Source: Cellulomonas sp. NS3 (GTDB taxonomy: Bacteria; Actinomycetota; Actinomycetes; Actinomycetales; Cellulomonadaceae). From it: 64,000 nt of DNA. The DNA lies in NCBI RefSeq assembly GCF_024757985.1, contig NZ_CP103289.1, positions 2,480,001 to 2,544,000 on the forward strand. The letters run 5' to 3'. The position numbers and the translations under genes were made by a program. This document shows positions 1 through 64,000 of the stretch, in pieces. How positions within the stretch are numbered: position 1 is the stretch's first letter; each line of letters begins with the position of its first letter. The notes under the pieces were generated by a model. It did not search any database. It was not told the origin of the DNA and was given only the letters and a program-made list of their open reading frames with translations.

Positions 1-1440
1 GACCACGTCGCCGTTCTCGAGCGCCGAGTCGAGCGGCACCAGGCGGCCGTTGACGCGGGCCCCCATCGTGCGGTGCCCGACCTCGGTGTGCACCGCGTAC
101 GCGAAGTCCACCGGGGTGGACCCGGCGGGCAGCGAGATGACGTCGCCCTTGGGGGTGAAGACGTAGACCTCGGCGCCCGCGATCTCGAAGCGCAGCGAGT
201 CGAGGAACTCGCTCGGGTCGGCGGTCTCCTTCTGCCAGTCGACGAGCTGGCGCAGCCACGTCATGTCGTTGCCCGCGGCGTCCGTGGCCGCCGGCTGGTT
301 CTTCGCGTTCTCCTTGTACTTCCAGTGCGCCGCGACGCCGTACTCCGCGCGGCGGTGCATGTCGTGCGTGCGGATCTGGATCTCGACGGGCTTGCCGCCG
401 GGTCCGATCACCGTCGTGTGCAGCGACTGGTACAGGTTGAACTTGGGCATCGCGATGTAGTCCTTGAACCGCCCCGGGACCGGGTTCCACCGCGCGTGCA
501 GCGCACCGAGCGCGGCATAGCAGTCCCGGACCGAGTCGACCAGGACGCGGACGCCGACGAGGTCGTAGATGTCGGCGAAGTCGCGGCCCCGCACGATCAT
601 CTTCTGGTAGATCGAGTAGTAGTGCTTGGGCCGGCCGGACACGGTCGCCTTGATCTTGGCGCTGCGCAGGTCCGCGCCCACCTGGTCGCGCACCACGGCC
701 AGGTACTCCTCGCGGGCGGGGGCACGCTCCGCGACGAGGTGCACGATCTCGTCGTAGACCTTGGGGTAGAGCGTCGCGAACGAGAGGTCCTCGAGCTCCC
801 ACTTGATCGTGTTCATGCCGAGCCGGTGCGCGAGCGGCGCGTAGATCTCGAGGGTCTCGCGGGCCTTGCGCTCCGCCGACGCCGACGCGACGAACTTCCA
901 GGTCCGCGCGTTGTGCAGCCGGTCGGCGAGCTTGATGACCAGCACGCGGATGTCGCGGGACATCGCGACGACCATCTTGCGGACCGTCTCGGCCTGCGCG
1001 GCGTCGCCGTAGGTCACCTTGTCGAGCTTGGTGACCCCGTCGACGAGCATCGCGATCTCGGGACCGAACTCCGTGCGGAGCTGGTCGAGCGAGTACTCGG
1101 TGTCCTCGACGGTGTCGTGCAGCAGCGCGGCGGCGAGGGTCGGCGGCGTCATGCCGAGGTCCGCGAGGATCGTCGCGACCGCGACCGGGTGCGTGATGTA
1201 CGGGTCGCCGCTCTTGCGCATCTGGCCGCGGTGCGCGCGCTCCGCGACGACGTACGCCTGCTCGATGACCCCGAGGTCGGCCTTGGGGTGGTTGGTGCGG
1301 ATCGCCTGGAGCAGGGGCTCGAGCGCCGGGGACGTCCCGGGGCCGCGCGTGCCGAAGCGTGCGAGCCGCGAGCGGACCCGTCCACCGGCGATCGCCTCCG
1401 CGGGCGCCGTCTGCGGCTCCTGGCGTGCTTCGTCGCTCAT
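1..1440 (-). CDS. relA: bifunctional (p)ppGpp synthetase/hydrolase RelA/SpoT (3' part missing)
   Basis: Makes and degrades (p)ppGpp in the stringent response; cytosolic. The reading frame starts at ATG 1440 and runs off the left edge, so about 480 residues of a protein usually near 750-800 are seen. The N-terminal HD hydrolase domain carries HDTVEDT at about residues 108-114. The synthetase domain follows, with [14 protein letters not shown] and the FNLYQSLHT region, and the first part of a TGS domain ([10 protein letters not shown]) is reached before the edge. The C-terminal ACT region is not in the window. Both catalytic halves look intact, so the protein is probably bifunctional as in other actinobacteria. 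It is followed upstream by apt, as usual in this phylum. Confidence 0.95.
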
Positions 1441-1554
1441 CGCACACCCCCTCCCGCGCCCATCCGACGGGCGTCCGTCGGACCGCACCCGGTGCGAGGG
1501 CCGGTCCGCCGGGTCCCCACCGACCCGATCCGTGAAGTGTACGGCGGGACGAGG

Positions 1555-2103
1555 TCAGCTCACGCCGAGCAGCGCCTCGACACGACGGCCGGGCAGCCGC
1601 GCACGTCCGCCGAGGAACTCGAGGTCGACGAGGAACGTCAGGCCGACGACCTCGGCGCCGCAGGCCTCGAGCAGCTCGACCGTCGCGGCGGCCGTGCCCC
1701 CGGTCGCGAGGACGTCGTCGACCACGAGCACCCGCGCACCCGCGGGGATGTCCGCGGGGTGGAGCTCGACGGTCGCCGAGCCGTACTCGAGGCTGTACTC
1801 GCGCGACACGGTCGGCCCGGGGAGCTTGCCGGCCTTGCGCACCGGCACGAAGCCGGCGCCGAGCGCCACGGCGACGGGGGCCGCGAACATGAACCCGCGC
1901 GCCTCCATGCCGACCACGAGGTCGACCGGCCCGTCGACGCGGGCGGCCATCTCGGCGACGACCGCCGAGAAGGCCGCCGCGTCGGCGAGCACGGGGGTGA
2001 TGTCCTTGAAGCCGACACCCGGCGTCGGGAAGTCCGGCACGTCGCGGATGAGCTCCGCGACGCGCGCGAGCAGGGCGGACCCGGTGAGGCCGAGCGCGGT
2101 CAT
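1555..2103 (-). CDS. apt: adenine phosphoribosyltransferase
   Basis: Converts adenine and PRPP to AMP in purine salvage; cytosolic. The 182-residue product from ATG 2103 has the family length. It shows PTPGVGFKDITP near the N-terminus, the GMEARGF segment, and the PRPP-binding loop VLVVDDVLATGGT at about residues 126-138. The same frame is open far upstream, but this ATG lies 8 bp after the secF stop and gives the expected N-terminus. It sits between secF and relA, the usual actinobacterial arrangement secD-secF-apt-relA. Confidence 0.93.
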   Translation of the reverse strand: MTALGLTGSALLARVAELIRDVPDFPTPGVGFKDITPVLADAAAFSAVVAEMAARVDGPVDLVVGMEARGFMFAAPVAVALGAGFVPVRKAGKLPGPTVSREYSLEYGSATVELHPADIPAGARVLVVDDVLATGGTAAATVELLEACGAEVVGLTFLVDLEFLGGRARLPGRRVEALLGVS

Positions 2104-2111
2104 CGTGGCGC

Positions 2112-3206
2112 CTACCGCTTGCTCGGCTTGCGGCGCGGCTGCGCGGCCGTGCCCTGGTGCGCGCCGGGCCGGATCTGACCGGAAGCCCGCGCCGCTGCGG
2201 CGAGCGCCGGCTCGCCGCCCTCGGCCACCGCGGCGGTGCGCGACCGGAGCACGCGCTCGGTGTGCTCCTTGATCTTCGGCTCGCCCTGGCGCAGCGCGAC
2301 CTCGAACGGCGTCGCGAGGAAGATCGAGGAGAACGTGCCGATCGCCATGCCGACGAAGAGCGCGAGCGCGATGTCGCGCAGCGTCCCGGCCCCGAGGATG
2401 AAGGCACCGACGAAGAGGATCGCCGAGACCGGGAGCAGCGCGACGACCGAGGTGTTGATCGAGCGCACGAGCGTCTGGTTGACCGCGAGGTTGGCGCGCT
2501 CGGCGTAGGTCGCCTTCGACTGGTCCAGGACGCCGACGGTGTTCTCGCGCACCTTGTCGAAGACCACGACGGTGTCGTAGAGCGAGTACCCGAGGATCGT
2601 CAGGAAGCCGATGACGGTCGCGGGCGTGACCTCCCAGCCGACGGCGGCGTACACGCCGACCGTGACGACGAGGTCGTGGAACAGCGCGATGAGCGCCGCC
2701 GCCGCCATGCGCCAGTTGCGGAAGTACAGGGTCATGACGACCGTGACGAGCCCGAGGAACACGAGCAGGCCGCGGAGCGCCTTGTCGGAGACGTCGGCAC
2801 CCCACGTCGGGCCGATGAAAGAGCTCGTGACCTGGTCGGTCGACACGTCGTAGGCCTCGGCGAGGGCCGTGCGGACCTCCTCGACCTCCTCCGACGTCAG
2901 GGTCGCGGTCTGGACGCGCAGCGCGTTGGAGCCGATGCGGCTGACGCGCGCCTCCTCCTCCTCCGACACCGCGGTGACGGCGTCGATGGCGGGCTGCTCC
3001 GCCGGGTCCACGATCTCGTTGATCCGGAACTCGGAGCCGCCACGGAACTCGATGCCCGGGTTGAGGCCCGGGCGCACGAGCAGGACCGCGGAGATCAGCA
3101 CGAGCACCGCGCCGATGAGGAACCACAGGCGCCGCTTGCCGACGATGTCGTACGAGCGCCGTCCCGTGTAGAGGTCGTTGCCCCACTGGGCGAATCCGGA
3201 GGCCAT
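2112..3206 (-). CDS. secF: protein translocase subunit SecF
   Basis: Membrane subunit of the SecDF complex, which uses the proton gradient to help late steps of Sec export. 364 residues, with a first membrane helix at about 27-45 (LWFLIGAVLVLISAVLLV), then the periplasmic GIEFRGGSEF motif typical of SecF, and five further helices in the C-terminal half, including the ILGYSLYDTVVVFDKVREN segment with the conserved D. The ATG overlaps the secD stop by one base (TGATG), so translation is coupled. The tail after about residue 320 is basic and variable. Confidence 0.95.
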   Translation of the reverse strand: MASGFAQWGNDLYTGRRSYDIVGKRRLWFLIGAVLVLISAVLLVRPGLNPGIEFRGGSEFRINEIVDPAEQPAIDAVTAVSEEEEARVSRIGSNALRVQTATLTSEEVEEVRTALAEAYDVSTDQVTSSFIGPTWGADVSDKALRGLLVFLGLVTVVMTLYFRNWRMAAAALIALFHDLVVTVGVYAAVGWEVTPATVIGFLTILGYSLYDTVVVFDKVRENTVGVLDQSKATYAERANLAVNQTLVRSINTSVVALLPVSAILFVGAFILGAGTLRDIALALFVGMAIGTFSSIFLATPFEVALRQGEPKIKEHTERVLRSRTAAVAEGGEPALAAAARASGQIRPGAHQGTAAQPRRKPSKR

Positions 3207-5158
3207 CAGTGCTCGTTCCCCTCGGTGCGTCCGGACGTCGGCTCGGCGGTGCCGTCCCCGGGGGACGGGTGCGCCGTGGTCGTGTCCGGTCCCTGCTCGG
3301 TGGTCCGTGCGGCAGCGGCTGCTGCGGCACGGCGCTGCGCGATCGTCTGGCCCGTGCTCCCGACGCCTGCGGCGACCGGCACCTTGGCCTCGGACGGGCT
3401 GTCCAGCGACGTCGTCCCGGCGTTGCCCGCGCTCACCACGCGCCCGCGCCCGGCGTACCGCGGTGCGGTTCCTCCGAGCCGGCGACGGTCGAGGCCGGAG
3501 AGCGGGTGGCCCTCGCCGAAGAACTTCGTGCGGGCGAGCAGCAGCATGAGCGGGTGCGTGAAGAGGAAGACGACGACGAGGTCGATGACCGTCGTGAGGC
3601 CGAGGGTGAACGCGAAGCCGCGGACCCCGCCGACCGCGAGCACGTACAGCACGATGGCCGCGAGGAAGTTGACCGCGTCGGACGCGAGGATCGTCTGGCG
3701 CGCGCGCTCCCAGCCCTTGTCGACCGCCGCCTGGAGCGTGCGCCCGTCGCGCAGCTCGTCGCGGATGCGTTCGAAGTAGACGATGAAGGAGTCGGCGGTG
3801 ATGCCGATCGCGACGATGAGACCCGCGACGCCGGGCAGCGAGAGCCGGTACCCCTGGGTCCAGGACAGCACGGAGATCACGCCGAAGGTGAGCACGCCCG
3901 CGACGACGAGCGAGGCCACGGTCACGAGCCCGAGCGCGCGGTACTGGAACAGCGAGTACACGACGACGAGCCCGAGCCCGATGAGGCCCGCGATGAGGCC
4001 CTTCTCGAGCTGCTCGGCACCGAGCGTCGCGGAGATCTGCTCCTCGCTCTGCACCTCGAACGTCAGCGGGAGCGCGCCGAAGTTGAGCTGGCTCGCGAGC
4101 GTCGCGGCCGTCTCCCGCGTGAAGTCGCCGGAGATCTGCGCCTTGCCGTCGGAGATGATCACGCCGGTCGCGAGGCTGGGCGCCGAGATCACGAGGCCGT
4201 CGAGCACCATCGCGAACTGGTTCTGGGGCTGGGTGAGCGCCTGCAGGCGGGTCGTGGTCTCACGGAAGATCCCCGTGCCCTCGCCGTCGAGCTCCATGTT
4301 GACGACCCAGTTGTTGGTCGTCGCGCCGGTCTGCGTGACCTCGAGGCCCGACGTCGCGTTCGCGATGTTCGTGCCCTCGATCTCGACCGGGCCGAGCAGG
4401 TACTTGGCGGTGCCGTCGGGGTCGCACGTGACGAGCGCGCGGTCCGCGGGGCTCTGCACGCCACCCGTGAGGTTCTCGGGCGCCGTGCAGTCGAGCGCCG
4501 CGAAGTCGGCCTGGACCTTCGGCGTCGCGTAGTACTCGAGGTCGCTCGGGCTGTCGGGAGCCTCCTTGGCGGGCTCGTCCGACGGCGCGGCCGTCTCGGT
4601 CGGCGCGGGCGTGGCCGCAGCCTCGGGGGCCGGGGTCGCCGCCGCCTCGGGGGCGGGCGTCGCGGCGGCGTCCGCCGCGGCGGTCTCGCCGTCGGTCGGC
4701 GCGGCCGTCGCCGCGGCGTCGGCCGCCGGGTCCGTGGCCTCGGCCGGGTCCTCGACCGGCGCCGGGCCGGCCACCGTCAGCACCGGACGGAGCTCCATCT
4801 GGGCCGAGGTGCGCACGAGCGCGAGCGTCTCCGCGTCGGGCCGGCCCGGGAGCGCGACCACGATGTTCCGGCCACCCTGGCTGGTGATCTCCGCCTCCGC
4901 GACGCCCGAGGAGTCGACGCGCTGCCGGATGACCGCGATCGCCTCCGAGATCGTCTCGGGGGTGACCTCCTCGTCGTTCTCGGTGACGGGCTGCAGGATG
5001 ATCTGCGTCCCGCCCTCGAGGTCCAGCGCGAGCTTCGGGGTGAGCGACGCGTCGGACCACCTCGTGCCGGCGAGGAGGGACCCGAAGAGCGCGAGCACGA
5101 GCCCGCCCAGGATGATCAGCGAGCGCAGCGGCCGGTGACGGCGTGTGGGTTGAGCCAA
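3206..5158 (-). CDS. secD: protein translocase subunit SecD
   Basis: Partner of SecF in the inner membrane. 650 residues: N-terminal helix (about 13-30), LALDLEGGTQIIL motif, a periplasmic P1 domain, then five helices with the GITADSFIVYFERIRDE motif. An Ala/Pro/Thr-rich low-complexity stretch with repeated ATPAPEAA units occupies about residues 135-200, and a long variable basic/Ala-rich tail follows the last helix. Both are common in actinobacterial SecD but extend the length. Starts MAQPTRRH; upstream is yajC, downstream secF with a one-base overlap. Confidence 0.95.
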   Translation of the reverse strand: MAQPTRRHRPLRSLIILGGLVLALFGSLLAGTRWSDASLTPKLALDLEGGTQIILQPVTENDEEVTPETISEAIAVIRQRVDSSGVAEAEITSQGGRNIVVALPGRPDAETLALVRTSAQMELRPVLTVAGPAPVEDPAEATDPAADAAATAAPTDGETAAADAAATPAPEAAATPAPEAAATPAPTETAAPSDEPAKEAPDSPSDLEYYATPKVQADFAALDCTAPENLTGGVQSPADRALVTCDPDGTAKYLLGPVEIEGTNIANATSGLEVTQTGATTNNWVVNMELDGEGTGIFRETTTRLQALTQPQNQFAMVLDGLVISAPSLATGVIISDGKAQISGDFTRETAATLASQLNFGALPLTFEVQSEEQISATLGAEQLEKGLIAGLIGLGLVVVYSLFQYRALGLVTVASLVVAGVLTFGVISVLSWTQGYRLSLPGVAGLIVAIGITADSFIVYFERIRDELRDGRTLQAAVDKGWERARQTILASDAVNFLAAIVLYVLAVGGVRGFAFTLGLTTVIDLVVVFLFTHPLMLLLARTKFFGEGHPLSGLDRRRLGGTAPRYAGRGRVVSAGNAGTTSLDSPSEAKVPVAAGVGSTGQTIAQRRAAAAAAARTTEQGPDTTTAHPSPGDGTAEPTSGRTEGNEH

Positions 5159-5248
5159 CGGAGTGTCTTCTCTCGTGCGCGCACCGCCACGAGCGCGGCG
5201 GTGGGATCGTGGTCCGTCCCGGCGTCGGTGCCGGTGCGGGCCTGCGGG

Positions 5249-5671
5249 CTACTTCTTCTCGGGCGTGTCGTCCCCCCGCGCGGGCGGGAGGGTCGACAGG
5301 TCGTCGGGCACGTCGTACGACGCGGTCTCGGTGCCCTTGACGAGGGACGGTCCGGCGGTCGTGGGCGCGGGGTCCTCGTCGACCTCGGCCGCGCCGTCGT
5401 CGACCGGCGTCTCGACCGGGGCCTCCACGAGCTTCGCGACCGCCGCGCGCAGCCACCGGCTCCGGTTGCCGCGCGTCGACTCGAGCGTGACCTCGTCACC
5501 CTCGATCGCGACGACGGTGCCCAGCATCCCGGACCCGGTCATGACGTGCTGCCCGACGGCGAGGTTCGCCCGGAAGTCGACCGCCTGCTTCTGCTGCTTG
5601 CGCGTGCGGCTGGTCATGAGCCACATCGCGCCGAAGGCGATGGCGATGAAGAGCAGGAACGTGGGGTCCAC
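5249..5671 (-). CDS. yajC: preprotein translocase subunit YajC
   Basis: Small single-span membrane protein that associates with SecDF. 140 residues; a membrane helix at about 4-20 (FLLFIAIAFGAMWLM) is followed by the conserved RKQQKQ and the short beta domain with VMTGSGMLGTV. The C-terminal 45 residues are acidic and variable. Forms the yajC-secD-secF order on the minus strand; the gap to secD is 90 bp. Confidence 0.93.
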   Translation of the reverse strand: MDPTFLLFIAIAFGAMWLMTSRTRKQQKQAVDFRANLAVGQHVMTGSGMLGTVVAIEGDEVTLESTRGNRSRWLRAAVAKLVEAPVETPVDDGAAEVDEDPAPTTAGPSLVKGTETASYDVPDDLSTLPPARGDDTPEKK

Positions 5672-5801
5672 GGGGTGGGTCTCCGGATCTGGTCGAGATG
5701 TCCGCCGCAGTCTAGGCGCAGCGGCTCCTCGGACCTAACGTCCGTGAGCCCGTCGCGGTTCCCCGGCGGGGTCCGTCCGGGCCCGCGCAGGCCGTCGGCG
5801 G

Positions 5802-6890
5802 TCAGCCGAACAGCGTGCCCGCCGCAGCCGGCGGGGTGAGCCCCAGGTGGGCCCAGGCACCGGGCATGGCGATGCGCCCGCGGGGCGTGCGTCCGACGAG
5901 GCCTTCGCGCACGAGGAACGGCTCGGCGACCGTCTCGACCGTCTCGGGCTCCTCGCCGACCGCGACCGCGAGCGTCGTCAGCCCGACCGGACCGCCGCCG
6001 AAGCGCGTGCACAGCGCGGTGAGCACGGCACGGTCGAGCCGGTCGAGCCCGAGCGCGTCGACCTCGTACACCTCGAGCGCGGCGCGCGCCGCGGCGAGCG
6101 ACAGGTTCCCGTCGCCGCGGACCTGCGCCCAGTCGCGCACACGCCGCAGCAGCCGGTTCGCGATGCGCGGGGTCCCGCGCGAGCGGCTCGCGATCTCGGC
6201 GGCGGCGTCGGCGGCGAGCGGCACGCCGAGCAGCCCGGCCGAGCGCACGAGCACCCGCTCGAGCTCCTCGGAGGAGTAGAAGTCGAGGTGGCCGGTGAAG
6301 CCGAACCGGTCGCGCAGCGGCGCGGGCAGCAGACCGGCACGGGTCGTGGCCCCGACGACGGTGAACGGGGGCAGGCTCAGCGGGATCGCGCTCGCGCCGG
6401 CGCCCTTGCCGACCACGACGTCGACCCGGAAGTCCTCCATCGCGACGTAGAGGAGCTCCTCGGCCGGGCGGGCGAGGCGGTGGATCTCGTCGAGGAACAG
6501 CACCTCGCCCTCGTCGAGCGAGGACAGCACCGCGGCGAGGTCGCCGGCGTGCTGGATCGCGGGCCCGCTCGTGACGCGCAGCGGCGCGCCGAGCTCGGCG
6601 GCGATGATCATCGCGAGCGTCGTCTTGCCGAGCCCGGGCGGCCCCGAGAGCAGGACGTGGTCCGGCGCGCGCCCGCGACCGAGCGCGGCCTGGAGGACGA
6701 GCGAGAGCTGCTCGCGCACGACGCGCTGACCGACGAACTCCTCGAGCCGGCGCGGGCGCAGGGCGGCCTCCGCGGCGCGCTCGAGGTCGTCGGCGGCCGA
6801 GCGTACGAGGGACGGGTCGTCGCCGCCGGGCGCGGGGATGCGCTCGGTCGTCAGCTCGTCGTGGTCGTCGGACCCGTACGGGTCAGCCAC
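5802..6890 (-). CDS. ruvB: Holliday junction branch migration ATPase RuvB
   Basis: Hexameric AAA+ motor that drives branch migration with RuvA at Holliday junctions. 362 residues from GTG 6890, which overlaps the ruvA stop by 8 bp; no ATG gives a reasonable N-terminus. Visible are [12 protein letters not shown], the Walker [11 protein letters not shown], Walker [11 protein letters not shown], sensor [18 protein letters not shown], and the C-terminal winged-helix domain ([15 protein letters not shown]). Standard ruvC-ruvA-ruvB order. Confidence 0.95.
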
Positions 6891-7497
6891 GGCCGCCGCC
6901 GAGCGCCCGGAGCGCGGCGCGCAGCACGCCCGCGACGTCGTCCGGCCCGATCGTCGCCGCGGCGTCGGGCAGGACCCCGGCCACCGCGTCCTCGGCGGCG
7001 CGCACGTTCCAGCCCAGACCCACGAGCGCGTCGACGACCTGGCCGCGCTGGTCGCCCGCCGGGACGGGCGGGCCGTCGGGGACACCGGCGGGCGCCGGAG
7101 CGCCGAGCCGGTCGGCGAGCTCGAGCACGATGCGCTGCGCTCCCTTGTGGCCGATGCCCGGCACGCGCTTGAGCGCGGCGAGGTCCTCGGCCGCGACGGC
7201 GCGGCGCAGCCCGTCCGGGGTGTGCACCGCGAGCATCGCGAGCGCGAGGCGCGGGCCGACGCCGCTGACCGTCTGCACGACCTCGAAGACCTCGCGCTCG
7301 TCCGCGTCCGCGAAGCCGTAGAGCGTGAGGGAGTCCTCCCGCACGACCATCGAGGTGGCGAGCACGGCCTCGGAGCCGACCCGCAGGCCCGCGAGCGTCG
7401 CCGGGGTCGCCTGCACCAGCAAACCCACTCCCCCGACCTCCAGGACCGCCGCGTCCAGGCGGACCGCCTGCACGGTCCCTCGTACCGACGCGATCAC
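6883..7497 (-). CDS. ruvA: Holliday junction branch migration protein RuvA
   Basis: Tetrameric DNA-binding partner of RuvB. 204 residues from GTG 7497; a strong AGGAGGAGG lies just upstream and fixes this start over the longer open frame. N-terminal OB fold ([12 protein letters not shown]), the two helix-hairpin-helix motifs around [13 protein letters not shown] and [16 protein letters not shown], and a C-terminal RuvB-binding domain ([19 protein letters not shown]). Overlaps ruvB by 8 bp. Confidence 0.94.
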
Positions 7498-7614
7498 GCG
7501 CTCCTCCTCCTGCTGCTCATGGCCACCCGGGCGGCGCACCGCACCGGTGCGTGCGCCCGCTCGGGTCGGCACGCACTATGCCACGCGGACGAACACCTGT
7601 ACGAAGGGACACGC

Positions 7615-8184
7615 TCAGCGCGAGCCGCGCCGCGCCGACTGCTCGGCCCGCGCCCACGCGAGCTGGGCCGGCGTGAGCGACCCGGGCGCGCGCTGCGGGC
7701 CGCCGAGCGTCCCGGCCGGCCGCCAGAGGTGGCAGATGGCGATCGCGAGCGCGTCGGCCGCGTCCGCGGGCTTGGGGACCTCGGTGAGGGCGAGCAGGCG
7801 CGTGACCATCGCCTGCACCTGCGGCTTGTCGGCGCGGCCGCTGCCCGTGACCGCGGCCTTGACCTCGCTCGGGGTGTGCAGCGCGACGGGGATGCGCCGG
7901 CGGGCGGCGGCGAGCATCGCGATGCCGGCGACCTGCGCCGTGCCCATCACGGTGCGCACGTTGTGCTGGGCGAAGACCCGCTCGACCGCGACGGCGTCGG
8001 GGGCGTGCTCCTCGAGCCACGCGTCGATGCTCGTCGCGATCGCGAGCAGCCGCTGGTCGACGTCGAGGTCCGGGTCGGAGCGCGCGACGCCGACGGCCAC
8101 GAGCCGGGCACGCCGCCCGGACAGGCCGTCGACCACGCCGAGCCCGCAGCGGGTCAGGCCTGGGTCGACTCCGAGCACGCGCAC
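7615..8184 (-). CDS. ruvC: crossover junction endodeoxyribonuclease RuvC
   Basis: Resolvase that cuts Holliday junctions. 189 residues from GTG 8184 ([14 protein letters not shown]). The acidic residues of the RNase H-like site are visible: D in GVDPGLT, E in [11 protein letters not shown], and the C-terminal pair in [12 protein letters not shown]. The frame is open further upstream but the DPGLT motif must lie at the N-terminus. Gap of 117 bp to ruvA; 136 bp to the YebC-family gene. Confidence 0.94.
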
Positions 8185-8320
8185 GCCCGCAGTCTCCCAG
8201 CCCGGCCGCCCGCCGCGGCGCACCTCGTGCGGCGCGCCGTCGTCGACCGGCCCGCGCCACTGGCCCGCGCCCCCGACCCGCGGCGGCGCTGCACCGCGCC
8301 GCGGCAGGCCGCAGCGCCGG

Positions 8321-9082
8321 TCAGTCGTCCGCGTCGAGCTCCGCCATGACCTCGTCGGAGGCGTCGAAGTTCGCGTAGACGTTCTGCACGTCGTCGCTGT
8401 CCTCGAGCGCGTCGATGAGCCGCAGGATCTTGCGGGCGCCTTCGGCGTCGACCTCGATCTGCGTCGCCGGGTAGAACACGACGTCCGCGGAGTCGTACTC
8501 GATGCCCGCGTCCTGCAGCGCGGTGCGCACCGGCACGAGGTCCGTCGCCTCGGAGAGCACCTCGAACGCGTCGCCGAAGTCGTTGACCTCGAGCGCACCC
8601 GCGTCGAGCACGGCCTCCATCACGCCGTCCTCGTCGACCGCGTCGTTCTTGGGCACCATGACGACGCCCTTGCGCGAGAACAGGTAGGACACGGAGCCGG
8701 GGTCGGCCATCTGGCCGCCGTTGCGCGTGAACGCGACGCGCACGTCGGACGCCGCACGGTTGCGGTTGTCGGTGAGGCACTCGACCAGGACCGCGATGCC
8801 GCCGGGGCCGTAGCCCTCGTACATGATGCCCTGGTAGTCGGCGCCGCCGGCCTCCTGGCCGGACCCGCGCTTGACGGCGCGGTTGATGTTGTCGATCGGG
8901 ACCGAGCTCTTCTTGGCCTTCTGGACCGCGTCGAAGAGCGTCGGGTTGCCCGCGAGGTCACCGCCGCCCGTCCGGGCCGCGACCTCGATGTTCTTGATGA
9001 GCTTCGCGAAGAGCTTGCTCCGCTTGGCGTCGACGACGGCCTTCTTGTGCTTGGTGGTGGCCCACTTGGAGTGACCCGACAT
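8321..9082 (-). CDS. YebC/PmpR family protein
   Basis: Member of the TACO1/YebC family, known both as putative DNA-binding regulators and, more recently, as translation factors that relieve ribosome stalling. 253 residues with the invariant start [14 protein letters not shown], the [18 protein letters not shown] segment, and [18 protein letters not shown]. The length is full. The position between ruvC and pdxT is the usual actinobacterial one. Which of the two roles applies cannot be told from sequence. Confidence 0.93.
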
Positions 9083-9157
9083 GGTCTCGCTACCCCTTCG
9101 TCTCCGCCCGCGGCGCGGACCCCGGACGTGCCGCGCCGTCGAGGGCGCCGTTCGGGG

Positions 9158-9769
9158 TCAGAGGCTGTCGCGGACGATCTGCACGAACAGACGGTGCACC
9201 CGCGTGTCGCCGGTGACCTCCGGATGGAAGGAGGTCGCCAGGAGCGGGCCCTGACGCACCGCGACGATCCTACCGGCGGCCGGACCCGACTCGACGCGCC
9301 CGACGACGCTCGCCCGGTCGCCGACCTCCTCGACCCACGGTGCCCGGATGAACACGGCGTGCAGCGGGTCCGCGCCGCTGTCCTCGACGCCGTCGATCAC
9401 GAGGTCGGTCTCGAACGAGTCGACCTGGCGGCCGAACGCGTTGCGCCGCACGGTGATGTCGAGCCCGCCGAGCGTGCGCTGGCCCTCGATTCCCCCGAGC
9501 ACCCGGTCGGCGAGCAGGATCATCCCCGCGCACGAGCCGTACGCGGGCATCCCCGCGCGCAGGCGCTCCTGGACCGGCTCGAACAGGTCGAACGCGCGCA
9601 GCAGCTTGTCGATCGTCGTGGACTCCCCGCCGGGGATCACGAGCCCGTCGACCGCGGCCAGCTCGCTCACCCGGCGCACCGGGACGGCGTCCGCGCCGCA
9701 CTCCTCGAGCGCGCGCGCGTGCTCGCGCACGTCACCCTGCAGGGCCAGGACACCGATGGTGGGGCTCAC
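9158..9769 (-). CDS. pdxT: pyridoxal 5'-phosphate synthase glutaminase subunit PdxT
   Basis: Glutaminase that supplies ammonia to PdxS in the DXP-independent PLP pathway. 203 residues starting at GTG 9769 ([13 protein letters not shown]). Motifs: [10 protein letters not shown], the nucleophile Cys in [11 protein letters not shown], and His/Glu in [11 protein letters not shown] near the C-terminus. It lies downstream of pdxS, separated by a Nudix gene. Confidence 0.95.
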
Positions 9770-9835
9770 GTGGGCCGATCCTACGGAACACCGGCGACGA
9801 CCACGGCCACCGACCGCGGCGTGGACCCCGCCGGG

Positions 9836-10420
9836 TCACTCCTCCCGCGCGAGCCCGAGGTGGCGGGTCGTGCCGTCCCAGCCGCGCAGGAGCGGGCGCA
9901 CGAGGTCCGCGAGCCCCTCGGGGAACACCTCGAGCTCGACCCGGTCCAGATCGTCGAGGTCCCACCAGCGCAGCTCGTCGAGCACGTCGAGCTCGACCTC
10001 GGTCCAGCCGTCCCGCGTCGCCGACGCGGGGTCCGTGACGTCGTGGGCGTCGACGCGCGCGAGGAAGATCTCCTCGTCCTGGCGGCAGTGCTCGGCGTAG
10101 AAGTCGAAGATCGCAGACCGCGTGAGGACGGGCCCGACGAGGCTCGACGCGTCGAGCACGATCCCCGTCTCCTCGCGCACCTCGCGGACCGCGGCCGTCC
10201 GGGCGTCCTCCCCGGCGTCGATGCCCCCGCCGACGGTGAACCACCAGCTGCGCTCGGGCTGGTCGAGGTCGTGCCCGCGCAGCAGCAGCACGCGGTCCGC
10301 GTCGTCGAGCAGGATCACGCGCGCGGCGCGCCGGAACCGCAGACCGTCCGTCCCGAGCACCCACTCCTCCCCCAGGCCGCGAGGCCGGGGTGGCGGGGTG
10401 CCCGGGACGGCGCCGGTCAC
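9836..10420 (-). CDS. NUDIX hydrolase
   Basis: Hydrolase of nucleoside-diphosphate-linked substrates; the specific substrate is not evident. 194 residues from GTG 10420, which overlaps the pdxS stop in a GTGA arrangement. The complete Nudix box is present ([20 protein letters not shown] then TG) at about residues 63-84. Tucked between pdxS and pdxT, so co-transcribed with PLP synthesis, although a functional link is only inference. Confidence 0.9.
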
Positions 10421-11346
10421 CAGCCGCGCTCGGCCAGGCGGTGCCCGACGGGGACGTCGTCGACGTTGATGCCGACCATGGCCTCGCCGAGACCGCGGGA
10501 GACCTTCGCGATGACGTCCGGGTCGTCGTAGAACGTGGTCGCCTTGACGATCGCGTTCGCCCGCTCGGCCGGGTTGCCCGACTTGAAGATGCCGGACCCG
10601 ACGAACACGCCCTCGGCGCCGAGCTGCATCATCATCGCGGCGTCGGACGGGGTCGCGATGCCGCCCGCGGTGAAGAGAACGACCGGGAGCTTGCCGGCGG
10701 AGGCGACCTCCTTGACGAGCTCGTACGGCGCCTGGAGCTCCTTGGCGGCCACGTAGAGCTCGTCCTCGGGCAGCGACGTGAGGCGGCGGATCTCGTCGCG
10801 CAGCGTGCGCATGTGCGTCGTGGCGTTCGAGACGTCGCCCGTGCCGGCCTCGCCCTTGGAGCGGATCATCGCCGCACCCTCGGTGATGCGGCGCAGGGCC
10901 TCGCCGAGGTTGGTCGCACCGCAGACGAACGGGACGGTGAAGGCCCACTTGTCGATGTGGTGCGCGTAGTCGGCGGGCGTCAGGACCTCGGACTCGTCGA
11001 CGTAGTCGACACCGAGGCTCTGCAGCACCTGCGCCTCGACGAAGTGGCCGATGCGCGCCTTCGCCATCACGGGGATCGAGACGGTGCTGATGATCGCGTC
11101 GATCAGGTCGGGGTCGCTCATGCGCGCGACCCCGCCCTGGGCGCGGATGTCGGCCGGGACCCGCTCGAGCGCCATGACGGCGACCGCACCGGCGTCCTCG
11201 GCGATCTTGGCCTGCTCCGCGGTGACGACGTCCATGATCACGCCGCCCTTGAGCATCTCGGCCATGCCGCGCTTGACGCGGGCCGTGCCGACCGCGCCCG
11301 CGGCCGGGGTGTGCGACGGGGTGCTGGGGGTGCTCTCGCTGGTCAC
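10417..11346 (-). CDS. pdxS: pyridoxal 5'-phosphate synthase lyase subunit PdxS
   Basis: Condenses ribose 5-phosphate, glyceraldehyde 3-phosphate and ammonia to PLP; forms a dodecameric complex with PdxT. 309 residues from GTG 11346, preceded by a GAGG; another GTG four codons upstream is possible. Motifs: [18 protein letters not shown], lysine in [10 protein letters not shown], and the C-terminal [13 protein letters not shown]. Very high conservation. Stop overlaps the Nudix start. Confidence 0.95.
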
Positions 11347-11432
11347 GCTGTGCCTCACAGGTCGCGGTGGAGGGGGTGAGCAGAGGGCGCAGACTCCCGC
11401 GCGCTCCGTGGTCCCAGTCTAGACCGTCGCCC

Positions 11433-12107
11433 TCATGCGTCCGACGGGCGGTCCCGCAGGGCGGTCGCCGGCGCCGGCTCGCCCGGCCGGCCCAGCGCGG
11501 CGGGCCACGCGTCGTCGAGCTCGAGCGTGCGGGGCATCGGGGCACGTCCCGCGAGACGCAGCGTGCGCGCGGCCCACGACCGGCGCACGCGCTGGGCCTG
11601 CGCGACGGCCTCGTTGTGGAACCGCCGGGCGAGCTGCGCGCGGTACCAGGACGCGGCGAGCGCCTCGACCAGCTCGGCGCCGTCGGGCTCCTCGCGCATC
11701 GCGGCCACCTCGTCGGGGTCGTCGAGCGCGGCACGCAGGGTCTGCGACAGCTCGCTCTCGACGAGGCCGCGGTCCTGCACGGGTGCACGCGTGAGCACGT
11801 CGGGGACGTCCGCGAGCGCCCGCACGTCCGCGGGCAGGGCGCGCAGCCCGTCGACCTCCGGACCGCCGACGGCGAGCGCGGCCCACGCGGCCTCGCCGAC
11901 GAGCAGCGAGCTCACGGGGTCCATCAGGCCCGACGAGGACAGGCCGACGGCGGCGGAGGCGCGGCGGACGAGCTGCGCCTCGACGACGGCACGCGACGCG
12001 GCGACCTTGCGGTGCAGGCGGTCGAGGCGGGTCGCGGCGACCCACACGCGCCACCCGACGAGCAGCAGGACGGCGGCGACGAGCACCGCGGTCTCGGACC
12101 AGGTCAT
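11433..12107 (-). CDS. LemA-like single-span membrane protein in the PIM operon
   Basis: 224 residues from ATG 12107, whose ATGA overlaps the pimA stop. One N-terminal membrane helix (TAVLVAAVLLLVGWRVWVA), then a helical region with RLDRLHRKVAASRAVVEAQLV and, near residue 165, RRFHNEAVAQAQ. Both resemble LemA proteins (LVRLRNRV.AW..IDVQL, and RR.YN.AV). It occupies the place of the conserved membrane protein found downstream of pimA in mycobacteria. Function unknown; probably extracytoplasmic and helical. The LemA relation is my reading of short motifs. Confidence 0.75.
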   Translation of the reverse strand: MTWSETAVLVAAVLLLVGWRVWVAATRLDRLHRKVAASRAVVEAQLVRRASAAVGLSSSGLMDPVSSLLVGEAAWAALAVGGPEVDGLRALPADVRALADVPDVLTRAPVQDRGLVESELSQTLRAALDDPDEVAAMREEPDGAELVEALAASWYRAQLARRFHNEAVAQAQRVRRSWAARTLRLAGRAPMPRTLELDDAWPAALGRPGEPAPATALRDRPSDA

Positions 12108-13333
12108 CGGGCGTCTCCTCGCACGCGGCGCAGGTCGCGCAGCCGGGCGCCACGCCACGACGACGGGTCCTCCCGGACGGGCGCGTCGGCGGCCTCGACG
12201 ACCATCTCGTAGACCGTGAGGACCTCGTGCGTCACCGAGGACCAGTCGTAGCGCCGCACGGCGGCCGACGCGCGCTCGACGAGCGCGGCGCGCAGCCGGT
12301 CGTCGCCGAGCACCCGGACGAGCGTGCGCGCGAGGTCGGCGGAGTCACCGGTCCGGAACAGCACGCCCGCGTCGCCCTCCTCGAGCACCCGGCGGAACGC
12401 GCCGAGGTCGCTCGCGACGACGGGGGTCCCGGCGCTCATGGCCTCGACGAGCACGATCCCGAAGCTCTCGCCGCCGATCTGGGGCGCGCAGTACACGTCG
12501 ACGGACGCGAGCAGGCTCGCCTTCTCCTCGTCGGTGATGCCGCCGAGGAACTCGACCGCGCGCGCGTCGTCGCCGAGCAGCTCCCGGACCTCGTCGGGCC
12601 CGGTGTCCCCGCGGCCGGCGACGAGGAACCGCGCGCCGGGGTGGGTGCGCAGGACCTCGGGGACGGCGCCGAGCAAGACGTGCAGGCCCTTGCGGGGCTC
12701 GTCGAGCCGGCCGAGGAAGGCGATCGTCGGCGCGTCGGGGGTGCCGGTCCACCGGGGGTCGGTGGCCGCGCCGGTGAACGCGTCGACGTAGACGCCGTTG
12801 GGGATCACGACGGCGTCGCCGCCCATGTGCTCGACGAGCGTGCGGCGGGCGTCCTCGGAGACGGCGACGCGCGCCGAGATCTTCTCGAGGGACTGCCGGA
12901 CCAGCGGGTAGGCCATCTGGAGCGGGCGCGAGCGCAGCAGCGCGGTGTGGAACGTCGCGACGATCGGGCCGTCGGCGATCCACAGGGCGAGCATCCCGAG
13001 GCTCGGCGTCACGGGCTCGTGCAGGTGCAGGACGTCGAACTCCCCCGCTGCGAGCCAGCGGCGCACCCGGGCGGCGGTCACCGGTCCGAACGTCATGCGC
13101 GCGACGGCGCCGTTGTAGCGCACGGGCACCGCCCGGCCCGCCGAGGTCATGTAGGGCGGGATCGGGGTGTCGTCGTCGGCGGGCGCGAGCACCGAGACGG
13201 TGTGGCCGCGCTCGATGAGCGCCTCGGCGAGGTCGCGGACGTGGAACTGCACGCCGCCGGGCACGTCGAACGAGTACGGGCAGACGATCCCGACGCGCAG
13301 CGGCCGGTGTGCGCCGCTCATGTCCGCGGTCAC
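12104..13333 (-). CDS. pimA: phosphatidylinositol alpha-mannosyltransferase (GT4)
   Basis: Transfers mannose from GDP-mannose to phosphatidylinositol at the inner face of the membrane, the first step to PIMs and lipomannan. 409 residues from GTG 13333, which overlaps the acyltransferase stop (GTGA); ATG 13321 is an alternative. GT-B fold: N-terminal RVGIVCPYSFDVPGGVQFHV, the HLHEP segment, and the C-terminal nucleotide site IAFLGRLDEPRKGLHVLL and ESFGIVLVEAMSAGTPVVAS with the EX7E pair. Synteny pgsA-acyltransferase-pimA matches mycobacteria. Confidence 0.9.
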   Translation of the reverse strand: MTADMSGAHRPLRVGIVCPYSFDVPGGVQFHVRDLAEALIERGHTVSVLAPADDDTPIPPYMTSAGRAVPVRYNGAVARMTFGPVTAARVRRWLAAGEFDVLHLHEPVTPSLGMLALWIADGPIVATFHTALLRSRPLQMAYPLVRQSLEKISARVAVSEDARRTLVEHMGGDAVVIPNGVYVDAFTGAATDPRWTGTPDAPTIAFLGRLDEPRKGLHVLLGAVPEVLRTHPGARFLVAGRGDTGPDEVRELLGDDARAVEFLGGITDEEKASLLASVDVYCAPQIGGESFGIVLVEAMSAGTPVVASDLGAFRRVLEEGDAGVLFRTGDSADLARTLVRVLGDDRLRAALVERASAAVRRYDWSSVTHEVLTVYEMVVEAADAPVREDPSSWRGARLRDLRRVRGDAR

Positions 13334-14307
13334 GGCGCCTCCACCGGGGCGGGCGCCGCGACCGTCGCGGCGTAGCGGGCCGCGTCGAGGTCCTCGACGA
13401 ACACCTTCTGCAGCATGTGCCAGTCCTCGGGGTGCGCGGCGATGACCGCGGCGACCTCGTCGACCCAGGACTGCGTCAGCACGCGCACGCGGTCGGGGCG
13501 CGCGACGCCCTCGGGGAGCGTCACGGGCGGCAGGAACTGGATGACGATCCCCCACGGCGACCCCGCAGCACGGCGGCGCTCGCCGGTCAGCCGCTCGTAG
13601 TGGATGGTCGTCGGCGCGAGCGTGGCCCCCGCGGACACGGCGAGCGCCGCGGGTCCGGCCGCGACGCGGGCCCGGTGCCCGAACAGGTCGACCTCGACCC
13701 CGCGCGCCGTGAGGTCGCGGTCGGCGAGCAGCGGGACCAGGCGCGGCCCGGTGCGCACGGCGGCGACGAGCCGGCGGAAGACGTCCCCGCCCTCGCCGCC
13801 CGACAGCGGGATGATCGTCATCCCGAGGCCCTCGCGGAACTCGAGGAACTGCTGGAACAGCTCCTCGGGACGCAGCCGCTCGGCGACGGTCGTCACGGGT
13901 GCGAGGTGCACGGTCGCCCACGCGCCCGCGACGTCCCAGTTCCCCATGTGCGTCAGTGCGAGGACGATCGCCTCTCCGGCGTCGAGCCGCGGCTGCACCC
14001 AGTCGAGCCCGGTCGCGCGCACGCGTGCGGCGAGCCGGTCCGGCGGGAGGGTGTTCAGCGCGAACGCCTCGCCGTAGTACCGCATGTAGGAGCGCATGCC
14101 GGCGCGGCTCAGGCGGCGCAGCTCGCGCGGCGTCGCGCCCGGTCGGACGCGCGCCAGGTTGGCTTCGAGCCGGCGCACGCCGCCCGTGCGGCGCAGCCAG
14201 GCGAGGTCCGCGGCGAGCGTGCACCCCCCCCGCAGCACGGGCCCCGGCACCCTGCCCGCGACGCGCCAGCCGAGCACGACCAGCCGCGCGGGGTCGGGGC
14301 GCCTCAC
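13330..14307 (-). CDS. phosphatidylinositol mannoside acyltransferase
   Basis: HtrB/LpxL-superfamily acyltransferase expected to acylate the mannose of PIM1/PIM2 at the inner leaflet. 325 residues from GTG 14307, overlapping the pgsA stop (GTGA). The HX4D-type signature is seen in LALTHMGNWDVAGAW, and the phosphate-binding block in RLVPLLADRDLTARGVEVDLFG. Length matches the family. Fully coupled to pgsA and pimA, which defines its substrate by context. Confidence 0.88.
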   Translation of the reverse strand: MRRPDPARLVVLGWRVAGRVPGPVLRGGCTLAADLAWLRRTGGVRRLEANLARVRPGATPRELRRLSRAGMRSYMRYYGEAFALNTLPPDRLAARVRATGLDWVQPRLDAGEAIVLALTHMGNWDVAGAWATVHLAPVTTVAERLRPEELFQQFLEFREGLGMTIIPLSGGEGGDVFRRLVAAVRTGPRLVPLLADRDLTARGVEVDLFGHRARVAAGPAALAVSAGATLAPTTIHYERLTGERRRAAGSPWGIVIQFLPPVTLPEGVARPDRVRVLTQSWVDEVAAVIAAHPEDWHMLQKVFVEDLDAARYAATVAAPAPVEAP

Positions 14308-14915
14308 GACGACGCCCCGAGCGACTGACGGCGGACCGTCGCCATGCGCTGCACGACGGTCACCGCGGAGGCGACCGCGAGCAGCGCGAGGACGACCGTG
14401 AGCACGACCCGCGGGGCGCCGACCCCGACGAGCGCCGCCGCGGCGAGCACCGCGAAGAGCCGGTCCGCGCGCTCGGCGATGCCGACGGCCGCGGTCATGC
14501 CGAGCCCCTCGGCGCGCGCCCGGGCGTACGGGACGACCGAGCCGAGCACGAGGCACACGAGCGCGAGCACCGCGGTGACCTCGTGGTCGCCGCCGCCGTA
14601 GAACCACAGCACGAGACCGCCGAAGATCGCGGCGTCCCCGAAGCGGTCGAGCGTCGAGTCGAGGAACGCCCCCCAGCTGCTCGAGCGCCCGGCCTGGCGC
14701 GCCATGACCCCGTCGAGGGAGTCCGTGAGCGCGAAGAACGACACGACGAGGGCCCCGGCGAGGAGGTGGCCCGTGGGGAACAGCCACAGCGCCGCGACGA
14801 CGACTGCGAGCGTGCCCGTCACGGTCACCGCGTCGGGCGAGACCCCGAGGCGCAGCAGGGCCGCCGCGAGCGGGGTCAGGGCGCGCGTCATCCCGCTGCG
14901 CAACCGGTTCAGCAC
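14304..14915 (-). CDS. pgsA: phosphatidylinositol phosphate synthase (CDP-alcohol phosphatidyltransferase)
   Basis: Integral membrane enzyme that joins CDP-diacylglycerol to inositol 1-phosphate. 203 residues with about six helices. The CDP-alcohol signature D(x2)DG(x2)AR(x8)G(x3)D(x3)D is complete, running from DSLDGVMAR to GAFLDSTLD at about residues 64-88. Operon context (upstream of a PIM acyltransferase and pimA) supports inositol rather than glycerol phosphate as acceptor; that assignment is inference. Confidence 0.9.
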   Translation of the reverse strand: MLNRLRSGMTRALTPLAAALLRLGVSPDAVTVTGTLAVVVAALWLFPTGHLLAGALVVSFFALTDSLDGVMARQAGRSSSWGAFLDSTLDRFGDAAIFGGLVLWFYGGGDHEVTAVLALVCLVLGSVVPYARARAEGLGMTAAVGIAERADRLFAVLAAAALVGVGAPRVVLTVVLALLAVASAVTVVQRMATVRRQSLGASS

Positions 14916-14922
14916 GGGTCAG

Positions 14923-15501
14923 TCATCCCTTCTGGGCGGCCGGCCACGCCGCAGCGAGCCGGTCGCGGGTGTCGCCGAGGAGCTCGGGCAGGGCGCGCGT
15001 GCGCCCGACGATCGGCAGGAAGTTCGAGTCGCCGCCCCAGCGCGGGACGACGTGCTGGTGCAGGTGCGCGGCGATGCCCGCACCCGCGACGTCGCCCTGG
15101 TTCATGCCGAGGTTGAACCCGTGCGGCGCGGACACGTCGCGCAGGACGCGCATCGCGGTGCGGGTCAGCGCCGCGACCTCGGCGACCTCCTCGGTCGTGA
15201 GGTCGGTGTAGTCCGCGACGTGCCGGTACGGGCACACGAGCAGGTGGCCGGAGTTGTACGGGTAGAGGTTGAGCACGACGAAGGCGACCTCGCCGCGCGC
15301 GACGACGAGGCCCTCCTCGTCCCCGAGCCCCGGGATGCGGCAGAACGGGCAGCCGGGGCCGGCCTCGGAGTCCGTCGGCTTGTCCTGGCCGCCGATGTAC
15401 GCCATGCGGTGCGGCGTCCACAGGCGCTCGAGGCGGTCGGGCACGCCCGCGTGGTCGCCCGCGCGCTCGACCTCGACCTCGTCGCCCTGCTCGGTGGCCA
15501 C
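14923..15501 (-). CDS. HIT domain protein, probable AP4A phosphorylase-type
   Basis: 192 residues from GTG 15501, five bases after the thrS stop. Zinc-type CPFCRIP at about residue 53 and the histidine triad HLHQHVVPRW define the HIT family. The mycobacterial gene in the same place (thrS-HIT-pgsA) encodes a diadenosine tetraphosphate phosphorylase, which is a reasonable role next to an aminoacyl-tRNA synthetase that makes AP4A as a side product; activity here is inferred from synteny. Confidence 0.88.
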   Translation of the reverse strand: MATEQGDEVEVERAGDHAGVPDRLERLWTPHRMAYIGGQDKPTDSEAGPGCPFCRIPGLGDEEGLVVARGEVAFVVLNLYPYNSGHLLVCPYRHVADYTDLTTEEVAEVAALTRTAMRVLRDVSAPHGFNLGMNQGDVAGAGIAAHLHQHVVPRWGGDSNFLPIVGRTRALPELLGDTRDRLAAAWPAAQKG

Positions 15502-15506
15502 GTCCG

Positions 15507-17522
<2,016 letters not shown>

Positions 17523-17647
17523 GAGAGGGATCTCCTTGCGTCGGGCCCGCACTCAGGCGGTGCGGGCGCACGTCGATGCTACCGACGCCGCGTGCGCCCC
17601 GGACGCACGACAGCCCCGGCGCGCGAGGCGGACCGGGGCTGTGCTGG

Positions 17648-17719
17648 TGGGCGATACTGGGTTCGAACCAGTGACCTCCTCGGTGTGAACGAGGCGCTCT
17701 ACCACTGAGCCAATCGCCC
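17648..17719 (-). tRNA. tRNA-Val (CAC)
   Basis: 72-base cloverleaf on the minus strand. Acceptor GGGCGAT pairs with ATCGCCC; D stem GCTC/GAGC; anticodon stem CCTCG/CGAGG with loop TTCACAC, anticodon CAC (codon GUG); T loop with GGTTCGAACC. CC follows the discriminator A. Lies upstream of thrS. Confidence 0.95.
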
Positions 17720-18088
17720 GTCGTCCTCGGGGGCGGTCGGACCGGAACCAGGTCTGGCCCGGACCGCGCACCGTCGGTGACGTCGAAGTAGGATGCTACC
17801 CAACGCGCGGCGATATTCCGAACCGGGCTCCTGGTCGGGCTCGGACGGCGTCGTGAGGGCGGTGGTCGGACGTGGCTCGCCGGGCCGGCGACCCCGCCGG
17901 GCTCGCCGGGCCGGCGACCCCGATCGGTCGACCGGCTGCCACGTGCGGGTGGACGGGAGGCGCTGTGACGGGGGACGTCAGGCGTATGACGGGGCCTACC
18001 GGGTGAACTCCGCGCCGATTTCCCGCCAGGAAGGCGTTCCGGCTGCCATGATGGAGACCCCACCACCGCGCGAATCAGGAGGACGCCG
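17720..18088. other. intergenic region upstream of the ssgA-like gene
   Basis: No convincing gene. It holds a GC-rich direct repeat (described separately at 17874-17922) and, at its right end, the AGGAGG Shine-Dalgarno of the ssgA-like gene at 18079-18084. No clear promoter consensus was seen. Confidence 0.5.
17874..17922. repeat. 23-bp direct repeat, two copies, each holding a GC palindrome
   Basis: Copies at 17874-17896 and 17900-17922 are identical over 23 bp, starting GGCTCGCCGGG and ending GGCGACCCCG, spaced 26 bp start to start. Each contains the palindromic core CGCCGGGCCGGCG. It lies about 170 bp upstream of the ssgA-like gene, so it could be regulatory or a simple slippage product. 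Confidence 0.75.
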
Positions 18089-18517
18089 ATGACGCAACCG
18101 TCGTACGACGTCGTCGAGGCTGTCACCATGCAGCTGATCAGCTCTGACGCCAGCGTCATCCCGGTCAACGCCGAGTTCTCCTTCCGCGTCTCGGACCCGT
18201 ACACCGTGCGCACCGTCTTCACGGGCCAGCACACGATGTCGACCTGGCTGCTCGGACGCGAGCTCCTCGTCCACGGCCTGCTGGCCGCCTCGGACGCCCC
18301 GGCCGGCAACGGCGACGTCCAGGTCTGGCGTGACGAGGACCCGGACTTCCTCCTCATCTCGCTCAGTGGCGTCGAGGGCAGCGCGCTCCTCGCGGCGCCC
18401 GCCGAGCCGCTCGAGCGGTTCCTGGCGACGACCGAGGACCTCGTCCCGATCGGCTCCGAGAGCGACCGCATGGAGACCGAGATCTCGGCTCTCATCGCGG
18501 CCCTGCTCACCGCCTGA
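18089..18517 (+). CDS. SsgA-like sporulation/cell division regulator (SALP)
   Basis: 142-residue protein of the SsgA/SsgB family, actinobacterial proteins that in Streptomyces guide septum placement and FtsZ recruitment. Conserved features seen: VNAEFSFRVSDPYTVRTVF near residue 27-45 and the TWLLGRELLVHGL segment. ATG is preceded by AGGAGG at ideal spacing. A strong terminator follows, so it is a single-gene unit. In a non-sporulating actinomycete the role is probably in division; that is inference. Confidence 0.88.
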   Translation: MTQPSYDVVEAVTMQLISSDASVIPVNAEFSFRVSDPYTVRTVFTGQHTMSTWLLGRELLVHGLLAASDAPAGNGDVQVWRDEDPDFLLISLSGVEGSALLAAPAEPLERFLATTEDLVPIGSESDRMETEISALIAALLTA

Positions 18518-18538
18518 GCCGCACCGCAGCACGCACAC

Positions 18539-18574
18539 GCAGGAGGCCGGTCCCCTCGGGGACCGGCCTCCTGC
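18539..18574 (+). terminator. strong hairpin terminator after the ssgA-like gene
   Basis: Near-perfect inverted repeat: a stem of about 16 bp (GCAGGAGGCCGGTCCC) closed by a short TCG-containing loop, starting 21 bp after the stop codon. Little T-tract follows, as is common in high-GC actinobacteria. It may also end transcripts of pabC from the right. Confidence 0.8.
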
Positions 18575-18699
18575 GTCGTCCGGGGGTCCGAGGACCGCGT
18601 GCGCGAGCCCGGCGACCCCGCGGGCGCCAGGGCCGGGCTCGCGCGCGCCCGGACCGCTCAGGGGGTGACGTCGTCCGCGAGGCGGGCCCGGACCACCGC

Positions 18700-19563
18700 T
18701 CAGGGGTCGAGGGCGTCCGCGAGGCGGGCCTGGAAGAGCTCCTGCGCCGCGCGGGAGAGCTCGCCGGGTGCGACGTCGACCTCGTCCAGCGAGACGACCG
18801 GGACGACGTTGCGGATGGACCCGCTCAGCGCGAGGTGCGCGTCGCCGGCCAGGACCTCCTCGAGGACCTCGTAGGGCAGCTCGCCCGGCAGCCCCTCGCG
18901 CACCGGCAGACCGGCCTCGGCCGACCACTCGAGCAGGAGCTCGCGCGTGATGCCTGCGAGGCAGCCGCTCGACAGCGGCGGGGTCACGAGCTCACCGCCG
19001 CGCTCGACGAGCACGTTCGAGCCCGTGCCCTCGCACAGCTCGCCGACCGTGTTCGCGAGGATCGCCTCGTCGGCGCCGTGGTGGTGCGCGCGAGCGAGCG
19101 CGACGACGTTCTCGGCGTACGAGATCGTCTTGAGGCCGGCGACGGCCGAGCGCTCGTTGCGCACCCACGGGACGCGCACGACGCGCGAGACGGTCATCTG
19201 CGGGGCCGGGCCCGCGAGCACGATCACGGTCTGCCGCGACTCGCCCGGCTCGTTGCGGTGGGACCCCAGCGGACCCGGACCGGCCGTGAGCGTGATGCGC
19301 AGCCGGCCGACGTCGGGGGTCGCGGCCTCGAGCACCGCCTTGACGCCCGCACGGATCTCGTCCTCGTCCGGGGTCTCGAGGCCGAGGCCGTGGGCGGACC
19401 GCGCGAGCCGGCGCAGGTGCCGCGTCAGCGCGAACGCCTGCCCGTCGTACACCGCGCACGTCTCGAAGACGCCGTCGCCCACGGTCAGGCCGTGGTCGAC
19501 CCCCGTCGCGAGCGGCTCGTCGGGGCGGTGCAGGCGGCCTCGTGACCACAGGAGGGTGCTCAT
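18700..19563 (-). CDS. pabC: aminotransferase class IV, probable aminodeoxychorismate lyase
   Basis: PLP fold-type IV enzyme, 287 residues from ATG 19563. DHGLTVGDGVFET near the N-terminus, the PLP lysine in GLKTISYAENVVALA, and NTVGELCEGTGSNVLVE are visible. It overlaps the upstream pabB by 4 bp (ATGA), which favours 4-amino-4-deoxychorismate lyase of folate synthesis over branched-chain or D-amino acid transaminase activity. Confidence 0.85.
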   Translation of the reverse strand: MSTLLWSRGRLHRPDEPLATGVDHGLTVGDGVFETCAVYDGQAFALTRHLRRLARSAHGLGLETPDEDEIRAGVKAVLEAATPDVGRLRITLTAGPGPLGSHRNEPGESRQTVIVLAGPAPQMTVSRVVRVPWVRNERSAVAGLKTISYAENVVALARAHHHGADEAILANTVGELCEGTGSNVLVERGGELVTPPLSSGCLAGITRELLLEWSAEAGLPVREGLPGELPYEVLEEVLAGDAHLALSGSIRNVVPVVSLDEVDVAPGELSRAAQELFQARLADALDP

Positions 19564-20810
19564 GGCGACCAGTCTCCCACCGGGGGCCCACCGCGGGAGG
19601 CGAGCGCGACGAGACGGGCGGCCTTGAGCTCGGTCTCCCGCCACTCCGCGCCCGCGTCGCTCCCCCACGTGATCCCGGCGCCCGTGCCGAACCGCAGCAC
19701 GCCGTGCTCCCCCGGCGAACCCGGCGCCCCCGGCCCGTCCGGCACGTCCCGCTCCGCCACAGCACCCCGCGGCGAAGCGCCGCTCGACGCCCGCTCCCAC
19801 CAGAAGGTCCGGATCCCGACCGCGAGCTCGGCGCGCACCGACCCGTCGTCCGCCACGTCGACCCAACCGACCGCACCGCAGTACGGCCCACGCGGGACGG
19901 GCTCGAGGCGGCGGATGATCCGCAGCGCCGAGCTCTTGGGCGCGCCCGACACCGACCCCGGGGGGAACGTCGCGCCCAGGAGCTCCGCCCACAGCAGGGG
20001 CGAGTCGCGCACGTCCGGCGCGAGGCGCCCCTGGACGGTCGAGACGAGGTGCACCAGGCCGGGGTGGCGCTCGAGCGCGAGGAGCGCCGTGACCTCGACC
20101 GTGCCCGGCACGCTCACACGCTGCAGGTCGTTGCGCACGAGGTCGGTGATCATGACGTTCTCGGCCTCGTCCTTGACGGACAGCCCCTCCGCCACCGTCG
20201 CGGTGCCCTTGATCGGGCTCGACGTCACGACGCCGTCCTCGACACGCAGGAACAGCTCGGGCGACGCCGACACCACCCACACCGGGTCGACTCCGGACCC
20301 GCCGGGCACGTGGACGCCGCCGGCGAACGGCGCCGGGTTCCCCTGCGCGAGCACCGCCGCGAGCGCCCGCGCGTCCGGCTCGGCCTCCCCCGGTGCCCCC
20401 AGCGGCGCCTGCAGGACCCGGCAGAGGTTCGCCTGGTACACCTCCCCCGCCCGGATCTCGTCCTGCACGGCGCGCACCGCGGACTCGTAGCCGCTCTGGT
20501 CCAGGGAGGACGTCCAGTCGGAAGCCGCCGGGCCGCCCCACGCCGCCGCAGCCGCAGCCGGCGGGCCCGTGGGACCCGCGCCGTCGCTGCCGTGGCGGTC
20601 CACGTCCGCGAACCGCCAGGCCCGGACGCGTCCCTCGAACTCCCCCACCACGACCCAGAAGCCGGGCTCGCTCAGCCGCTCGGGCTCGGCAACGACGTCC
20701 ACGCACTCGACCGCCCCGCGCGCGTGCACGCCCGAGAACCACGCCTCGCCGTCCCCTCGGGGGGTGACGTCGGGTGGTCCGATCGGGCCTCTGACCTGCA
20801 CGGTCGACAC
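19560..20810 (-). CDS. pabB: aminodeoxychorismate synthase component I
   Basis: Chorismate-binding enzyme that makes aminodeoxychorismate for folate. 416 residues, with the C-terminal catalytic domain: GEVYQANLCRVL, the catalytic-lysine motif SPIKGTA, DLVRNDLQRV, and GSVSGAPKSSALRII. The N-terminal 100 residues are less conserved. No glutaminase (pabA) is adjacent. Coupled to pabC by a 4-bp overlap. Confidence 0.9.
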   Translation of the reverse strand: MSTVQVRGPIGPPDVTPRGDGEAWFSGVHARGAVECVDVVAEPERLSEPGFWVVVGEFEGRVRAWRFADVDRHGSDGAGPTGPPAAAAAAWGGPAASDWTSSLDQSGYESAVRAVQDEIRAGEVYQANLCRVLQAPLGAPGEAEPDARALAAVLAQGNPAPFAGGVHVPGGSGVDPVWVVSASPELFLRVEDGVVTSSPIKGTATVAEGLSVKDEAENVMITDLVRNDLQRVSVPGTVEVTALLALERHPGLVHLVSTVQGRLAPDVRDSPLLWAELLGATFPPGSVSGAPKSSALRIIRRLEPVPRGPYCGAVGWVDVADDGSVRAELAVGIRTFWWERASSGASPRGAVAERDVPDGPGAPGSPGEHGVLRFGTGAGITWGSDAGAEWRETELKAARLVALASRGGPPVGDWSP

Positions 20811-20849
20811 GCTACCGAGCCCTTCGCAGACGCGCGGACGGGGAGCCGG

Positions 20850-20880
20850 TTGGACTCTTCCCGAAAACGTCGGCTAATGT
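20850..20880 (+). promoter_or_regulatory. possible promoter of the tRNA-Gly/Cys/Val cluster
   Basis: TTGGAC at 20850-20855 and TAATGT at 20875-20880, spacer 19 bases (18 if CTAATG is used). It lies 45 bp upstream of tRNA-Gly in the divergent gap to pabB. Spacing is slightly long, so this is a candidate only. Confidence 0.4.
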
Positions 20881-20925
20881 TCAGCACGCACACGGAACGC
20901 CGGTGAGAGCCGGACGAAGTGTCGC

Positions 20926-20997
20926 GCGGACGTGGCTCAGTGGTAGAGCATCACCTTGCCAAGGTGAGGGTCGCGGGTTCGAATCCCGTCGTCCGCT
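20926..20997 (+). tRNA. tRNA-Gly (GCC)
   Basis: 72-base cloverleaf: acceptor GCGGACG/CGTCCGC, D stem with GGCTCAGTGGTAGAGC, anticodon loop TTGCCAA (anticodon GCC), T arm GCGGGTTCGAATCCCGT. First of three tandem tRNAs. Confidence 0.96.
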
Positions 20998-21053
20998 CGG
21001 AGGCAGACACTCCTGATCGGCCCGCAAGGGTCGCTGAGGACTGCGGGTCTCAG

Positions 21054-21124
21054 GGTGGAGTGGCCGAGAGGCGAGGCAGCGGCCTGCAAAGCCGTATACG
21101 TGGGTTCGAATCCCATCTCCACCT
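21054..21124 (+). tRNA. tRNA-Cys (GCA)
   Basis: 71-base cloverleaf: acceptor GGTGGAG/CTCCACC, anticodon loop CTGCAAA (anticodon GCA), T arm GTGGGTTCGAATCCCAT. Discriminator T (U73), as required for Cys tRNA. Confidence 0.95.
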
Positions 21125-21138
21125 CGCAGCACAGCCTT

Positions 21139-21210
21139 GGGCGATTGGCGCAGCGGTAGCGCGCTTCCCTGACACGGAAGAGGTCACTGGTTCGATCCCA
21201 GTATCGCCCA
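21139..21210 (+). tRNA. tRNA-Val (GAC)
   Basis: 72-base cloverleaf: acceptor GGGCGAT/ATCGCCC, anticodon loop CTGACAC (anticodon GAC), T arm with GGTTCGATCC. CCA follows the discriminator in the DNA (21211-21213). Its 3' end faces the integrase remnant and is the likely historical attachment site. Confidence 0.96.
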
Positions 21211-21228
21211 CCAGCATCACCGCAGGTG

Positions 21229-21262
21229 AGAGGCCGTTTCGGAGACATCCGAGACGGCCTCT
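21229..21262 (+). terminator. terminator after the tRNA cluster
   Basis: Inverted repeat AGAGGCCGTTTCGGA with its complement around an ACAT-type loop, one G-T pair, followed by TTC. It starts about 18 bp after tRNA-Val. Confidence 0.75.
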
Positions 21263-21392
21263 TCGGCGTCTGAGGGGCCCGGTGTAGCAACGTCCGGCAG
21301 TGTGCGGCTTCAACCCGCGATGAGCGCGAATCGCGTCGGCAGACCGCCGATGCAGGACGATGCATAGCCATGCATCACTCGGTGCCGGGTGC

Positions 21393-22396
21393 TCAGTGCA
21401 CGACCGACCTCGACAGCGACTCCATGCTGCTTCAGCGATCGCGGTGCTCACGTGACCGTAGACATCGGCAGTGATACGGATGTCGGAGTGTCCGAGGAGC
21501 TCGGAGACCGCCTTGGGGTGGACTCCAGACTCCAGCATCGCGGTGGCCGCCGAGTGCCTGAGTGTGTGCACGGTCACATCTGCGAGGCCGGCCTTGCGCG
21601 CCGCTGTTGTCAGCGCCCGCAGGACGTTGCGCGGGTCGAGCGGTGCCCCGGTCTCCGTGGCGAAGACGAATCCGCGTTCGCGCCAGAGGTTGTGGGCGTT
21701 CACTCGCTCGAGGTCCTGGGCAGCGCGGTGCGCGGTGAGGAGCGCGATCATGCCGGAGGTCAACGGCAGGACTCGGCGTGAGTGCGACGTCTTGGGACTG
21801 GTGACGACCAGCTCACCCGAGACGCGCGACAGGGTTCCGCGGATTCGCATCAGCCGGCGGTCGAGATCGACATCGGCCCACGTCAGCGCGAGTGCCTCGC
21901 CCTTGCGCACGCCGGTAGCAGCGATGAGCGTCAGCACCGGAAGGTAGCGTGAGCCCCTTGCCGCCTCGAGCAGGCGCACCACCTCGTCCGGCGACAGGAA
22001 CCGTGCCTCGCGCGACGGAGCCGACGGCGCCTTGATGACTGCGACGGGGTTGCGTCGTACGTGACCGTCACGGACCGCGCCGTCCATGACCAGCCGAAGC
22101 ACCGAGAAGATCCGTTGCGCTGTCGAGTCGGCGAGAGCGTGAACCTGGATCGGCTCCCCCTTTTCGTTGCGACCGGGCTTGGTCCTCCCCCGCAGTTCCA
22201 GGATGAACGCCTCGACGTCCGTGGGCCGGAGGCGGTCGAGGCGTCGAGTGCCCAACGGTGGAGGCACGATGTGCTGCGCGACCAGGTACCCGTAGAGCTC
22301 CTTGGTCGTGGCCTTGCGCGAGCTCGCGGCCAACGTCGTGTCGAGCCACACCTGCGCCCACGCTCCGACGGTCATTCGCGAGTCGGTGATCGGCAC
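21393..22396 (-). pseudogene. tyrosine recombinase/integrase, N-terminally truncated and 3' frameshifted
   Basis: Phage-type integrase. Core-binding domain (TVGAWAQVWLDTTLAASSRKATTKE) and catalytic domain are present with all active residues: R in ATGVRKGEALAL, K in SPKTSHSRR, HxxR in HTLRHSAAT, H in LLGHSDIRIT, Y in DVYGHV. The N-terminal arm-binding domain is missing: the frame upstream of GTG 22396 still reads VRRAAFYGATRASVRRKLDE, a typical linker, but has no start and hits a stop near 22.52 kb. Past the Tyr, one base appears lost near 21427; with it restored the protein ends EAAMESLSRSVVH at 21393, the normal type of end. As written, the frame stays open through the antisense of two tRNAs to 21050. 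It lies next to tRNA-Val(GAC). Confidence 0.75.
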
Positions 22397-22902
22397 CTCG
22401 TCGCGCCGGCGGTCGATCGCCTCGTCGAGCTTTCGCCGGACGCTGGCACGCGTCGCCCCGTAGAAGGCTGCCCGTCGTACTGGTCCAGCCAGTCTCGCCC
22501 CGCGCTGTATAGCTCGTCATCGACGAGAAGCCGAAGGTCAGCCAGTGCCAGCTCCGCCTCGACCTCGGTGTCCCATGGGTCCGGTTCCGGCGGGTTCTCG
22601 TCGCCGCGAAGGTGCTGCTCCAGCTCAATCGCCTCCGCGCGCAGCACGACGCGTCGCATCTCCGCAGCGAAGCGGAGGTACGCAGTCTTCAGGTCCTCGT
22701 AGCGCTTCTCCGCTCTGGCGTGCTCCTGGTCGGCGCGAGCGATGGCGAGTTCGTGCTTGCGTTGCTCGACGGCCAACCGCACCTCGTGCCCGCGGCGCCG
22801 CCACTCCAAGATCCCCTGGCCGGCGATGCCCACTAGAGCGACCGCCACCGCAACGACGCCAGCGATCTGGGCGCCGAGGATCACCGCTTGTGCATCGTCC
22901 AC
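22372..22902 (-). CDS. small membrane protein with cytoplasmic coiled coil
   Basis: Not recognised. 176 residues from GTG 22902 (ATG 22929 is possible). One membrane helix at about 6-30 (ILGAQIAGVVAVAVALVGIAG), then a charged coiled coil (EWRRRGHEVRLAVEQRKHEL and on). The last 33 residues or so are translated out of frame from the integrase linker, so the natural C-terminus was lost at the same junction that truncated the integrase, around 22.48-22.50 kb. Divergent from the 22960 gene. Confidence 0.6.
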   Translation of the reverse strand: MDDAQAVILGAQIAGVVAVAVALVGIAGQGILEWRRRGHEVRLAVEQRKHELAIARADQEHARAEKRYEDLKTAYLRFAAEMRRVVLRAEAIELEQHLRGDENPPEPDPWDTEVEAELALADLRLLVDDELYSAGRDWLDQYDGQPSTGRRVPASGESSTRRSTAGATRCRSPTRE

Positions 22903-22959
22903 GCCGACATCTTGTCGCGACGAAGCCATGTCGGGGCATCTTGGTTGGATGCTGGGTCG

Positions 22960-24486
22960 GTGGGTCAACGACAGACAAGCGTCCGCATCTCGCCCGACGC
23001 GCTCAACGCCCTTGAGTCGCTCGCAGCTGCGCGGGGTGCGAGCCGGGAGCAGTGCGTCAGAGACCTCCTCGATCAGTACATCTGTGCGCAAGCATCCAGG
23101 CCCTCGGAGCAGAGGCTCACCCACATCTCTACGGTGCTGCGGTTCCCGCCGGCACCGGCGATCCCGGGTGCGTCGGACGGCCGCGTGCGCCTTGCCGTCC
23201 GACTGGATGACGGAGTCGCCACCTGGGCGGGCTCGTTCGCTTTGCGTCTTCCTGGGCAGGGCGCCGCGCGAGGTCCTCGCGACTACTCACCCCGTCCGTT
23301 GACCGACGCGCTGACGACAGCCATCGCGACGACGGTTCCGTTCGTTGATGGTGGGCTTGAAGGCTTGCCGCAAGTCGTTGAGCAGAGGGTTGCCCTGGGC
23401 CTGTGGAGGCTGACAGTCGCCGCGACCCTCACGGCCGCTGAGCAGCACGTCATCTATGGCGGCCGGGACGCGGCCACGGTGCTGAGCGACGAGCACGTCG
23501 CCTGGCACGGGACCTGGCGCCTTGACGTCATGCGCCACCTGGCGCGCCTGCTGCTCACGGGTCCGGACGCATCCGCCAACCTCCAGATGTTGCGGGACCA
23601 GACCGACGCCGAGTTCGTGCGACACCGATACGACCTCGAGCGCACCGACGACTTCGATCACCCGTGGCTTCGTCGAGCGCCGCTGCCCGCGAGCGATGCT
23701 TCCGGCCGCGGAGGCGCAGCGGTATGGCGTGCCGAGCGGAAGCTCGGTCTCTCCGATATCGCACGGTGGCTTACGACACCGGGCCCGCCCTCAACCCTTC
23801 ACGTGAGGCCTCCGGGCTGGGACTTGTGCCCGCCGGCCGGCTGGGAGCCTCATCGAGGCTCGCACGGGATGCGCCCGACCGAGGTCGAGGTCCATCTCGT
23901 ACGTACGGGTCGCGTGCTGCGGATCACGCACGGCTCGCGGTGGGCGCTCTGGCCGTTCGCCGACGTCGACAAGCCGGTACCAGCGTTTGACGCCGTCATC
24001 GCCGGGGCGATGACCCTGCAGCCAACCGATGTCGTCGAGCTGGCGCTGATGCCGACGAAGGAGACTCGGATGCCACGAGTCCCTGCAGGCCTGGCACTCG
24101 ACTGGGGCTTCATCTCAGAACTGGAGCACGATCGCCTCGTCGCGGACGCCGCGCAACGACGGCGTGCTGCCTTGAACCGTACCCGACGTGGCCGCTCCGG
24201 AAGCCGGCTGTCGTCGAGCAACTGGCGGGCCCTTGAGACCGCAGTCGATGACCCGGGGCGCTTCACCCGACTCGCAAGGCGGCTCAACATCAAGGGCATC
24301 TTCGTGCCCTGCGTGAAGTGGAGGGTCGGTTCCGTCGCGGAAGCTCTCGAGGCCGGTGCTACGGAGAGCCAACTCCGGTGGCTCGTGGGCACCATGCGTG
24401 AGGTCCGCACTCTTGAGCTGGAGGTGAGCATGCAGCAGGCCTGGCACGAGGGCTTCCGGGCGGCCCGAGCGGTCCCGCCCATCTGA
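22960..24486 (+). CDS. unknown protein with N-terminal ribbon-helix-helix-like segment
   Basis: Not recognised beyond its N-terminus. 508 residues if GTG 22960 is the start (the frame opens at 22888). Residues 6-40 (TSVRISPDALNALESLAAAR, then REQCVRDLLDQY) look like a CopG/ribbon-helix-helix DNA-binding unit. The remaining 450 residues are globular, without membrane spans or known motifs that I can see, and rich in Trp/Arg. Third codon positions are GC-rich like the core. Lies in the presumed integrated region. Confidence 0.7.
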   Translation: MGQRQTSVRISPDALNALESLAAARGASREQCVRDLLDQYICAQASRPSEQRLTHISTVLRFPPAPAIPGASDGRVRLAVRLDDGVATWAGSFALRLPGQGAARGPRDYSPRPLTDALTTAIATTVPFVDGGLEGLPQVVEQRVALGLWRLTVAATLTAAEQHVIYGGRDAATVLSDEHVAWHGTWRLDVMRHLARLLLTGPDASANLQMLRDQTDAEFVRHRYDLERTDDFDHPWLRRAPLPASDASGRGGAAVWRAERKLGLSDIARWLTTPGPPSTLHVRPPGWDLCPPAGWEPHRGSHGMRPTEVEVHLVRTGRVLRITHGSRWALWPFADVDKPVPAFDAVIAGAMTLQPTDVVELALMPTKETRMPRVPAGLALDWGFISELEHDRLVADAAQRRRAALNRTRRGRSGSRLSSSNWRALETAVDDPGRFTRLARRLNIKGIFVPCVKWRVGSVAEALEAGATESQLRWLVGTMREVRTLELEVSMQQAWHEGFRAARAVPPI

Positions 24487-24607
24487 GTGCCTGCGCCGTG
24501 TGACATCAACCGTAGTCGAACCATTCGCTCCGTGCTCGAACCTCGAAGTACAGCAACTCATCGAGTACACGGAGGTAGCGGCAGTGAACAGCAGCGAGCA
24601 CGGAGAT

Positions 24608-24802
24608 CTACGCGATGACGTGGCCGACGATCATCCCAGAGGGACCGACCGCTCGACCGGTCGCCTGCGACGAGGTGTCGCCAGACGCCGTCGGTGCGCG
24701 GAGCACGACATAGACGCCGTCTTCGACGGCGACTGCTTCCGGTGCATCGTGGACAACGGCATCGTTGGCGGGGCAGTCCGGGAATGAGTCTCGGTGAAGC
24801 AC
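24608..24802 (-). CDS. small hypothetical protein
   Basis: 64 residues from GTG 24802; balanced composition (DAVVHDAPEAVAVEDGVYVV). Lies 14 bp downstream of the frameshifted gene at 24817-25250 and in the same direction. No recognisable motif and a weak ribosome site, so it may not be a gene. Confidence 0.35.
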   Translation of the reverse strand: MLHRDSFPDCPANDAVVHDAPEAVAVEDGVYVVLRAPTASGDTSSQATGRAVGPSGMIVGHVIA

Positions 24803-24816
24803 GTTCGAGTCCGAGC

Positions 24817-25250
24817 TTACCGCTCGTCGGGGTGTCCTGCGTCCCGGAAGAGCCCGGTGGGTGGGGTGGCGACCGGCAGGGCGAGTGGGATCGTGTGCCC
24901 GCCGAGCGCCTCCTCCTGGCAGGCATGGAAAGGCCGGGTGGTGCTAGTCAGTACGGCCATCATCGGGTCGAAGTAGTCCGCGAACCACACGGCGGGGCCG
25001 GAGGGGCCTTCGTGGCGCAGGTGCTCCCAGGCGCGCCAGCAGGCTTCGAGGCGCGCACCGCCGCGATGGCGGCCGACAGGCCGTGCTCCGTGTCGTCGAC
25101 CGCGTCCTCGAGCTGGCTGGTCGCGCGCTCGTGCGCCCGGATCGCCGCCACGTGTGCGGCGCGGGCCGCCTTGACCTCGGGCGGCTCGTGGGCAGCCGCG
25201 GCGCGCTCTTCTGTCGGCAGTGTGGGGTCGAGCAGGCGTCCGTCGCTCAT
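24817..25250 (-). pseudogene. frameshifted small helical protein
   Basis: Not recognised. ATG 25250 has GGAG seven bases upstream. The first frame reads MSDGRLLDPTLPTEER through a helical heptad-like region (ATSQLEDAVDDTEHGLSAAIAA) to about 25050; the second frame, one base off, continues LEACWRAWEHLRHEGPSG and FADYFDPMMAVLTSTTRPFH to a stop at 24817. Both parts look protein-like, and joining them gives about 144 residues. One base is missing within GTGCGCGCCTCGAAG. Confidence 0.55.
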
Positions 25251-25630
25251 CGCTCGCTCCGGGCGCCGGTACTGGTCGTCGACGATGGCGACGTACGTGC
25301 CGCGCTGGCTGACCCGCCATCCGAAGCTCGCTCGGCCGCCACCTTCGCACCCGCGGCCCTCGCCGACTACTACGGACTCCCGGCCGACGCCCGCGCCGCA
25401 CTTCCAACGGCCGAGTAGCTCCGGGCCCTCTTCGACGACGAATCGATCCGGACGCAGCCGACTCGCGCTAGGCCGAGGTAGTTGACTCAGCGCCACCGCC
25501 TTGCACTTAAGTGCAGTCGCGGACCCAATCATCGTGCCCAATCGGCCACATCTGGCGCTGCTCCTGGACCCGTGAACACCCGTGTGTGACGCTGGTGGCT
25601 ACTCCGCCAAGGTCCAACCATGGAGTTGCC
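25251..25630. other. region with a possible gene remnant and a small palindrome
   Basis: On the plus strand, 25325-25418 reads AATFAPAALADYYGLPADAR to a stop and may be the 3' remnant of a lost gene. A 14-bp palindrome TGCACTTAAGTGCA sits at 25502-25515. It resembles the right half of the palindromic site at 57275-57300. No intact gene seen. Confidence 0.35.
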
Positions 25631-25877
25631 GTGACATTCCTCAGTGGAAACGAACGGAAGTCCATCCTTTTTGTCACACTGTCGCTGATCGTCGCCGTCG
25701 CCTGCTTTGGCGGTCTGCAATCTACCGGCGCGATCGAAAACGCCAGCGTGAAACTCGGGGGGCGCATTCGTTGGATTTGTCGTCACAATCTTAATCCTCA
25801 GACGACTGTGGACCGACGATAGCGTCCAAAAGAGGCAGCAGCCGAGCGCAGCGATTTTCTATTTCACGACGTGGTGA
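25631..25877 (+). pseudogene. small two-span membrane protein broken by a G-run frameshift
   Basis: Starts GTG 25631 (VTFLSGNERKSILFVTLSLI). A first membrane helix ILFVTLSLIVAVACFGGL is followed by a run of six G at 25756-25761. With one G skipped the frame continues GGAFVGFVVTILILRRLW (second helix) and ends KRQQPSAAIFYFTTW at 25877; without it the frame stops after a nonsense tail at 25822. The run length fits either decay, phase variation or a sequencing error. The stretch is visibly AT-richer than its surroundings. Confidence 0.55.
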
Positions 25878-25983
25878 AGATCTTGGACTTACGAGAACGA
25901 AAGCCCGACGGCTCCGGGCCCGCCCTGCTCAGCAACGCGTGCCAGGTTCAAAGACTACGCGAGAAAGAGATCATCAGCTTTCC

Positions 25984-26382
25984 CTATGCATCTTTGAGCA
26001 AGATCGATCGATGAACGAGCCCTACCCATCCTGACTCGTTGCGGCCGACCCCAGGGGAGGCACATAAGGGACGGTCCTGGACACATTCTCTCGACCGCAT
26101 ATCAGCTCGACGTCTCGTTAGGTTCTTGAGCAGGTAACACAGCCACCGGTCCCGGCGCTCTTCGATGGGTGTATCTGACGCGTCGGGATACAGGACTCGA
26201 TCGGCCGCAATTAGCAGGCGGTCATCCTGAAGCACTGCGATGTCAAGTTCCATCGATGCGCTTCGTATGTCGCGTTCAGTCGCAACGATGGCTGCGCGCT
26301 TCGACGCTCGGTGCACCGCGACCGCGATTGCGACGGTCCCCACCAAGGTGGCTACCTCAAGCATCAAACTCGCCGTCTCCAT
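25984..26382 (-). CDS. small membrane-anchored hypothetical protein
   Basis: Not recognised. 132 residues from ATG 26382 with GGAGGAAGG upstream. One membrane helix near the N-terminus (LMLEVATLVGTVAIAVAV), then a helical cytoplasmic part (DIRSASMELDIAVLQDDR, and RDRWLCYLLKNLTRRRADMR). The last 30 residues look atypical and may follow another frameshift. AT-richer than the core. Confidence 0.6.
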   Translation of the reverse strand: METASLMLEVATLVGTVAIAVAVHRASKRAAIVATERDIRSASMELDIAVLQDDRLLIAADRVLYPDASDTPIEERRDRWLCYLLKNLTRRRADMRSRECVQDRPLCASPGVGRNESGWVGLVHRSILLKDA

Positions 26383-26891
26383 GGCCCTTCCTCCCCGCCC
26401 AGGTCGTCCGCCGCGAGTTTTCCCTGTACCCGCGCACGAACGCGGCTCTGCCGCCTGCCCACAGCAGACTGAGCAGCTGGGGGTCCTCGTGATACGCAGC
26501 CACAGCGGGTCTGAGATGTGCATGCGTTCGCGCATGGCGCCCGAGACGGGTGGAGCGTGCCAACGTGCTGCGGTCCCTGTCCGCCGACCGCTCAGCGTCC
26601 CGCTCGAAGGTGGGACGCGACTCCGCGCGCGCTGGCTCCTTCTGCTCCTGGAGGCTCAAGTTCGAAGGCGACACCCGGGGTGCCTTGCGCGGGAGCCGTC
26701 GCGGACGTCTCGGTTAGCGTCCGACTCCAGGACTACGTCCGCGCTGCTGGTCGCGGCGGCGCTGCTCCGCCCGCAGGAGCCTCACACCGAGCGACGACCG
26801 GTCGATCGCGAACGGCTGCCATCGGCTTCTAGCCGCGCGATGGTGAGATCGAGGGTCTCGGGCGTCGCACCGGGTCGTTTGCCCGGCGCGG
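26383..26891. other. intergenic/remnant region between the membrane protein and the AraC regulator
   Basis: No convincing gene. A minus-strand open frame of 105 codons (26357-26674) contains a plausible stretch HEDPQLLSLLWAGGRAAFVR that overlaps the start of the downstream gene, but its N-terminal half is Arg-rich like non-coding translations. Another minus-strand scrap (TPETLDLTIARLEADGS near 26.85 kb) may be the end of a lost gene. Confidence 0.35.
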
Positions 26892-27866
26892 TCAGGCGTC
26901 GGCAGACCCGGAGAGTGCGATACGGCGCCAGTCCCGCGGGGTGATCCCGTAGGTCGCCTTGAAGCGACGCGTGAAGTGCGCAGGGTCGCGGAATCCCCAG
27001 CGGCGGGCGATCGACGCGATCGGAACCATCACGTTCGAGGCTCGGGCGAGCTCTTCGTGCGCGCCGACCAGGCGTCGGCGGATGATCCACTGCTCCAGAC
27101 TGAAGTCCGCTGAAGCACAGACTCTGAAGAGATGCCGCTCGGAGATGTTGTGCGCCCGTGCGACCGTGGCAGGAGTCAGGTCCGGTTCGCGCAGGTGCTG
27201 CTGAACGTACGCCCGAACCTGGACGAGCAGCGTCGCCGCCATCGTGCTCCGTTCGAACCGGACGTCATGCGCGGCGGACGCGAGCAGAGCACGCAGCAGT
27301 TCCACCGAGGCACTGGCGACCCCGGCGGCGGCCGGGTCGGCCGTGACCGCGTCGGTGTTGTGCGCCAACCCGAGAAGGTGCCGTTGGAACAGGCCGTACA
27401 GCGGGCTGGTCCTGAGCTGGCGGGAGGCGGTGCGGACGACGTGCGCCGGCAGCCCGACCTGCTCAGCAGGTACCGAGATGCAGAACGCCGAGCCCAGTCC
27501 CCGCCACGCGTAGTCGTACGGCTTCGTCAGGTCGACGCAGATCAGACCACCGATGCCCGCGCGAGCGTCGGGGTCGGTGTCGTCGTAGTTGATCAGAGAC
27601 TGACCCGCCTCTTGGACGGCGATGGCCACCCGACCGTCCGGGTCGACCCGGAGGTGACGGCTCTCCCGGGTCATCCGCATCCCGGAGGCCTCGTTGCGCC
27701 ACACGTCCAGGTCGCCCAGCCGCCACGCCTCGATACGCGTGAAGACGCGCTCCGGAGCGTCGTCGTAGCGGACCTCGCACGGAGCGGTGGTGCCCTCCAA
27801 CGCGGCCGAGATCGCCGGCAGCCGTTCCATGGACGCGACGGTCCGGGTGTCCAGCAGCACCACCAT
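26892..27866 (-). CDS. AraC family transcriptional regulator
   Basis: 324 residues. The N-terminal part resembles the AraC-binding-like domain seen with C-terminal HTH_18; the C-terminal 100 residues hold the double helix-turn-helix (TPATVARAHNISERHLFRVC and SIARRWGFRDPAHFTRRFKA, then YGITPRDWRR). Transcribed away from the three alpha/beta hydrolase genes at 28101-30539 with a 234-bp gap, so it is the likely regulator of that set. Confidence 0.88.
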   Translation of the reverse strand: MVVLLDTRTVASMERLPAISAALEGTTAPCEVRYDDAPERVFTRIEAWRLGDLDVWRNEASGMRMTRESRHLRVDPDGRVAIAVQEAGQSLINYDDTDPDARAGIGGLICVDLTKPYDYAWRGLGSAFCISVPAEQVGLPAHVVRTASRQLRTSPLYGLFQRHLLGLAHNTDAVTADPAAAGVASASVELLRALLASAAHDVRFERSTMAATLLVQVRAYVQQHLREPDLTPATVARAHNISERHLFRVCASADFSLEQWIIRRRLVGAHEELARASNVMVPIASIARRWGFRDPAHFTRRFKATYGITPRDWRRIALSGSADA

Positions 27867-28100
27867 GCCGCCCGCCCCTTTCCTTCGAGGCCCGCGTGGA
27901 TCGCGCAGCCGTGGGCATCTTCGCGCGTCGCGGGAGTGAGCCGCCCCGCTGGCTTGACTGTGGCTGCCAACGGCAGGTCTGTCGCTGACCTGCGCGCGTC
28001 AGAAGCTCCCCGCGAGACCAGTGTGGACCCCGTCGAGGCCCGACCGGAACCGGGCCGACGCAAGCTCCGCCGGCCACACCACACCGCCCCGGGAGCAGTC

Positions 28101-28826
28101 ATGTCCACGACCTCCACACCCACGATCGTGCTCGTCCACGGCGCCTTCGCCGATGCCGGAAGCTGGGCACCCACCACCGCGCTCCTCATCGAAGCGGGCA
28201 CGGAAGTCACCGCGATCGCCAACCCCCTGCGTGGACTGCACTGCGACGCCGCGTACGTCGCCAGCGTGATCAACCAGATCCCCGGACCGGTCCTCGCCGT
28301 CGGCCACGCGTACGGCGGTTCCGTGATCACCCATGCCTGCGCCGCGACGCCCAGCGTCGTCGGTCTCGTCTACGTCGCTGCCTTCGCTCCTGACGAGGGC
28401 GAAAGGCTCATCGACGCCGTCGGCAGCTCGCACGACAGCGTCCTGACCGCAGCGCTCGTGCGAACCGAGTACCCAACCGGGGGCGGTGACGCGACGGCTG
28501 CCGAGGTGGTGATCGACCCCGAACGCTTTCATGCCGTGTTCGCCGCCGACCTGCCTCCGTTTCAGTCGGACGTGTTCGGCCACTCACAGCGTCCGGTCGC
28601 CGTTCAGTCCTTCACCGAGGAGACCGGAACGCCGGCGTGGAGGACTCTCCCCGTCTGGGCGGCGGTCCCCACCGCCGACGCCGCCGCGGGCAGCGACCTC
28701 GTCCTGTCCATGGCCCAACGCGCCGGCGCGACCATCACGGAGATCGACGGATCCCACGCCATCTCAATCTCCCAACCGGAGGCCGTCGCGGAGGTCATCC
28801 TCAGCGCCCACCGAGCAGTGAGCTGA
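28101..28826 (+). CDS. alpha/beta hydrolase-fold protein lacking the nucleophile Ser
   Basis: 241 residues from ATG 28101. The fold is clear: [18 protein letters not shown] oxyanion region and the nucleophile elbow at about residues 71-77. The elbow reads VGHAYGGSV: codon GCG (Ala) stands where GHSxGG has the catalytic Ser. The acid and the C-terminal His ([13 protein letters not shown]) remain. Either a pseudoenzyme or an enzyme of changed chemistry. First of three consecutive hydrolase genes behind the AraC gene. Confidence 0.85.
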
Positions 28827-28876
28827 CCCACTCCGCAAACGCGGAGCGAACCACGATTCACACTCAGGAGGTGCTC

Positions 28877-29710
28877 ATGCCTTACGTCATCGCCGATGAC
28901 GGCGCGCAGATCTTCTACAAGGACTGGGGAGCCGACGGCACGCCGGTGCTACTCAGCCACGGCTGGCCGCTCAACGCGGACGCGTGGGACGCCGCAGCGC
29001 TGTTCCTCGCCGAGCACGGCCACCGGGTGATCGCCCACGACCGGCGCGGGCACGGCCGCTCCAGCCAGACCTGGGCCGGCAACGACATGGACACCTACGC
29101 CGACGACCTTGCCCGTCTGATCGACCACCTCGACCTGACAGACATCACCCTCGTCGGCCACTCGACCGGCGGCGGTGAAGCCGTGCACTACATCGGCCGG
29201 CACGGCACCGCGCGCGTGGCCGGACTCGTCCTCGTCTCGGCGGTGCCGCCCCTCATGCTCGACGGCGCGGACAACCCCGGCGGGCTTCCTCTCGGGGTGT
29301 TCGACCAGATCCGGGCGGGCGAGAACGCCGACCGCTCCCAGCTGTACCGGGACCTGGCCGACGGGCCGTTCTTCGGTCACAACCGCAACGGCGACGTCTC
29401 GCAGGGCGTCCGCGACACGTTCTGGCTCCAGTCCATGGCCAGCGGCCACCGTGGCGCCTACGAGTGCATCGCGGCGTTCTCGGCCACCGACTTCCGTCCG
29501 GACCTGGAGAAGGTCGACGTCCCGACCCTCGTGATCCACGGCTCAGACGACCAGATCGTGCCCTTTGACGTCGGCGGCAAGCGATCCGCCGCGGCGATCG
29601 TCGGCGCGACCCTGACCATCTACGAGGGCGGGGCACACGGCCTGCCCGACACCGAGCGCGACCGCCTGCACACCGACCTGCTCACCTTCATCGACTCACT
29701 GACCGCCTGA
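28877..29710 (+). CDS. alpha/beta hydrolase, non-heme chloroperoxidase-like
   Basis: 277 residues from ATG 28877 with GGAGG upstream. [21 protein letters not shown], the nucleophile [17 protein letters not shown], the acid in [11 protein letters not shown], and His in [13 protein letters not shown]. These are the signature of cofactor-free haloperoxidase/arylesterase proteins. 50 bp after the first hydrolase and 16 bp before the next. Confidence 0.9.
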
Positions 29711-29726
29711 GAGAAAGGAACCGATC

Positions 29727-30539
29727 ATGACCACCATCGTGCTCGTGCACGGCCTATGGATGACGCCCCGCAGCTGGCGCGGCTGGAAGGACCGCTACGA
29801 GGCCGCAGGCCACACCGTCCTCACGCCCGCCTACCCCGGATTCGAGATCGAGGTCGAGGCGCTGCGCGAGAACCCTGAGGTCATCGCCAAGATCACGGTG
29901 CCCGAGACCGTCGACCACCTCGCCGCGCAGATCACGGCGCTCCCCGAACCGCCGATCATCATGGGCCACTCCTTCGGCGGCACCCTGACCCAGCTCCTCC
30001 TCGCGCGCGGTCTGGGCTCGGCGGCCGTCGTCGTGGACTCCGCACCGACCGAGGGCGTCCGCGTCACCCCGCTGTCGCAGGCCAGGTCGCTGTTCCCGGC
30101 GCTGAAGAACCCCGCGAACTTCCACCGAGCCGTGGGGTTCACACCGGAGGAGTTCCACTACGCGTTCGCGAACACGCTCTCGCGCGAGGAGTCCGACGCG
30201 GTCTGGCGGGAGTTCGCCATCCCCGCGCCAGGCAACTGGGTGTGGGCCTACGGCCTGATCGCGAACTTCAAGCCGGGCAAGCAGGAGACCTGGGTGGACT
30301 ACGACGCCGATCGCGCGCCGCTGCTGTTCATCGGCGGCGAGAAGGACCACATCATGCCGCCGTCGGTGAACAAGTCCAACGCCAAGCACTACGCCAAGTC
30401 CCCCGCCCTCACCGAGTACCACGAGTTCCCCGGCCGCTCGCACTGGATCTGCGCCGAGCCCGGCTGGGAAGAGGTCGCGGACTACGCCCTAGCCTGGGCG
30501 CTCGAGCACGCCCGCACAGCCCCGATCCCCGCCCCGTAG
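29727..30539 (+). CDS. alpha/beta hydrolase
   Basis: 270 residues from ATG 29727 with AAAGGA upstream. TIVLVHGLWMTPRSWRGW, nucleophile in IIMGHSFGGTLTQLL, acid in FIGGEKDHIMPP, and His in FPGRSHWICAEPGWEEV. All triad residues are present. Substrate unknown. Last gene of the hydrolase set; followed by a hexamer repeat and an inverted repeat. Confidence 0.9.
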   Translation: MTTIVLVHGLWMTPRSWRGWKDRYEAAGHTVLTPAYPGFEIEVEALRENPEVIAKITVPETVDHLAAQITALPEPPIIMGHSFGGTLTQLLLARGLGSAAVVVDSAPTEGVRVTPLSQARSLFPALKNPANFHRAVGFTPEEFHYAFANTLSREESDAVWREFAIPAPGNWVWAYGLIANFKPGKQETWVDYDADRAPLLFIGGEKDHIMPPSVNKSNAKHYAKSPALTEYHEFPGRSHWICAEPGWEEVADYALAWALEHARTAPIPAP

Positions 30540-30544
30540 ACCCG

Positions 30545-30568
30545 GATCCAGATCCAGATCCAGATCCA
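30545..30568. repeat. GATCCA hexamer repeated four times
   Basis: Four perfect tandem GATCCA units directly after the hydrolase stop codon (30537-30539). Translation into any frame does not extend a gene, so it is non-coding here. Confidence 0.9.
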
Positions 30569-30573
30569 CTGTC

Positions 30574-30620
30574 GGCCCCCGATTCGTGGAGCAGCACGCA
30601 CGTGACACGAATCGGGGGCC
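30574..30620. repeat. 15-bp perfect inverted repeat with a 17-base loop
   Basis: Left arm 30574-30588 (GGCCCCCGATTCGTG) and right arm 30606-30620 are exact complements. The imperfect pairing extends several bases further. It could terminate the hydrolase transcript, but lacks a T-tract; the long loop and even arms would also fit a protein- or recombinase-binding site. Confidence 0.85.
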
Positions 30621-31710
30621 CGGCAGTCGACGCTTGGGAGTTTCACATTCTGGCCCCGATCACCGTCGCAGCCCTCGGTCAAGAGCCCATGAGCCTGTCC
30701 GCCGCCTCGCCGGCGAACCTGTGCCGCTCTACCCGCTCGATGGAGCCGCGGGCCGCAGCGAGAACCTTGGACCTGGCACATAACTCGTGCCGCCCGGCCT
30801 GCCGCGGCCAGACGATAAGTACGCGAGTTCTAAGCACTCCAGCCGTACGGCGACCCGTCGCGCGAGCGCGCACGCTGCCACGACGCACGGGCCGCCTGGA
30901 GCGCCTCGGCCGCGCGGCGCTGGACCTCGAGGACTCAATGCGCCCGAGCCCCGCGAGAACGGTCAGGGCAGAGGAGCGCTGCTCGCTGCGCCCGCGCAGT
31001 ACATGCACCTAACCTGTACGAGGATTCAAACGCAGGACGAGCCGCGTCAGTCGTCGCGCCGGCTGAGGCCCGTTCATGACTGGGGCCAGCGTCGCTGCGG
31101 TGACGCTCACCCAGGTGTTGACGGTGATCCTCCTCCGCACGCGGCGCGATAGGCCTCGGCCTCGTCGGCGCGCGTGAGTGATCGAGCGACACGGGTACCG
31201 CCCCTACCTCAACAGTCGACGCTCCGTCTGGCGCACAACCGTCGGTAGGCGGGGCACGACGTCCACATCCATCCCGCGCTGTATTCGCACGGCCGGGGCG
31301 GGACATCCTTCTGGCCCTGACTTCCGAACACCCAGCCCCGCTGCGTCCGGGCGCCGCTCGCCGCCACTTAGCGACGTCCCAGTTCCTTGGAAGCGGGACG
31401 GTCCTGCATCCCACGCAAGGAGGCCCCGCTGCACGGGGAAGAGCAGCGGGACCTCAATTGCACGCTAGACCCCGGCGCGGACGAGCCGCTCCCCCCGCGA
31501 GTGCCTCGGCTGGGACGCGCCATGCGCCGAGTTCCGGAGGCGGCCACCTAGACCCGCGTCCTCGTGACCCACGACCTCGATGGCACCGAAGGTGCCCGCA
31601 CGTACGCACACTTGCGCGGCGCGGGAGGTCCGAGATCTTCCATCCTGTCCGGATCATCCCTATATCGCTACGGTCAGAGCGGACAGGGTCCAGCTGCGGA
31701 CGGGGAAAGT
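30621..31710. other. 1.1-kb stretch without a recognisable gene
   Basis: Open frames here have Arg/Pro/Ser-rich products typical of non-coding high-GC translation and lack ribosome sites. Base composition is uneven, becoming AT-richer towards 31.7 kb, where the broken HNH gene begins. Probably eroded DNA. Confidence 0.5.
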
Positions 31711-32520
31711 ATGACGCGCCCATAGATCTCTGCGGAGATACAGCGGGAGGTACGTCAGCGATGCGCTTTCGGCTGCGTATTCTGCGGGCTCCCTCTTTAC
31801 GACTACGACCATATCATCGGCTGGGCTGAAACCCAGCAACACGTGGCAGACGAGTTGACGCTCCTCTGCAGCGAGCACCACCGCATGAAAACAAACGGCT
31901 CGATCTCCCGCGGCCAGGTCGAACAAGCAAACTTCGACCCCATCAATCGAAAGCGAGGCGTCACCAAGCCATTCGGTTTGATGTTCGGCGCAGAGGCGGC
32001 CGAGATGGTGGTCGGAACGGACACCTTTCGAGCGACGCCAGGGGAAGGTCATCTGATCCCGCTGGTGATCGACGACGAGCCGGTGATCGCCTTCGAGCGC
32101 TCGGTCGACGACGAGCTGCTGGTGCACCTCACGCTGCGCGATGCGTACAACCAACCGGTGCTCCATGTCGACAGAAACGTAATGCAGATTGTCCCGGGGA
32201 TGTGGGACATCACTTTCGAAGGTCAGGCCCTAACCCTTGGAAGCGGCCCAGGGAACATCTTCCTTCGAATTCGATTCGATCCGCCGTCGCGTGTAGTGAT
32301 CGACAGTGCACGCATAATGAGCAACGGCGTCCTAGTGCGAATACAGCCCAGCGGCATCACGGTTAACGGGAGTGCGGCCAGCTTCGCCGGAAATCGTTGG
32401 AGTGGAGGGCTCGGACTCACCTTCGGCCATTGCCCCAGGTTCTATAACCCGATCAATCTGCTGCGGATTGAGGTGAACCGGTACGAATGGGCGCAAGATG
32501 GCGGTCAGTTGCCCGAGTGA
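31711..32520 (+). pseudogene. HNH-type nuclease gene with a stop at codon 5
   Basis: From ATG 31711 (GGGGAAAG upstream) the frame reads MTRP, a TAG at 31723-31725, then ISAEIQREVRQRCAFGCVFC and on for 265 more codons to 32520. The first domain is a CxxC...DHI...LC..HH type HNH/zinc unit (CVFCGLPLYDYDHIIGW, then LTLLCSEHHRMKTNG). A beta-rich C-terminal domain of about 150 residues follows. Only GTG 31843 could restart translation and it removes the CxxC and most of the HNH motif. Noticeably AT-richer than the core. Confidence 0.7.
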
Positions 32521-32771
32521 TGGGGCCTCTGGGCGCCACGGAGGTCCGGCGGCTTCACGGCGACCGCGGACAGCGGGACGGTGCGCCCGACGACCTTGAG
32601 CTCTCCGTCGAGCGGGAGCCCGGCGACGACGACGGTGGGCCGGGTGATCGGGCCGATGACCGCGGCGCAGATGACGTCGAGCTCGCGGTGCCGCTTCACC
32701 TTGGCCCTGACCTGCACTACGCCGCACCGAGCCAGAGCCGGACGCATGGTCCCTTTGTCCTGACCGGACAT
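32505..32771 (-). pseudogene. fragment resembling the C-terminal part of an ATP-dependent DNA ligase
   Basis: 88 residues from ATG 32771 (the open frame starts at 32843). AKVKRHRELDVICAAVIGPI and VVVAGLPLDGELKVVGRTVPL match my memory of the OB-fold end of actinobacterial ATP-dependent ligases. The nucleotidyltransferase domain is absent, and the tail after PLSAVAVKPP looks random. Overlaps the end of the HNH pseudogene by 16 bp, convergently. Recognition is from short motifs only. Confidence 0.45.
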
Positions 32772-32806
32772 GTGGACGTATCCTCCGGTTCTGATGAGGA
32801 GGTCGA

Positions 32807-33421
32807 ATGGCGGTCCACCAAGAGGAGACGCCGCGGAAGCCACGTGCCGACGCGGAGCGCAACCGACTGCACATCCTTGACGTCGCGGAGGGCTTCTTCG
32901 CCGAGCACGGCGTGAGCGGTGCTATGCAGGACATCGCCACGCGAGCCGGCCTCGGGCCGGGCACCCTGTATCGCCACTTCCCGACACGAGAGTCTCTCCT
33001 CGCAGCACTCTTGCAGGCGCGCTGGGAGGAGCTGGACGCCCGCCGGGCCGCGATCGAGGCCGAGCAGAGCGACCCTCTCGCAGCACTGGAGCTGTGGTTG
33101 ACCGCACTCGGTGACTACGTGACGGTCTTCGACGGACTGCCCGGCCCGCTCCGCGAGGCTCTCAGGGAGACCACCTCACCGCTGGCCATCACCTGCGAAT
33201 GGCTCGTCGAGTTCACCGGGCAGTTCCTCTCCGCTGCGCAGGCGGCCGGGTGCGCCCGTCCGTGGGCGCGCGACCGGGACCTCGTCCTCACCGTGCTGGC
33301 CTCCGCATGGGTCAGTGATGCGCAACTGGCGGACACACGGTCCGGAGACTCCTTGCGCGCCCTCGTGCGAGAGGGATGGCACATGCCGCCCGCAACTGGG
33401 AGCTCCTCCCGGAGTTCGTGA
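32807..33421 (+). CDS. TetR family transcriptional regulator
   Basis: 204 residues with GAGGAGG upstream of ATG 32807. N-terminal helix-turn-helix at about residues 20-65 (ILDVAEGFFAEHGVSGAMQD, LGPGTLYRHFPTRESLLAA). The ligand domain is variable. Lies 565 bp upstream of the MFS exporter and flavin enzymes, in the same direction; probably their repressor, by analogy with TetR-MFS pairs. Confidence 0.9.
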   Translation: MAVHQEETPRKPRADAERNRLHILDVAEGFFAEHGVSGAMQDIATRAGLGPGTLYRHFPTRESLLAALLQARWEELDARRAAIEAEQSDPLAALELWLTALGDYVTVFDGLPGPLREALRETTSPLAITCEWLVEFTGQFLSAAQAAGCARPWARDRDLVLTVLASAWVSDAQLADTRSGDSLRALVREGWHMPPATGSSSRSS

Positions 33422-33454
33422 CCGGAGGGCCGGGCGAGCCCGGGACCATTCCTG

Positions 33455-33482
33455 CCGGGTGAGCTGCTGAGGCAGCTCCCGG
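33455..33482 (+). terminator. hairpin after the tetR gene
   Basis: CCGGG-T-GAGCTGC / TGAG / GCAGCTC-CCGG: an 11-bp stem with one bulged T and a four-base loop, 34 bp past the stop codon. No T-tract. Confidence 0.6.
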
Positions 33483-33986
33483 ACTCGGCAGTCCTGGTGG
33501 CACCTGAGCGCGACGGCCACATCGACGCACGCGACGAGGACGAGAGCCATTCCGTCGTCCAGCAACCGGTTGGCCAACCACTGGCCACGATGTGGAGCGC
33601 CCACGGCCGGCTCCACCTCACCGACGCGCGCACGAGCGCGATGAGCTGATCGCCGCCAGCTGGGTCTCCAGCGCGCGCATGAGCCGGCCTGCCTCCAAGC
33701 CTCTTCTGTTGCCTCAATCACATCCACGCGCGCGTCGTTGACGTACCGGACACCGGCTCCGTATCGTCGGCGACAGCGAACGGAGGGTGCATCCGTTTCC
33801 GAAGAACCGGGCGACGCTTTCGTGGTACCCCCCGCGAATCGACAGTGACTCGTTGCCAGCCGACGACCGTCGCGCATGCCGGGTGCCGACGTGTCCGCCG
33901 GCCCCGATCTGACCCTCCCCCGTCGACGGCCACGCGCGTCGCACTGACTGACCTTCCCCAGACCTCACGAGACGGCGAGCACGTAC
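33483..33986. other. 500-bp gap between tetR and the MFS gene
   Basis: No supported gene. A plus-strand open stretch (EDESHSVVQQPVGQPLATMW near 33.53-33.65 kb) ends at a stop and could be a remnant. Presumably the right part contains the MFS promoter and operator, but no clear palindrome or -35/-10 pair was seen. Confidence 0.4.
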
Positions 33987-35585
33987 ATGACCACCCCCTC
34001 GGTAACTGATGTCGCATCTCCGGCATCGACGACCTCCTCCGGCGACCGGCTCCCCCCGGGTGTCGCCCTGGTCATCGGGATCCTGATCGTCTCGACGTTC
34101 ATCGTGTTCCTCAACGAGATGCTTCTCGGCGTCGCCCTTCCGACGCTGATCGCGGAGTTCGGAGTCAGCCCGAGCACCGGGCAGTGGGTCACGACCGGCT
34201 TCCTGCTGACCATGGCCGTGCTGATCCCGGCCAGCAGCTTCGTGATGCGACGTTTCCACCTGCGGACGATCTTCCTGGTCGCCTTGTCACTCTTCATCGT
34301 CGGGACGACGCTCGCCGCGATCGCGCCGACGTTCGGCGTCCTGGTGGTCGGCCGGGTCATCCAGGCGTCCGGCACCGCCGTCTTTCTGCCCTTGCTGATG
34401 ACCACGACCCTGCGCCTGGTCCCGGCCGGTCGCCGCGGCCAGATGATGGCGATCACGACGGCCGTCCCGTCCGTGGCGCCGGCTCTCGGCCCGGCGCTGT
34501 CCGGTCTCGTGCTGTCCGCGCTGAGCTGGCGCTGGCTGTTCATCCTGATGCTGCCGATCGCCATCGTTGCCCTGGCGCTGGGGGCGTGGAAGCTGCGCAA
34601 CATCACCACCCCGGAGCCGGTGACCCTGGACCTGCCGTCGCTGCTGCTGTCCGCGGTCGGGTTCGGCGGCCTGGTCTACGGACTGTCCCTGCTCGGCGAG
34701 GCGTCCTCCGGGCATGCCCCGATCTCGCCGTACCTGCCGATCGCGGTGGGCCTGGCGGGCCTGGTGGCGTTCGTTCTCCGACAGGCCCCGCTGCAGCGTC
34801 GCGACAACGCATTCCTGGACATGCGGATCTTCCTGCGGAAGTCGTTCACGCTGCCGCTCCTCATGATGGTCTTCGTCGCCGGCAACGGGATCGGCCTGCA
34901 GGTCGTGGTGCCGCTGATGCTGACCAACGTCACCGGCCTGAGCACCCTCCAGCTCGGCCTCTTCCTGATCCCGGGCGGCGCCGCGATCTCGATCATGGCG
35001 ACGCTGAGCGGCCGGGTGTACGACCGCGTCGGACCGCGCCCGCTGGTGATCCCGGCTGCGATCGTCTGGTTGGTCGTCCTGTGGTTCTTCAGCCGGGTCG
35101 ACGCGACCACGAGCGTGGTCACGCTGATCATCGCCTGGCTGGTGTTCACCAGCGCGATGGCCACGATGTGGGCGCCCCTCACGACGAGTGCGATGGGCGC
35201 CCTGCGCCCCGAGCTCTTCCCGCACGGCTCCGCCGCCTTCTCCACCGTCCAGCAGCTCGCCGGCGCCGGCTTCGGAGCGGTGTTCATCTCGGTCTACACC
35301 ATCGGTTCCGGTGCCCGCGACGCCGGCGTGCTCGACACAGCCCAGTCCACGTCCGCCGCGAACGCCGCCTTCCTGACCGCCTTTGCCATCGGCCTGGTCG
35401 TCCTGGTGGGCGCCTTCTTCATCGGCCGGGGACAGAGTCCCGCCGACGACGGCACAGCCGTGGACGGAACGGTCGCTGCCGCGGTGAGCGTCGCCGCCCC
35501 GGTCACTGCCGCGCCGGTCAGCGGCGAGGCGGTCGCCGACGCGTCGGCCATCGAGGAAGCGGTCTGCGAGCCGGTGGCCCGATGA
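33987..35585 (+). CDS. MFS multidrug transporter, DHA2 (14-TM) type
   Basis: 532 residues, many hydrophobic segments consistent with 14 spans. Near the N-terminus FIVFLNEMLLGVALPTLIAE resembles the DHA2 motif (D/N near LNVALP), followed by WVTTGFLLTMAVLIPAS and, in loop 2-3, the FHLRTIFLV region. The C-terminal 60 residues are Ala/Val-rich and hydrophilic. Stop overlaps the next ATG (ATGA), coupling export to the flavin monooxygenase. Confidence 0.92.
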   Translation: MTTPSVTDVASPASTTSSGDRLPPGVALVIGILIVSTFIVFLNEMLLGVALPTLIAEFGVSPSTGQWVTTGFLLTMAVLIPASSFVMRRFHLRTIFLVALSLFIVGTTLAAIAPTFGVLVVGRVIQASGTAVFLPLLMTTTLRLVPAGRRGQMMAITTAVPSVAPALGPALSGLVLSALSWRWLFILMLPIAIVALALGAWKLRNITTPEPVTLDLPSLLLSAVGFGGLVYGLSLLGEASSGHAPISPYLPIAVGLAGLVAFVLRQAPLQRRDNAFLDMRIFLRKSFTLPLLMMVFVAGNGIGLQVVVPLMLTNVTGLSTLQLGLFLIPGGAAISIMATLSGRVYDRVGPRPLVIPAAIVWLVVLWFFSRVDATTSVVTLIIAWLVFTSAMATMWAPLTTSAMGALRPELFPHGSAAFSTVQQLAGAGFGAVFISVYTIGSGARDAGVLDTAQSTSAANAAFLTAFAIGLVVLVGAFFIGRGQSPADDGTAVDGTVAAAVSVAAPVTAAPVSGEAVADASAIEEAVCEPVAR

Positions 35586-36925
35586 CCGCGACGGACAAGA
35601 AGCTCATCCTGGGGATGGGCCTGATCGACGGATACGGCGGCCTCCACGGCGCCTGGCGAGCCCCGCACGTAGATCCCGGGACCTACGCCGACGTCGACGC
35701 CACTGTGCGTCATGCCCGAGCCGCCGAGCGCGGCAAGTTCGCTTTCCTCTTCGCGCCCGACTTCCCCGCCGTGCGCGGTGACGTCGAGCACTCGCCGATC
35801 AGCAACCTCATGGACCCGCTGATCCAGCTGGCCGCGGTCGCGCGCGAGACGACGAACATCGGCTTCGTCGCGACCGGGTCGACAACTTTCCAGGAACCGT
35901 TCAACACAGCACGCCAGTTCAAGGCCCTGGACGTCCTGAGTCATGGCCGCGCAGGCTGGAACGCCGTCACGACCAGCGATCCCGCCGTCGCCGCCAACTA
36001 CGGACGACCCGTCGCCGACCGCGCGGAGCGCTACCAGCGCGCGCACGAGGCGATCCAGATCGTCCAGGCGCTCTGGGGCAGCTGGCAGCAGGACGCGTGG
36101 CTCAAGGACCAGGCGGCCAACCGCTTCATCGACCCGTCGAAGCTGCAGCCCATCAACCTGCAGGGCCAGTACGTCGCCTCCCGAGGCCCTCTGGCGATCC
36201 CACCGTCGGAGCAGGGTCAGCCCGTCGTGTTCACGGCCGGCGGGCCCAGCCCGCACCTTCTGTCGATCGCGGGCCGCTACGCGAACGGCTTCATCGCCGA
36301 GGTGTGGACGATCGAGGAGGCGCGCGCCCAGCGCGAGCTCGTGCGTGAAGCCGCGCGCGAAGCCGGCCGCGACCCCGACGAGATCAAGTACATCGCCGGC
36401 ATCATGACGACCGTCGCGCCGACCGTGCGCGAGGGCCTCGACCGGCGCCTGAGGTACGCGGGCGACGTCATCGAGGCCCGTCTGCCCCACCTCGGCGCCA
36501 TGCTCGGGATCCAGGTCCATCCCGATCGGTTCGACGAACCCCTCACGCCGGATCAGCTGGCGTCCGCGCACGCCTCACCGATGGACCCGCGCTCGTCGAA
36601 CGCTCTCGCGGTGGCCCGCGAGGGGTGGTCCCCACGCGACGTCCTCGCCCATGGCGTGATCGACTTCCATCCCACGGTCGTGGGCCCGGGCAAGCTTCAC
36701 GCCGACCACCTGCAGGAGTGGTTCGAGGCCGGAGCCGCCGACGGCTTCTGGGTGACACCCGACATCTACGAGGACGGCGTCGACGCATTCGTCGACGAGG
36801 TCGTCCCCATCCTGCAGGAACGCGGGATCTACCCCACCGAGTACCCCGGCACGACCCTGCGCGCGAACCTCGGCGTCCCCCACCAGTACGGACTCGACCC
36901 GCGCGTCACCCGAGCCGGGCAGTGA
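35582..36925 (+). CDS. LLM-class flavin-dependent monooxygenase (NtaA/SnaA/DszA type)
   Basis: Luciferase-like TIM-barrel monooxygenase using reduced FMN from a separate reductase. 447 residues; FAFLFAPDFPAVRGDV, VARETTNIGFVATGSTTFQEP, the LSHGRAGWNAVTTSDPAVAANYG motif typical of the NtaA group, and the GPLAIPPSEQGQPVVFTAGG segment. ATG overlaps the MFS stop. Probably oxidises a xenobiotic or sulfur/amine compound; the substrate cannot be told. Confidence 0.92.
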   Translation: MTATDKKLILGMGLIDGYGGLHGAWRAPHVDPGTYADVDATVRHARAAERGKFAFLFAPDFPAVRGDVEHSPISNLMDPLIQLAAVARETTNIGFVATGSTTFQEPFNTARQFKALDVLSHGRAGWNAVTTSDPAVAANYGRPVADRAERYQRAHEAIQIVQALWGSWQQDAWLKDQAANRFIDPSKLQPINLQGQYVASRGPLAIPPSEQGQPVVFTAGGPSPHLLSIAGRYANGFIAEVWTIEEARAQRELVREAAREAGRDPDEIKYIAGIMTTVAPTVREGLDRRLRYAGDVIEARLPHLGAMLGIQVHPDRFDEPLTPDQLASAHASPMDPRSSNALAVAREGWSPRDVLAHGVIDFHPTVVGPGKLHADHLQEWFEAGAADGFWVTPDIYEDGVDAFVDEVVPILQERGIYPTEYPGTTLRANLGVPHQYGLDPRVTRAGQ

Positions 36926-37005
36926 CACAACCGCCGCCGGGTCGTGTCCCGCGCGGTGCTCGACGGCGACCATCCCCTCCCCCGAACTCGACGAACGGAT
37001 CCCAC

Positions 37006-38106
37006 GTGCCCGACCTTTTCTCCCCCCTCGTGGCCGGTGACCTCTCGCTGACCAACCGCATCGTGATGGCACCTCTGACCCGCACTCGCGCGGGCGCCGA
37101 CGGCGTTCCCACCGACGTCATGGTCGAGCACTATGCGCAGCGCGCCGGCGTCGGTCTCATCGTCAGCGAGGGCACCTTCCCGAGCGCCGCGGGGAAGGGT
37201 TTCGACGGCCAGCCCGGCCTCGTCACCGCCCCACAGCTCGCCGGCTGGCGGAGGGTCACCGACGCCGTGCACGCGGAGGGAGGGCTGATCGTCGCCCAGG
37301 TCATGCACGCCGGGCGCGCCACCCATCCCGACATCACCGGACTGCCTGTCGAGGCACCGAGCGCGCTCGCCATCGACGGGGAGACCCGCGCGGCCGGCAC
37401 GAAGGTGGCCTACCCCGCTCCACGCGCGCTCGACACCGACGAGCTGCCCGGCATCGTCGAGGTTTTCGTGCGCGGCTCGCAGAATGCTGTGGACGCCGGA
37501 TTCGACGGTGTCGAGCTGCACGCCGCCAACGGGTACCTGCTGCACGAGTTCCTCGGTGCCACATCGAACGTGCGCACCGACGCCTACGGCGGAACTCCCG
37601 AGAATCGCATCCGGTTCGTCGTCGAGGTGGTCCAGGCCGTCGTCGCCCAGCTGGGTGCGGGCCGCGTCGGGATCCGCATCTCGCCGGAACGCAACATCCA
37701 GGGCCTGATCGAGGACGATCCGGCAGACGTCGAGGCGGTCTACGGAGGCCTGATGGATGCCCTCGCACCTCTCCGCCTGGCGTTCGTGAGCGTTCTGCAC
37801 CCCGAACCTGCCGGTGCCCTGGTGCAAGGACTCCGCTCTCGATTCGGCGGAGCCTTCCTCGTGAACACCGGATTCGCGGACGCCACCACCCGCGACGAGG
37901 CGGTCGCCCTGATGGCAGACTCCCTGGCCGACGCGGTCGTGGTGGGGCGTGCCGTCATCGCGAACCCCGACCTCGTTCGCCGCTGGAGGGATGGGCTCGA
38001 GGAGAACGAGCTCGACTTCTCGACCCTCTATGCAGACGGGGCGATCGGCTACACCGACTACCCGACGCACGACCAGGCACAGGAGCAGGCCCGCGTGGCA
38101 AGTTGA
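37006..38106 (+). CDS. NADH:flavin oxidoreductase, old yellow enzyme family
   Basis: FMN-dependent ene-reductase; 366 residues from GTG 37006. LFSPLVAGDLSLTNRIVMAPLTR at the N-terminus, QVMHAGRATHPDI, the substrate-binding pair in FDGVELHAANGYLLHEFL, YGGTPENRIRFVVEVV and LVNTGFADATTRDEA. Full family length. 80 bp after the monooxygenase; likely same transcription unit. Confidence 0.93.
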   Translation: MPDLFSPLVAGDLSLTNRIVMAPLTRTRAGADGVPTDVMVEHYAQRAGVGLIVSEGTFPSAAGKGFDGQPGLVTAPQLAGWRRVTDAVHAEGGLIVAQVMHAGRATHPDITGLPVEAPSALAIDGETRAAGTKVAYPAPRALDTDELPGIVEVFVRGSQNAVDAGFDGVELHAANGYLLHEFLGATSNVRTDAYGGTPENRIRFVVEVVQAVVAQLGAGRVGIRISPERNIQGLIEDDPADVEAVYGGLMDALAPLRLAFVSVLHPEPAGALVQGLRSRFGGAFLVNTGFADATTRDEAVALMADSLADAVVVGRAVIANPDLVRRWRDGLEENELDFSTLYADGAIGYTDYPTHDQAQEQARVAS

Positions 38107-38327
38107 CCGGTCGGGCGGCTCTCGTAAGCGTCGAGCCGCTCCCCCGCGCCCGTCGCGCCAGAACCCGACCGCCCACTTGGTTTCACCCAGTCGGCCGCTC
38201 GCCCGCGCTCGACACGCACCCGGCGACGCTCGAACATCGGTTCGCTGAGGTCGATGTCCTGGTTGCCACACGTGACCTGCAGCGTCTCGTCGAGGGCGCG
38301 TCCTGGACGCGCCACAGGCATGACCTA

Positions 38328-38579
38328 CTACCGGGTGCGGGTGAGCACGTAGACGCGGAGCCGATGCAGTTGCGGCATGAGCCCGTAGATGACGATCGGC
38401 ACCGCGATTGTGGCGAGTACGAAGGTGCGCATGACAGGGGCCAGGGTCTGCAGCCAGTCGCCGAGGGCGATGTTGAGCACGGTGAGCGTGGGGAAGACGG
38501 CCAGCCAGATCATCAGCGCGAGCTGGTGTTTGGTGGGTGGTCCGGCGGACGTGGTGCGCGGTGCGGGCTGGGTGGACAT
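38328..38579 (-). CDS. small two-span membrane protein
   Basis: 83 residues from ATG 38579. Two membrane helices (LALMIWLAVFPTLTVLNIAL and FVLATIAVPIVIYGLM) ending in a basic tail. Resembles the membrane region found C-terminal to some antibiotic-biosynthesis-monooxygenase domains, here free-standing. Follows the thioredoxin-reductase-like gene with a 43-bp gap, so probably co-transcribed. Confidence 0.75.
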   Translation of the reverse strand: MSTQPAPRTTSAGPPTKHQLALMIWLAVFPTLTVLNIALGDWLQTLAPVMRTFVLATIAVPIVIYGLMPQLHRLRVYVLTRTR

Positions 38580-38622
38580 GGTTCCTCCAGGGTGGTGTCG
38601 GTGGTGGGTCCGGCTCGACGGA

Positions 38623-39555
38623 TCAGGCGACAGGGCCGCGGTGACAGGCTTCAACCGCGTCTTGCACGTCTTCCTCGACGAGGTGGGCGTTGATGGCCAG
38701 GGCCGCGGCGGACCCCTCGCCCGCAGCGGTGATGACCTGGGCGCGCGGGTTGGCGATGTTGCCGGCGACCCACACGCCGGAGACGGTCGTGTGTCCGTCG
38801 TCGTCCTTGACCGGCCAGCCCTGCTCGTCGACGCGGCAGCCGAGGCCCACGAGCAGGTCGCTGTTCGGTACGAACCGCGGGGGCACGAACAGAGCATCCC
38901 GGGGGATGACGCGGTCGCCGTCCAGCGCGATCCCTCGCAACTGGTCGTCGTGGACAACGACGTGTTGCACGTCGCCTTCGACGATCCCGACGGCGCGGGC
39001 GGTCAGCTGCGCCCGCTCCAGGTCGGTGAGCCGCCCGCGGGACGTGAAGTACACGACGTCAGGGCTCCACTGGCGCACGATCTGGGCGTAGCGGACCGCC
39101 CCGGGGGTTCCTCCCAGGACGCCGAGCTGCTTGCCTCGGACCTCGTGGCCGTGGCAGTACGGGCAGTGCAGGACGTCGCGCGCCCATCGGGCGCGCAGCC
39201 CGGCGACGTCAGGCAGGTCGTCGCGTAGACCGGTCGTGACCAGCAGGCGCCGTGCCGAGATCTGGCGGCCGTCGGCGAGCAGAACCTCGAATCCGCGGCC
39301 GTCCGTGGCGAGCCGGCTGACGGTGCCGTCCACGATCGCCCCGCCGTAGCCGGTCACCTCGGCACGGCCCATCGCCAGCAGCTCTGCGGGTGGAAGGCCT
39401 TCTCGGGACAAGAACCCGTGCATGTGGGTCGCGGGTGCGTTGCGCGGGGTTCCGGAGTCCAGCACCGTGACCCGCCGTCCCGCTCGGGACAGGACCAAGG
39501 CTGCGGACAGCCCCGCAGGACCGCCCCCGATCACGACGACGTCGACTTCGCTCAT
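38623..39555 (-). CDS. thioredoxin-reductase-like NAD(P)/FAD oxidoreductase
   Basis: 310 residues from ATG 39555; ATG 39579 is an alternative. FAD-binding VVVIGGGPAGLSAALVLSRAG, redox pair in HCPYCHGHEV at about residue 133, NAD(P)-binding LGVLGGTPGAVRYAQIV, and the C-terminal GVWVAGNIANPRAQVITAAG. Resembles the GliT/HlmI-type or low-molecular-weight TrxR-like flavoproteins. No thioredoxin is adjacent. Divergent from the XRE-cupin regulator. Confidence 0.9.
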   Translation of the reverse strand: MSEVDVVVIGGGPAGLSAALVLSRAGRRVTVLDSGTPRNAPATHMHGFLSREGLPPAELLAMGRAEVTGYGGAIVDGTVSRLATDGRGFEVLLADGRQISARRLLVTTGLRDDLPDVAGLRARWARDVLHCPYCHGHEVRGKQLGVLGGTPGAVRYAQIVRQWSPDVVYFTSRGRLTDLERAQLTARAVGIVEGDVQHVVVHDDQLRGIALDGDRVIPRDALFVPPRFVPNSDLLVGLGCRVDEQGWPVKDDDGHTTVSGVWVAGNIANPRAQVITAAGEGSAAALAINAHLVEEDVQDAVEACHRGPVA

Positions 39556-39620
39556 GCCATGAGCCTGATCCGATGCCATGAATGCACCAAGGTGAGTTGC
39601 CGTTCCTGGGAACTGTTTCA

Positions 39621-40235
39621 ATGACGTCCGTGGACGCTCGGGCAAGCACGATCGCAGCCGCGATGGAACAGGTAGCGCCCAGGTTGAGGCGGCTACGGAC
39701 GCTACGCGGCGTCACCCTGACGGCCCTCGCGGCCGAGACAGGAATCTCCAAGAGCACCTTGTCCCGGTTGGAGACCGGGCAGCGTCGGCCCACCCTCGAG
39801 CTCCTCCTCGCGCTGTCCCTGGCGTACCGGGTGCCGCTGGACGACCTCGTCGGCGCACCCGACGTCGCAGATCCGCGGGTCCGCCTCAGGCCCCGTCGAG
39901 TCAAGGGGCGCACCGTCATCCCGCTGTCGCGTCAGCCCGGAGCTGCCCAAGCGTGGAAGATCCTCATCCCGACGTCGAAGAGCACGCCCGAACCCCGGAC
40001 CCACGACGGCCAGGAGTGGCTCTACGTCCTGTCCGGTCGTATGCGCCTCGTGCTCGGTGACCAGGACGTCGTCCTGAGCCAGGGCGAGGTGGTCCAGTTC
40101 GACACCCGAGTGCCCCACTGGTTCGGGAGCACGGGAGAGGAACCCGCTGAGGTCTTGAGCCTTTACGGCCGGCCAGGCGAGCGCATGCGTCGGCACGCGC
40201 TGGGAGAAGACCACGTCGAGGCCAACCTGAGGTAA
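39621..40235 (+). CDS. XRE family regulator with C-terminal cupin
   Basis: 204 residues from ATG 39621 (an internal ATG at 39663 could be the start). Helix-turn-helix at about 25-80 (LRGVTLTALAAETGISKSTL, SRLETGQRRPTLELLLALSL), then a cupin with EPRTHDGQEWLYVLSGRMRL and VVQFDTRVPHWFG. Typical autoregulator and sensor. Divergent from the flavoprotein gene with a 65-bp gap, so both are probably controlled from that gap. Confidence 0.9.
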   Translation: MTSVDARASTIAAAMEQVAPRLRRLRTLRGVTLTALAAETGISKSTLSRLETGQRRPTLELLLALSLAYRVPLDDLVGAPDVADPRVRLRPRRVKGRTVIPLSRQPGAAQAWKILIPTSKSTPEPRTHDGQEWLYVLSGRMRLVLGDQDVVLSQGEVVQFDTRVPHWFGSTGEEPAEVLSLYGRPGERMRRHALGEDHVEANLR

Positions 40236-40302
40236 CACCGAGGGCCCGCGCGAGGACCTACGTCGGCGGCTCGAGCACGCGCTCGGGCTAACTCAGGGGA
40301 AC

Positions 40303-40593
40303 ATGTGTTCAATGGGTGAGCAAGCGGCGCTGTCGTGGAATTCAGGTGCGCCGCGCTGGCGGCTCTTGGCGAACGAGGTCGAGGTGCCGCCGGCGCGGGA
40401 GCAGCCGACCGCACCGACTCCGGTGCCGTGCGTGGCGCGGCTGGTGTGGGAGGACGACGGGCCCGAGGTCGTCGAGACCGAGGCGATCGGCTGGACCCCG
40501 GCGGCGGTGCTGGTGCGGGTCTATGACCGGCGCTGGCGCCTGGGCGGGGTGTGGGTTCCGGTCAGCGACGTGCGCCGGCGCGGCACGGGCTGA
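40303..40593 (+). CDS. hypothetical protein
   Basis: 96 residues; ATG 40303 or 40312, with GGGGA upstream. Short beta-rich protein (CVARLVWEDDGPEVVETEAIGW, then VLVRVYDRRWRLGGVWVPVSDV). The pattern resembles small plasmid-borne proteins of unknown role. First gene of the mobile-type stretch that runs to about 48.7 kb. Confidence 0.6.
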   Translation: MCSMGEQAALSWNSGAPRWRLLANEVEVPPAREQPTAPTPVPCVARLVWEDDGPEVVETEAIGWTPAAVLVRVYDRRWRLGGVWVPVSDVRRRGTG

Positions 40594-40625
40594 GCCGTGG
40601 ACCGGTGTGCGGGATGCTGGGGCGC

Positions 40626-40892
40626 GTGACCAGCGACTCGACCAGGGAGCCGGACTGGTACGACCTCATCGTCACCGTGGGCGACCCCGCCGGGAAGCCG
40701 GAGCTCCTGCGCCCGCCGCGGCGGGCGCGGGTGACCACGACGAACTACCGCGGCGAGACCGTGGTGCTCGAGCGCGACGTCGTCGCTCGCGCCCCCGGGC
40801 ACGTGCTCGTCGCCCAGCCCCGCGAGGGCGGGGAGCCCTGGAACGCCTGGATCCGCTCGAGCGACGCCGTCCCGCTGGACGCCGGCCGCTGA
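40626..40892 (+). CDS. hypothetical protein
   Basis: 88 residues from GTG 40626 (GGGG seven bases upstream; ATG 40614 is possible). Reads DWYDLIVTVGDPAGKPELLR, TTTNYRGETVVLERDVV and ends WNAWIRSSDAVPLDAGR. Possibly same unit as the preceding gene; both end in a short Trp-containing beta segment followed by SD(A/V), which suggests they are related small proteins. Confidence 0.6.
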   Translation: MTSDSTREPDWYDLIVTVGDPAGKPELLRPPRRARVTTTNYRGETVVLERDVVARAPGHVLVAQPREGGEPWNAWIRSSDAVPLDAGR

Positions 40893-40905
40893 GCTCAGCG
40901 CCGCC

Positions 40906-41190
40906 TCAGGCGGTGGCGCAGTCCGAGCACGGGTGACGCAGCCCGACGGCGTCCTCGGTGGTGACGAGCAGCGAGGACGGGAGCGCCGCCCACCGGCTCG
41001 CGACCGCCGCGCACCAGGTGCGGTGGAACGCCACTCCCGTGCGGGTCACGTAGACCTGCCCGGGCCCGAGCCACGGAGCCCCGTCCGGGCCGCGGTGAGC
41101 GGGCTCGACGAGCTTCGCCGGGCCGAGCATCGCCGCCCGGCGCGACGCACGCTCCCGGGCGCGCGCTGTCGCTCCCCCCGGCTGCGTCAT
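40906..41190 (-). CDS. hypothetical protein with Cys/His cluster
   Basis: 94 residues. The C-terminal half holds FHRTWCAAV and LRHPCSDCATA, a possible zinc site; the N-terminus is basic (ARARERASRRAAML). No family recognised. Confidence 0.55.
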   Translation of the reverse strand: MTQPGGATARARERASRRAAMLGPAKLVEPAHRGPDGAPWLGPGQVYVTRTGVAFHRTWCAAVASRWAALPSSLLVTTEDAVGLRHPCSDCATA

Positions 41191-41258
41191 CGCGTGATCG
41201 TACGAAGCAAGCCGCGGCCCCGCCGCCCGAGCAGGGCAGCGGGCCGGACATCACGACG

Positions 41259-41717
41259 TCAGTCGTCGAGTGCCTCAGATGCGAAGAACTCCTCGAGCAA
41301 CTCGAAGAGGACGCGGCGCGCAGCGGCGTCATCTTCGAGTTGCTCGAGGAGGACGCGGCGCGCAGCGGCGTCATCTTCGTCGTCGTAGCGCCAGTTCCGG
41401 GCGCTGGGGAGCGCGTTCTCGGGGTACAGCTCGCACAGCACGAGCCACGGCCAGCCCAGCTCAGGCCTTCCCTTGCCGCGCGCGACCAGCCAGTTCCGGA
41501 AGTTTCCGAGCCACTCTCTGTCGGCTCCCCAGGCGTACCCGCTGAGGAAGGCGCAGGTCGAGGTGTACGAGGCGTAGGGGACGAACCTGCTGATCCGTGC
41601 TCGGAGCGTGGGCGTGAAGAGTCGCAGCGGTGCAGGTGCGTCGGGCACCGACGTCGACGTCGTGGACGCCTTGATGTCGGCGCCGTCGGAGTTCGAGGTC
41701 GCGGTGAGGTCAGGCAT
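41259..41717 (-). CDS. hypothetical protein with internal duplication
   Basis: 152 residues from ATG 41717, which overlaps the end of the upstream pseudogene (ATGCCTGA). The middle has a Trp/Tyr-rich globular part (FRNWLVARGKGRPELGWPWL, ENALPSARNWRYDDE). The C-terminus carries two nearly identical 14-residue units, DDAAARRVLLEQLE and DDAAARRVLFELLE, encoded by a tandem repeat. Not recognised. Confidence 0.65.
   Translation of the reverse strand: MPDLTATSNSDGADIKASTTSTSVPDAPAPLRLFTPTLRARISRFVPYASYTSTCAFLSGYAWGADREWLGNFRNWLVARGKGRPELGWPWLVLCELYPENALPSARNWRYDDEDDAAARRVLLEQLEDDAAARRVLFELLEEFFASEALDD
41307..41379. repeat. 42-bp-period tandem duplication inside a gene
   Basis: A 31-bp identical core (GAGGACGCGGCGCGCAGCGG and on) occurs at 41307-41337 and 41349-41379, 42 bp apart start to start. 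It adds 14 residues in frame to the protein at 41259-41717. Confidence 0.9.
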
Positions 41718-42417
41718 CGGAGCCCTCCGTGAGCCAGGCGTCGAGGGTAGGTCGCGCGATGCCGGCGCGGTCGGTGATTTCGGTGAGGCTCAGGATGCGT
41801 GCGGTGTCGAGGCCGCGGACGGCCTGCCGCAGGAGGGTTTCGCTGCGGGTGGGGCCGCGGGCGGAGAGCTCGAGCAGGAGTCGGGGTCCGTGGGTGGCCT
41901 ACCAGGCCGCGGCGAGGGCGGTCGGGGTGAGGGGGTGTGGTCGAGGGCGTAGTGGGCGAGGTGGGCGGTGCTGGGGATGAGCTGGCGGTTGCCGACGTGG
42001 GTGAGCCACGCGGAGACCAGGCGGGTCTGGCGGACGGCGTCGTCGTGCTCGTCGTCGGGGACGTTCTTGAGGGTGCGGCGTAGGTCGAGGGCGGCCTGCA
42101 TGCGGGTGTCCCAGTCCCAGGAGTTGATCGCGGCCGTCGCGGTCGCCAGGGCGAGGGTCCAGGGCTCGGCGCGGCCGCGTTCGACCCGGTCGATCGCGCG
42201 CAGGCGCAGGAGGTGGGCGGCGTACTGGCCGGCGGAGGTGGTGCGGCGGGCGGCGGCGTACCCGGTACGGATCGGGGTCTGCCCGGCCTCGGCGGCCTCC
42301 CAGACCCCGTCGTCGTCGACGAGCGGCGCGGCCGCGGGCGCGGACCTTGGCGCCCAGGCCGAAGATCGGGATGGCCCAGGCGTTGTCGAGCGCGGGCAGC
42401 GCGGTGGTGGTGGGCAT
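41710..42417 (-). pseudogene. multiply broken gene with a C-terminal helix-turn-helix
   Basis: Starts ATG 42417 with AGGGGAG upstream: MPTTTALPALDNAWAIPIFG. Near 42335 the coding potential jumps one frame (PLVDDDGVWEAAEAGQTPIR, AAINSWDWDTRMQAALDLRR, LVSAWLTHVGNRQLIPSTAH), near 41940 it jumps again (LTPTALAAAW), meets an in-frame TAG at about 41901, and continues ATHGPRLLLELSARGPTRSE to ILSLTEITDRAGIARPTLDAWL and a stop at 41710. Rejoined it would be a protein of about 235 residues ending in a helix-turn-helix. Family not recognised. Confidence 0.6.
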
Positions 42418-42546
42418 CGATGCTCCCCTGCTGGTGGCCACGTGCCGGGTCCGCCCGGGCCTCGCGCTCGAGGTTACGGGCGCGCGCCCACGCGCCTTCG
42501 GCGGCATCCACAGGGGCGTCGGGGTGCGGTCTGTCGTGCTGGTCAT
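42418..42546 (-). other. start of a further gene, apparently frameshifted
   Basis: ATG 42546 has AGAGGAG upstream and an upstream context like that of the DUF6573-like gene (GATCCATGA). It reads MTSTTDRTPTP; protein-like sequence then seems to continue in another frame (VDAAEGAWARARNLEREARA) up to the next start at 42417. No complete frame. Confidence 0.35.
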
Positions 42547-42585
42547 GGATCGGTTCTCCTCTGGGTGGCGTGGTGCTCGGGACGG

Positions 42586-43107
42586 TCAGGGCAGGGCGCG
42601 GCCGCCGACGGCGGGGAGGTCGTGCTGGTCTTCGTGGTCGCGGGCGGCGCGCAGCTCCCGGATGAGTCCGGCGGTGGTGCGGGGGCTCTCGGGGGCGCCG
42701 GCGAGGGTGGGCAGGTAGGTCAGGACGTCGCGGGCGCGGGCGAGCAGCTGCGGGTCGGGCCGACCGTGGGCGCGGGCGTTGATCCCGGCCACGGGGCACC
42801 GGTAGGGGTTGGCCGGCTCGGGGCCTTCTCCCCCGCCCAGGACCCAGTCGCGGTGCGCGGCGGCGGCCGCGGCGACGTCGCCGGCCACGGTCAGGGCGTG
42901 CTCGAGGATGGAGGTGACCCGGTCCTCGCCGTCGGCGGGGGCGTCGGGGTGGGTCTGGTCGTGGTCGACGATGAGCGCGGCCAGGGCGGCGCGGGACCCG
43001 AACATCCACACCGGCACGTGGGGGCGCACGATCCCAGCCGATCGGCGGGACCAGAGCATGCGGGTCAGGACCTGCTCGGCGAGCTCGCCTGCGTAGGTGG
43101 TGCACAC
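42586..43107 (-). CDS. hypothetical protein of plasmid/ICE type
   Basis: 173 residues from GTG 43107 with AAGGGAG eight bases upstream (ATG 43134 lies further up). Helical N-terminal half (VCTTYAGELAEQVLTRMLWS, ALAALIVDHDQTHPDAPADG), then a segment ANPYRCPVAGINARAHGRPD. No motif that I can name. In a run of minus-strand genes with the glutaredoxin. Confidence 0.6.
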   Translation of the reverse strand: MCTTYAGELAEQVLTRMLWSRRSAGIVRPHVPVWMFGSRAALAALIVDHDQTHPDAPADGEDRVTSILEHALTVAGDVAAAAAAHRDWVLGGGEGPEPANPYRCPVAGINARAHGRPDPQLLARARDVLTYLPTLAGAPESPRTTAGLIRELRAARDHEDQHDLPAVGGRALP

Positions 43108-43194
43108 GGGTCGACTCCCTTCGTCTCGTGGCATGCGGTGGTGGGTGGTTGCCGGCGCCCCGCCGACCTGTGACCGGCAGACGGGGGCGGGCGC

Positions 43195-43335
43195 TCATGT
43201 GGGGGTGTCCTGCGACGTGCTCGAGCTCGTGCGCGGTGTGGCGGGGGTGGTGGGGGTGGTGGGCAGGTACTCGATGGGTGCGTCCAGGTCGACCGGCCAC
43301 CACGGCACCGGTGCGTCGACGTCGGGCTGCTGCAT
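43195..43335 (-). CDS. very short protein downstream of glutaredoxin
   Basis: 46 residues from ATG 43335, one base after the glutaredoxin stop. MQQPDVDAPVPWWPVDLDAP then a Thr/Pro/Ser tail. Its stop (ACATGA) overlaps another possible start. Tight spacing suggests co-translation; function unknown. Confidence 0.4.
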   Translation of the reverse strand: MQQPDVDAPVPWWPVDLDAPIEYLPTTPTTPATPRTSSSTSQDTPT

Positions 43336-43336
43336 G

Positions 43337-43600
43337 TCAGGCGCTCGCCTGCTGGGCCAGGTGGTCGCGCAGGTCCCGGATCCGGTCGTCCCGGAAGCCG
43401 TCCCAGGTGCCGATGGGGGTCACGACGACGGGCATCTGCAGCGCACCGATGGCGCGCAGCTCGTCCTCGAGGGTCTGGTTGCAGGTGGTGTCGATCGCCT
43501 CGTAGTCGATCCCTGCCTTCGTCAGGGCCCGGAACGTGCCCATGCAGGCGACGCAGCCCTTGCGGGTGTAGACGGTGACCTGCGCGGTGGTGGTTCCCAT
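43337..43600 (-). CDS. glutaredoxin-like protein
   Basis: 87 residues from ATG 43600. Thioredoxin fold with TVYTRKGCVACMGTFRALTK (CxxC active site CVAC), the cis-Pro in LQMPVVVTP, and GFRDDRIRDL. Resembles mycoredoxin/NrdH-type proteins but with CVAC. Set among unknown plasmid-type genes, where such redoxins are frequent. Confidence 0.85.
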   Translation of the reverse strand: MGTTTAQVTVYTRKGCVACMGTFRALTKAGIDYEAIDTTCNQTLEDELRAIGALQMPVVVTPIGTWDGFRDDRIRDLRDHLAQQASA

Positions 43601-44051
43601 GACGACTCCCCCTTGAGCTGCTGGCTGCTGCTTCGTGTGTGACCTGAGCTGCGGGAACGCGAGGTAGGCGCCCCACTTGGCCGTGCTGCCCTGCCGTCGC
43701 CGATCGTCTTTCGGCCCCTCCTGGCAATCGGAGATGAACGCCGGCATGAGCGGGTGGAGCGTCAACCCGCAGGGCGGGTGCGGCGGCGAGTTCGCACCGG
43801 GCTCAGTGAGCGCAGCGAACGCAGGTCGGGCTCGTCGCCGTGACCCGGCGGCCTCGGCCGCTTGCGTGCAGCCCGCGCCGGCGATCATGGAGAGCCAGGA
43901 GGAGCCACAGACGACCGCTTCTCCGACCGTCCGAGCCCGCCCCGGCGGGCGAGGTCCGTGTGCGGTGCGGTGCTCCGTCGCCGCGGCGCCGGAGCGAGTT
44001 CCACCCGCATATCGGCTTGTCGCCACGGTGCGCCCGGGCGAGGCTTCCCCG
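43601..44051. other. 450-bp gap between glutaredoxin and the next plus-strand gene
   Basis: No gene supported. The open frames in both directions have random-looking Arg/Ala/Pro products. Should contain divergent promoters for the glutaredoxin run and the 44052 gene. Confidence 0.4.
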
Positions 44052-44396
44052 GTGTCTGACGCACCCGACCCTGATGACGTCATCCGCTGCGAGGTCTGCG
44101 GGACGCCCTCCGAGCCGGACGCCGACGACCCCGCGTGGCTGGACGTCGAGGTCGGCAGCCGAGCCGGGTGGTGGTACCTGGACTTCTGTTCTCGAGGGCA
44201 CGCCAGTACGTGGTTCACGCAGCCCTTGCCCGAACCCGACTACCCGCACACCGACAGGCCTGACGGCCCGGCGCCCTCGACGAGCACTGACTACGGCTGG
44301 TGGGCGCTGGTCGCATCCTTCTGGGCAACGATTGCTCTGGCGTTGTTCGGGCTGTACTCGCTGGTCAGGCCGTTCTTTGTGTCGGTTTTCTCGTAG
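44052..44396 (+). CDS. hypothetical protein with zinc-like motif and C-terminal membrane helix
   Basis: 114 residues from GTG 44052; the frame opens earlier. CEVCGTPSEP and LDFCSRGHAS suggest a Cys4/Cys-His metal site, and a single membrane helix closes the protein (WALVASFWATIALALFGLYSL). Tail-anchored topology is likely. Not recognised. Confidence 0.55.
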   Translation: MSDAPDPDDVIRCEVCGTPSEPDADDPAWLDVEVGSRAGWWYLDFCSRGHASTWFTQPLPEPDYPHTDRPDGPAPSTSTDYGWWALVASFWATIALALFGLYSLVRPFFVSVFS

Positions 44397-44430
44397 GCGT
44401 CCGCCGTGATCTGGCTCGGAGGTGAAGGCC

Positions 44431-44700
44431 ATGAGTGAGTCCTCGCTGTATCTGGCGCCGTGGGCGACGCTTCCGGCGACCGCGCCGACCGGGCAGTGCG
44501 CGGTGACGGCGGTGTGCCGGGCGTCGTCTCGGATGGAGGCGGTCGAGTTGATGCGTGCGAAGTCGCTCGGCGGGGTGTCCACGCGTGAGGTGCAGCGCCT
44601 GTCCACGCAGCGCGAGCTCGAGCTCGACCTCCCGCTGGTCGCCCAGCGCGAGGTCGTCGTCCGCGACTGCGACTGGGGCGAATGGAGTCCGGTGCAGTAG
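44431..44700 (+). CDS. hypothetical protein
   Basis: 89 residues from ATG 44431 with GGAGG ten bases upstream. Reads LYLAPWATLPATAPTGQCAV, SSRMEAVELMRAKSLGGVST and ELDLPLVAQREVVVRDCDWG. No motif recognised. Probably in one unit with the preceding gene (34-bp gap). Confidence 0.5.
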   Translation: MSESSLYLAPWATLPATAPTGQCAVTAVCRASSRMEAVELMRAKSLGGVSTREVQRLSTQRELELDLPLVAQREVVVRDCDWGEWSPVQ

Positions 44701-44990
44701 GCGCCCTGCCGGCCCGTACCGTGGCGGGGCGACAGGTCCGGGAAGGGCCGTCCCGCACGCGGGATACCAGAGGCGAGGTACGTCCTTGCTGACCGAGCCC
44801 AGGGACTTGGGCACCGCCCCGGGAAACAGGCCAGGCCGGGGCCACGCGGGCCTGTCGCCCCGACGGTGCGCCGGCGCTGGAGCTCAGGGCCCTGCCTGCT
44901 GACCCGTTGGCCGGCTCGATGCCGGCCGGGCCGGCCCCGCGCCCGGGGTGAGCCGCCCACCCGAGCGGGTGGGCGGCCTCCCGTCGGGGC

Positions 44991-45584
44991 TCAGAGCAGG
45001 GCGGGCAGGATCACCCCCAGCGCGTGCGGGACGGTGAACGCCTGGCGCGCGGCGTCGGGGTGCGGGGTGTCGCGGTCGGGGTAGGTCTCGACCTGGAAGG
45101 TCGCCATCCCGTGGTGGGCCTCGACCAGGACCCGCAGCCGCCCCCGTCCGGACGGCCACCGGACGCGCACGATGTGGTGCCCGTCCTCGGTGCGGGGGGC
45201 CAGCGGCCCGACCACCCCGGCCTGGCGCAGTTGGGCGGCCAGGGTGATCGCGAACTGCGCGGCCGGGTCGGTCTGCTCCCAGATGGTCAGGTCGGTGACG
45301 GACGGCTCGACGTACCGGTGCACGTCGACCCCGGACCCGTTGACGTGGGTCCCGGCCCACTGCCCGGACTGGACCTCATACGTCAGGCCCCACGGGAAGG
45401 ACGGGCGCGACTCGTCCCGGTCGATCGCCACGACCGGCGCGGCCAGGGCCAGGCAGGCGCCGCGGGCGGGGTCGGCGAACAGGGCGCGGACGTGGTCCCC
45501 GACGCGGTACGGGGGCCGCTGCGCCCGCTCGGACCCGCGTAGCTGGGCGGTGGTGGTGGGTTGGGTGTGGGCGATGATGCTCAC
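44991..45584 (-). CDS. hypothetical protein
   Basis: 197 residues from GTG 45584, GGAGG upstream. Beta-rich: PYRVGDHVRALFADPARGAC, FPWGLTYEVQSGQWAGTHVN, VRVRWPSGRGRLRVLVEAHH. Resembles large families of unknown plasmid/ICE proteins. Downstream of the DUF6573-like gene with a hairpin between them. Confidence 0.6.
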   Translation of the reverse strand: MSIIAHTQPTTTAQLRGSERAQRPPYRVGDHVRALFADPARGACLALAAPVVAIDRDESRPSFPWGLTYEVQSGQWAGTHVNGSGVDVHRYVEPSVTDLTIWEQTDPAAQFAITLAAQLRQAGVVGPLAPRTEDGHHIVRVRWPSGRGRLRVLVEAHHGMATFQVETYPDRDTPHPDAARQAFTVPHALGVILPALL

Positions 45585-45617
45585 GGGGAACCTCCAGGTT
45601 GGATGGGTGGTTTCCTC

Positions 45618-45647
45618 GCCCCGGCGGTGCTCCAACACCGTCGGGGC
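45618..45647. terminator. hairpin between two minus-strand genes
   Basis: GCCCCGGCGGTG and CACCGTCGGGGC pair over 12 bp (one G-T) around CTCCAA. On the plus strand it is followed by TTCTTCGTT. It sits between the DUF6573-like gene and the 44991 gene and may be a terminator or attenuator. Confidence 0.5.
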
Positions 45648-45721
45648 TTCTTCGTTCCGGGCCGGGTGGCCCGTCTGTGGGGTGGTCCCCGCGCCCTCTC
45701 GGGCGCAGGGACGCACCGGTG

Positions 45722-46126
45722 TCAGTCCTCGTGCGGGAGCCGGACCGTCAGGACGGCGTTCCCGTCGTCGCCGGGGCCGATGTGCACGTGCAAGGTCACG
45801 CGGTGCGGCTCGGTCGCGGCCGGGTCGTTCGGGACGCGCAGCACGTCGAACGCGATCCGGGTCTGCCCGAAGCCGATCCGCGCGGTGGCCGGGCGGGCCA
45901 TCCACAGCACGTCCCACAGCCGCCCGGCGACGTCCTGCAGGGCGCGGTTCGTCTCGGCCCACGCGACGGTCTCGGCCCACGCGGCGGCGGTCAATGCGAC
46001 GGGGAGCAGGTAGCCCGCCTCGCGGGCGGTGTCGGTGACGTCGACGAGCACCCCGTCGGCGATGGCGTCGGCGCGGGTGTAGGCGTGAATCACCTGGAAG
46101 GTCCCGGTGTCAGGGCTGTGGTTCAT
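45722..46126 (-). CDS. DUF6573-like protein
   Basis: 134 residues from ATG 46126. IHAYTRADAIADGVLVDVTD followed by AREAGYLLPVALTAAAWAET, and a C-terminal beta part HRVTLHVHIGPGDDGNAVLT. This matches my memory of a small protein family common on actinobacterial plasmids and integrative elements; function unknown. Its Shine-Dalgarno AAGGAG lies inside the duplicated leader at 46132-46454. Confidence 0.7.
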   Translation of the reverse strand: MNHSPDTGTFQVIHAYTRADAIADGVLVDVTDTAREAGYLLPVALTAAAWAETVAWAETNRALQDVAGRLWDVLWMARPATARIGFGQTRIAFDVLRVPNDPAATEPHRVTLHVHIGPGDDGNAVLTVRLPHED

Positions 46127-46131
46127 GGATC

Positions 46132-46454
46132 GGTCTCCTTGCGGGTGGTGGTGTCGGCTTGCCTGGTTGGCTGGCCGGTGAGCGCCCGTGTTCTTCGGGC
46201 CTCACCGGCAGGCGCGAGGTAGCACGACCGGCAGAGGCTCACGGCAAGGCCGTCCCGACCGGCCCCACTCCCCCACGGCTCGGTCCTTGGTGCGGAGCAC
46301 CGTCCCCCACCCGCTCAGGAACTCCGGTCGGGACGGCCTTGTCGTGAGGGACGGTCGTGCTACCGGCCACCGCAACCCGCCGGGCCACACCCAGCCACCA
46401 CCACGGCCGACCGCGCCGACGAGCTCGCGCGCCCGCAGGGCGCACCGCCAGGTG
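46132..46454 (-). repeat. duplicated leader, copy 1 (5' of the DUF6573-like gene)
   Basis: About 320 bp nearly identical to 48324-48644. Read in the direction of the gene it has (a) a long imperfect hairpin with arms 46325-46365 and 46218-46262, including 18 bp of perfect pairing (CCGGTCGGGACGGCCTTG with its complement) and 13 bp at the base (GGTAGCACGACCG); (b) a second hairpin 46174-46209 (GCCGGTGAG, GCCCG, loop, complement); (c) AAGGAG just before the ATG. Confidence 0.9.
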
Positions 46455-46492
46455 TCGGGGCTGCGATGCACCGGCCCCGCTACCGTGGCCAC

Positions 46493-46654
46493 ATGTTCGG
46501 GCTGGAGTGGGTCCTCGCGATGGTGCTGGGCTGGGCGATCCCGGTTGTGGCGCTTGCCTTCCTCGTCTACTGGGTCGTCCGCAAGGCGGTGCGCGACGGG
46601 ATCCGCGACGCCGCCGAGGACCGGCGTCCCACTGCGCCCTCGACGACCGACTGA
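46493..46654 (+). CDS. small single-span membrane protein
   Basis: 53 residues from ATG 46493: MFGLEWVLAMVLGWAIPVVA with a hydrophobic stretch to VYWVVRKAV and a charged C-terminus. Located on the plus strand between the two leader copies. Confidence 0.5.
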   Translation: MFGLEWVLAMVLGWAIPVVALAFLVYWVVRKAVRDGIRDAAEDRRPTAPSTTD

Positions 46655-46814
46655 GCCCCTGCCCGCCGCGTGCCAACCCGGTGAGCTCCCTCGGTGAGGT
46701 CGCTCCGGAGGTGGGGACCGGGGGTCGGGTCGGGCGGCTCGATGCCGCCCGGCCCGAGCAGCACCCCCGGGGGCTGCCGCCCCCACCCGCAGGCGGGGAC
46801 GGCAGCCGGTCGGG

Positions 46815-48317
46815 TCAGGCCGCGTCGTCCTCGGTCGGCTCGTCCTGCTCGTCGTCGGGCTCGGCGTCCTCGTGCTCGGGGTCCGAGTCGGCCACGGCGG
46901 CGGGCGGCTGGGGTTCGGTGATGACGATGTGCTCGACGTCGGACAGGCCGTAGCCCCAGGTGGCCAGGGCGGTGAAGTAGGCGCGGGACTCGGGGCTGGG
47001 GTTGCGCCAGGTGTGCACGCCGGTGCGGTGCTCGAGGGTGGCCAGAATCAGCACGAGCGCGATGTGCTGGGCGCGGGCCGGGCTCGCCTTGGCGATCGCG
47101 TCGGCCAGCGGGTCCGGCTGTCCCCAGCCGGTGGGCTGGGCGAGCCCGAGCAGGTCCCGGGCCAGGCGCAGGGCGTCGTCGTCCGGGCTGGTCCGGCGCG
47201 CCAGGGCCGCCGCGAGGAACGTCGCCCCGTCCTTCGGGGCGGTCTTGCGGGCGGCGAACGCGGTGAGCCAGTCCCGGCGGACTGTCTCGGCGGACCGCCA
47301 CGCCTTGTTGTTCGCGATCAGAGTCCGCCGCTCAGCCTTCTGCTCGGCGGTCATCGGCCCACCCGTGCTGCCGCTCGTGCCGGTGTCGGTGAACCGCTCG
47401 GCGTGCCCGTGCGCGGCCGGGTCCGCGCAGCCGTGCGTGACCCGGACCTCGTGGGACCAGTAGTCCAGTCGCAGCCACGCGACCCGGCCCGGGCACGCGG
47501 CGTGGGTCTTCTCGGTCAGTGCGGTGCGCGCCTGGTCGCCGGTCGCGCACAGGTGGTGCAGCGGCCGGGCCGTGGACCCCTCGCCGCGCTCGGGCTCGTC
47601 GATCACGGCGACGCCCTGCGTGGCGAGGTCGGCGGCGACGGCCGCGAGGGCTTCGGCGTCGCGGCGCTTGTCGCGCACCTTCTGCGCCAGGTGGTCGAAG
47701 GTGCCCGGCTCCTTGACCGCCGCGACGGTCAGGGCCTTGACGGCGTCGTCATCGCCGTCGAACTCCGCGATGACCGCTGCATGGTCCAGGGTCACGTCGT
47801 ATTTCGCGGTGACGGCGGCCGCGACCGGCGAGGCCGCGACCGTCAGGGCGGCGGTGACGCGGTCCTTCTTGGTGGCGGTGCGCTTGGCGATCTGCGCCGC
47901 CGAGAGCCCGAGCAGTGAGAGCTGCTGGTAGGCCGCGACCCGGTCCCGGTCGGTGACGCCACGGCGGTGGTCGTTCTCGGCCATCTGCTCGATGATCCGG
48001 CGCGCCTCGTCGGTGTCGCCGTCCACGACATACGCGGGGATCGTCGCCCGGCCGACCTCGACCGCCGCGAGGGTGCGCCGCTGCCCGGCACGCACGTGCA
48101 GCCCGTCCGCCTGGGCCTGGACCAGGACCGGGGTCAGCACCCCGAGCGTCTTGATCGAGGCGAGGAACTGCGGGTCCAGGTCCGCGTCGGTGCGGACGTT
48201 CGCCTCCAGCAGCAGCGACCGGGGGTCGACCTCGACGAGCCGCGCACCTTCCGGCGCGGGAGCGAGTGGGGTCGTCTCGTCTGTCTCAACCGCAGCAGTG
48301 GTAACAGTGGCATTCAT
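46815..48317 (-). CDS. ParB/RepB/Spo0J family partition-like protein
   Basis: 500 residues from ATG 48317. N-terminal ParB nuclease/CTPase-like domain (LVEVDPRSLLLEANVRTDAD, VLTPVLVQAQADGLHVRAGQ then RR, MAENDHRRGVTDRDRVAAYQ), and a KorB-like helix-turn-helix (LSLLGLSAAQIAKRTATKKD). The long C-terminal half is unrelated to chromosomal ParB, and the tail is very acidic. No parA is adjacent. Such orphan ParB proteins occur on actinobacterial plasmids and ICEs. Its leader is the second copy of the repeat. Confidence 0.88.
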   Translation of the reverse strand: MNATVTTAAVETDETTPLAPAPEGARLVEVDPRSLLLEANVRTDADLDPQFLASIKTLGVLTPVLVQAQADGLHVRAGQRRTLAAVEVGRATIPAYVVDGDTDEARRIIEQMAENDHRRGVTDRDRVAAYQQLSLLGLSAAQIAKRTATKKDRVTAALTVAASPVAAAVTAKYDVTLDHAAVIAEFDGDDDAVKALTVAAVKEPGTFDHLAQKVRDKRRDAEALAAVAADLATQGVAVIDEPERGEGSTARPLHHLCATGDQARTALTEKTHAACPGRVAWLRLDYWSHEVRVTHGCADPAAHGHAERFTDTGTSGSTGGPMTAEQKAERRTLIANNKAWRSAETVRRDWLTAFAARKTAPKDGATFLAAALARRTSPDDDALRLARDLLGLAQPTGWGQPDPLADAIAKASPARAQHIALVLILATLEHRTGVHTWRNPSPESRAYFTALATWGYGLSDVEHIVITEPQPPAAVADSDPEHEDAEPDDEQDEPTEDDAA

Positions 48318-48323
48318 GGTGTG

Positions 48324-48644
48324 GGTCTCCTTGCGGGTGGTGGTCTGGCCTGCCTGGTTGGCTGGCCGGTGAGCGCCCGTGTTCTTCGGGCCTCACCGGC
48401 AGGCGCGAGGTAGCACGCCCGGCAGAGGCTCGCGGCAAGGCCGTCCCGACCGGCCCCACTCCCCCACGGCTTGGTCCTTGGTGCGGAGCACCGTCCCCGA
48501 CCACCCCGCCAGCTCCGGTCGGGACGGCCTTGTCGTGAGGGACGGTCGTGCTACCGGCCACCGCAACCCGCCGGCCCCACCCAGCGACCGCCACGGGCGA
48601 CCGCGCCGACGAGCTCGCGCGCCCGCAGGGCCCACCGCCAGGTG
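48324..48644 (-). repeat. duplicated leader, copy 2 (5' of parB)
   Basis: Second copy of the 320-bp unit, with the same order: long hairpin (arms 48515-48555 and 48409-48453), second hairpin, and AAGGAG before the ATG of parB. Differences from copy 1 lie mostly in the loop and at the far end; the 18-bp core arms are identical. Confidence 0.9.
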
Positions 48645-48686
48645 CGGTGAACCGCGGTCTCCACCCGCTCGAGGTGAGGCGAGCGG

Positions 48687-48710
48687 CTAGGACGTGTCTC
48701 CTAACGGCCC
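48687..48710 (+). repeat. solo inverted-repeat-like end related to the IS5-type element
   Basis: CTAGGACGTGTCTCCTAACG matches the inward-reading right end of the IS at 50178-50159 (CTAGGGCGCGTCTCCCAACC) at 16 of 20 positions, better than the IS's own left end. It precedes the 48785 gene. Confidence 0.5.
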
Positions 48711-48784
48711 GAGGCGATGGGCTGAGCGAGCGACGTTCGGTGTGGGTCAGCGTCTGATGCAGGGCGAGGCGGCATGATCAGGCC

Positions 48785-49210
48785 ATGGGTCTGCTCACCG
48801 AGTACTTCGTCGCTTTGACGGACGATGCCGCCGCCTTGGTTCACGGGGGCTCGATCCCGCCGCACGCGGTGGACGGCGGTGGGATCGAGCCGGTCGTGCA
48901 TCTGGGGACGCTCGAGGAACTGCTGACGGGCAGGACGTTCGAGGAGGTTCTCGACGACGCACCGACGTCGCCGGTCGCGGACCGTAACGGAGGTGAAGAG
49001 CTCGTTCTCCGGATCACGGACGAGCTGGCCCGGGTCCTCGCCGAAGTGAGTGACAGCCGGCTTGAAGAGGTCGTCGTCCCCTGGTCCCAGACCGAAGAGC
49101 TGGAGGGCGCCGATCCCGCAGACCTGGCCACGTTCGCCCGTGAGCTCTCCGCACTCGCGCGCCAGGCACGCGCCGACGGAGGGCACGTGTACTGCTGGTT
49201 CAGCCTGTGA
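48785..49210 (+). CDS. hypothetical protein between IS ends
   Basis: 141 residues from ATG 48785. MGLLTEYFVALTDDAAALVH, THL-type alternating segments, an acidic helical middle (GGEELVLRITDELARVLAEV) and ends GGHVYCWFSL. Not recognised. The gene lies between an IS-end-like sequence at 48687 and the IS5-type left end at 49227. Confidence 0.65.
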   Translation: MGLLTEYFVALTDDAAALVHGGSIPPHAVDGGGIEPVVHLGTLEELLTGRTFEEVLDDAPTSPVADRNGGEELVLRITDELARVLAEVSDSRLEEVVVPWSQTEELEGADPADLATFARELSALARQARADGGHVYCWFSL

Positions 49211-49226
49211 CAGCCGCAGCGACTGG

Positions 49227-50135
49227 CTAGGGCCTCGCACCCGACGGTGCGCGGAGCCAGGCCAGAATCGCGGCCAGGACGGCGCGCCGCCGCGGTAGGT
49301 CAGGGCGAGCTTGTCGTAGCGGGTGGCGAGGCCGCGCCAGTGCTTGAGGGCGTTGAAGGACCGCTCGACGACGTTGCGGCCGCGGTAGGCGTCGGGGTCA
49401 TAGGTGACGGGCCGACCGCCGCGTGAGCCGCGCCTCTTGCGGTGTCCTTGCTGGTCGCGCGGTTCGGGGATGACCGCGACGATCCCACGACGGCGCAGCT
49501 CGGTGCGGATCGCCCGGGAGGAGTACGCCTTGTCCGCCAGCACCGAGTCCGGGCGCGTGCGCGGACGGCCCGGTCCGAGGCGCGGGACGCGGATCGCGTC
49601 CAGGACCGGCAGACACATCGGGGCATCGCCGCCCTGCCCCGGTCCGACCATGACGACCAGCGGGAGCCCTCGGCCGTCGACCGCGTGGTGGATCTTCGTG
49701 GACAGCCCGCCCCGGGACCGGCCGATCGCATGGTCAGCCGGCTCCGATAACTGATTCCTGTGATTCGCGCCTGCCCCCCGTGGTGCGGGGCAGGGTCGCG
49801 GCGTGCTGATGGGTCCGGTTGATCGTGGAGTCGATCGAAACCGCCCAGTCGATGTCACCGGCCGCGTCGGCCTGGGCGAGCAGCTCGGTCAGGACGTTGT
49901 CCCAGGTCCCGTCCCTGGAGAACCGGGCGTGTCGCTTCCAGACCGTCTGCCACGGCCCGAACTCCGCCGGCAGATCGCGCCAGGCGACCCCGGTCCGGTA
50001 CCGGTAGACGATGCCCTCGACCACCTGCCGGTGATCGCGAAACCGGCGTCCCGGCTTGCCCACGTCCAAGGGCAGCAGCGGAGCGATCCGCTCCCACTGA
50101 GCATCGGTCAACACCGCACGACGAGACACCCGCAC
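49227..50135 (-). pseudogene. IS5-type transposase in two frames, with a further 3' frameshift
   Basis: First frame 50135-49734: MRVSRRAVLTDAQWERIAPL, RFRDHRQVVEGIVYRYRTGV, IDSTINRTHQHAATLP. After a run of six G (near 49770-49765) the second frame carries ANHRNQLSEPADHAIGRSRG, LPLVVMVGPGQGGDAP, NVVERSFNALKHWRGLATRY. The switch is +1 (or -2) relative to the first frame; a two-frame layout is normal for the IS427 group. A second one-base shift near 49287 is needed to read AVLAAILAWLRAPSGARP and stop at 49227, so this copy may be inactive. Confidence 0.75.
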
Positions 50136-50178
50136 AGCATCCCGGCGACCGCAGCGGAGGTTGGGAGACGCGCCCTAG
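49227..50178 (-). mobile_element. IS5-family insertion sequence (IS427-like)
   Basis: About 950 bp. Right end inward CTAGGGCGCGTCTCCCAACC, left end inward CTAGGGCCTCGCACCCGACG (13 of 20 match). The transposase stop falls on the left CTAG when one base shift is allowed. The right end abuts the IS481-type element at 50180. Confidence 0.75.
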
Positions 50179-50179
50179 G

Positions 50180-51259
50180 TGTACTCGGCCAGGACGTTGG
50201 TGACGTGAGCGGTCGTTGACGACAGGAGAACCTCCGGCTGGGCTGTGGCTTGTCTAGGGCCCACTGCCATCCGGAGGTTCTCGTGTCCCACGCTAACGCT
50301 CGGCTGAACGTGCACGGTCGGCGCCTGTTGATCGCCCGAGTCGCGCAGGGACGCCCCGTGGCGCACGTGTGCGCCGAGCTGGGTGTCTCGCGTCAGACCG
50401 GCTACCGGTGGGTGCGTCGGTGGCGCGCCGAGGGGGACGCCGGACTGCGTGATCGCTCCAGCCGTCCCCGGCACAGCCCGACTCGCACCCGCCCGGAGGT
50501 CGAGTCGGCGATCTGCGCGTTACGCCTCAGTGAGCGCCGCGGGCCCGACCACCTCGGGCCGACGCTCGGGGTCGCGGCGCGGACGGTCTCGCGGGTCCTG
50601 CGCCGGCACGGTCTGCCACCGCTGCGCGACCTGGACCCGCTGACCGGGCAGGTGATCCGCGCGAGCAAGGCCACCGCCGTCCGCTACGAACGCGACCGCC
50701 CGGGCGAGCTGGTCCACGTCGACGTCGAGAAGCTCGGACGCATCCCCGACGGCGGCGGCTGGAAGGCATACGGACGGGTCGCCCGCGTCGCCGACCGGCA
50801 CAAGGCCGTCCCGATCGGTTTCGACTACGTGCACTCGATGGTCGACGACCACTCCCGCCTGGCCTACTCCGAGGTCCTGCCCGACGAGAAAGGGGCCACC
50901 TGCGCCGCCTTCGTGACCCGCGCCGCAACCTACTTCGCCGACCACGGCATCACCCGGATCGAGCGGATCATGACCGACAACGCCTGGGCCTACCGGTGGT
51001 CCCTGCGCGCGGTCGCCGCCGACCTCGGAGCCAAGCAGGTCTTCATCCGCCCTCACTGCCCCTGGCAGAACGGCAAGGTCGAGCGCTTGAACCGCACCCT
51101 GGCCACCGAGTGGGCCTACCGCCAGGTCTTCACCAGCAACGACCAACGCGCCGCAGCCCTTGCCCCCTGGCTCGAGCACTACAACACTCGCAGGCGCCAC
51201 AGCGCCCTCGGAGGACTACCGCCCATCAGCCGCCTGTCACCAACCTGACGGCGAGTACA
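50180..51259 (+). mobile_element. IS481-family insertion sequence
   Basis: About 1,080 bp, with inward ends TGTACTCGGCCAGGACGTTG (from 50180) and TGTACTCGCCGTCAGGTTGG (from 51259). Both contain GGTTGGTGAC-like or GTTGGTGACG segments. One complete transposase inside. A diverged 3' copy lies at 53620-53792. Confidence 0.85.
50283..51248 (+). CDS. IS481 family transposase
   Basis: 321 residues from GTG 50283 with GGAGG upstream. N-terminal helix-turn-helix (VAHVCAELGVSRQTGYRWVR), then the DDE integrase core: first D in GELVHVDVEKLGRI, second in ERIMTDNAWAYR, E in WQNGKVERLNRTLATEWAYR. Ends RRRHSALGGLPPISRLSPT. All motifs intact, so likely active. Confidence 0.93.
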   Translation: MSHANARLNVHGRRLLIARVAQGRPVAHVCAELGVSRQTGYRWVRRWRAEGDAGLRDRSSRPRHSPTRTRPEVESAICALRLSERRGPDHLGPTLGVAARTVSRVLRRHGLPPLRDLDPLTGQVIRASKATAVRYERDRPGELVHVDVEKLGRIPDGGGWKAYGRVARVADRHKAVPIGFDYVHSMVDDHSRLAYSEVLPDEKGATCAAFVTRAATYFADHGITRIERIMTDNAWAYRWSLRAVAADLGAKQVFIRPHCPWQNGKVERLNRTLATEWAYRQVFTSNDQRAAALAPWLEHYNTRRRHSALGGLPPISRLSPT

Positions 51260-51573
51260 TCCAGGACGACGCCCGGCGGGATCGACATCGCGGCTGCGGC
51301 CGCGACGTCGGGAACCGGGAGGTGAGGTCGGTGCCCTGTCGCGACCACACCGAGGCGGTGTCCCCCGCCCGGAACACGGCCGCCCGGCTCGTTGACTGAA
51401 CTCGTGGAGCATCCGGCGCGGCGCAGGGCCGTCGGACACTCGAGCTATCGAGCGGACAGCCTGGCTGAGGTGTCATTCCCGGACTTCACCCCGTCCGGTC
51501 GGGTCTGCCCCCAACGTTCCGAGGTAGGTGGGCGTTGTGGCTGCAGGAGTACGGATGACCTGGAAGGACGCCG
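51260..51573. other. intergenic region upstream of the sigma factor operon
   Basis: No gene supported. Should hold the promoter of the sigma factor gene; I see no clear ECF-type consensus. GGAGGAAG precedes an alternative internal ATG-less region, and the GTG at 51574 has GGAAGG about ten bases upstream. Confidence 0.4.
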
Positions 51574-52113
51574 GTGGCGCACTGGAGGAAGACCCTGGAC
51601 CAGATGGTCCTGGAGCGACGCTCGGCGTTAATCGCCTACGGGTGCTTGTTCGTCGTAGACCGTCGCGACGCTGAGGACCTCGTGCATGAGGCGCTCGTAC
51701 GCACGTTCGCGCGCCCCCGGGTGGTCACCGACGTCCACGCGGCGGAGGGCTACGTCCGGCAGGCGATCCGGACGGTTTACCTGGACCAGGCGCGACGGCG
51801 ACGCACCTGGCGCGAAAAGGCTCACCTGTTCGCCGGTGAACCACCGGCCAGATCAGCTGAGGAGGCCGGAACGGCTGCGACCGACGTCGCGGCAGCGCTG
51901 GTCCTGTTGTCCCCGCGTGAGCGCGCCTGCGTGGTGCTCCGCCACTTCGACGACCTCCCGGTCTCCGAGGTCGCCGCCGCTCTGCAGATCAGCGAGGGCT
52001 CGGTGAAGCGGTACCTGGCGGACGGCACACGCAAGCTCCGCGTCACTCTGCACGACGGGGCCGGCGAGGCCACCACCGTGCACCTCAACGACACGAGAAG
52101 GAGCCGGTCGTGA
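51574..52113 (+). CDS. ECF-type RNA polymerase sigma factor (SigE-like family)
   Basis: 179 residues from GTG 51574. Region 2: RRSALIAYGCLFVVDRRDAE then DLVHEALVRTFARP; region 4: LLSPRERACVVLRHFDDLPV, SEVAAALQISEGSVKRYLAD. GTGA overlap with the downstream membrane protein gene, so the two are coupled as a sigma factor and its probable partner. Right of the IS481 element. Confidence 0.9.
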   Translation: MAHWRKTLDQMVLERRSALIAYGCLFVVDRRDAEDLVHEALVRTFARPRVVTDVHAAEGYVRQAIRTVYLDQARRRRTWREKAHLFAGEPPARSAEEAGTAATDVAAALVLLSPRERACVVLRHFDDLPVSEVAAALQISEGSVKRYLADGTRKLRVTLHDGAGEATTVHLNDTRRSRS

Positions 52114-53531
52114 CCGATGACCTTGCCGCCGCGCTGCGCGGTTTCGCCGAGTCCGAGCGCCGCCTCGCGGACGCCACCGCGCCCGATCCCGGACGCGAGT
52201 CCGACGCGATCGCGCGCCGGGTGGGCCGTCGCCGCGCCTTCCGAGCCGCGTCGAGCAGCGTGGCCGCCCTCACCGTGCTGGGTGGGCTCGCCGTCGGTAT
52301 TCACGCCACGAGAGGACCTGCACCCGAACCACCGGCCCGTCCACTGCCCGTGGCTACCGCCACGGCGTCGCCGACCACCTCGCCGTCCACACCGGCTCCC
52401 ACTGCGTCGTCGACGCCTTCTGCCAGCTCCGCCACTCCGATGCAGACGCTCGCGCTCGAGGAAGCAGAACCGATGCCTCCCGAGATGCTGGAGACGACTG
52501 ACGCGCGTTGGCGGCTCGTCACCTACATCGATCCCACCTACGTCGGCTTCGAAGGCGTCGTCGCTCCCGCCGGGTACTACCTGTGGAGCCCTGAGGGGCG
52601 TCTCTACCTCGTACCGGCGGCACCGAGCCTGCTGGGGGCTGTCATCCGCGACTGGCTCCCCGGCAGCGCGCTGGTCGTGGAAGAGTCCATGGACTCCGGG
52701 GAGACGTGGGTGACGGACCTGCTCACGGGCGATCGCGGGCCCACGCTGGGCGATGACGCGCTCTTTGCACGCGACGGGACGTCCGACGTCTTCTCGTTCG
52801 ACGGCTGGGCTGGACGTCCGGAGGGCGTGAACCTTCGCCGCTCGTCCATCGACGGCGTGCCCAGCTCGCAGATCCCTGCCTTCGTCGCGCAGTACGGCGC
52901 CGAGGTTCTCCTCCCCCACCCAGACCGCACGCGGCTCCTGCTGAACGACTCCACCGGCCCCCGGGTCCTGCGCACCGACGGCCTGGCGTCCCTGGCTATG
53001 CCGTCCCCGTACCCGGGTCGACCGGCGGCGTGCCGCGCCTGGATGTGGGTGGGCGACACCGACGTGCTCCACGAGTGCGCGGAGAGCGGCGCGACCGACT
53101 TCGTCGTCGGCGAGCCGAGCGAGTTCTGGCTCGTGCCGGTCGGGCAAGGCACACCACGCCGACTCTCCGGCATGCCCGAAGCGGGGACGCTCGGCGGCGC
53201 GTGGCGAGTCGGCGACCGCACCGTCGCGGGCACCTTCGGTGTCAATGCACCGGAGGCCGCCTGGTGGGACGTGTCGAACGGCACAGCCACCCGGCTGGGC
53301 AGGGGCACCCACGACGACCTCCAGGTCGTCGACGTGCGCGGCGGCGAGCTGATCGCGACCGAGCGCCTCATCGAGCTGAGTCGCGACACCCGCATGGCCG
53401 CGCTCGTCGCTGCCGACCCCCTCACTGGGCAGAGCCGCCGGGTCCTCGAGGGTCCCCCAGGGAGCGGTCCCGCACTGCAGGTCTTCCCGCAGACACATCC
53501 TCTGGCGCCACAGACGGTGCCCGGGAATTGA
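52110..53531 (+). CDS. membrane-anchored probable partner (anti-sigma-like) with large extracellular domain
   Basis: 473 residues from GTG 52110 with AAGGAG upstream. A short cytoplasmic part (LAAALRGFAESERRLADATA), one membrane helix at about 50-66 (AALTVLGGLAVGIHA), a Pro/Thr/Ser-rich linker and a C-terminal beta-rich domain of about 370 residues with Trp/Gly repeats that could form a propeller. No zinc anti-sigma motif. Anti-sigma role is inferred from coupling to the sigma gene only. Confidence 0.75.
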   Translation: MTDDLAAALRGFAESERRLADATAPDPGRESDAIARRVGRRRAFRAASSSVAALTVLGGLAVGIHATRGPAPEPPARPLPVATATASPTTSPSTPAPTASSTPSASSATPMQTLALEEAEPMPPEMLETTDARWRLVTYIDPTYVGFEGVVAPAGYYLWSPEGRLYLVPAAPSLLGAVIRDWLPGSALVVEESMDSGETWVTDLLTGDRGPTLGDDALFARDGTSDVFSFDGWAGRPEGVNLRRSSIDGVPSSQIPAFVAQYGAEVLLPHPDRTRLLLNDSTGPRVLRTDGLASLAMPSPYPGRPAACRAWMWVGDTDVLHECAESGATDFVVGEPSEFWLVPVGQGTPRRLSGMPEAGTLGGAWRVGDRTVAGTFGVNAPEAAWWDVSNGTATRLGRGTHDDLQVVDVRGGELIATERLIELSRDTRMAALVAADPLTGQSRRVLEGPPGSGPALQVFPQTHPLAPQTVPGN

Positions 53532-54035
53532 CCACCGGAGGGGCCGAGCCGCCGGCGGTCCCGTCGACGGCACGGACCAGGTGCAGTGCAGGAACCCGTC
53601 GAACTTCGGCTCCCAGACCGAACCGCACCATGGCCACCGAGTGGGCCTACCGCCAGGTCTTCATCAGCAACGCCGAACGCGCCGCCGCTCTTGCCCCCTG
53701 GCTCGAGCACTACCACACGTGGCAGGCGCCACAGCGTCCTCGGAGGACTACCGCCCATCAGCCGCCTGTCACCAACCTGATGGCCGAGTACAGCTAGGAG
53801 CCCCTCAGGCGACTTGCCGCGAGAGATCCGGCAGGCGGCAGGCGCGACGTCGCGTCGGCCCGGCCGTGTCTTGAGTGCCGCTGTTCACCCAATCGGCGGT
53901 GTGGGTGGTTCGTCGCGCACGAGTAACAAATGGGGCATCTCCGACGCAGTAGTTCAGGAGATGACTGGGCCAGATGCCGCGCAGGGGGCGGAGATCGAGG
54001 CTGCTCGTTCGCGCCCAAAAGTAGGAGGATCACGC
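53532..54035. other. gap holding an IS481 remnant and the protease promoter region
   Basis: Apart from the transposase fragment at 53620-53792 no gene is seen. GGAGG at 54024-54028 is the protease ribosome site. Confidence 0.5.
53620..53792 (+). pseudogene. 3' fragment of a second IS481-type transposase
   Basis: About 170 bp closely matching 51090-51259: ATEWAYRQVFISNAERAAAL, APWLEHYH, then one extra base shifts the frame relative to the intact copy (restored it reads RRRHSVLGGLPPISRLSPT). Ends GGCCGAGTACA, one base longer than the intact element's end. Same orientation as the full copy. Confidence 0.85.
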
Positions 54036-55370
54036 ATGAGGCAGACACGCCTCGCCACCGTCTCCGTTGCTTTCGCTCTTCTCATCGCTGCTGCGGCACC
54101 GATGAGCGCGAACGCGGCGACTCCTGATGACCAGCAAGGGCTGAAGGTCGAAGCGACATCACTGTCGCCTGCCGTGCCGGGCGCAGACGCGCCTGAACTG
54201 GACGAACTCGCTCTGCCGGTGATCCCGGAAGGCCTGCTTCAGGCCGCGAACGACCTCGCACTCAAGCTTGGTGACCACGCGAAGCTGGCGTCCGTTGGGG
54301 TCAGCACGGACCGCACGAAGATCGAGGTGTACTGGCACGGCAGACGGACCGCCGAGCTCAACGGAGCGGTCGCGGCAGCCAAGGCGGCCGGGGCCTCGGT
54401 GAGCATCAAGGCCAGCACCTACTCCCCTGAGGACTTGCGCACCAAGGCACAGCAGCTCGTGGCGGGTGCCGCGGGCGTCTCCGTCGCCTCAGCCGGCGTG
54501 CTCGCGGATGGTTCGGGGCTCACCGTAAGCCTCGCCCGCGCCGATTCTGGGACTCGTGTTGCCCAGCGCTCTTCCGCCAACCCGGAAGGCACTGTCTCTG
54601 CCTTCGCCGACGTCCCTGTCACCTTCAAGGACGACGCCCCGGTCACCGCTGCCGATCCCACACCGTCCCGCCAGCTCGACCTCTACCGGCTCGGAGGGGC
54701 CCGGATCTGGCGCTACAACGGGTTGGACGTGCTTGGGGCGTGCACGAGCGCGTTCGCCGTGAAGAATCCGAGCGGTGGCGCTGGGCTGCTGACTGCCGCG
54801 CACTGCGGGGGAAGTGGGAGCAGGTGGATCGCCTGGGACAAGGAGCTCGGCGGCACCACGTGGACGAACTTCGGCAACATCGTCGCGCGATCCACTCAGT
54901 ACGACGGCGCCATCATCGACACCGGGTCGTCCTTCACCTACATGTGGACGAGCGGCTGGAACTCCACCGTGTACACGCCCATCAACGGGATGGTTGCGCC
55001 GCTGGTGGGCCAGGAGCTCTGCTACTCCGGCTCCTACTCCGGGCTGGTCTGCGGGAACATCGTGACGGAGAAGTACACCTACTACTCGCTCGGTGGCGAC
55101 CTCACCAACATCAAGGGGATCACCACCGTCAACAACGCCGGAGTCCCTGCAGCGGGCAAGGGGGACAGCGGCGGTCCGGGGTATGTCCTGTCGAGCACAA
55201 GCACGGGCTTCAAGCGGTACGCCGCCACCGTCATCTCCGCGATCCCTCAGAACAGCCCTCCGACCTGCTCCGGTCTCCCAGGCGCTGAGGGAGGCCGCGT
55301 ATGCAGCGTCACGGTGTTCAGCACCCAGGTGCTCGACATCCTGGCTGATACCGGCTGGGTGATGCAGTAG
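54036..55370 (+). CDS. secreted trypsin-like serine protease (S1)
   Basis: 444 residues from ATG 54036. Signal peptide with cleavage at about ANA/ATP (residues 28-29). A propeptide-like region of about 190 residues with repeated beta-alpha units (SVGVSTDRTKIEVYWHGRRT) resembles the alpha-lytic/streptogrisin pro-domain. Catalytic domain: H256 in LTAAHCGG, D290 in TQYDGAIIDT, S378 in GKGDSGGPGYV. Six Cys suggest disulfides. Ends in a strong terminator shared with the convergent gene. Confidence 0.9.
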   Translation: MRQTRLATVSVAFALLIAAAAPMSANAATPDDQQGLKVEATSLSPAVPGADAPELDELALPVIPEGLLQAANDLALKLGDHAKLASVGVSTDRTKIEVYWHGRRTAELNGAVAAAKAAGASVSIKASTYSPEDLRTKAQQLVAGAAGVSVASAGVLADGSGLTVSLARADSGTRVAQRSSANPEGTVSAFADVPVTFKDDAPVTAADPTPSRQLDLYRLGGARIWRYNGLDVLGACTSAFAVKNPSGGAGLLTAAHCGGSGSRWIAWDKELGGTTWTNFGNIVARSTQYDGAIIDTGSSFTYMWTSGWNSTVYTPINGMVAPLVGQELCYSGSYSGLVCGNIVTEKYTYYSLGGDLTNIKGITTVNNAGVPAAGKGDSGGPGYVLSSTSTGFKRYAATVISAIPQNSPPTCSGLPGAEGGRVCSVTVFSTQVLDILADTGWVMQ

Positions 55371-55376
55371 TCCGAC

Positions 55377-55411
55377 GACGGCCCGGGAGCGTCGCCCGCT
55401 CCCGGGCCGTC
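55377..55411. terminator. bidirectional terminator between convergent genes
   Basis: Perfect 15-bp stem GACGGCCCGGGAGCG with its complement around TCGCC, starting 7 bp after the protease stop and reaching the stop of the minus-strand gene. It serves both directions. Confidence 0.85.
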
Positions 55412-55752
55412 TACTCCGCTGTACGGACGTCGATCGCCTCGGCGTCGATACGGCTTGCCAAGCACTCGACGAGCCGGCGCACGTCCTCGATGTCGGCGTC
55501 TGGCTTCAGGCGGCCCGATGCCCCGGTCGTGGGCATGTCGGCGCTCATGACTGAGGTCTGCACAGCCGGGTCGTCGAAGCATCCCAGGGCGGGCTCGACC
55601 TTCCCTGTGATGGACACGACCCAGGGGCCTTGGGGTGGGATCTCAACGTTCGACGCTCCACCGGGTCCGCCTGACCCGAATCCTCTTACGGCTGCTGCGC
55701 CCGCTAGCGCGACAAGTGCTGCGATCCCCAGGATGGCCCACTGCTTCTTCAT
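55411..55752 (-). CDS. small exported or membrane-anchored hypothetical protein
   Basis: 113 residues from ATG 55752 with GGAGAGGAG upstream. N-terminal helix WAILGIAALVALAGAAAV (signal anchor), then a mature part with Cys (PALGCFDDPAVQTSVM, VRRLVECLASRIDAEAIDVR). Convergent with the protease; could be functionally linked, but there is no motif to support it. Confidence 0.6.
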   Translation of the reverse strand: MKKQWAILGIAALVALAGAAAVRGFGSGGPGGASNVEIPPQGPWVVSITGKVEPALGCFDDPAVQTSVMSADMPTTGASGRLKPDADIEDVRRLVECLASRIDAEAIDVRTAE

Positions 55753-56226
55753 CGCACTCCTCTCCTTCGCCTCGCGCGCCGATGGGGAGAGCCAGGCGGA
55801 GTGCGCCCTGCCCGCGAAGCGGTGTCCCCACGACTGCCACAGTGCCACTCGCTGCCCGGTTCATGTGTCGACTCACACGGAACTTGCACGAGAGCGGGTG
55901 ACTGCGGGGGGTCGCGCGGATGGAGGGAGCGCAGCGACCGCCGCGCGAGCTCGTTCCGCCCCCGGCGGCGCAGCCGCTTGCAGGGCAGGGCGCGTAGGCG
56001 ATGATGGAGCGGCGGGAGGGGGCGAACACCCGCGGGCTGCGCGGCACAGCGCACCGCGCAGCGTGGCCGTGTCAACTCGACTTGGCCCCACCGTGACGAC
56101 CTGATTTGGCCCCACCTGCCGGCCGTGAGGTGGTGAACGGTCGGCTCAGGAGCCTTCGGCGCGAGCTCGCGGCCGTCGCCTACTTGGCCCCATCTCCTGC
56201 AGCAGTTGGGCGCTTATCGTGGATGC
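55753..56226. other. gap with IS21-type terminal repeats
   Basis: Holds no gene. From 56070 the sequence TGTCAACTCGACTTGGCCCC starts a run with three TTGGCCCCA-type repeats (56083-56091, 56107-56115, 56182-56190), the pattern seen at ends of IS21 elements. Confidence 0.5.
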
Positions 56227-56616
56227 GTGAGCAGGAAGCCGGACCGCCGCAAGTCCTTCGCCGACGTGGTTCGAGAGGTGCTTGAGCAGCCGACGGTCAG
56301 CGAGCCAGAGTCTGGCGGCGTTACTGACCCCGAAGGGACGCGTTGGCGCCCGAGCAAGAGCAGCATCAGTGAAGGGCAGGCGCATGCTCTTCTGAAGCAT
56401 GGGGCGCGCGTGGCCTGGGACCCTTGCGGCTGCGGTGGCTACTGCGGGTTCACCTGGTTCGGGCCGGAGGAAGCAGCCCGCTTGTTCGCCTCTGGAACGC
56501 CAACGGTCCGGAACACGAAGCGGCGACGCGGGAACATCAGCGAGTGGACGGCTGACGACGGTCGGGTCCTCGTCGTTGCGGAGGATGCGGTGCGCTGGGC
56601 AGACCTCATGGCGTAG
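56227..56616 (+). CDS. hypothetical protein inside the IS21 remnant
   Basis: 129 residues from GTG 56227. Starts VSRKPDRRKSFADVVREVLE, then TRWRPSKSSISEGQAHALLK, a Cys-rich WDPCGCGGYCGFTWFGPEEA, and ends VLVVAEDAVRWADLMA. CGCGGYC may bind metal. Not recognised. Convergent with istB, 11-bp overlap. Confidence 0.65.
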   Translation: MSRKPDRRKSFADVVREVLEQPTVSEPESGGVTDPEGTRWRPSKSSISEGQAHALLKHGARVAWDPCGCGGYCGFTWFGPEEAARLFASGTPTVRNTKRRRGNISEWTADDGRVLVVAEDAVRWADLMA

Positions 56617-57247
56617 GGGACCGCTCTGTGCCCTGCCCTGCTCGTTGTGCGCGGGCGTGGGCGAGCCGGTAGGAGATGGCGCCGGTCTCGATGATGTTGT
56701 CGCCAAAGGTGAGGCGGTCGACGATCGCGGCGCAGAGCCGGGGGTCGGTGAAGGTCTTGGTCCAGCCGGAGAAGGACTCGTTGGACGCGATCGCGACGGA
56801 GTTGGTCTCTTCGCGTTCGGTCAGGACCTGGAAGAGCAACTCGGCGCCGCGCCGGTCGAGCTCCATGTAGCCGAGCTCGTCCAGGCAGAGCAGGTCGACC
56901 CGGCCGTAGCGGGCGATGGTCTTCGACAGGACCCGCTCGTCGGCGGCCTCGACGAGCTCGTTGACGAGCTTGGCCGCCAGGACGTACTTGACCCGGTGCC
57001 CGGCCATCGCCGCGGCCGCACCGAGGCCGATGAGCAGGTGGGACTTGCCGGTGCCGGAGTCCCCGATCAGACACAGCGGTTCGCCCTTGGCGACCCAGGC
57101 GCAGGCGGCGAGCTGGGCGATGAGGGCGGGTTGGATGTGGGGGTTGGCGGTGTAGTCGAAGTCCTGCAGCCACTTCTCCCGGGGGAATCCCGCAGCGGTG
57201 ATCCGTCGGGCGCAGCGGCGCCTCGCGTCCTGGGCCTCACCTGACAC
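56606..57247 (-). CDS. istB: IS21 helper ATPase IstB, N-terminally truncated
   Basis: 213 residues; the family is near 250-260. Walker A LIGDSGTGKSHLLIGLG, Walker B DLLCLDELGYMELDRRG, sensor VAIASNESFSGWTKTFTDPR and VDRLTFGDNIIETGAISYRL. The first residues (MSGEAQDARRRCARRITAAG) replace the usual IstB N-terminus partly. Without istA it cannot drive transposition alone. Confidence 0.88.
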   Translation of the reverse strand: MSGEAQDARRRCARRITAAGFPREKWLQDFDYTANPHIQPALIAQLAACAWVAKGEPLCLIGDSGTGKSHLLIGLGAAAAMAGHRVKYVLAAKLVNELVEAADERVLSKTIARYGRVDLLCLDELGYMELDRRGAELLFQVLTEREETNSVAIASNESFSGWTKTFTDPRLCAAIVDRLTFGDNIIETGAISYRLAHARAQRAGQGTERSPTP

Positions 57248-58043
57248 CTAAGCACCGCCGTTGGCCCTGAGACATGTACTCAAACCTTCGTTTAAGTGCA
57301 TGCGCTCGGCGGGAGGCCAGCGAGTGCGCTGGGAGGTCGCGCGGTGCGCGCAGCAGGTGGTGGGCGCGGTCTGCGAAGTGGTCCAGGAGCGAGAGGTCGA
57401 CGTCGGAGCCGCCGAAGCGTGTGTGCAGGATGCTGCTGATGTCAGACGCGGTGCTCGGACCGGGTAGCTCGAGCACGGTGTCGACCCAGGGGCCGTACTC
57501 GTCGGGCATCTCCTCGCGCCAGGCGTGCAGGCCCCGAGGGTCGACGCGCCACACCGTCTCCACGAGCTCGCTACGCACGCGCTCGGTGATCATCCGGACG
57601 CAGAGGCCGTTCACGTGCTCGGCGGCCAGAGTTCCGGCGTCCAAGGGGAGGGCGCTCGACTCGGCCTCGTCGTCGTAGCGGAGATCGATCAGATCCGAAG
57701 GGTCGTCGTCGGCATAGGTCAGGTACGCCCATCCGCCAACATCGTCGCGCCAGCGCCAGCGGTTGACCGCCCATGTGTCCCGGTCGAAGGCTGGCCCGGG
57801 AGCGACGGGCTGCCACTCGGACGTGGACAGGGTGCCGGTGTGGCAGTGAACCGCTCCGAGCGCGGCTGCTGGTTCCGGGAGCACGGGCGGTGCCCCGGGG
57901 GATGTCTCGGAGGAGGGCAGCAGCACGAGCGTGAACACCGCACCGCGGCGAGATGCCCGCGCCACCGGACCCCAAGTTGGCCGGTAGGGGCCGGACGGGA
58001 TCGCGTAGAGCTCTCCCTCGTGAACGCGCATGGCACTCATCAT
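57237..58043 (-). CDS. hypothetical protein flanked by palindromic sites
   Basis: 268 residues from ATG 58043 (ATG 58031 possible). Trp-rich globular protein: ELYAIPSGPYRPTWGPVARA, DTWAVNRWRWRDDVGGWAYL, LHAWREEMPDEYGPWVDTVL. The last residues KRRFEYMSQGQ are encoded by the 57275-57300 palindromic site, and the stop lies in istB. So the natural end may have been replaced. Not recognised. Confidence 0.65.
   Translation of the reverse strand: MMSAMRVHEGELYAIPSGPYRPTWGPVARASRRGAVFTLVLLPSSETSPGAPPVLPEPAAALGAVHCHTGTLSTSEWQPVAPGPAFDRDTWAVNRWRWRDDVGGWAYLTYADDDPSDLIDLRYDDEAESSALPLDAGTLAAEHVNGLCVRMITERVRSELVETVWRVDPRGLHAWREEMPDEYGPWVDTVLELPGPSTASDISSILHTRFGGSDVDLSLLDHFADRAHHLLRAPRDLPAHSLASRRAHALKRRFEYMSQGQRRCLGVR
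57275..57300. repeat. 26-bp imperfect palindrome, right-hand partner of 58078-58103
   Basis: TGTACTCAAACCT then TCGTTTAAGTGCA. First 11 bases are identical to the perfect palindrome at 58078-58103, and the second half differs at two positions. Sequence similarity continues weakly for about 30 bp to the right of both. Confidence 0.8.
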
Positions 58044-58077
58044 CCGTTGACGCGGGCAGCTTGTAGGACCCGCCGGG

Positions 58078-58103
58078 TGTACTCAAACGATCGTTTGAGT
58101 ACA
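58078..58103. repeat. 26-bp perfect palindrome
   Basis: TGTACTCAAACGA followed by its exact complement TCGTTTGAGTACA. Located 35 bp upstream of the start of the 57237-58043 gene, where it could be an operator; its relative at 57275-57300 lies inside the 3' end of the same gene. Confidence 0.95.
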
Positions 58104-58152
58104 TGTACGCGGGCGCCGGCCGGCGACGTCAGTTCCTGCTCGAGCGGGGTCG

Positions 58153-58389
58153 TCAGTCCTCGCCGACGTACCGGCTCGCGAAGAACCACCGGACGCGGTC
58201 GTCGACCCCGGTGGAGGGCGAGAGGGTGCAGGCCGGGCGGACGTCGATGCGGGTGCGGACAGCGACGGCCTCACCGAGGAGAACCTCGAGCTGGAGCACG
58301 ATGTCGTCGATGTCGTCGTCCCTCTCCGGCGCCGCGGGCGGCACCTGGACGACGAGGACGACGTCGTTCCCGTTGACCTCGACCCCCAT
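58153..58389 (-). CDS. small hypothetical protein
   Basis: 78 residues from ATG 58389. MGVEVNGNDVVLVVQVPPAA, an acidic turn (ERDDDIDDIVLQLEVLLGEA), a beta strand and ends VRWFFASRYVGED. Not recognised; plausible beta-alpha-beta domain. Confidence 0.5.
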   Translation of the reverse strand: MGVEVNGNDVVLVVQVPPAAPERDDDIDDIVLQLEVLLGEAVAVRTRIDVRPACTLSPSTGVDDRVRWFFASRYVGED

Positions 58390-58569
58390 CGTGCGCGTAG
58401 GTCGGGATCAGGCGCAGCGCGGCCGCGGCGCCCGCCCACGATGTGGCGGACGGCTCCGTGCAGAGACCATGGGCTTGCTGGGCGACCCGGTGATCCTCGT
58501 CACGCTGCGGGGCCTGCACGCACGCTGACCGACGTCGTGCTCCTGATGGCCCCCGCCCGGGGCGTACGG

Positions 58570-60000
58570 CTAGCGCCGGGGTCCGGCGTCAGCGACATCC
58601 TTCGGGAGCTCGCCCCGCTCTCCCGGGTCCCGCGGGTCGATCCACGCCAGGTACAGGGACTGGCCGGCTCCAGCGCCGACCTGCTCGATGAGGAAGTCGC
58701 ACGGCAGCTCGTGGCCCGAGGCGTGCAGGACGGGCAGCTCCAGCGGCACCCCGAGCACGTGGGCTCGGCCCGTGCTGAGGTGCCGGCTGAAGCCGGCGAT
58801 GTGTGCTTCGCGCAGGGACGGTGGGATGAGCGTGACGATGCGTCGCCCGACGAGGTCGTCGACGTCCCAGCCCAGGGAGGCGGCCAGCCCGGCGCTCACG
58901 GCCAGGATGCGGTTGCGGGCATCGGAGGCCACCACCCCTCGAGGGCTGGACCGGACGTGCTCGATGATCGTCGCGATCTCGGCGCTCGACCGCACGGCTT
59001 CCGCGTCGACCTCGAAACGCGTGTGCGCGCTGCCGGCCCACGGCCGCGGCGGGACCCCGCGCAGCTGGCTCTGCACCTGCTCGCACACCCAGTCCCGGAC
59101 GGCGACGATCTCGGGCTGGCCGGGGAAAGCCAGGAGCGAACCGTCAGCAGCGAGCTGCTCCCCCGCGTCGAGCACGTCCTGCAGGGCGGCGGACGAGGCC
59201 GCGGCGCCCGGCAGCACCTGCAGGGTGATGTCCACGGGCGCCCGGACCTCACGCAGCGGGCTGGGGTGCCCTTCGGGGAGTGTCACCCGGCGCCCGGTGC
59301 CCCGGGGAGCCTCCTGCGCCTCGACGGCGACCAGGTCGAGGACCGCCGTACGGGCGACCTCGGCACCGGCGAAGTCGAACGTGGTCTCCGGGTGGCTCGC
59401 GCTGTACAGACGGAGCTCACGCAGGATCGCGTCGTGGTGCTCCTGGGCCGCCATCCAGAGCGTCGGCGGCACCCCTTCGAGCACGACCCGGCCGGTCGGG
59501 GGTGGTGGATCCACCGCCGGCCGGTTCGACGGGGTGCTCGGGGTGACCTCCCACTGCTCCTCCTCGAAGGCGGCGAGGACCTCCTCGAGAGTGGGCTCCG
59601 CCGCCGCGCCGGTCAGGGTGAACCAGGCGACCTTGCCGTCGTCGAGCTGGATCACGCCGCACCGGTCCGTCATGGCGGCCACCATCCCCATGCCCCGGCC
59701 CGTCGTCGCCTGGGCGCCGTAGCTCCGCTGCCTGGGTCCTGTGGGGCTGTAGTCGCGGACCTCGACACGCACGTCCTGCGGGCTCACCGCCACGGAGACC
59801 TCGATCGCCGTCTGGGCATGGAGGACCGCGTTCGTGACGAGCTCGCTCACGGCGAGCTCTGCCGCGTCGATCCAGGCGTCGTGCCCGGCACCGGCCAGGA
59901 GCTCCCGGACGAGGCGCCGAGCCGCCGCAGGCGCGTGGAGGTCGGGGTCGAGCGAGAGATCGCCCCCCGGGCGCAGCCGCAGCGGCCCGTCGTCCGTCAC
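58570..60000 (-). CDS. anti-sigma-type HATPase with C-terminal PAS domain
   Basis: 476 residues from GTG 60000 (frame open to 60069). N-terminal RsbW-like HATPase: N box ELAVSELVTNAVLHAQ, D in EVRDYSPTGP, G box TTGRGMGMVAAMTDR. Middle region of about 200 residues unknown. C-terminal PAS: RSSPRGVVASDARNRILAVS, SLGWDVDDLVGRRIVTLIPP, HASGHELPCDFLI. Divergent from a PP2C phosphatase, so a partner-switching or stress-sensing pair is likely. Confidence 0.85.
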   Translation of the reverse strand: MTDDGPLRLRPGGDLSLDPDLHAPAAARRLVRELLAGAGHDAWIDAAELAVSELVTNAVLHAQTAIEVSVAVSPQDVRVEVRDYSPTGPRQRSYGAQATTGRGMGMVAAMTDRCGVIQLDDGKVAWFTLTGAAAEPTLEEVLAAFEEEQWEVTPSTPSNRPAVDPPPPTGRVVLEGVPPTLWMAAQEHHDAILRELRLYSASHPETTFDFAGAEVARTAVLDLVAVEAQEAPRGTGRRVTLPEGHPSPLREVRAPVDITLQVLPGAAASSAALQDVLDAGEQLAADGSLLAFPGQPEIVAVRDWVCEQVQSQLRGVPPRPWAGSAHTRFEVDAEAVRSSAEIATIIEHVRSSPRGVVASDARNRILAVSAGLAASLGWDVDDLVGRRIVTLIPPSLREAHIAGFSRHLSTGRAHVLGVPLELPVLHASGHELPCDFLIEQVGAGAGQSLYLAWIDPRDPGERGELPKDVADAGPRR

Positions 60001-60201
60001 CGCAGCTCTCGCATCGCCGCATCGTACTCGCCGCTCGGCTCGCCACTGAGGCCCCCCGCGGGTGATCACTCAGAGACGTCCCCCCCTCGCCGACAGGTGG
60101 ACCACCGGTGCGAGGAGCGAGAATGCCTGAGCGCGACGACCTTGCTCACAGCCGTCTGCCTCGTCGCCGGCGACCGCGCAGCCGAACGGGACGGAGTGCA
60201 C

Positions 60202-62049
60202 GTGAGTGAGACCGAGGCGTCACGCGGCGTGGGGCGGACGCACGACGACGCCGAGCCCGACGGTGTCGGTCGTGACGTCGTCGTCGACCACGCCGCCGTG
60301 TTCGCACAGATCCCGACGTCCTACCTGGTGATGTCGCCGGTCGCGCCCGCCTACCGGATCCTGGACGCCAACGGGGCGTACCTCGCCAACGTCGGCCGGA
60401 CGCTGGAGGAGATCGTCGGGATACCGGTGTTCGAGGCGTTCCCACCGACCGCGGAGACGCTCGACGAGCACGGCGTCCCGTGGATCCGGACCTCGTTCGA
60501 CCGCGCTGTGGCGACCGGGCGCCCCGACCCCATGCCGCTCCAGAAGTACGACGTGCCCGACCCGGAGACGGGCGGGATGGTGGAGCGGTACTGGTCACTG
60601 ATCAGCGTCCCGATCCTGGACGCCGCGGGCCGGGTGGTGCTCCTGGTGCAACGCGCGGAGAACGTCACCGACTTCATGCAGGAGAGCCGTCGCCACGACG
60701 TCGAACGGGCGCGTGGTGAGCACTGGGAGCGCCGTGCGACGGAGGTCGAGGCGGACCTCTTCGCGCGCGCCGAGGACCTCGCTGCCGCACTGCGCGCCAA
60801 GGACGTCGCCAGCCGGCGCCTGGCGAGCCTGGCGGACGTCAGCCTCCGGGTGGGGTCGGCGGACACGGTCGCCGAGCTGATCGACGTGGTGTTCGGGTCC
60901 GGGCTCCCTGTTCTGGACGCGAGCGGCGGTTCGATCGCGGTGCGCGCACCAGGCCGGGACGTGCTGCACCTCACCGTCACCGCCTCGCTCGGTGGTGACG
61001 TGCAGCGTGCGTTCGGGGAGCTGCCGCTGGACGGGCCGATGCCCTCCTCGATCGCGGCTCGCGGCAGCCTCGTCCTCATCCCGAACCGTGCCGCGGCTGC
61101 CGGGTACCCGGGTCTGCTCGACGCGATGGCGATGACCGTCGAGCCCACGCACGCCTGGGCGGTGCTCCCGCTCCAGATCGGTCCTCGTCTGCTCGGGTCG
61201 ATCGCCGTGGCCTTCGTGAGCGAGCGGGCGTTCCCCGCCGAGGAGGTCGAGCTGCTGCGGGCGTTCGCGGCCCAGTGCGCCCAGGCGCTCGACCGGCTCC
61301 AGGTGCGCGACGCCGAGCGACACCGCGCTGCTGAGGTGCAGAGCATCGCCGAGACGCTGCAGCGTGGGCTGCTCACCTCGCCGCCCCCGAGCGACGACCT
61401 GGAGTTCGCGGTCTCGTACCAGCCCGCCCAGCGCGTCGCTCAGGTGGGTGGCGACTGGTACGACGTCTTCCACACCCCGGACGGGACGGCCCACCTCGTC
61501 ATCGGAGACGTCGCCGGCCACGACCAGGACGCCGCCGCTGCGATGGCGCAGGTCCGGAACATCCTGCGCGGCATCGCCCAGACGAGGCACGAGTCGCCGG
61601 CGGTCGTCCTCGGAGCTCTCGACGACGCGCTGCACCACCTCCGGCTCGACGCGATCGCCACGCTCGTCCTGGCTCAGGTCAGGAGGTCCGGTGACGGCAG
61701 CCGGCTCCTGCTCTGGTCCAACGCCGGTCACCCACCACCCGTCCTGCAGCGCGCCGACGGGCGCGCGGTGCTGCTCGACGCGCCACCCGACCTCCTCATC
61801 GGCGCTCGACCCGGAGCAGAGCGCCACGACCACAGCATCACGCTCACGTCGGGCGACAGCCTCCTGCTCTACACCGACGGGCTCGTCGAGACGCGCGGCG
61901 GCGACCTCACCACCGACCTCGAACGCCTCGTGCGCCGCGTCGAGGAGCACGACCCCGCCCGAGGACCCCAGGCCCTGCTCGAGCACGTCGGCGCTCGCCC
62001 GGCGTCCCACGACGACGACATCGCCCTGCTCTGCGCCCGCGCCCGATGA
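60202..62049 (+). CDS. PAS-GAF-PP2C (SpoIIE-type) serine phosphatase
   Basis: 615 residues from GTG 60202 with ACGGAG upstream. PAS (YLVMSPVAPAYRILDANGAY, GIPVFEAFPPTAETLDEHG), a coiled linker, GAF (SLADVSLRVGSADTVAELID), then PP2C: VGGDWYDVF, IGDVAGHDQDAAAAMAQVRN, WSNAGHPPPVL, LLYTDGLVETRGG, SHDDDIALL. All metal-binding Asp are present. Expected to dephosphorylate an anti-anti-sigma protein; none is encoded nearby. Confidence 0.92.
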   Translation: MSETEASRGVGRTHDDAEPDGVGRDVVVDHAAVFAQIPTSYLVMSPVAPAYRILDANGAYLANVGRTLEEIVGIPVFEAFPPTAETLDEHGVPWIRTSFDRAVATGRPDPMPLQKYDVPDPETGGMVERYWSLISVPILDAAGRVVLLVQRAENVTDFMQESRRHDVERARGEHWERRATEVEADLFARAEDLAAALRAKDVASRRLASLADVSLRVGSADTVAELIDVVFGSGLPVLDASGGSIAVRAPGRDVLHLTVTASLGGDVQRAFGELPLDGPMPSSIAARGSLVLIPNRAAAAGYPGLLDAMAMTVEPTHAWAVLPLQIGPRLLGSIAVAFVSERAFPAEEVELLRAFAAQCAQALDRLQVRDAERHRAAEVQSIAETLQRGLLTSPPPSDDLEFAVSYQPAQRVAQVGGDWYDVFHTPDGTAHLVIGDVAGHDQDAAAAMAQVRNILRGIAQTRHESPAVVLGALDDALHHLRLDAIATLVLAQVRRSGDGSRLLLWSNAGHPPPVLQRADGRAVLLDAPPDLLIGARPGAERHDHSITLTSGDSLLLYTDGLVETRGGDLTTDLERLVRRVEEHDPARGPQALLEHVGARPASHDDDIALLCARAR

Positions 62050-62331
62050 GTGACCCGGCCGCGGCCGAGGCGATGGAGCATCGGCGCGAACCACGCACCC
62101 AGCACCCGGCGAGCCAGGGCCGCGGACCTCGCTGAACGCTGTTCCGGTCCCCGACGCGAGTCGCTCCGGACCGATGCCGAGAACGCCCAGCCTCGAGCCT
62201 GACGCCTGCGACGACGACGGCCTCTCCGGGGGGCTCCGCTGGGCCACCGACAACTTGTGGCAACTCGTTGCCGACCTCCGGCCCGAAGGCTGTGATGACG
62301 GAGCCAGACATCCACCGACGGGGAGCATCCG

Positions 62332-63792
62332 ATGACCACAGCAATCGCCGAGCAGCAGGAGGCGGCCCGCCGCCCGCTGAAGTGGAGGGCGCTGGTCGGT
62401 TACAGCCTCGGTGACTTCGGCTGCAACCTCGCGTTCTCGCTCGGCTCGACGTTCCTGCTGTATTACTACACCGACGTGGCCGGACTGACCGCCGCCACGG
62501 TCGGGACGATGTTCTTCGTCGTGCGGCTCTGGGACGCTTTCGCCGACATCATCGCCGGTCGCGCGGTCGACCGGACGATGACGCGGTGGGGCAAGTTCCG
62601 CCCGTTCATCCTCTTCTTCGCCGTGCCGCTGCTGTTCATGAGCTTCTTGACTTTCCGCGTGCCGACCGGCCTGGACGACGTGGGGACGCTGCTCTACGTC
62701 TACCTCACCTACGCCGTCCTCGGGCTGCTGTACTCGCTGGTCAACATCCCGTACGGCTCGCTCGCCTCCGCCATGACCCAGTCGGTCCACCAGCGAGCGA
62801 AGCTGGTCGCGGCCCGCACGCTCGGCGCGGCCGCCGGCGGCGTCCTGATCAGCTACATCATCGCCCCGCAGATCTCGGCCCTGCGCGCGCAGAAGGACAC
62901 GCTGTCCCCCGAGGTCTACCTCGAGCGGGCCCAGGCCATCTTCACGAACATCACCCTGCTCTTCCTGGTGCTGGGCACGATCGCGTTCGGCCTGACGTTC
63001 CTGTGGTGCCACGAGACGGTGGTCCGGCGCTCGCCCAGCGTGACCGTCAAGGAGACGTTCGCGACGCTGCGCCAGAACCGCCCGCTCGCCATTCTCTGCG
63101 GCGCCAGCTTCTTCTACCTGATGGGCTACTACACCGTCACGGGCGCCACGCTCTACTACGCGACGTACATCCTCGGTGACCCGGGGCTCGCTTTCCAGGT
63201 TGCGCTGCTCAGCACGGGTGTGCAGATCCTCATCACGCCCTTCTGCCCGAAGCTGATCGCCCGGTTCGGCAAGAAGACGCTGTTCCAGTACGCGGGCTTC
63301 CTGACGGTCGTCGGCGGTGTGGGCCTCTTCCTCACGCCGAACGGCATGATCTGGCTGGCGCTGCTCTGCCTGGGGATCAAGGGGGTGGGCTTCTCCCTGA
63401 TCAACACCATGATGTTCGCCCTCGAGCCCGACACCGTCGAGTACGGCGAGTGGAAGACCGGGGTGCGGTCGGAGGGCGCGACCTACGCGATCTTCTCCTT
63501 CACCCGCAAGCTCACCCAGTCGATCGGCGGCGCCGCGACGGCGTGGGCGCTGGCGCTGGGCGGGTACGTGTCGGCGACGACCGAGGTCGCCACCCCGGAC
63601 CAGCCGGAGTCGGCGCTGCTCGCGATCAAGGTGGTCTTCGGTCTGGTCCCGGCGGTCGCGGCGGTGCTCGCCATGATCGTGTTCATCACCTACCCGCTCA
63701 CCGACCAGCGGTTCCGCGAGGTCCGCGACGAGTCCGAGGCACGCAAGGCCGCGCTCGACCACGCCGTGCTCGGCGACCGTGGCGCGGTCTGA
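62332..63792 (+). CDS. GPH-family sugar:cation symporter
   Basis: 486 residues, about 12 spans. Motifs of the glycoside-pentoside-hexuronide family: VGYSLGDFGCNLAFSLGSTF, VRLWDAFADIIAGRAVDRTM, TRWGKFRPFILFF, NIPYGSLASAMTQSVHQRAK and EYGEWKTGVRSEGATYAIFS. Followed at 25 bp by a sugar isomerase-type gene, so probably one uptake-and-catabolism unit for a glycoside or uronide. Confidence 0.92.
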   Translation: MTTAIAEQQEAARRPLKWRALVGYSLGDFGCNLAFSLGSTFLLYYYTDVAGLTAATVGTMFFVVRLWDAFADIIAGRAVDRTMTRWGKFRPFILFFAVPLLFMSFLTFRVPTGLDDVGTLLYVYLTYAVLGLLYSLVNIPYGSLASAMTQSVHQRAKLVAARTLGAAAGGVLISYIIAPQISALRAQKDTLSPEVYLERAQAIFTNITLLFLVLGTIAFGLTFLWCHETVVRRSPSVTVKETFATLRQNRPLAILCGASFFYLMGYYTVTGATLYYATYILGDPGLAFQVALLSTGVQILITPFCPKLIARFGKKTLFQYAGFLTVVGGVGLFLTPNGMIWLALLCLGIKGVGFSLINTMMFALEPDTVEYGEWKTGVRSEGATYAIFSFTRKLTQSIGGAATAWALALGGYVSATTEVATPDQPESALLAIKVVFGLVPAVAAVLAMIVFITYPLTDQRFREVRDESEARKAALDHAVLGDRGAV

Positions 63793-63817
63793 CCCCATCA
63801 CACGAGGAGACACCACC

Positions 63818-64000
63818 ATGTGGACCCTGTCCGGCTTCGCCGACGAGATCGACCCCGACCTGGAGACCCAGTGCGCCACGCTCGACGAGCTCGGCATCAC
63901 GCACATCGAGCTCCGCAGCGCCTGGGGCACCAACGTGCTGGACCTGAGCGACGAGCAGGTCGAGGAGGCTGCCGCGATCCTGGCGGCGCACGGCCTGTCC
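63818..64000 (+). CDS. sugar phosphate isomerase/epimerase (TIM barrel), 5' part only
   Basis: 61 codons before the window ends; ATG 63818 with GAGGAGA upstream. MWTLSGFADEIDPDLETQCA, LDELGITHIELRSAWGTNVL, LSDEQVEEAAAILAAHGLS match the N-terminus of xylose-isomerase-like TIM-barrel proteins (hydroxypyruvate isomerase/IolE type). Same unit as the GPH transporter. Confidence 0.85.
   Translation, partial: MWTLSGFADEIDPDLETQCATLDELGITHIELRSAWGTNVLDLSDEQVEEAAAILAAHGLS

Follow-up and report, generated by a model that had tools for sequence, protein, structure and literature searches.

Repeated hairpin leaders before plasmid-type genes in Cellulomonas and its relatives as candidate single-stranded DNA promoters

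Introduction

For the F plasmid, experiments in living cells have shown that genes are expressed early from the incoming single strands (PMC9849209); the same paper describes Frpo1 and Frpo2 as two copies that are 92% identical and lie ~5 kb apart. Like other ssi/Frpo elements, they are leaders with hairpins, a few hundred bp in length, that occur in at least two near-identical copies before genes of the leading region (PMC9849209 and PMC11541004). In F, a ParB-family gene lies downstream of ssb/Frpo2, the leading genes are on the traM strand, and it is the template strand of Frpo that folds better. To our knowledge, it is largely an open question how plasmids from other phyla get through their first minutes in a new cell. 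In the pLS20 family, EGeRS1 and EGeRS2 are repeated conserved sequences before establishment genes or operons, with families that differ between plasmids; the authors of PMC8708921 argue against single-stranded DNA promoters on the grounds that the strand transferred there is not the template. A figure in PMC11541004 depicts a Streptomyces leading region and, judging from its legend, in which Frpo promoters are drawn as arrows, may include one there. Among literature titles on DUF6573, on Frpo with Actinobacteria or with the leading region, and on Cellulomonas, plasmid, hairpin and relaxase, none named such elements in Actinomycetota.

Here, we describe leaders from Actinomycetota that resemble those of F in their repeated hairpins, in a ParB-like gene downstream, in the common strand of the genes and, among relatives, in the better folding of the template strand.

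Results

In the window (the whole 64,000-nucleotide stretch analyzed, positions 2,480,001 to 2,544,000 of contig NZ_CP103289.1 of Cellulomonas sp. NS3), a leader of ~320 bp is present twice on the minus strand. Copy 1 (46132..46454) precedes a DUF6573 gene (45722..46126, minus strand; PF20213, E=9.5e-24) and copy 2 (48324..48644) a ParB-like gene (46815..48317, minus strand); both extend up to the start codons of their genes and contain AAGGAG. The near-identical duplication reported in the first-pass annotation is thus real: positions 46132-46460 and 48324-48644 are 94% identical across query positions 1-323, and the match consists of blocks of 231 nt (94%), 72 nt (93%) and 28 nt (89%) that are in register. 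The ParB-like protein scores slightly below the Pfam cut-off for ParB_N (E=1.8e-5; 25.2 versus 26.3 bits) and has relatives on 279 plasmid records (tblastn).

Each copy also contains the predicted long and compact hairpins, here P1 and P2. P1 is at 46223..46366 (minus strand) in copy 1, where it has a type I interior with the conserved GGGGACGGTGCTCCGCACCAAGG, and at 48414..48557 (minus strand) in copy 2; its 25-nt arms are 96% (copy 1) and 92% (copy 2) complementary, with a perfect core of 18 bp. P2 is at 46173..46222 (minus strand) in copy 1, where the conserved CTACCTCGCGCC precedes it, and at 48364..48413 (minus strand) in copy 2. It forms 9+5 bp with a bulged G in copy 1, and both copies score 77.9 bits (cmsearch) with the covariance model R1, which was built from 13 sequences including these two. 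The leaders (337 and 336 nt) fold with z-scores of -4.9 and -3.4. Conservation of the stems between the copies held in part: the 50-nt compact core is identical, but where the arms differ, coding-strand pairs are broken, one of them an A·C that reads as a G·T wobble in the opposite strand. Rfam had zero matches up to E=5 in the 45-50 kb part of the window.

A model search of the 221 genomes of the window's family at E<1e-4 identified 32 copies in 15 genomes, referred to as family A, with named records from Cellulomonas, Actinotalea and Sanguibacter and at most 4 copies per element. Directly behind these copies are genes for ParB-like proteins, ArdC anti-restriction proteins (PF08401), DUF4192 and DUF6573, and in 30/32 copies the end of the compact hairpin is 19-47 nt from the next ATG with an open frame. 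The further copies that the first-pass annotation had proposed to search for were accordingly found, before parB-like, DUF6573 and other plasmid genes, and P2 shows compensatory changes: among 27 distinct rows, 18 have C-G and 7 have G-C at pair 28-46, while 20 have G-C and 6 have C-G at pair 29-45. Read on the coding strand, many P2 loops are rich in A. At the weaker end of the family search, 7 of the 22 matching genomes had E-values of 0.002-0.0075 and were taken as chance, as were 7 of the 8 matches (E 0.001-0.009) in a class-wide search of 394 genomes at E<=0.01, the eighth being the window's own. When 99 relatives were searched at the DNA level with the entire leader, 55 gave a match at E<=0.001; outside the window's genome, the matches listed were only short pieces, the best being 48 bases over P2 (genome G044). 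The viral contigs searched contained no copies. Internal repeats were wholly absent from 9 of 24 neighboring loci.

A second, unrelated family of long-hairpin leaders, family B, was represented by 23 copies that gave 20 distinct rows, with L075 left out as a duplicate of L069. The window has one such leader (43700..43904, minus strand) before a glutaredoxin (NrdH-like) coding region (43337..43642, minus strand; PF00462, E=9.9e-8); it differs from the 25-nt family-B core at 3 positions, and a 5' arm is present 178 nt upstream.

Sigma-70-like promoters were not found on either strand of 46100-48800. In the family-A hairpins, an uncalibrated scan for -35/-10 boxes gave best pairs with an unconvincing 5-7 of 12 matches. 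In family B, by the same scan, the 3' arm of the transferred strand has TTG in 20/20 rows, 15-16 nt before GATGAT (16/20) or a near variant (4).

Wobble pairs distinguish the two strands, because G·T on one strand is A·C on the other. They were counted on the template strand, using WC-only consensus structures. The family-A fold set comprised 30 elements, not all distinct, with L138:15094 (contig end) and L127:12355 (P1 lost) left out; for the pair counts, the P1-truncated L082:8043 was additionally left out. The ratio of G·T to A·C was about 5-6:0 cells and 6:0 pairs in type II (A-II, 18 distinct copies), 8:4 cells and 7:3 pairs in type I (A-I, 9 distinct copies), and 9:2 cells and 7:2 pairs in family B (20 distinct rows). 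In P2 alone, it was 12:0 cells, which fall at two pair positions in the set of 27 distinct rows. Since the copies share descent, neither these counts nor those of the compensatory changes amount to independent events. A cis-regulatory RNA should tolerate G·U and avoid A·C on the coding strand; there, the 12 cells of P2 are all A·C and none is G·U, A-II likewise has A·C cells (5-6) but no G·U, and A-I has 8 A·C against 4 G·U.

Folding points in the same direction. The composition-corrected excess of the template strand (z of the strand difference) was +4.0 in A-II (positive in 18/18), +1.5 in family B (18/20) and +0.6 in A-I (8/9), compared to +4.4 and +1.2 for Frpo1 and Frpo2 of F and +0.14 (sd 1.05; positive in 49/90) for 90 random segments, 8 of which overlap a leader copy. 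In A-II, the mean fold z-score was -1.9 for the coding and -5.8 for the template strand. By contrast, the window's own two copies lack a strand preference (z-difference 0.0 and 0.7), with z-scores of -7.0/-6.5 for the coding versus -6.1/-6.1 for the template strand. When longer segments of family B were folded (260-490 nt, RNA parameters), the template excess was positive in only 16/25 cases and above 2 sd in 5. The preference was missing from 4/5 more distant plasmids; on four Microbacteriaceae plasmids, the excess was absent (positive in 7/18 gaps). Thus, the template strand is the strand that is kept foldable across relatives, which cannot be told from the window copies alone; the preference is strong in the Cellulomonas subtype, moderate in family B and hardly present in the window's subtype.

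In 11 elements with a mobilization region, 33/33 leader copies share the strand of mobC/relaxase and lie upstream of these genes. In the oriT-like site that precedes mobC, the left flank (GAGCAAG.TATA) is retained even in three sites with a changed inverted repeat, two of which have lost the right flank; as the ten oriT sequences were collected by the left-flank pattern, this one-sided conservation is partly by construction. According to the MOBP rule (PMC3772185), the strand that is nicked carries the conserved nick region on the 3' side of the repeat. Because the left flank is conserved and because of this rule, the nick in the GAGCAAGCTATACACTTA-type oriT would be on the strand reading TATAGCTTG|CTC, and the transferred strand would be the template for all 33 copies. 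The window's genome had no oriT match and no match to PF03432 or TrwC, the two relaxase families searched.

Discussion

We suggest that these leaders are probably Frpo/ssi-like single-stranded DNA elements of the leading region of conjugative or mobilizable plasmids, belonging to new sequence families and with putative promoter activity. In this model, the plasmid would enter the recipient as single-stranded DNA, with the transferred strand being the template of the leader-borne genes. This strand would fold at each leader copy into the long and the compact hairpin, and the host transcription machinery would start on the folded DNA, which temporarily offers a double-stranded site, and read into the gene (ParB-like, ArdC, DUF6573 and others), such that establishment genes would be made ahead of second-strand synthesis. 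The calculated basis is that homologous elements are repeated before same-strand genes, that a hairpin covaries, that relatives show the template preference, and that leaders and mobilization genes are co-oriented; the nicked strand, the recognition of the folds by RNA polymerase and the early expression of the genes are inferred.

In the relatives, a stable hairpin is present upstream of leading-region genes on what is, given the deduced nick, the transferred strand; the window has hairpins with neither strand preference nor an oriT match. The window copies survive in a chromosomal remnant and are perhaps no longer used, as searches of the genome for an oriT and for the two tested relaxase families found none. 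Unlike F Frpo, the leaders are from GC-rich Actinomycetota, have no recognized canonical -35/-10 boxes, are present in up to 4 copies per element and fall into two unrelated sequence families. A blastn search of plasmid records (E<=0.01) with the leader gave 6 matches (Burkholderia 4, Cellulomonas 1, Streptomyces 1) and none in F/IncF. Judged by sequence, the leader would not be filed as a Frpo/ssi homolog, although function does not require such similarity.

The first-pass annotation had proposed a structured 5' leader that controls both genes. A dispersed structured element, probably with joint control of several genes, is what emerged; a folded mRNA is unsupported, given that the template strand is kept foldable. 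Hairpins in the mRNA that are bound by a plasmid or host factor or sense a signal, with co-regulation of the genes, would explain why conservation reaches the Shine-Dalgarno site in the window copies, why P2 covaries and has A-rich loops on the coding strand, and why the window copies fold equally well on that strand. Covarying hairpins ahead of Shine-Dalgarno sites are also seen in the structured 5' leaders of Rfam, but none of these families matched up to E=5, the foldable strand here is not the RNA strand, and the weak coding-strand folding of A-II and the exclusively A·C cells of P2 make this account improbable. Slightly less improbable, but still unlikely, is a double-stranded operator or promoter cassette of an establishment regulon, in which a regulator binds the inverted repeats. 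The multi-copy conserved sequences upstream of establishment genes in pLS20 (PMC8708921) set a precedent, leader families vary between elements as expected of regulator-specific operators, and the Microbacteriaceae leaders have no strand preference. However, such a cassette predicts no strand asymmetry, while A-II and family B have more G·T than A·C and a folding excess on one strand; moreover, the transferred strand is non-template in pLS20 and would be the template here.

Frpo is reportedly, by the title of Masai and Arai 1997 (cited in PMC11541004), both a promoter and a source of primers. Single-strand initiation sites that chiefly prime the complementary strand, with gene expression being secondary, would have the same folded signature on the transferred strand; we regard this as quite improbable, since the compact hairpin is so regularly placed just before an ATG with an open frame and the copies per element are more than priming alone needs. 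A cis-antisense RNA would carry the sequence of the best-folding strand and could itself be the folding molecule, but RNAs nearly identical before different genes would presumably cross-react and the promoter scan of both strands of 46100-48800 found none, which makes this very unlikely. The suggestion of a mobile unit that brings a promoter is, in its promoter-bringing part, closer to the single-stranded promoter reading; a MITE-like intergenic unit was considered and dropped, as the copies are before genes in one orientation. Integron-like attC sites, whose hairpins form on the bottom strand, were weighed as well and provisionally set aside.

The leaders are concrete multi-copy candidates for such promoters in Actinomycetota, and the strand test can separate folded DNA from folded RNA. 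The leaders also point to probable early genes (DUF6573, DUF4192, DUF3560 and ParB-like) with roles that could be in counter-defense or establishment. More tentatively, Actinomycetota plasmids might carry their own, previously undescribed single-stranded DNA promoters of at least two unrelated families (A and B), in 2-5 copies before ParB-like, ArdC, SSB, NrdH, DUF6573 and DUF4192 genes, and wobble pairs on one DNA strand might mark the folding strand and be able to find such elements in any genome. The hosts would be relatives of Cellulomonas, Actinotalea and Cellulosimicrobium, and perhaps a Pseudonocardia plasmid. On related plasmids with other leaders, genes for SSB, a methyltransferase, ArdC and NrdH share clusters.

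Results

A leader with two stacked hairpins, which the first-pass annotation had placed in duplicate before two plasmid-type genes, is indeed present twice: the copies at 46132..46454 and 48324..48644, both on the minus strand and 94% identical, run for ~320 bp up to the start codons of the DUF6573 gene (45722..46126) and the ParB-like gene (46815..48317), respectively. Each contains a long hairpin (P1), with 25-nt arms that are 96% and 92% complementary in the two copies, and a compact hairpin (P2). Their folding z-scores are -4.9 (337 nt) and -3.4 (336 nt), and no Rfam family matched them up to E=5.

A search with a covariance model for P2 (50-nt core) gave matches at E<=0.01 in 22 of the 221 genomes searched within the family. 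In 15 of these 22 the matches were strong (E<1e-4), giving 32 copies in total, and further copies anticipated before DUF6573 and parB genes were thus found. Across the class, 8/394 genomes matched at E<=0.01, one being the window's genome and the other seven matching weakly. By blastn, six plasmid records matched the leader; the top one, Cellulomonas plasmid NZ_CP081863, matched at five places and has core copies ahead of parB, of one hypothetical and one ArdC-like gene, and of a small gene followed by DUF6573. A pattern scan gave 11 stretches in a named genome collection (Cellulomonas, Actinotalea, Sanguibacter and two MAGs) and none in viral contigs. The genes downstream of these leaders (family A) include ParB-like, ArdC (PF08401), DUF4192 (PF13830) and DUF6573 genes, and several without a Pfam family.

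In a typical family-A copy, the P1 5' arm reads GGCCGGTA and is followed by an interior, of which there are two types, and then by the P1 3' arm, a TACCTCGYGCC-like segment and P2. In 30 of the 32 copies, 19-47 nt separate P2 from the first ATG downstream, whose frame is open. The type I interior (A-I), with GGACGGTGCTCCGCACCA, is shared by nine copies, two of them those of the window; the remaining copies, for the most part from Cellulomonas, are type II (A-II). The outer stem of P2 is almost invariant. At apical pair 28-46, the 27 distinct rows include 18 with C-G and 7 with G-C; at pair 29-45 the numbers are 20 with G-C and 6 with C-G. Because these pairs covary, with the compensatory changes that had been predicted, selection appears to act on the structure. 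One copy (L127:12355-12403, plus strand) lacks P1, and the P1 5' arm joins P2 directly, as if by deletion between GCCGGT repeats.

Several relatives without family A have other repeated leaders. Self-comparison of 24 loci revealed leader-like repeats of at least 200 bp in L069, duplicated as L075, and in L072, L073, L074, L079 and L081; L070 and L071 have them in addition to family A. Nine loci (L076, L077, L078, L080, L086, L087, L089, L131, L134) had no repeats. An unrelated family, B, spans ~205 nt plus flanks and has 2-5 copies, which precede ParB-like, DUF4192, DUF6573 and other genes. Its T-strand 3' arm has TTG (20/20 rows) 15-16 nt before GATGAT (16/20) or a near variant. At 43700-43904 (-) the window has a partly degenerate family-B leader, ahead of the gene for an NrdH-like glutaredoxin, and the region thus carries both families.

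The window's gene order, ParB-like, DUF6573, NrdH-like, is that of the plasmids. Its genome, a single 4.78-Mb contig, gave no match to PF03432 or TrwC, the two relaxase families searched, and no oriT match with up to 2 mismatches allowed. Beyond the parB side, within 48701-51248, are an IS481-type transposase gene (50250-51248) and ORFs that resemble a split IS5-type transposase; 49300-49731 had no Pfam match. Based on the gene order, these missing matches and the transposase, the region looks like what remains of a leading region after integration. The product of 44991-45602 (-) has no Pfam family and resembles by eye the one encoded after a family-A leader in L070/L071 (YQVGDHVSALYLDPARGTCLA).

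In 11 elements, the contig that has the leader also has a gene for a relaxase or mobC. All 33 leader copies of these elements are on the same strand as mobC/relaxase and on its upstream side (in circular plasmids, the shorter way round), but these elements are not independent trials because they share gene order. Family A is represented by genomes G236, G249, G146 and G167, and family B by G008, G009, G155, G037, G116, P. sediminicola and C. cellulans ORNL-0100; G230, a near copy of G236, was left out. An oriT-like inverted repeat precedes mobC. Ten distinct sequences of this site (two nearly identical) have GAGCAAGCTAT in all and right-side GGCT in 9/10, the left conservation being partly by construction since they were gathered with a left-flank pattern. 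Sites in G146, G116 and Mycetocola came from a relaxed version of that pattern, yet are positioned as expected before mobC/relaxase; their inverted repeats differ in sequence, and left GAGCAAG.TATA is kept in 3/3 and right GCTTG in 1/3. GAGCAAG.TATA with an inverted repeat before mobC/relaxase is conserved at L068:30627, L069:36206, L134:18605, L162:24710, L167:844 and others. The string GCTATACACTTA of this site occurs in four papers, none with a title on plasmids.

A fold in the mRNA leader would be expected to accept G·U pairs on the coding strand and to disfavour A·C. On that strand P2 has the opposite pattern, with 12 A·C and 0 G·U cells at two positions, one of which is the stem's last pair, and this argues against the structured 5' RNA leader proposed initially. 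Counted in Watson-Crick-only structures, in which wobble gives neither strand an advantage, template-strand G·T:A·C cells are 6:0 in A-II (18 distinct copies), 8:4 in A-I (9) and 9:2 in family B (20). By folding energy, the template strand is the stabler in 25/30 family-A elements (duplicates included) and in 20/20 distinct family-B elements with DNA parameters (19/20 with RNA parameters). As composition accounts for part of this excess, the strand difference was set against dinucleotide shuffles. The mean z was +4.0 for A-II (18/18 positive), +1.5 for B (18/20) and +0.6 for A-I (8/9), and +0.14 (sd 1.05, 49/90 positive) for random segments of the same loci, 8/90 of which overlap a leader. Mann-Whitney tests gave 4e-11, 2e-5 and 0.05 for A-II, B and A-I, respectively, significance being overstated because the copies share descent. 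Longer family-B segments were positive in 16/25 cases, five by >2 sd. The window's own copies score 0.0 and 0.7, and the strand claim therefore rests on their relatives.

Discussion

We suggest that the leaders are best explained as elements similar to Frpo, the ssDNA promoters of the F plasmid. Frpo folds on the incoming strand and is recognised by host RNA polymerase so that leading genes are expressed early (PMC11541004, PMC9849209). By analogy, the transferred strand of the leaders would fold on entry, recruit host RNA polymerase and allow early expression of leading genes. The nicked strand of MOBP origins has a conserved nick region, with the consensus YATCCTGY, on the 3' side of the inverted repeat (PMC3772185). 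By this rule, we infer that the nick falls in TATAGCTTG|C and on the leader genes' complementary strand, in which case the transferred strand would enter these genes first and be their template. In the F plasmid, leading genes including ssb and a ParB-family gene are on the traM strand. Its oriT lies between the leading genes and traM. The transferred strand is also the template for the early leading genes of F, which has two 92%-identical Frpo copies ~5 kb apart (PMC9849209), similar to the 94%-identical window copies 2.2 kb apart. In the same shuffle test, Frpo1 and Frpo2 scored +4.4 and +1.2, and ~+2 and ~+0.4 with longer segments (339 nt) and RNA parameters. A promoter search of the window region and hairpins found no recognisable -35/-10 in family A. 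The nearest parallel that does not involve ssDNA is EGeRS, the establishment-gene sequences of the pLS20 family, whose authors dismissed ssDNA promoters on the ground that the strand transferred there is not the template (PMC8708921).

Repeated leaders are also present in five more distant plasmids, from Mycetocola, Microbacterium, Cryobacterium, Curtobacterium and Pseudonocardia, before genes for ParB-like proteins, DprA, SSB, glutaredoxin or unknown products; by eye, those of Mycetocola and Cryobacterium are like family B. In the Pseudonocardia plasmid, strand preference is positive in 5/7 gaps, with a maximum of 6.1 before SSB. In the four Microbacteriaceae plasmids it is positive in only 7/18 gaps, and the ssDNA reading is therefore not supported for them. 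By eye, the leaders at the Microbacteriaceae loci L162, L164 and L166 resemble family B in having a base stem, then an A-rich run and C.GTTG. A similar A-rich run follows the stem base in Frpo, and the Microbacteriaceae leaders, family B and Frpo could possibly belong to a wider superfamily.
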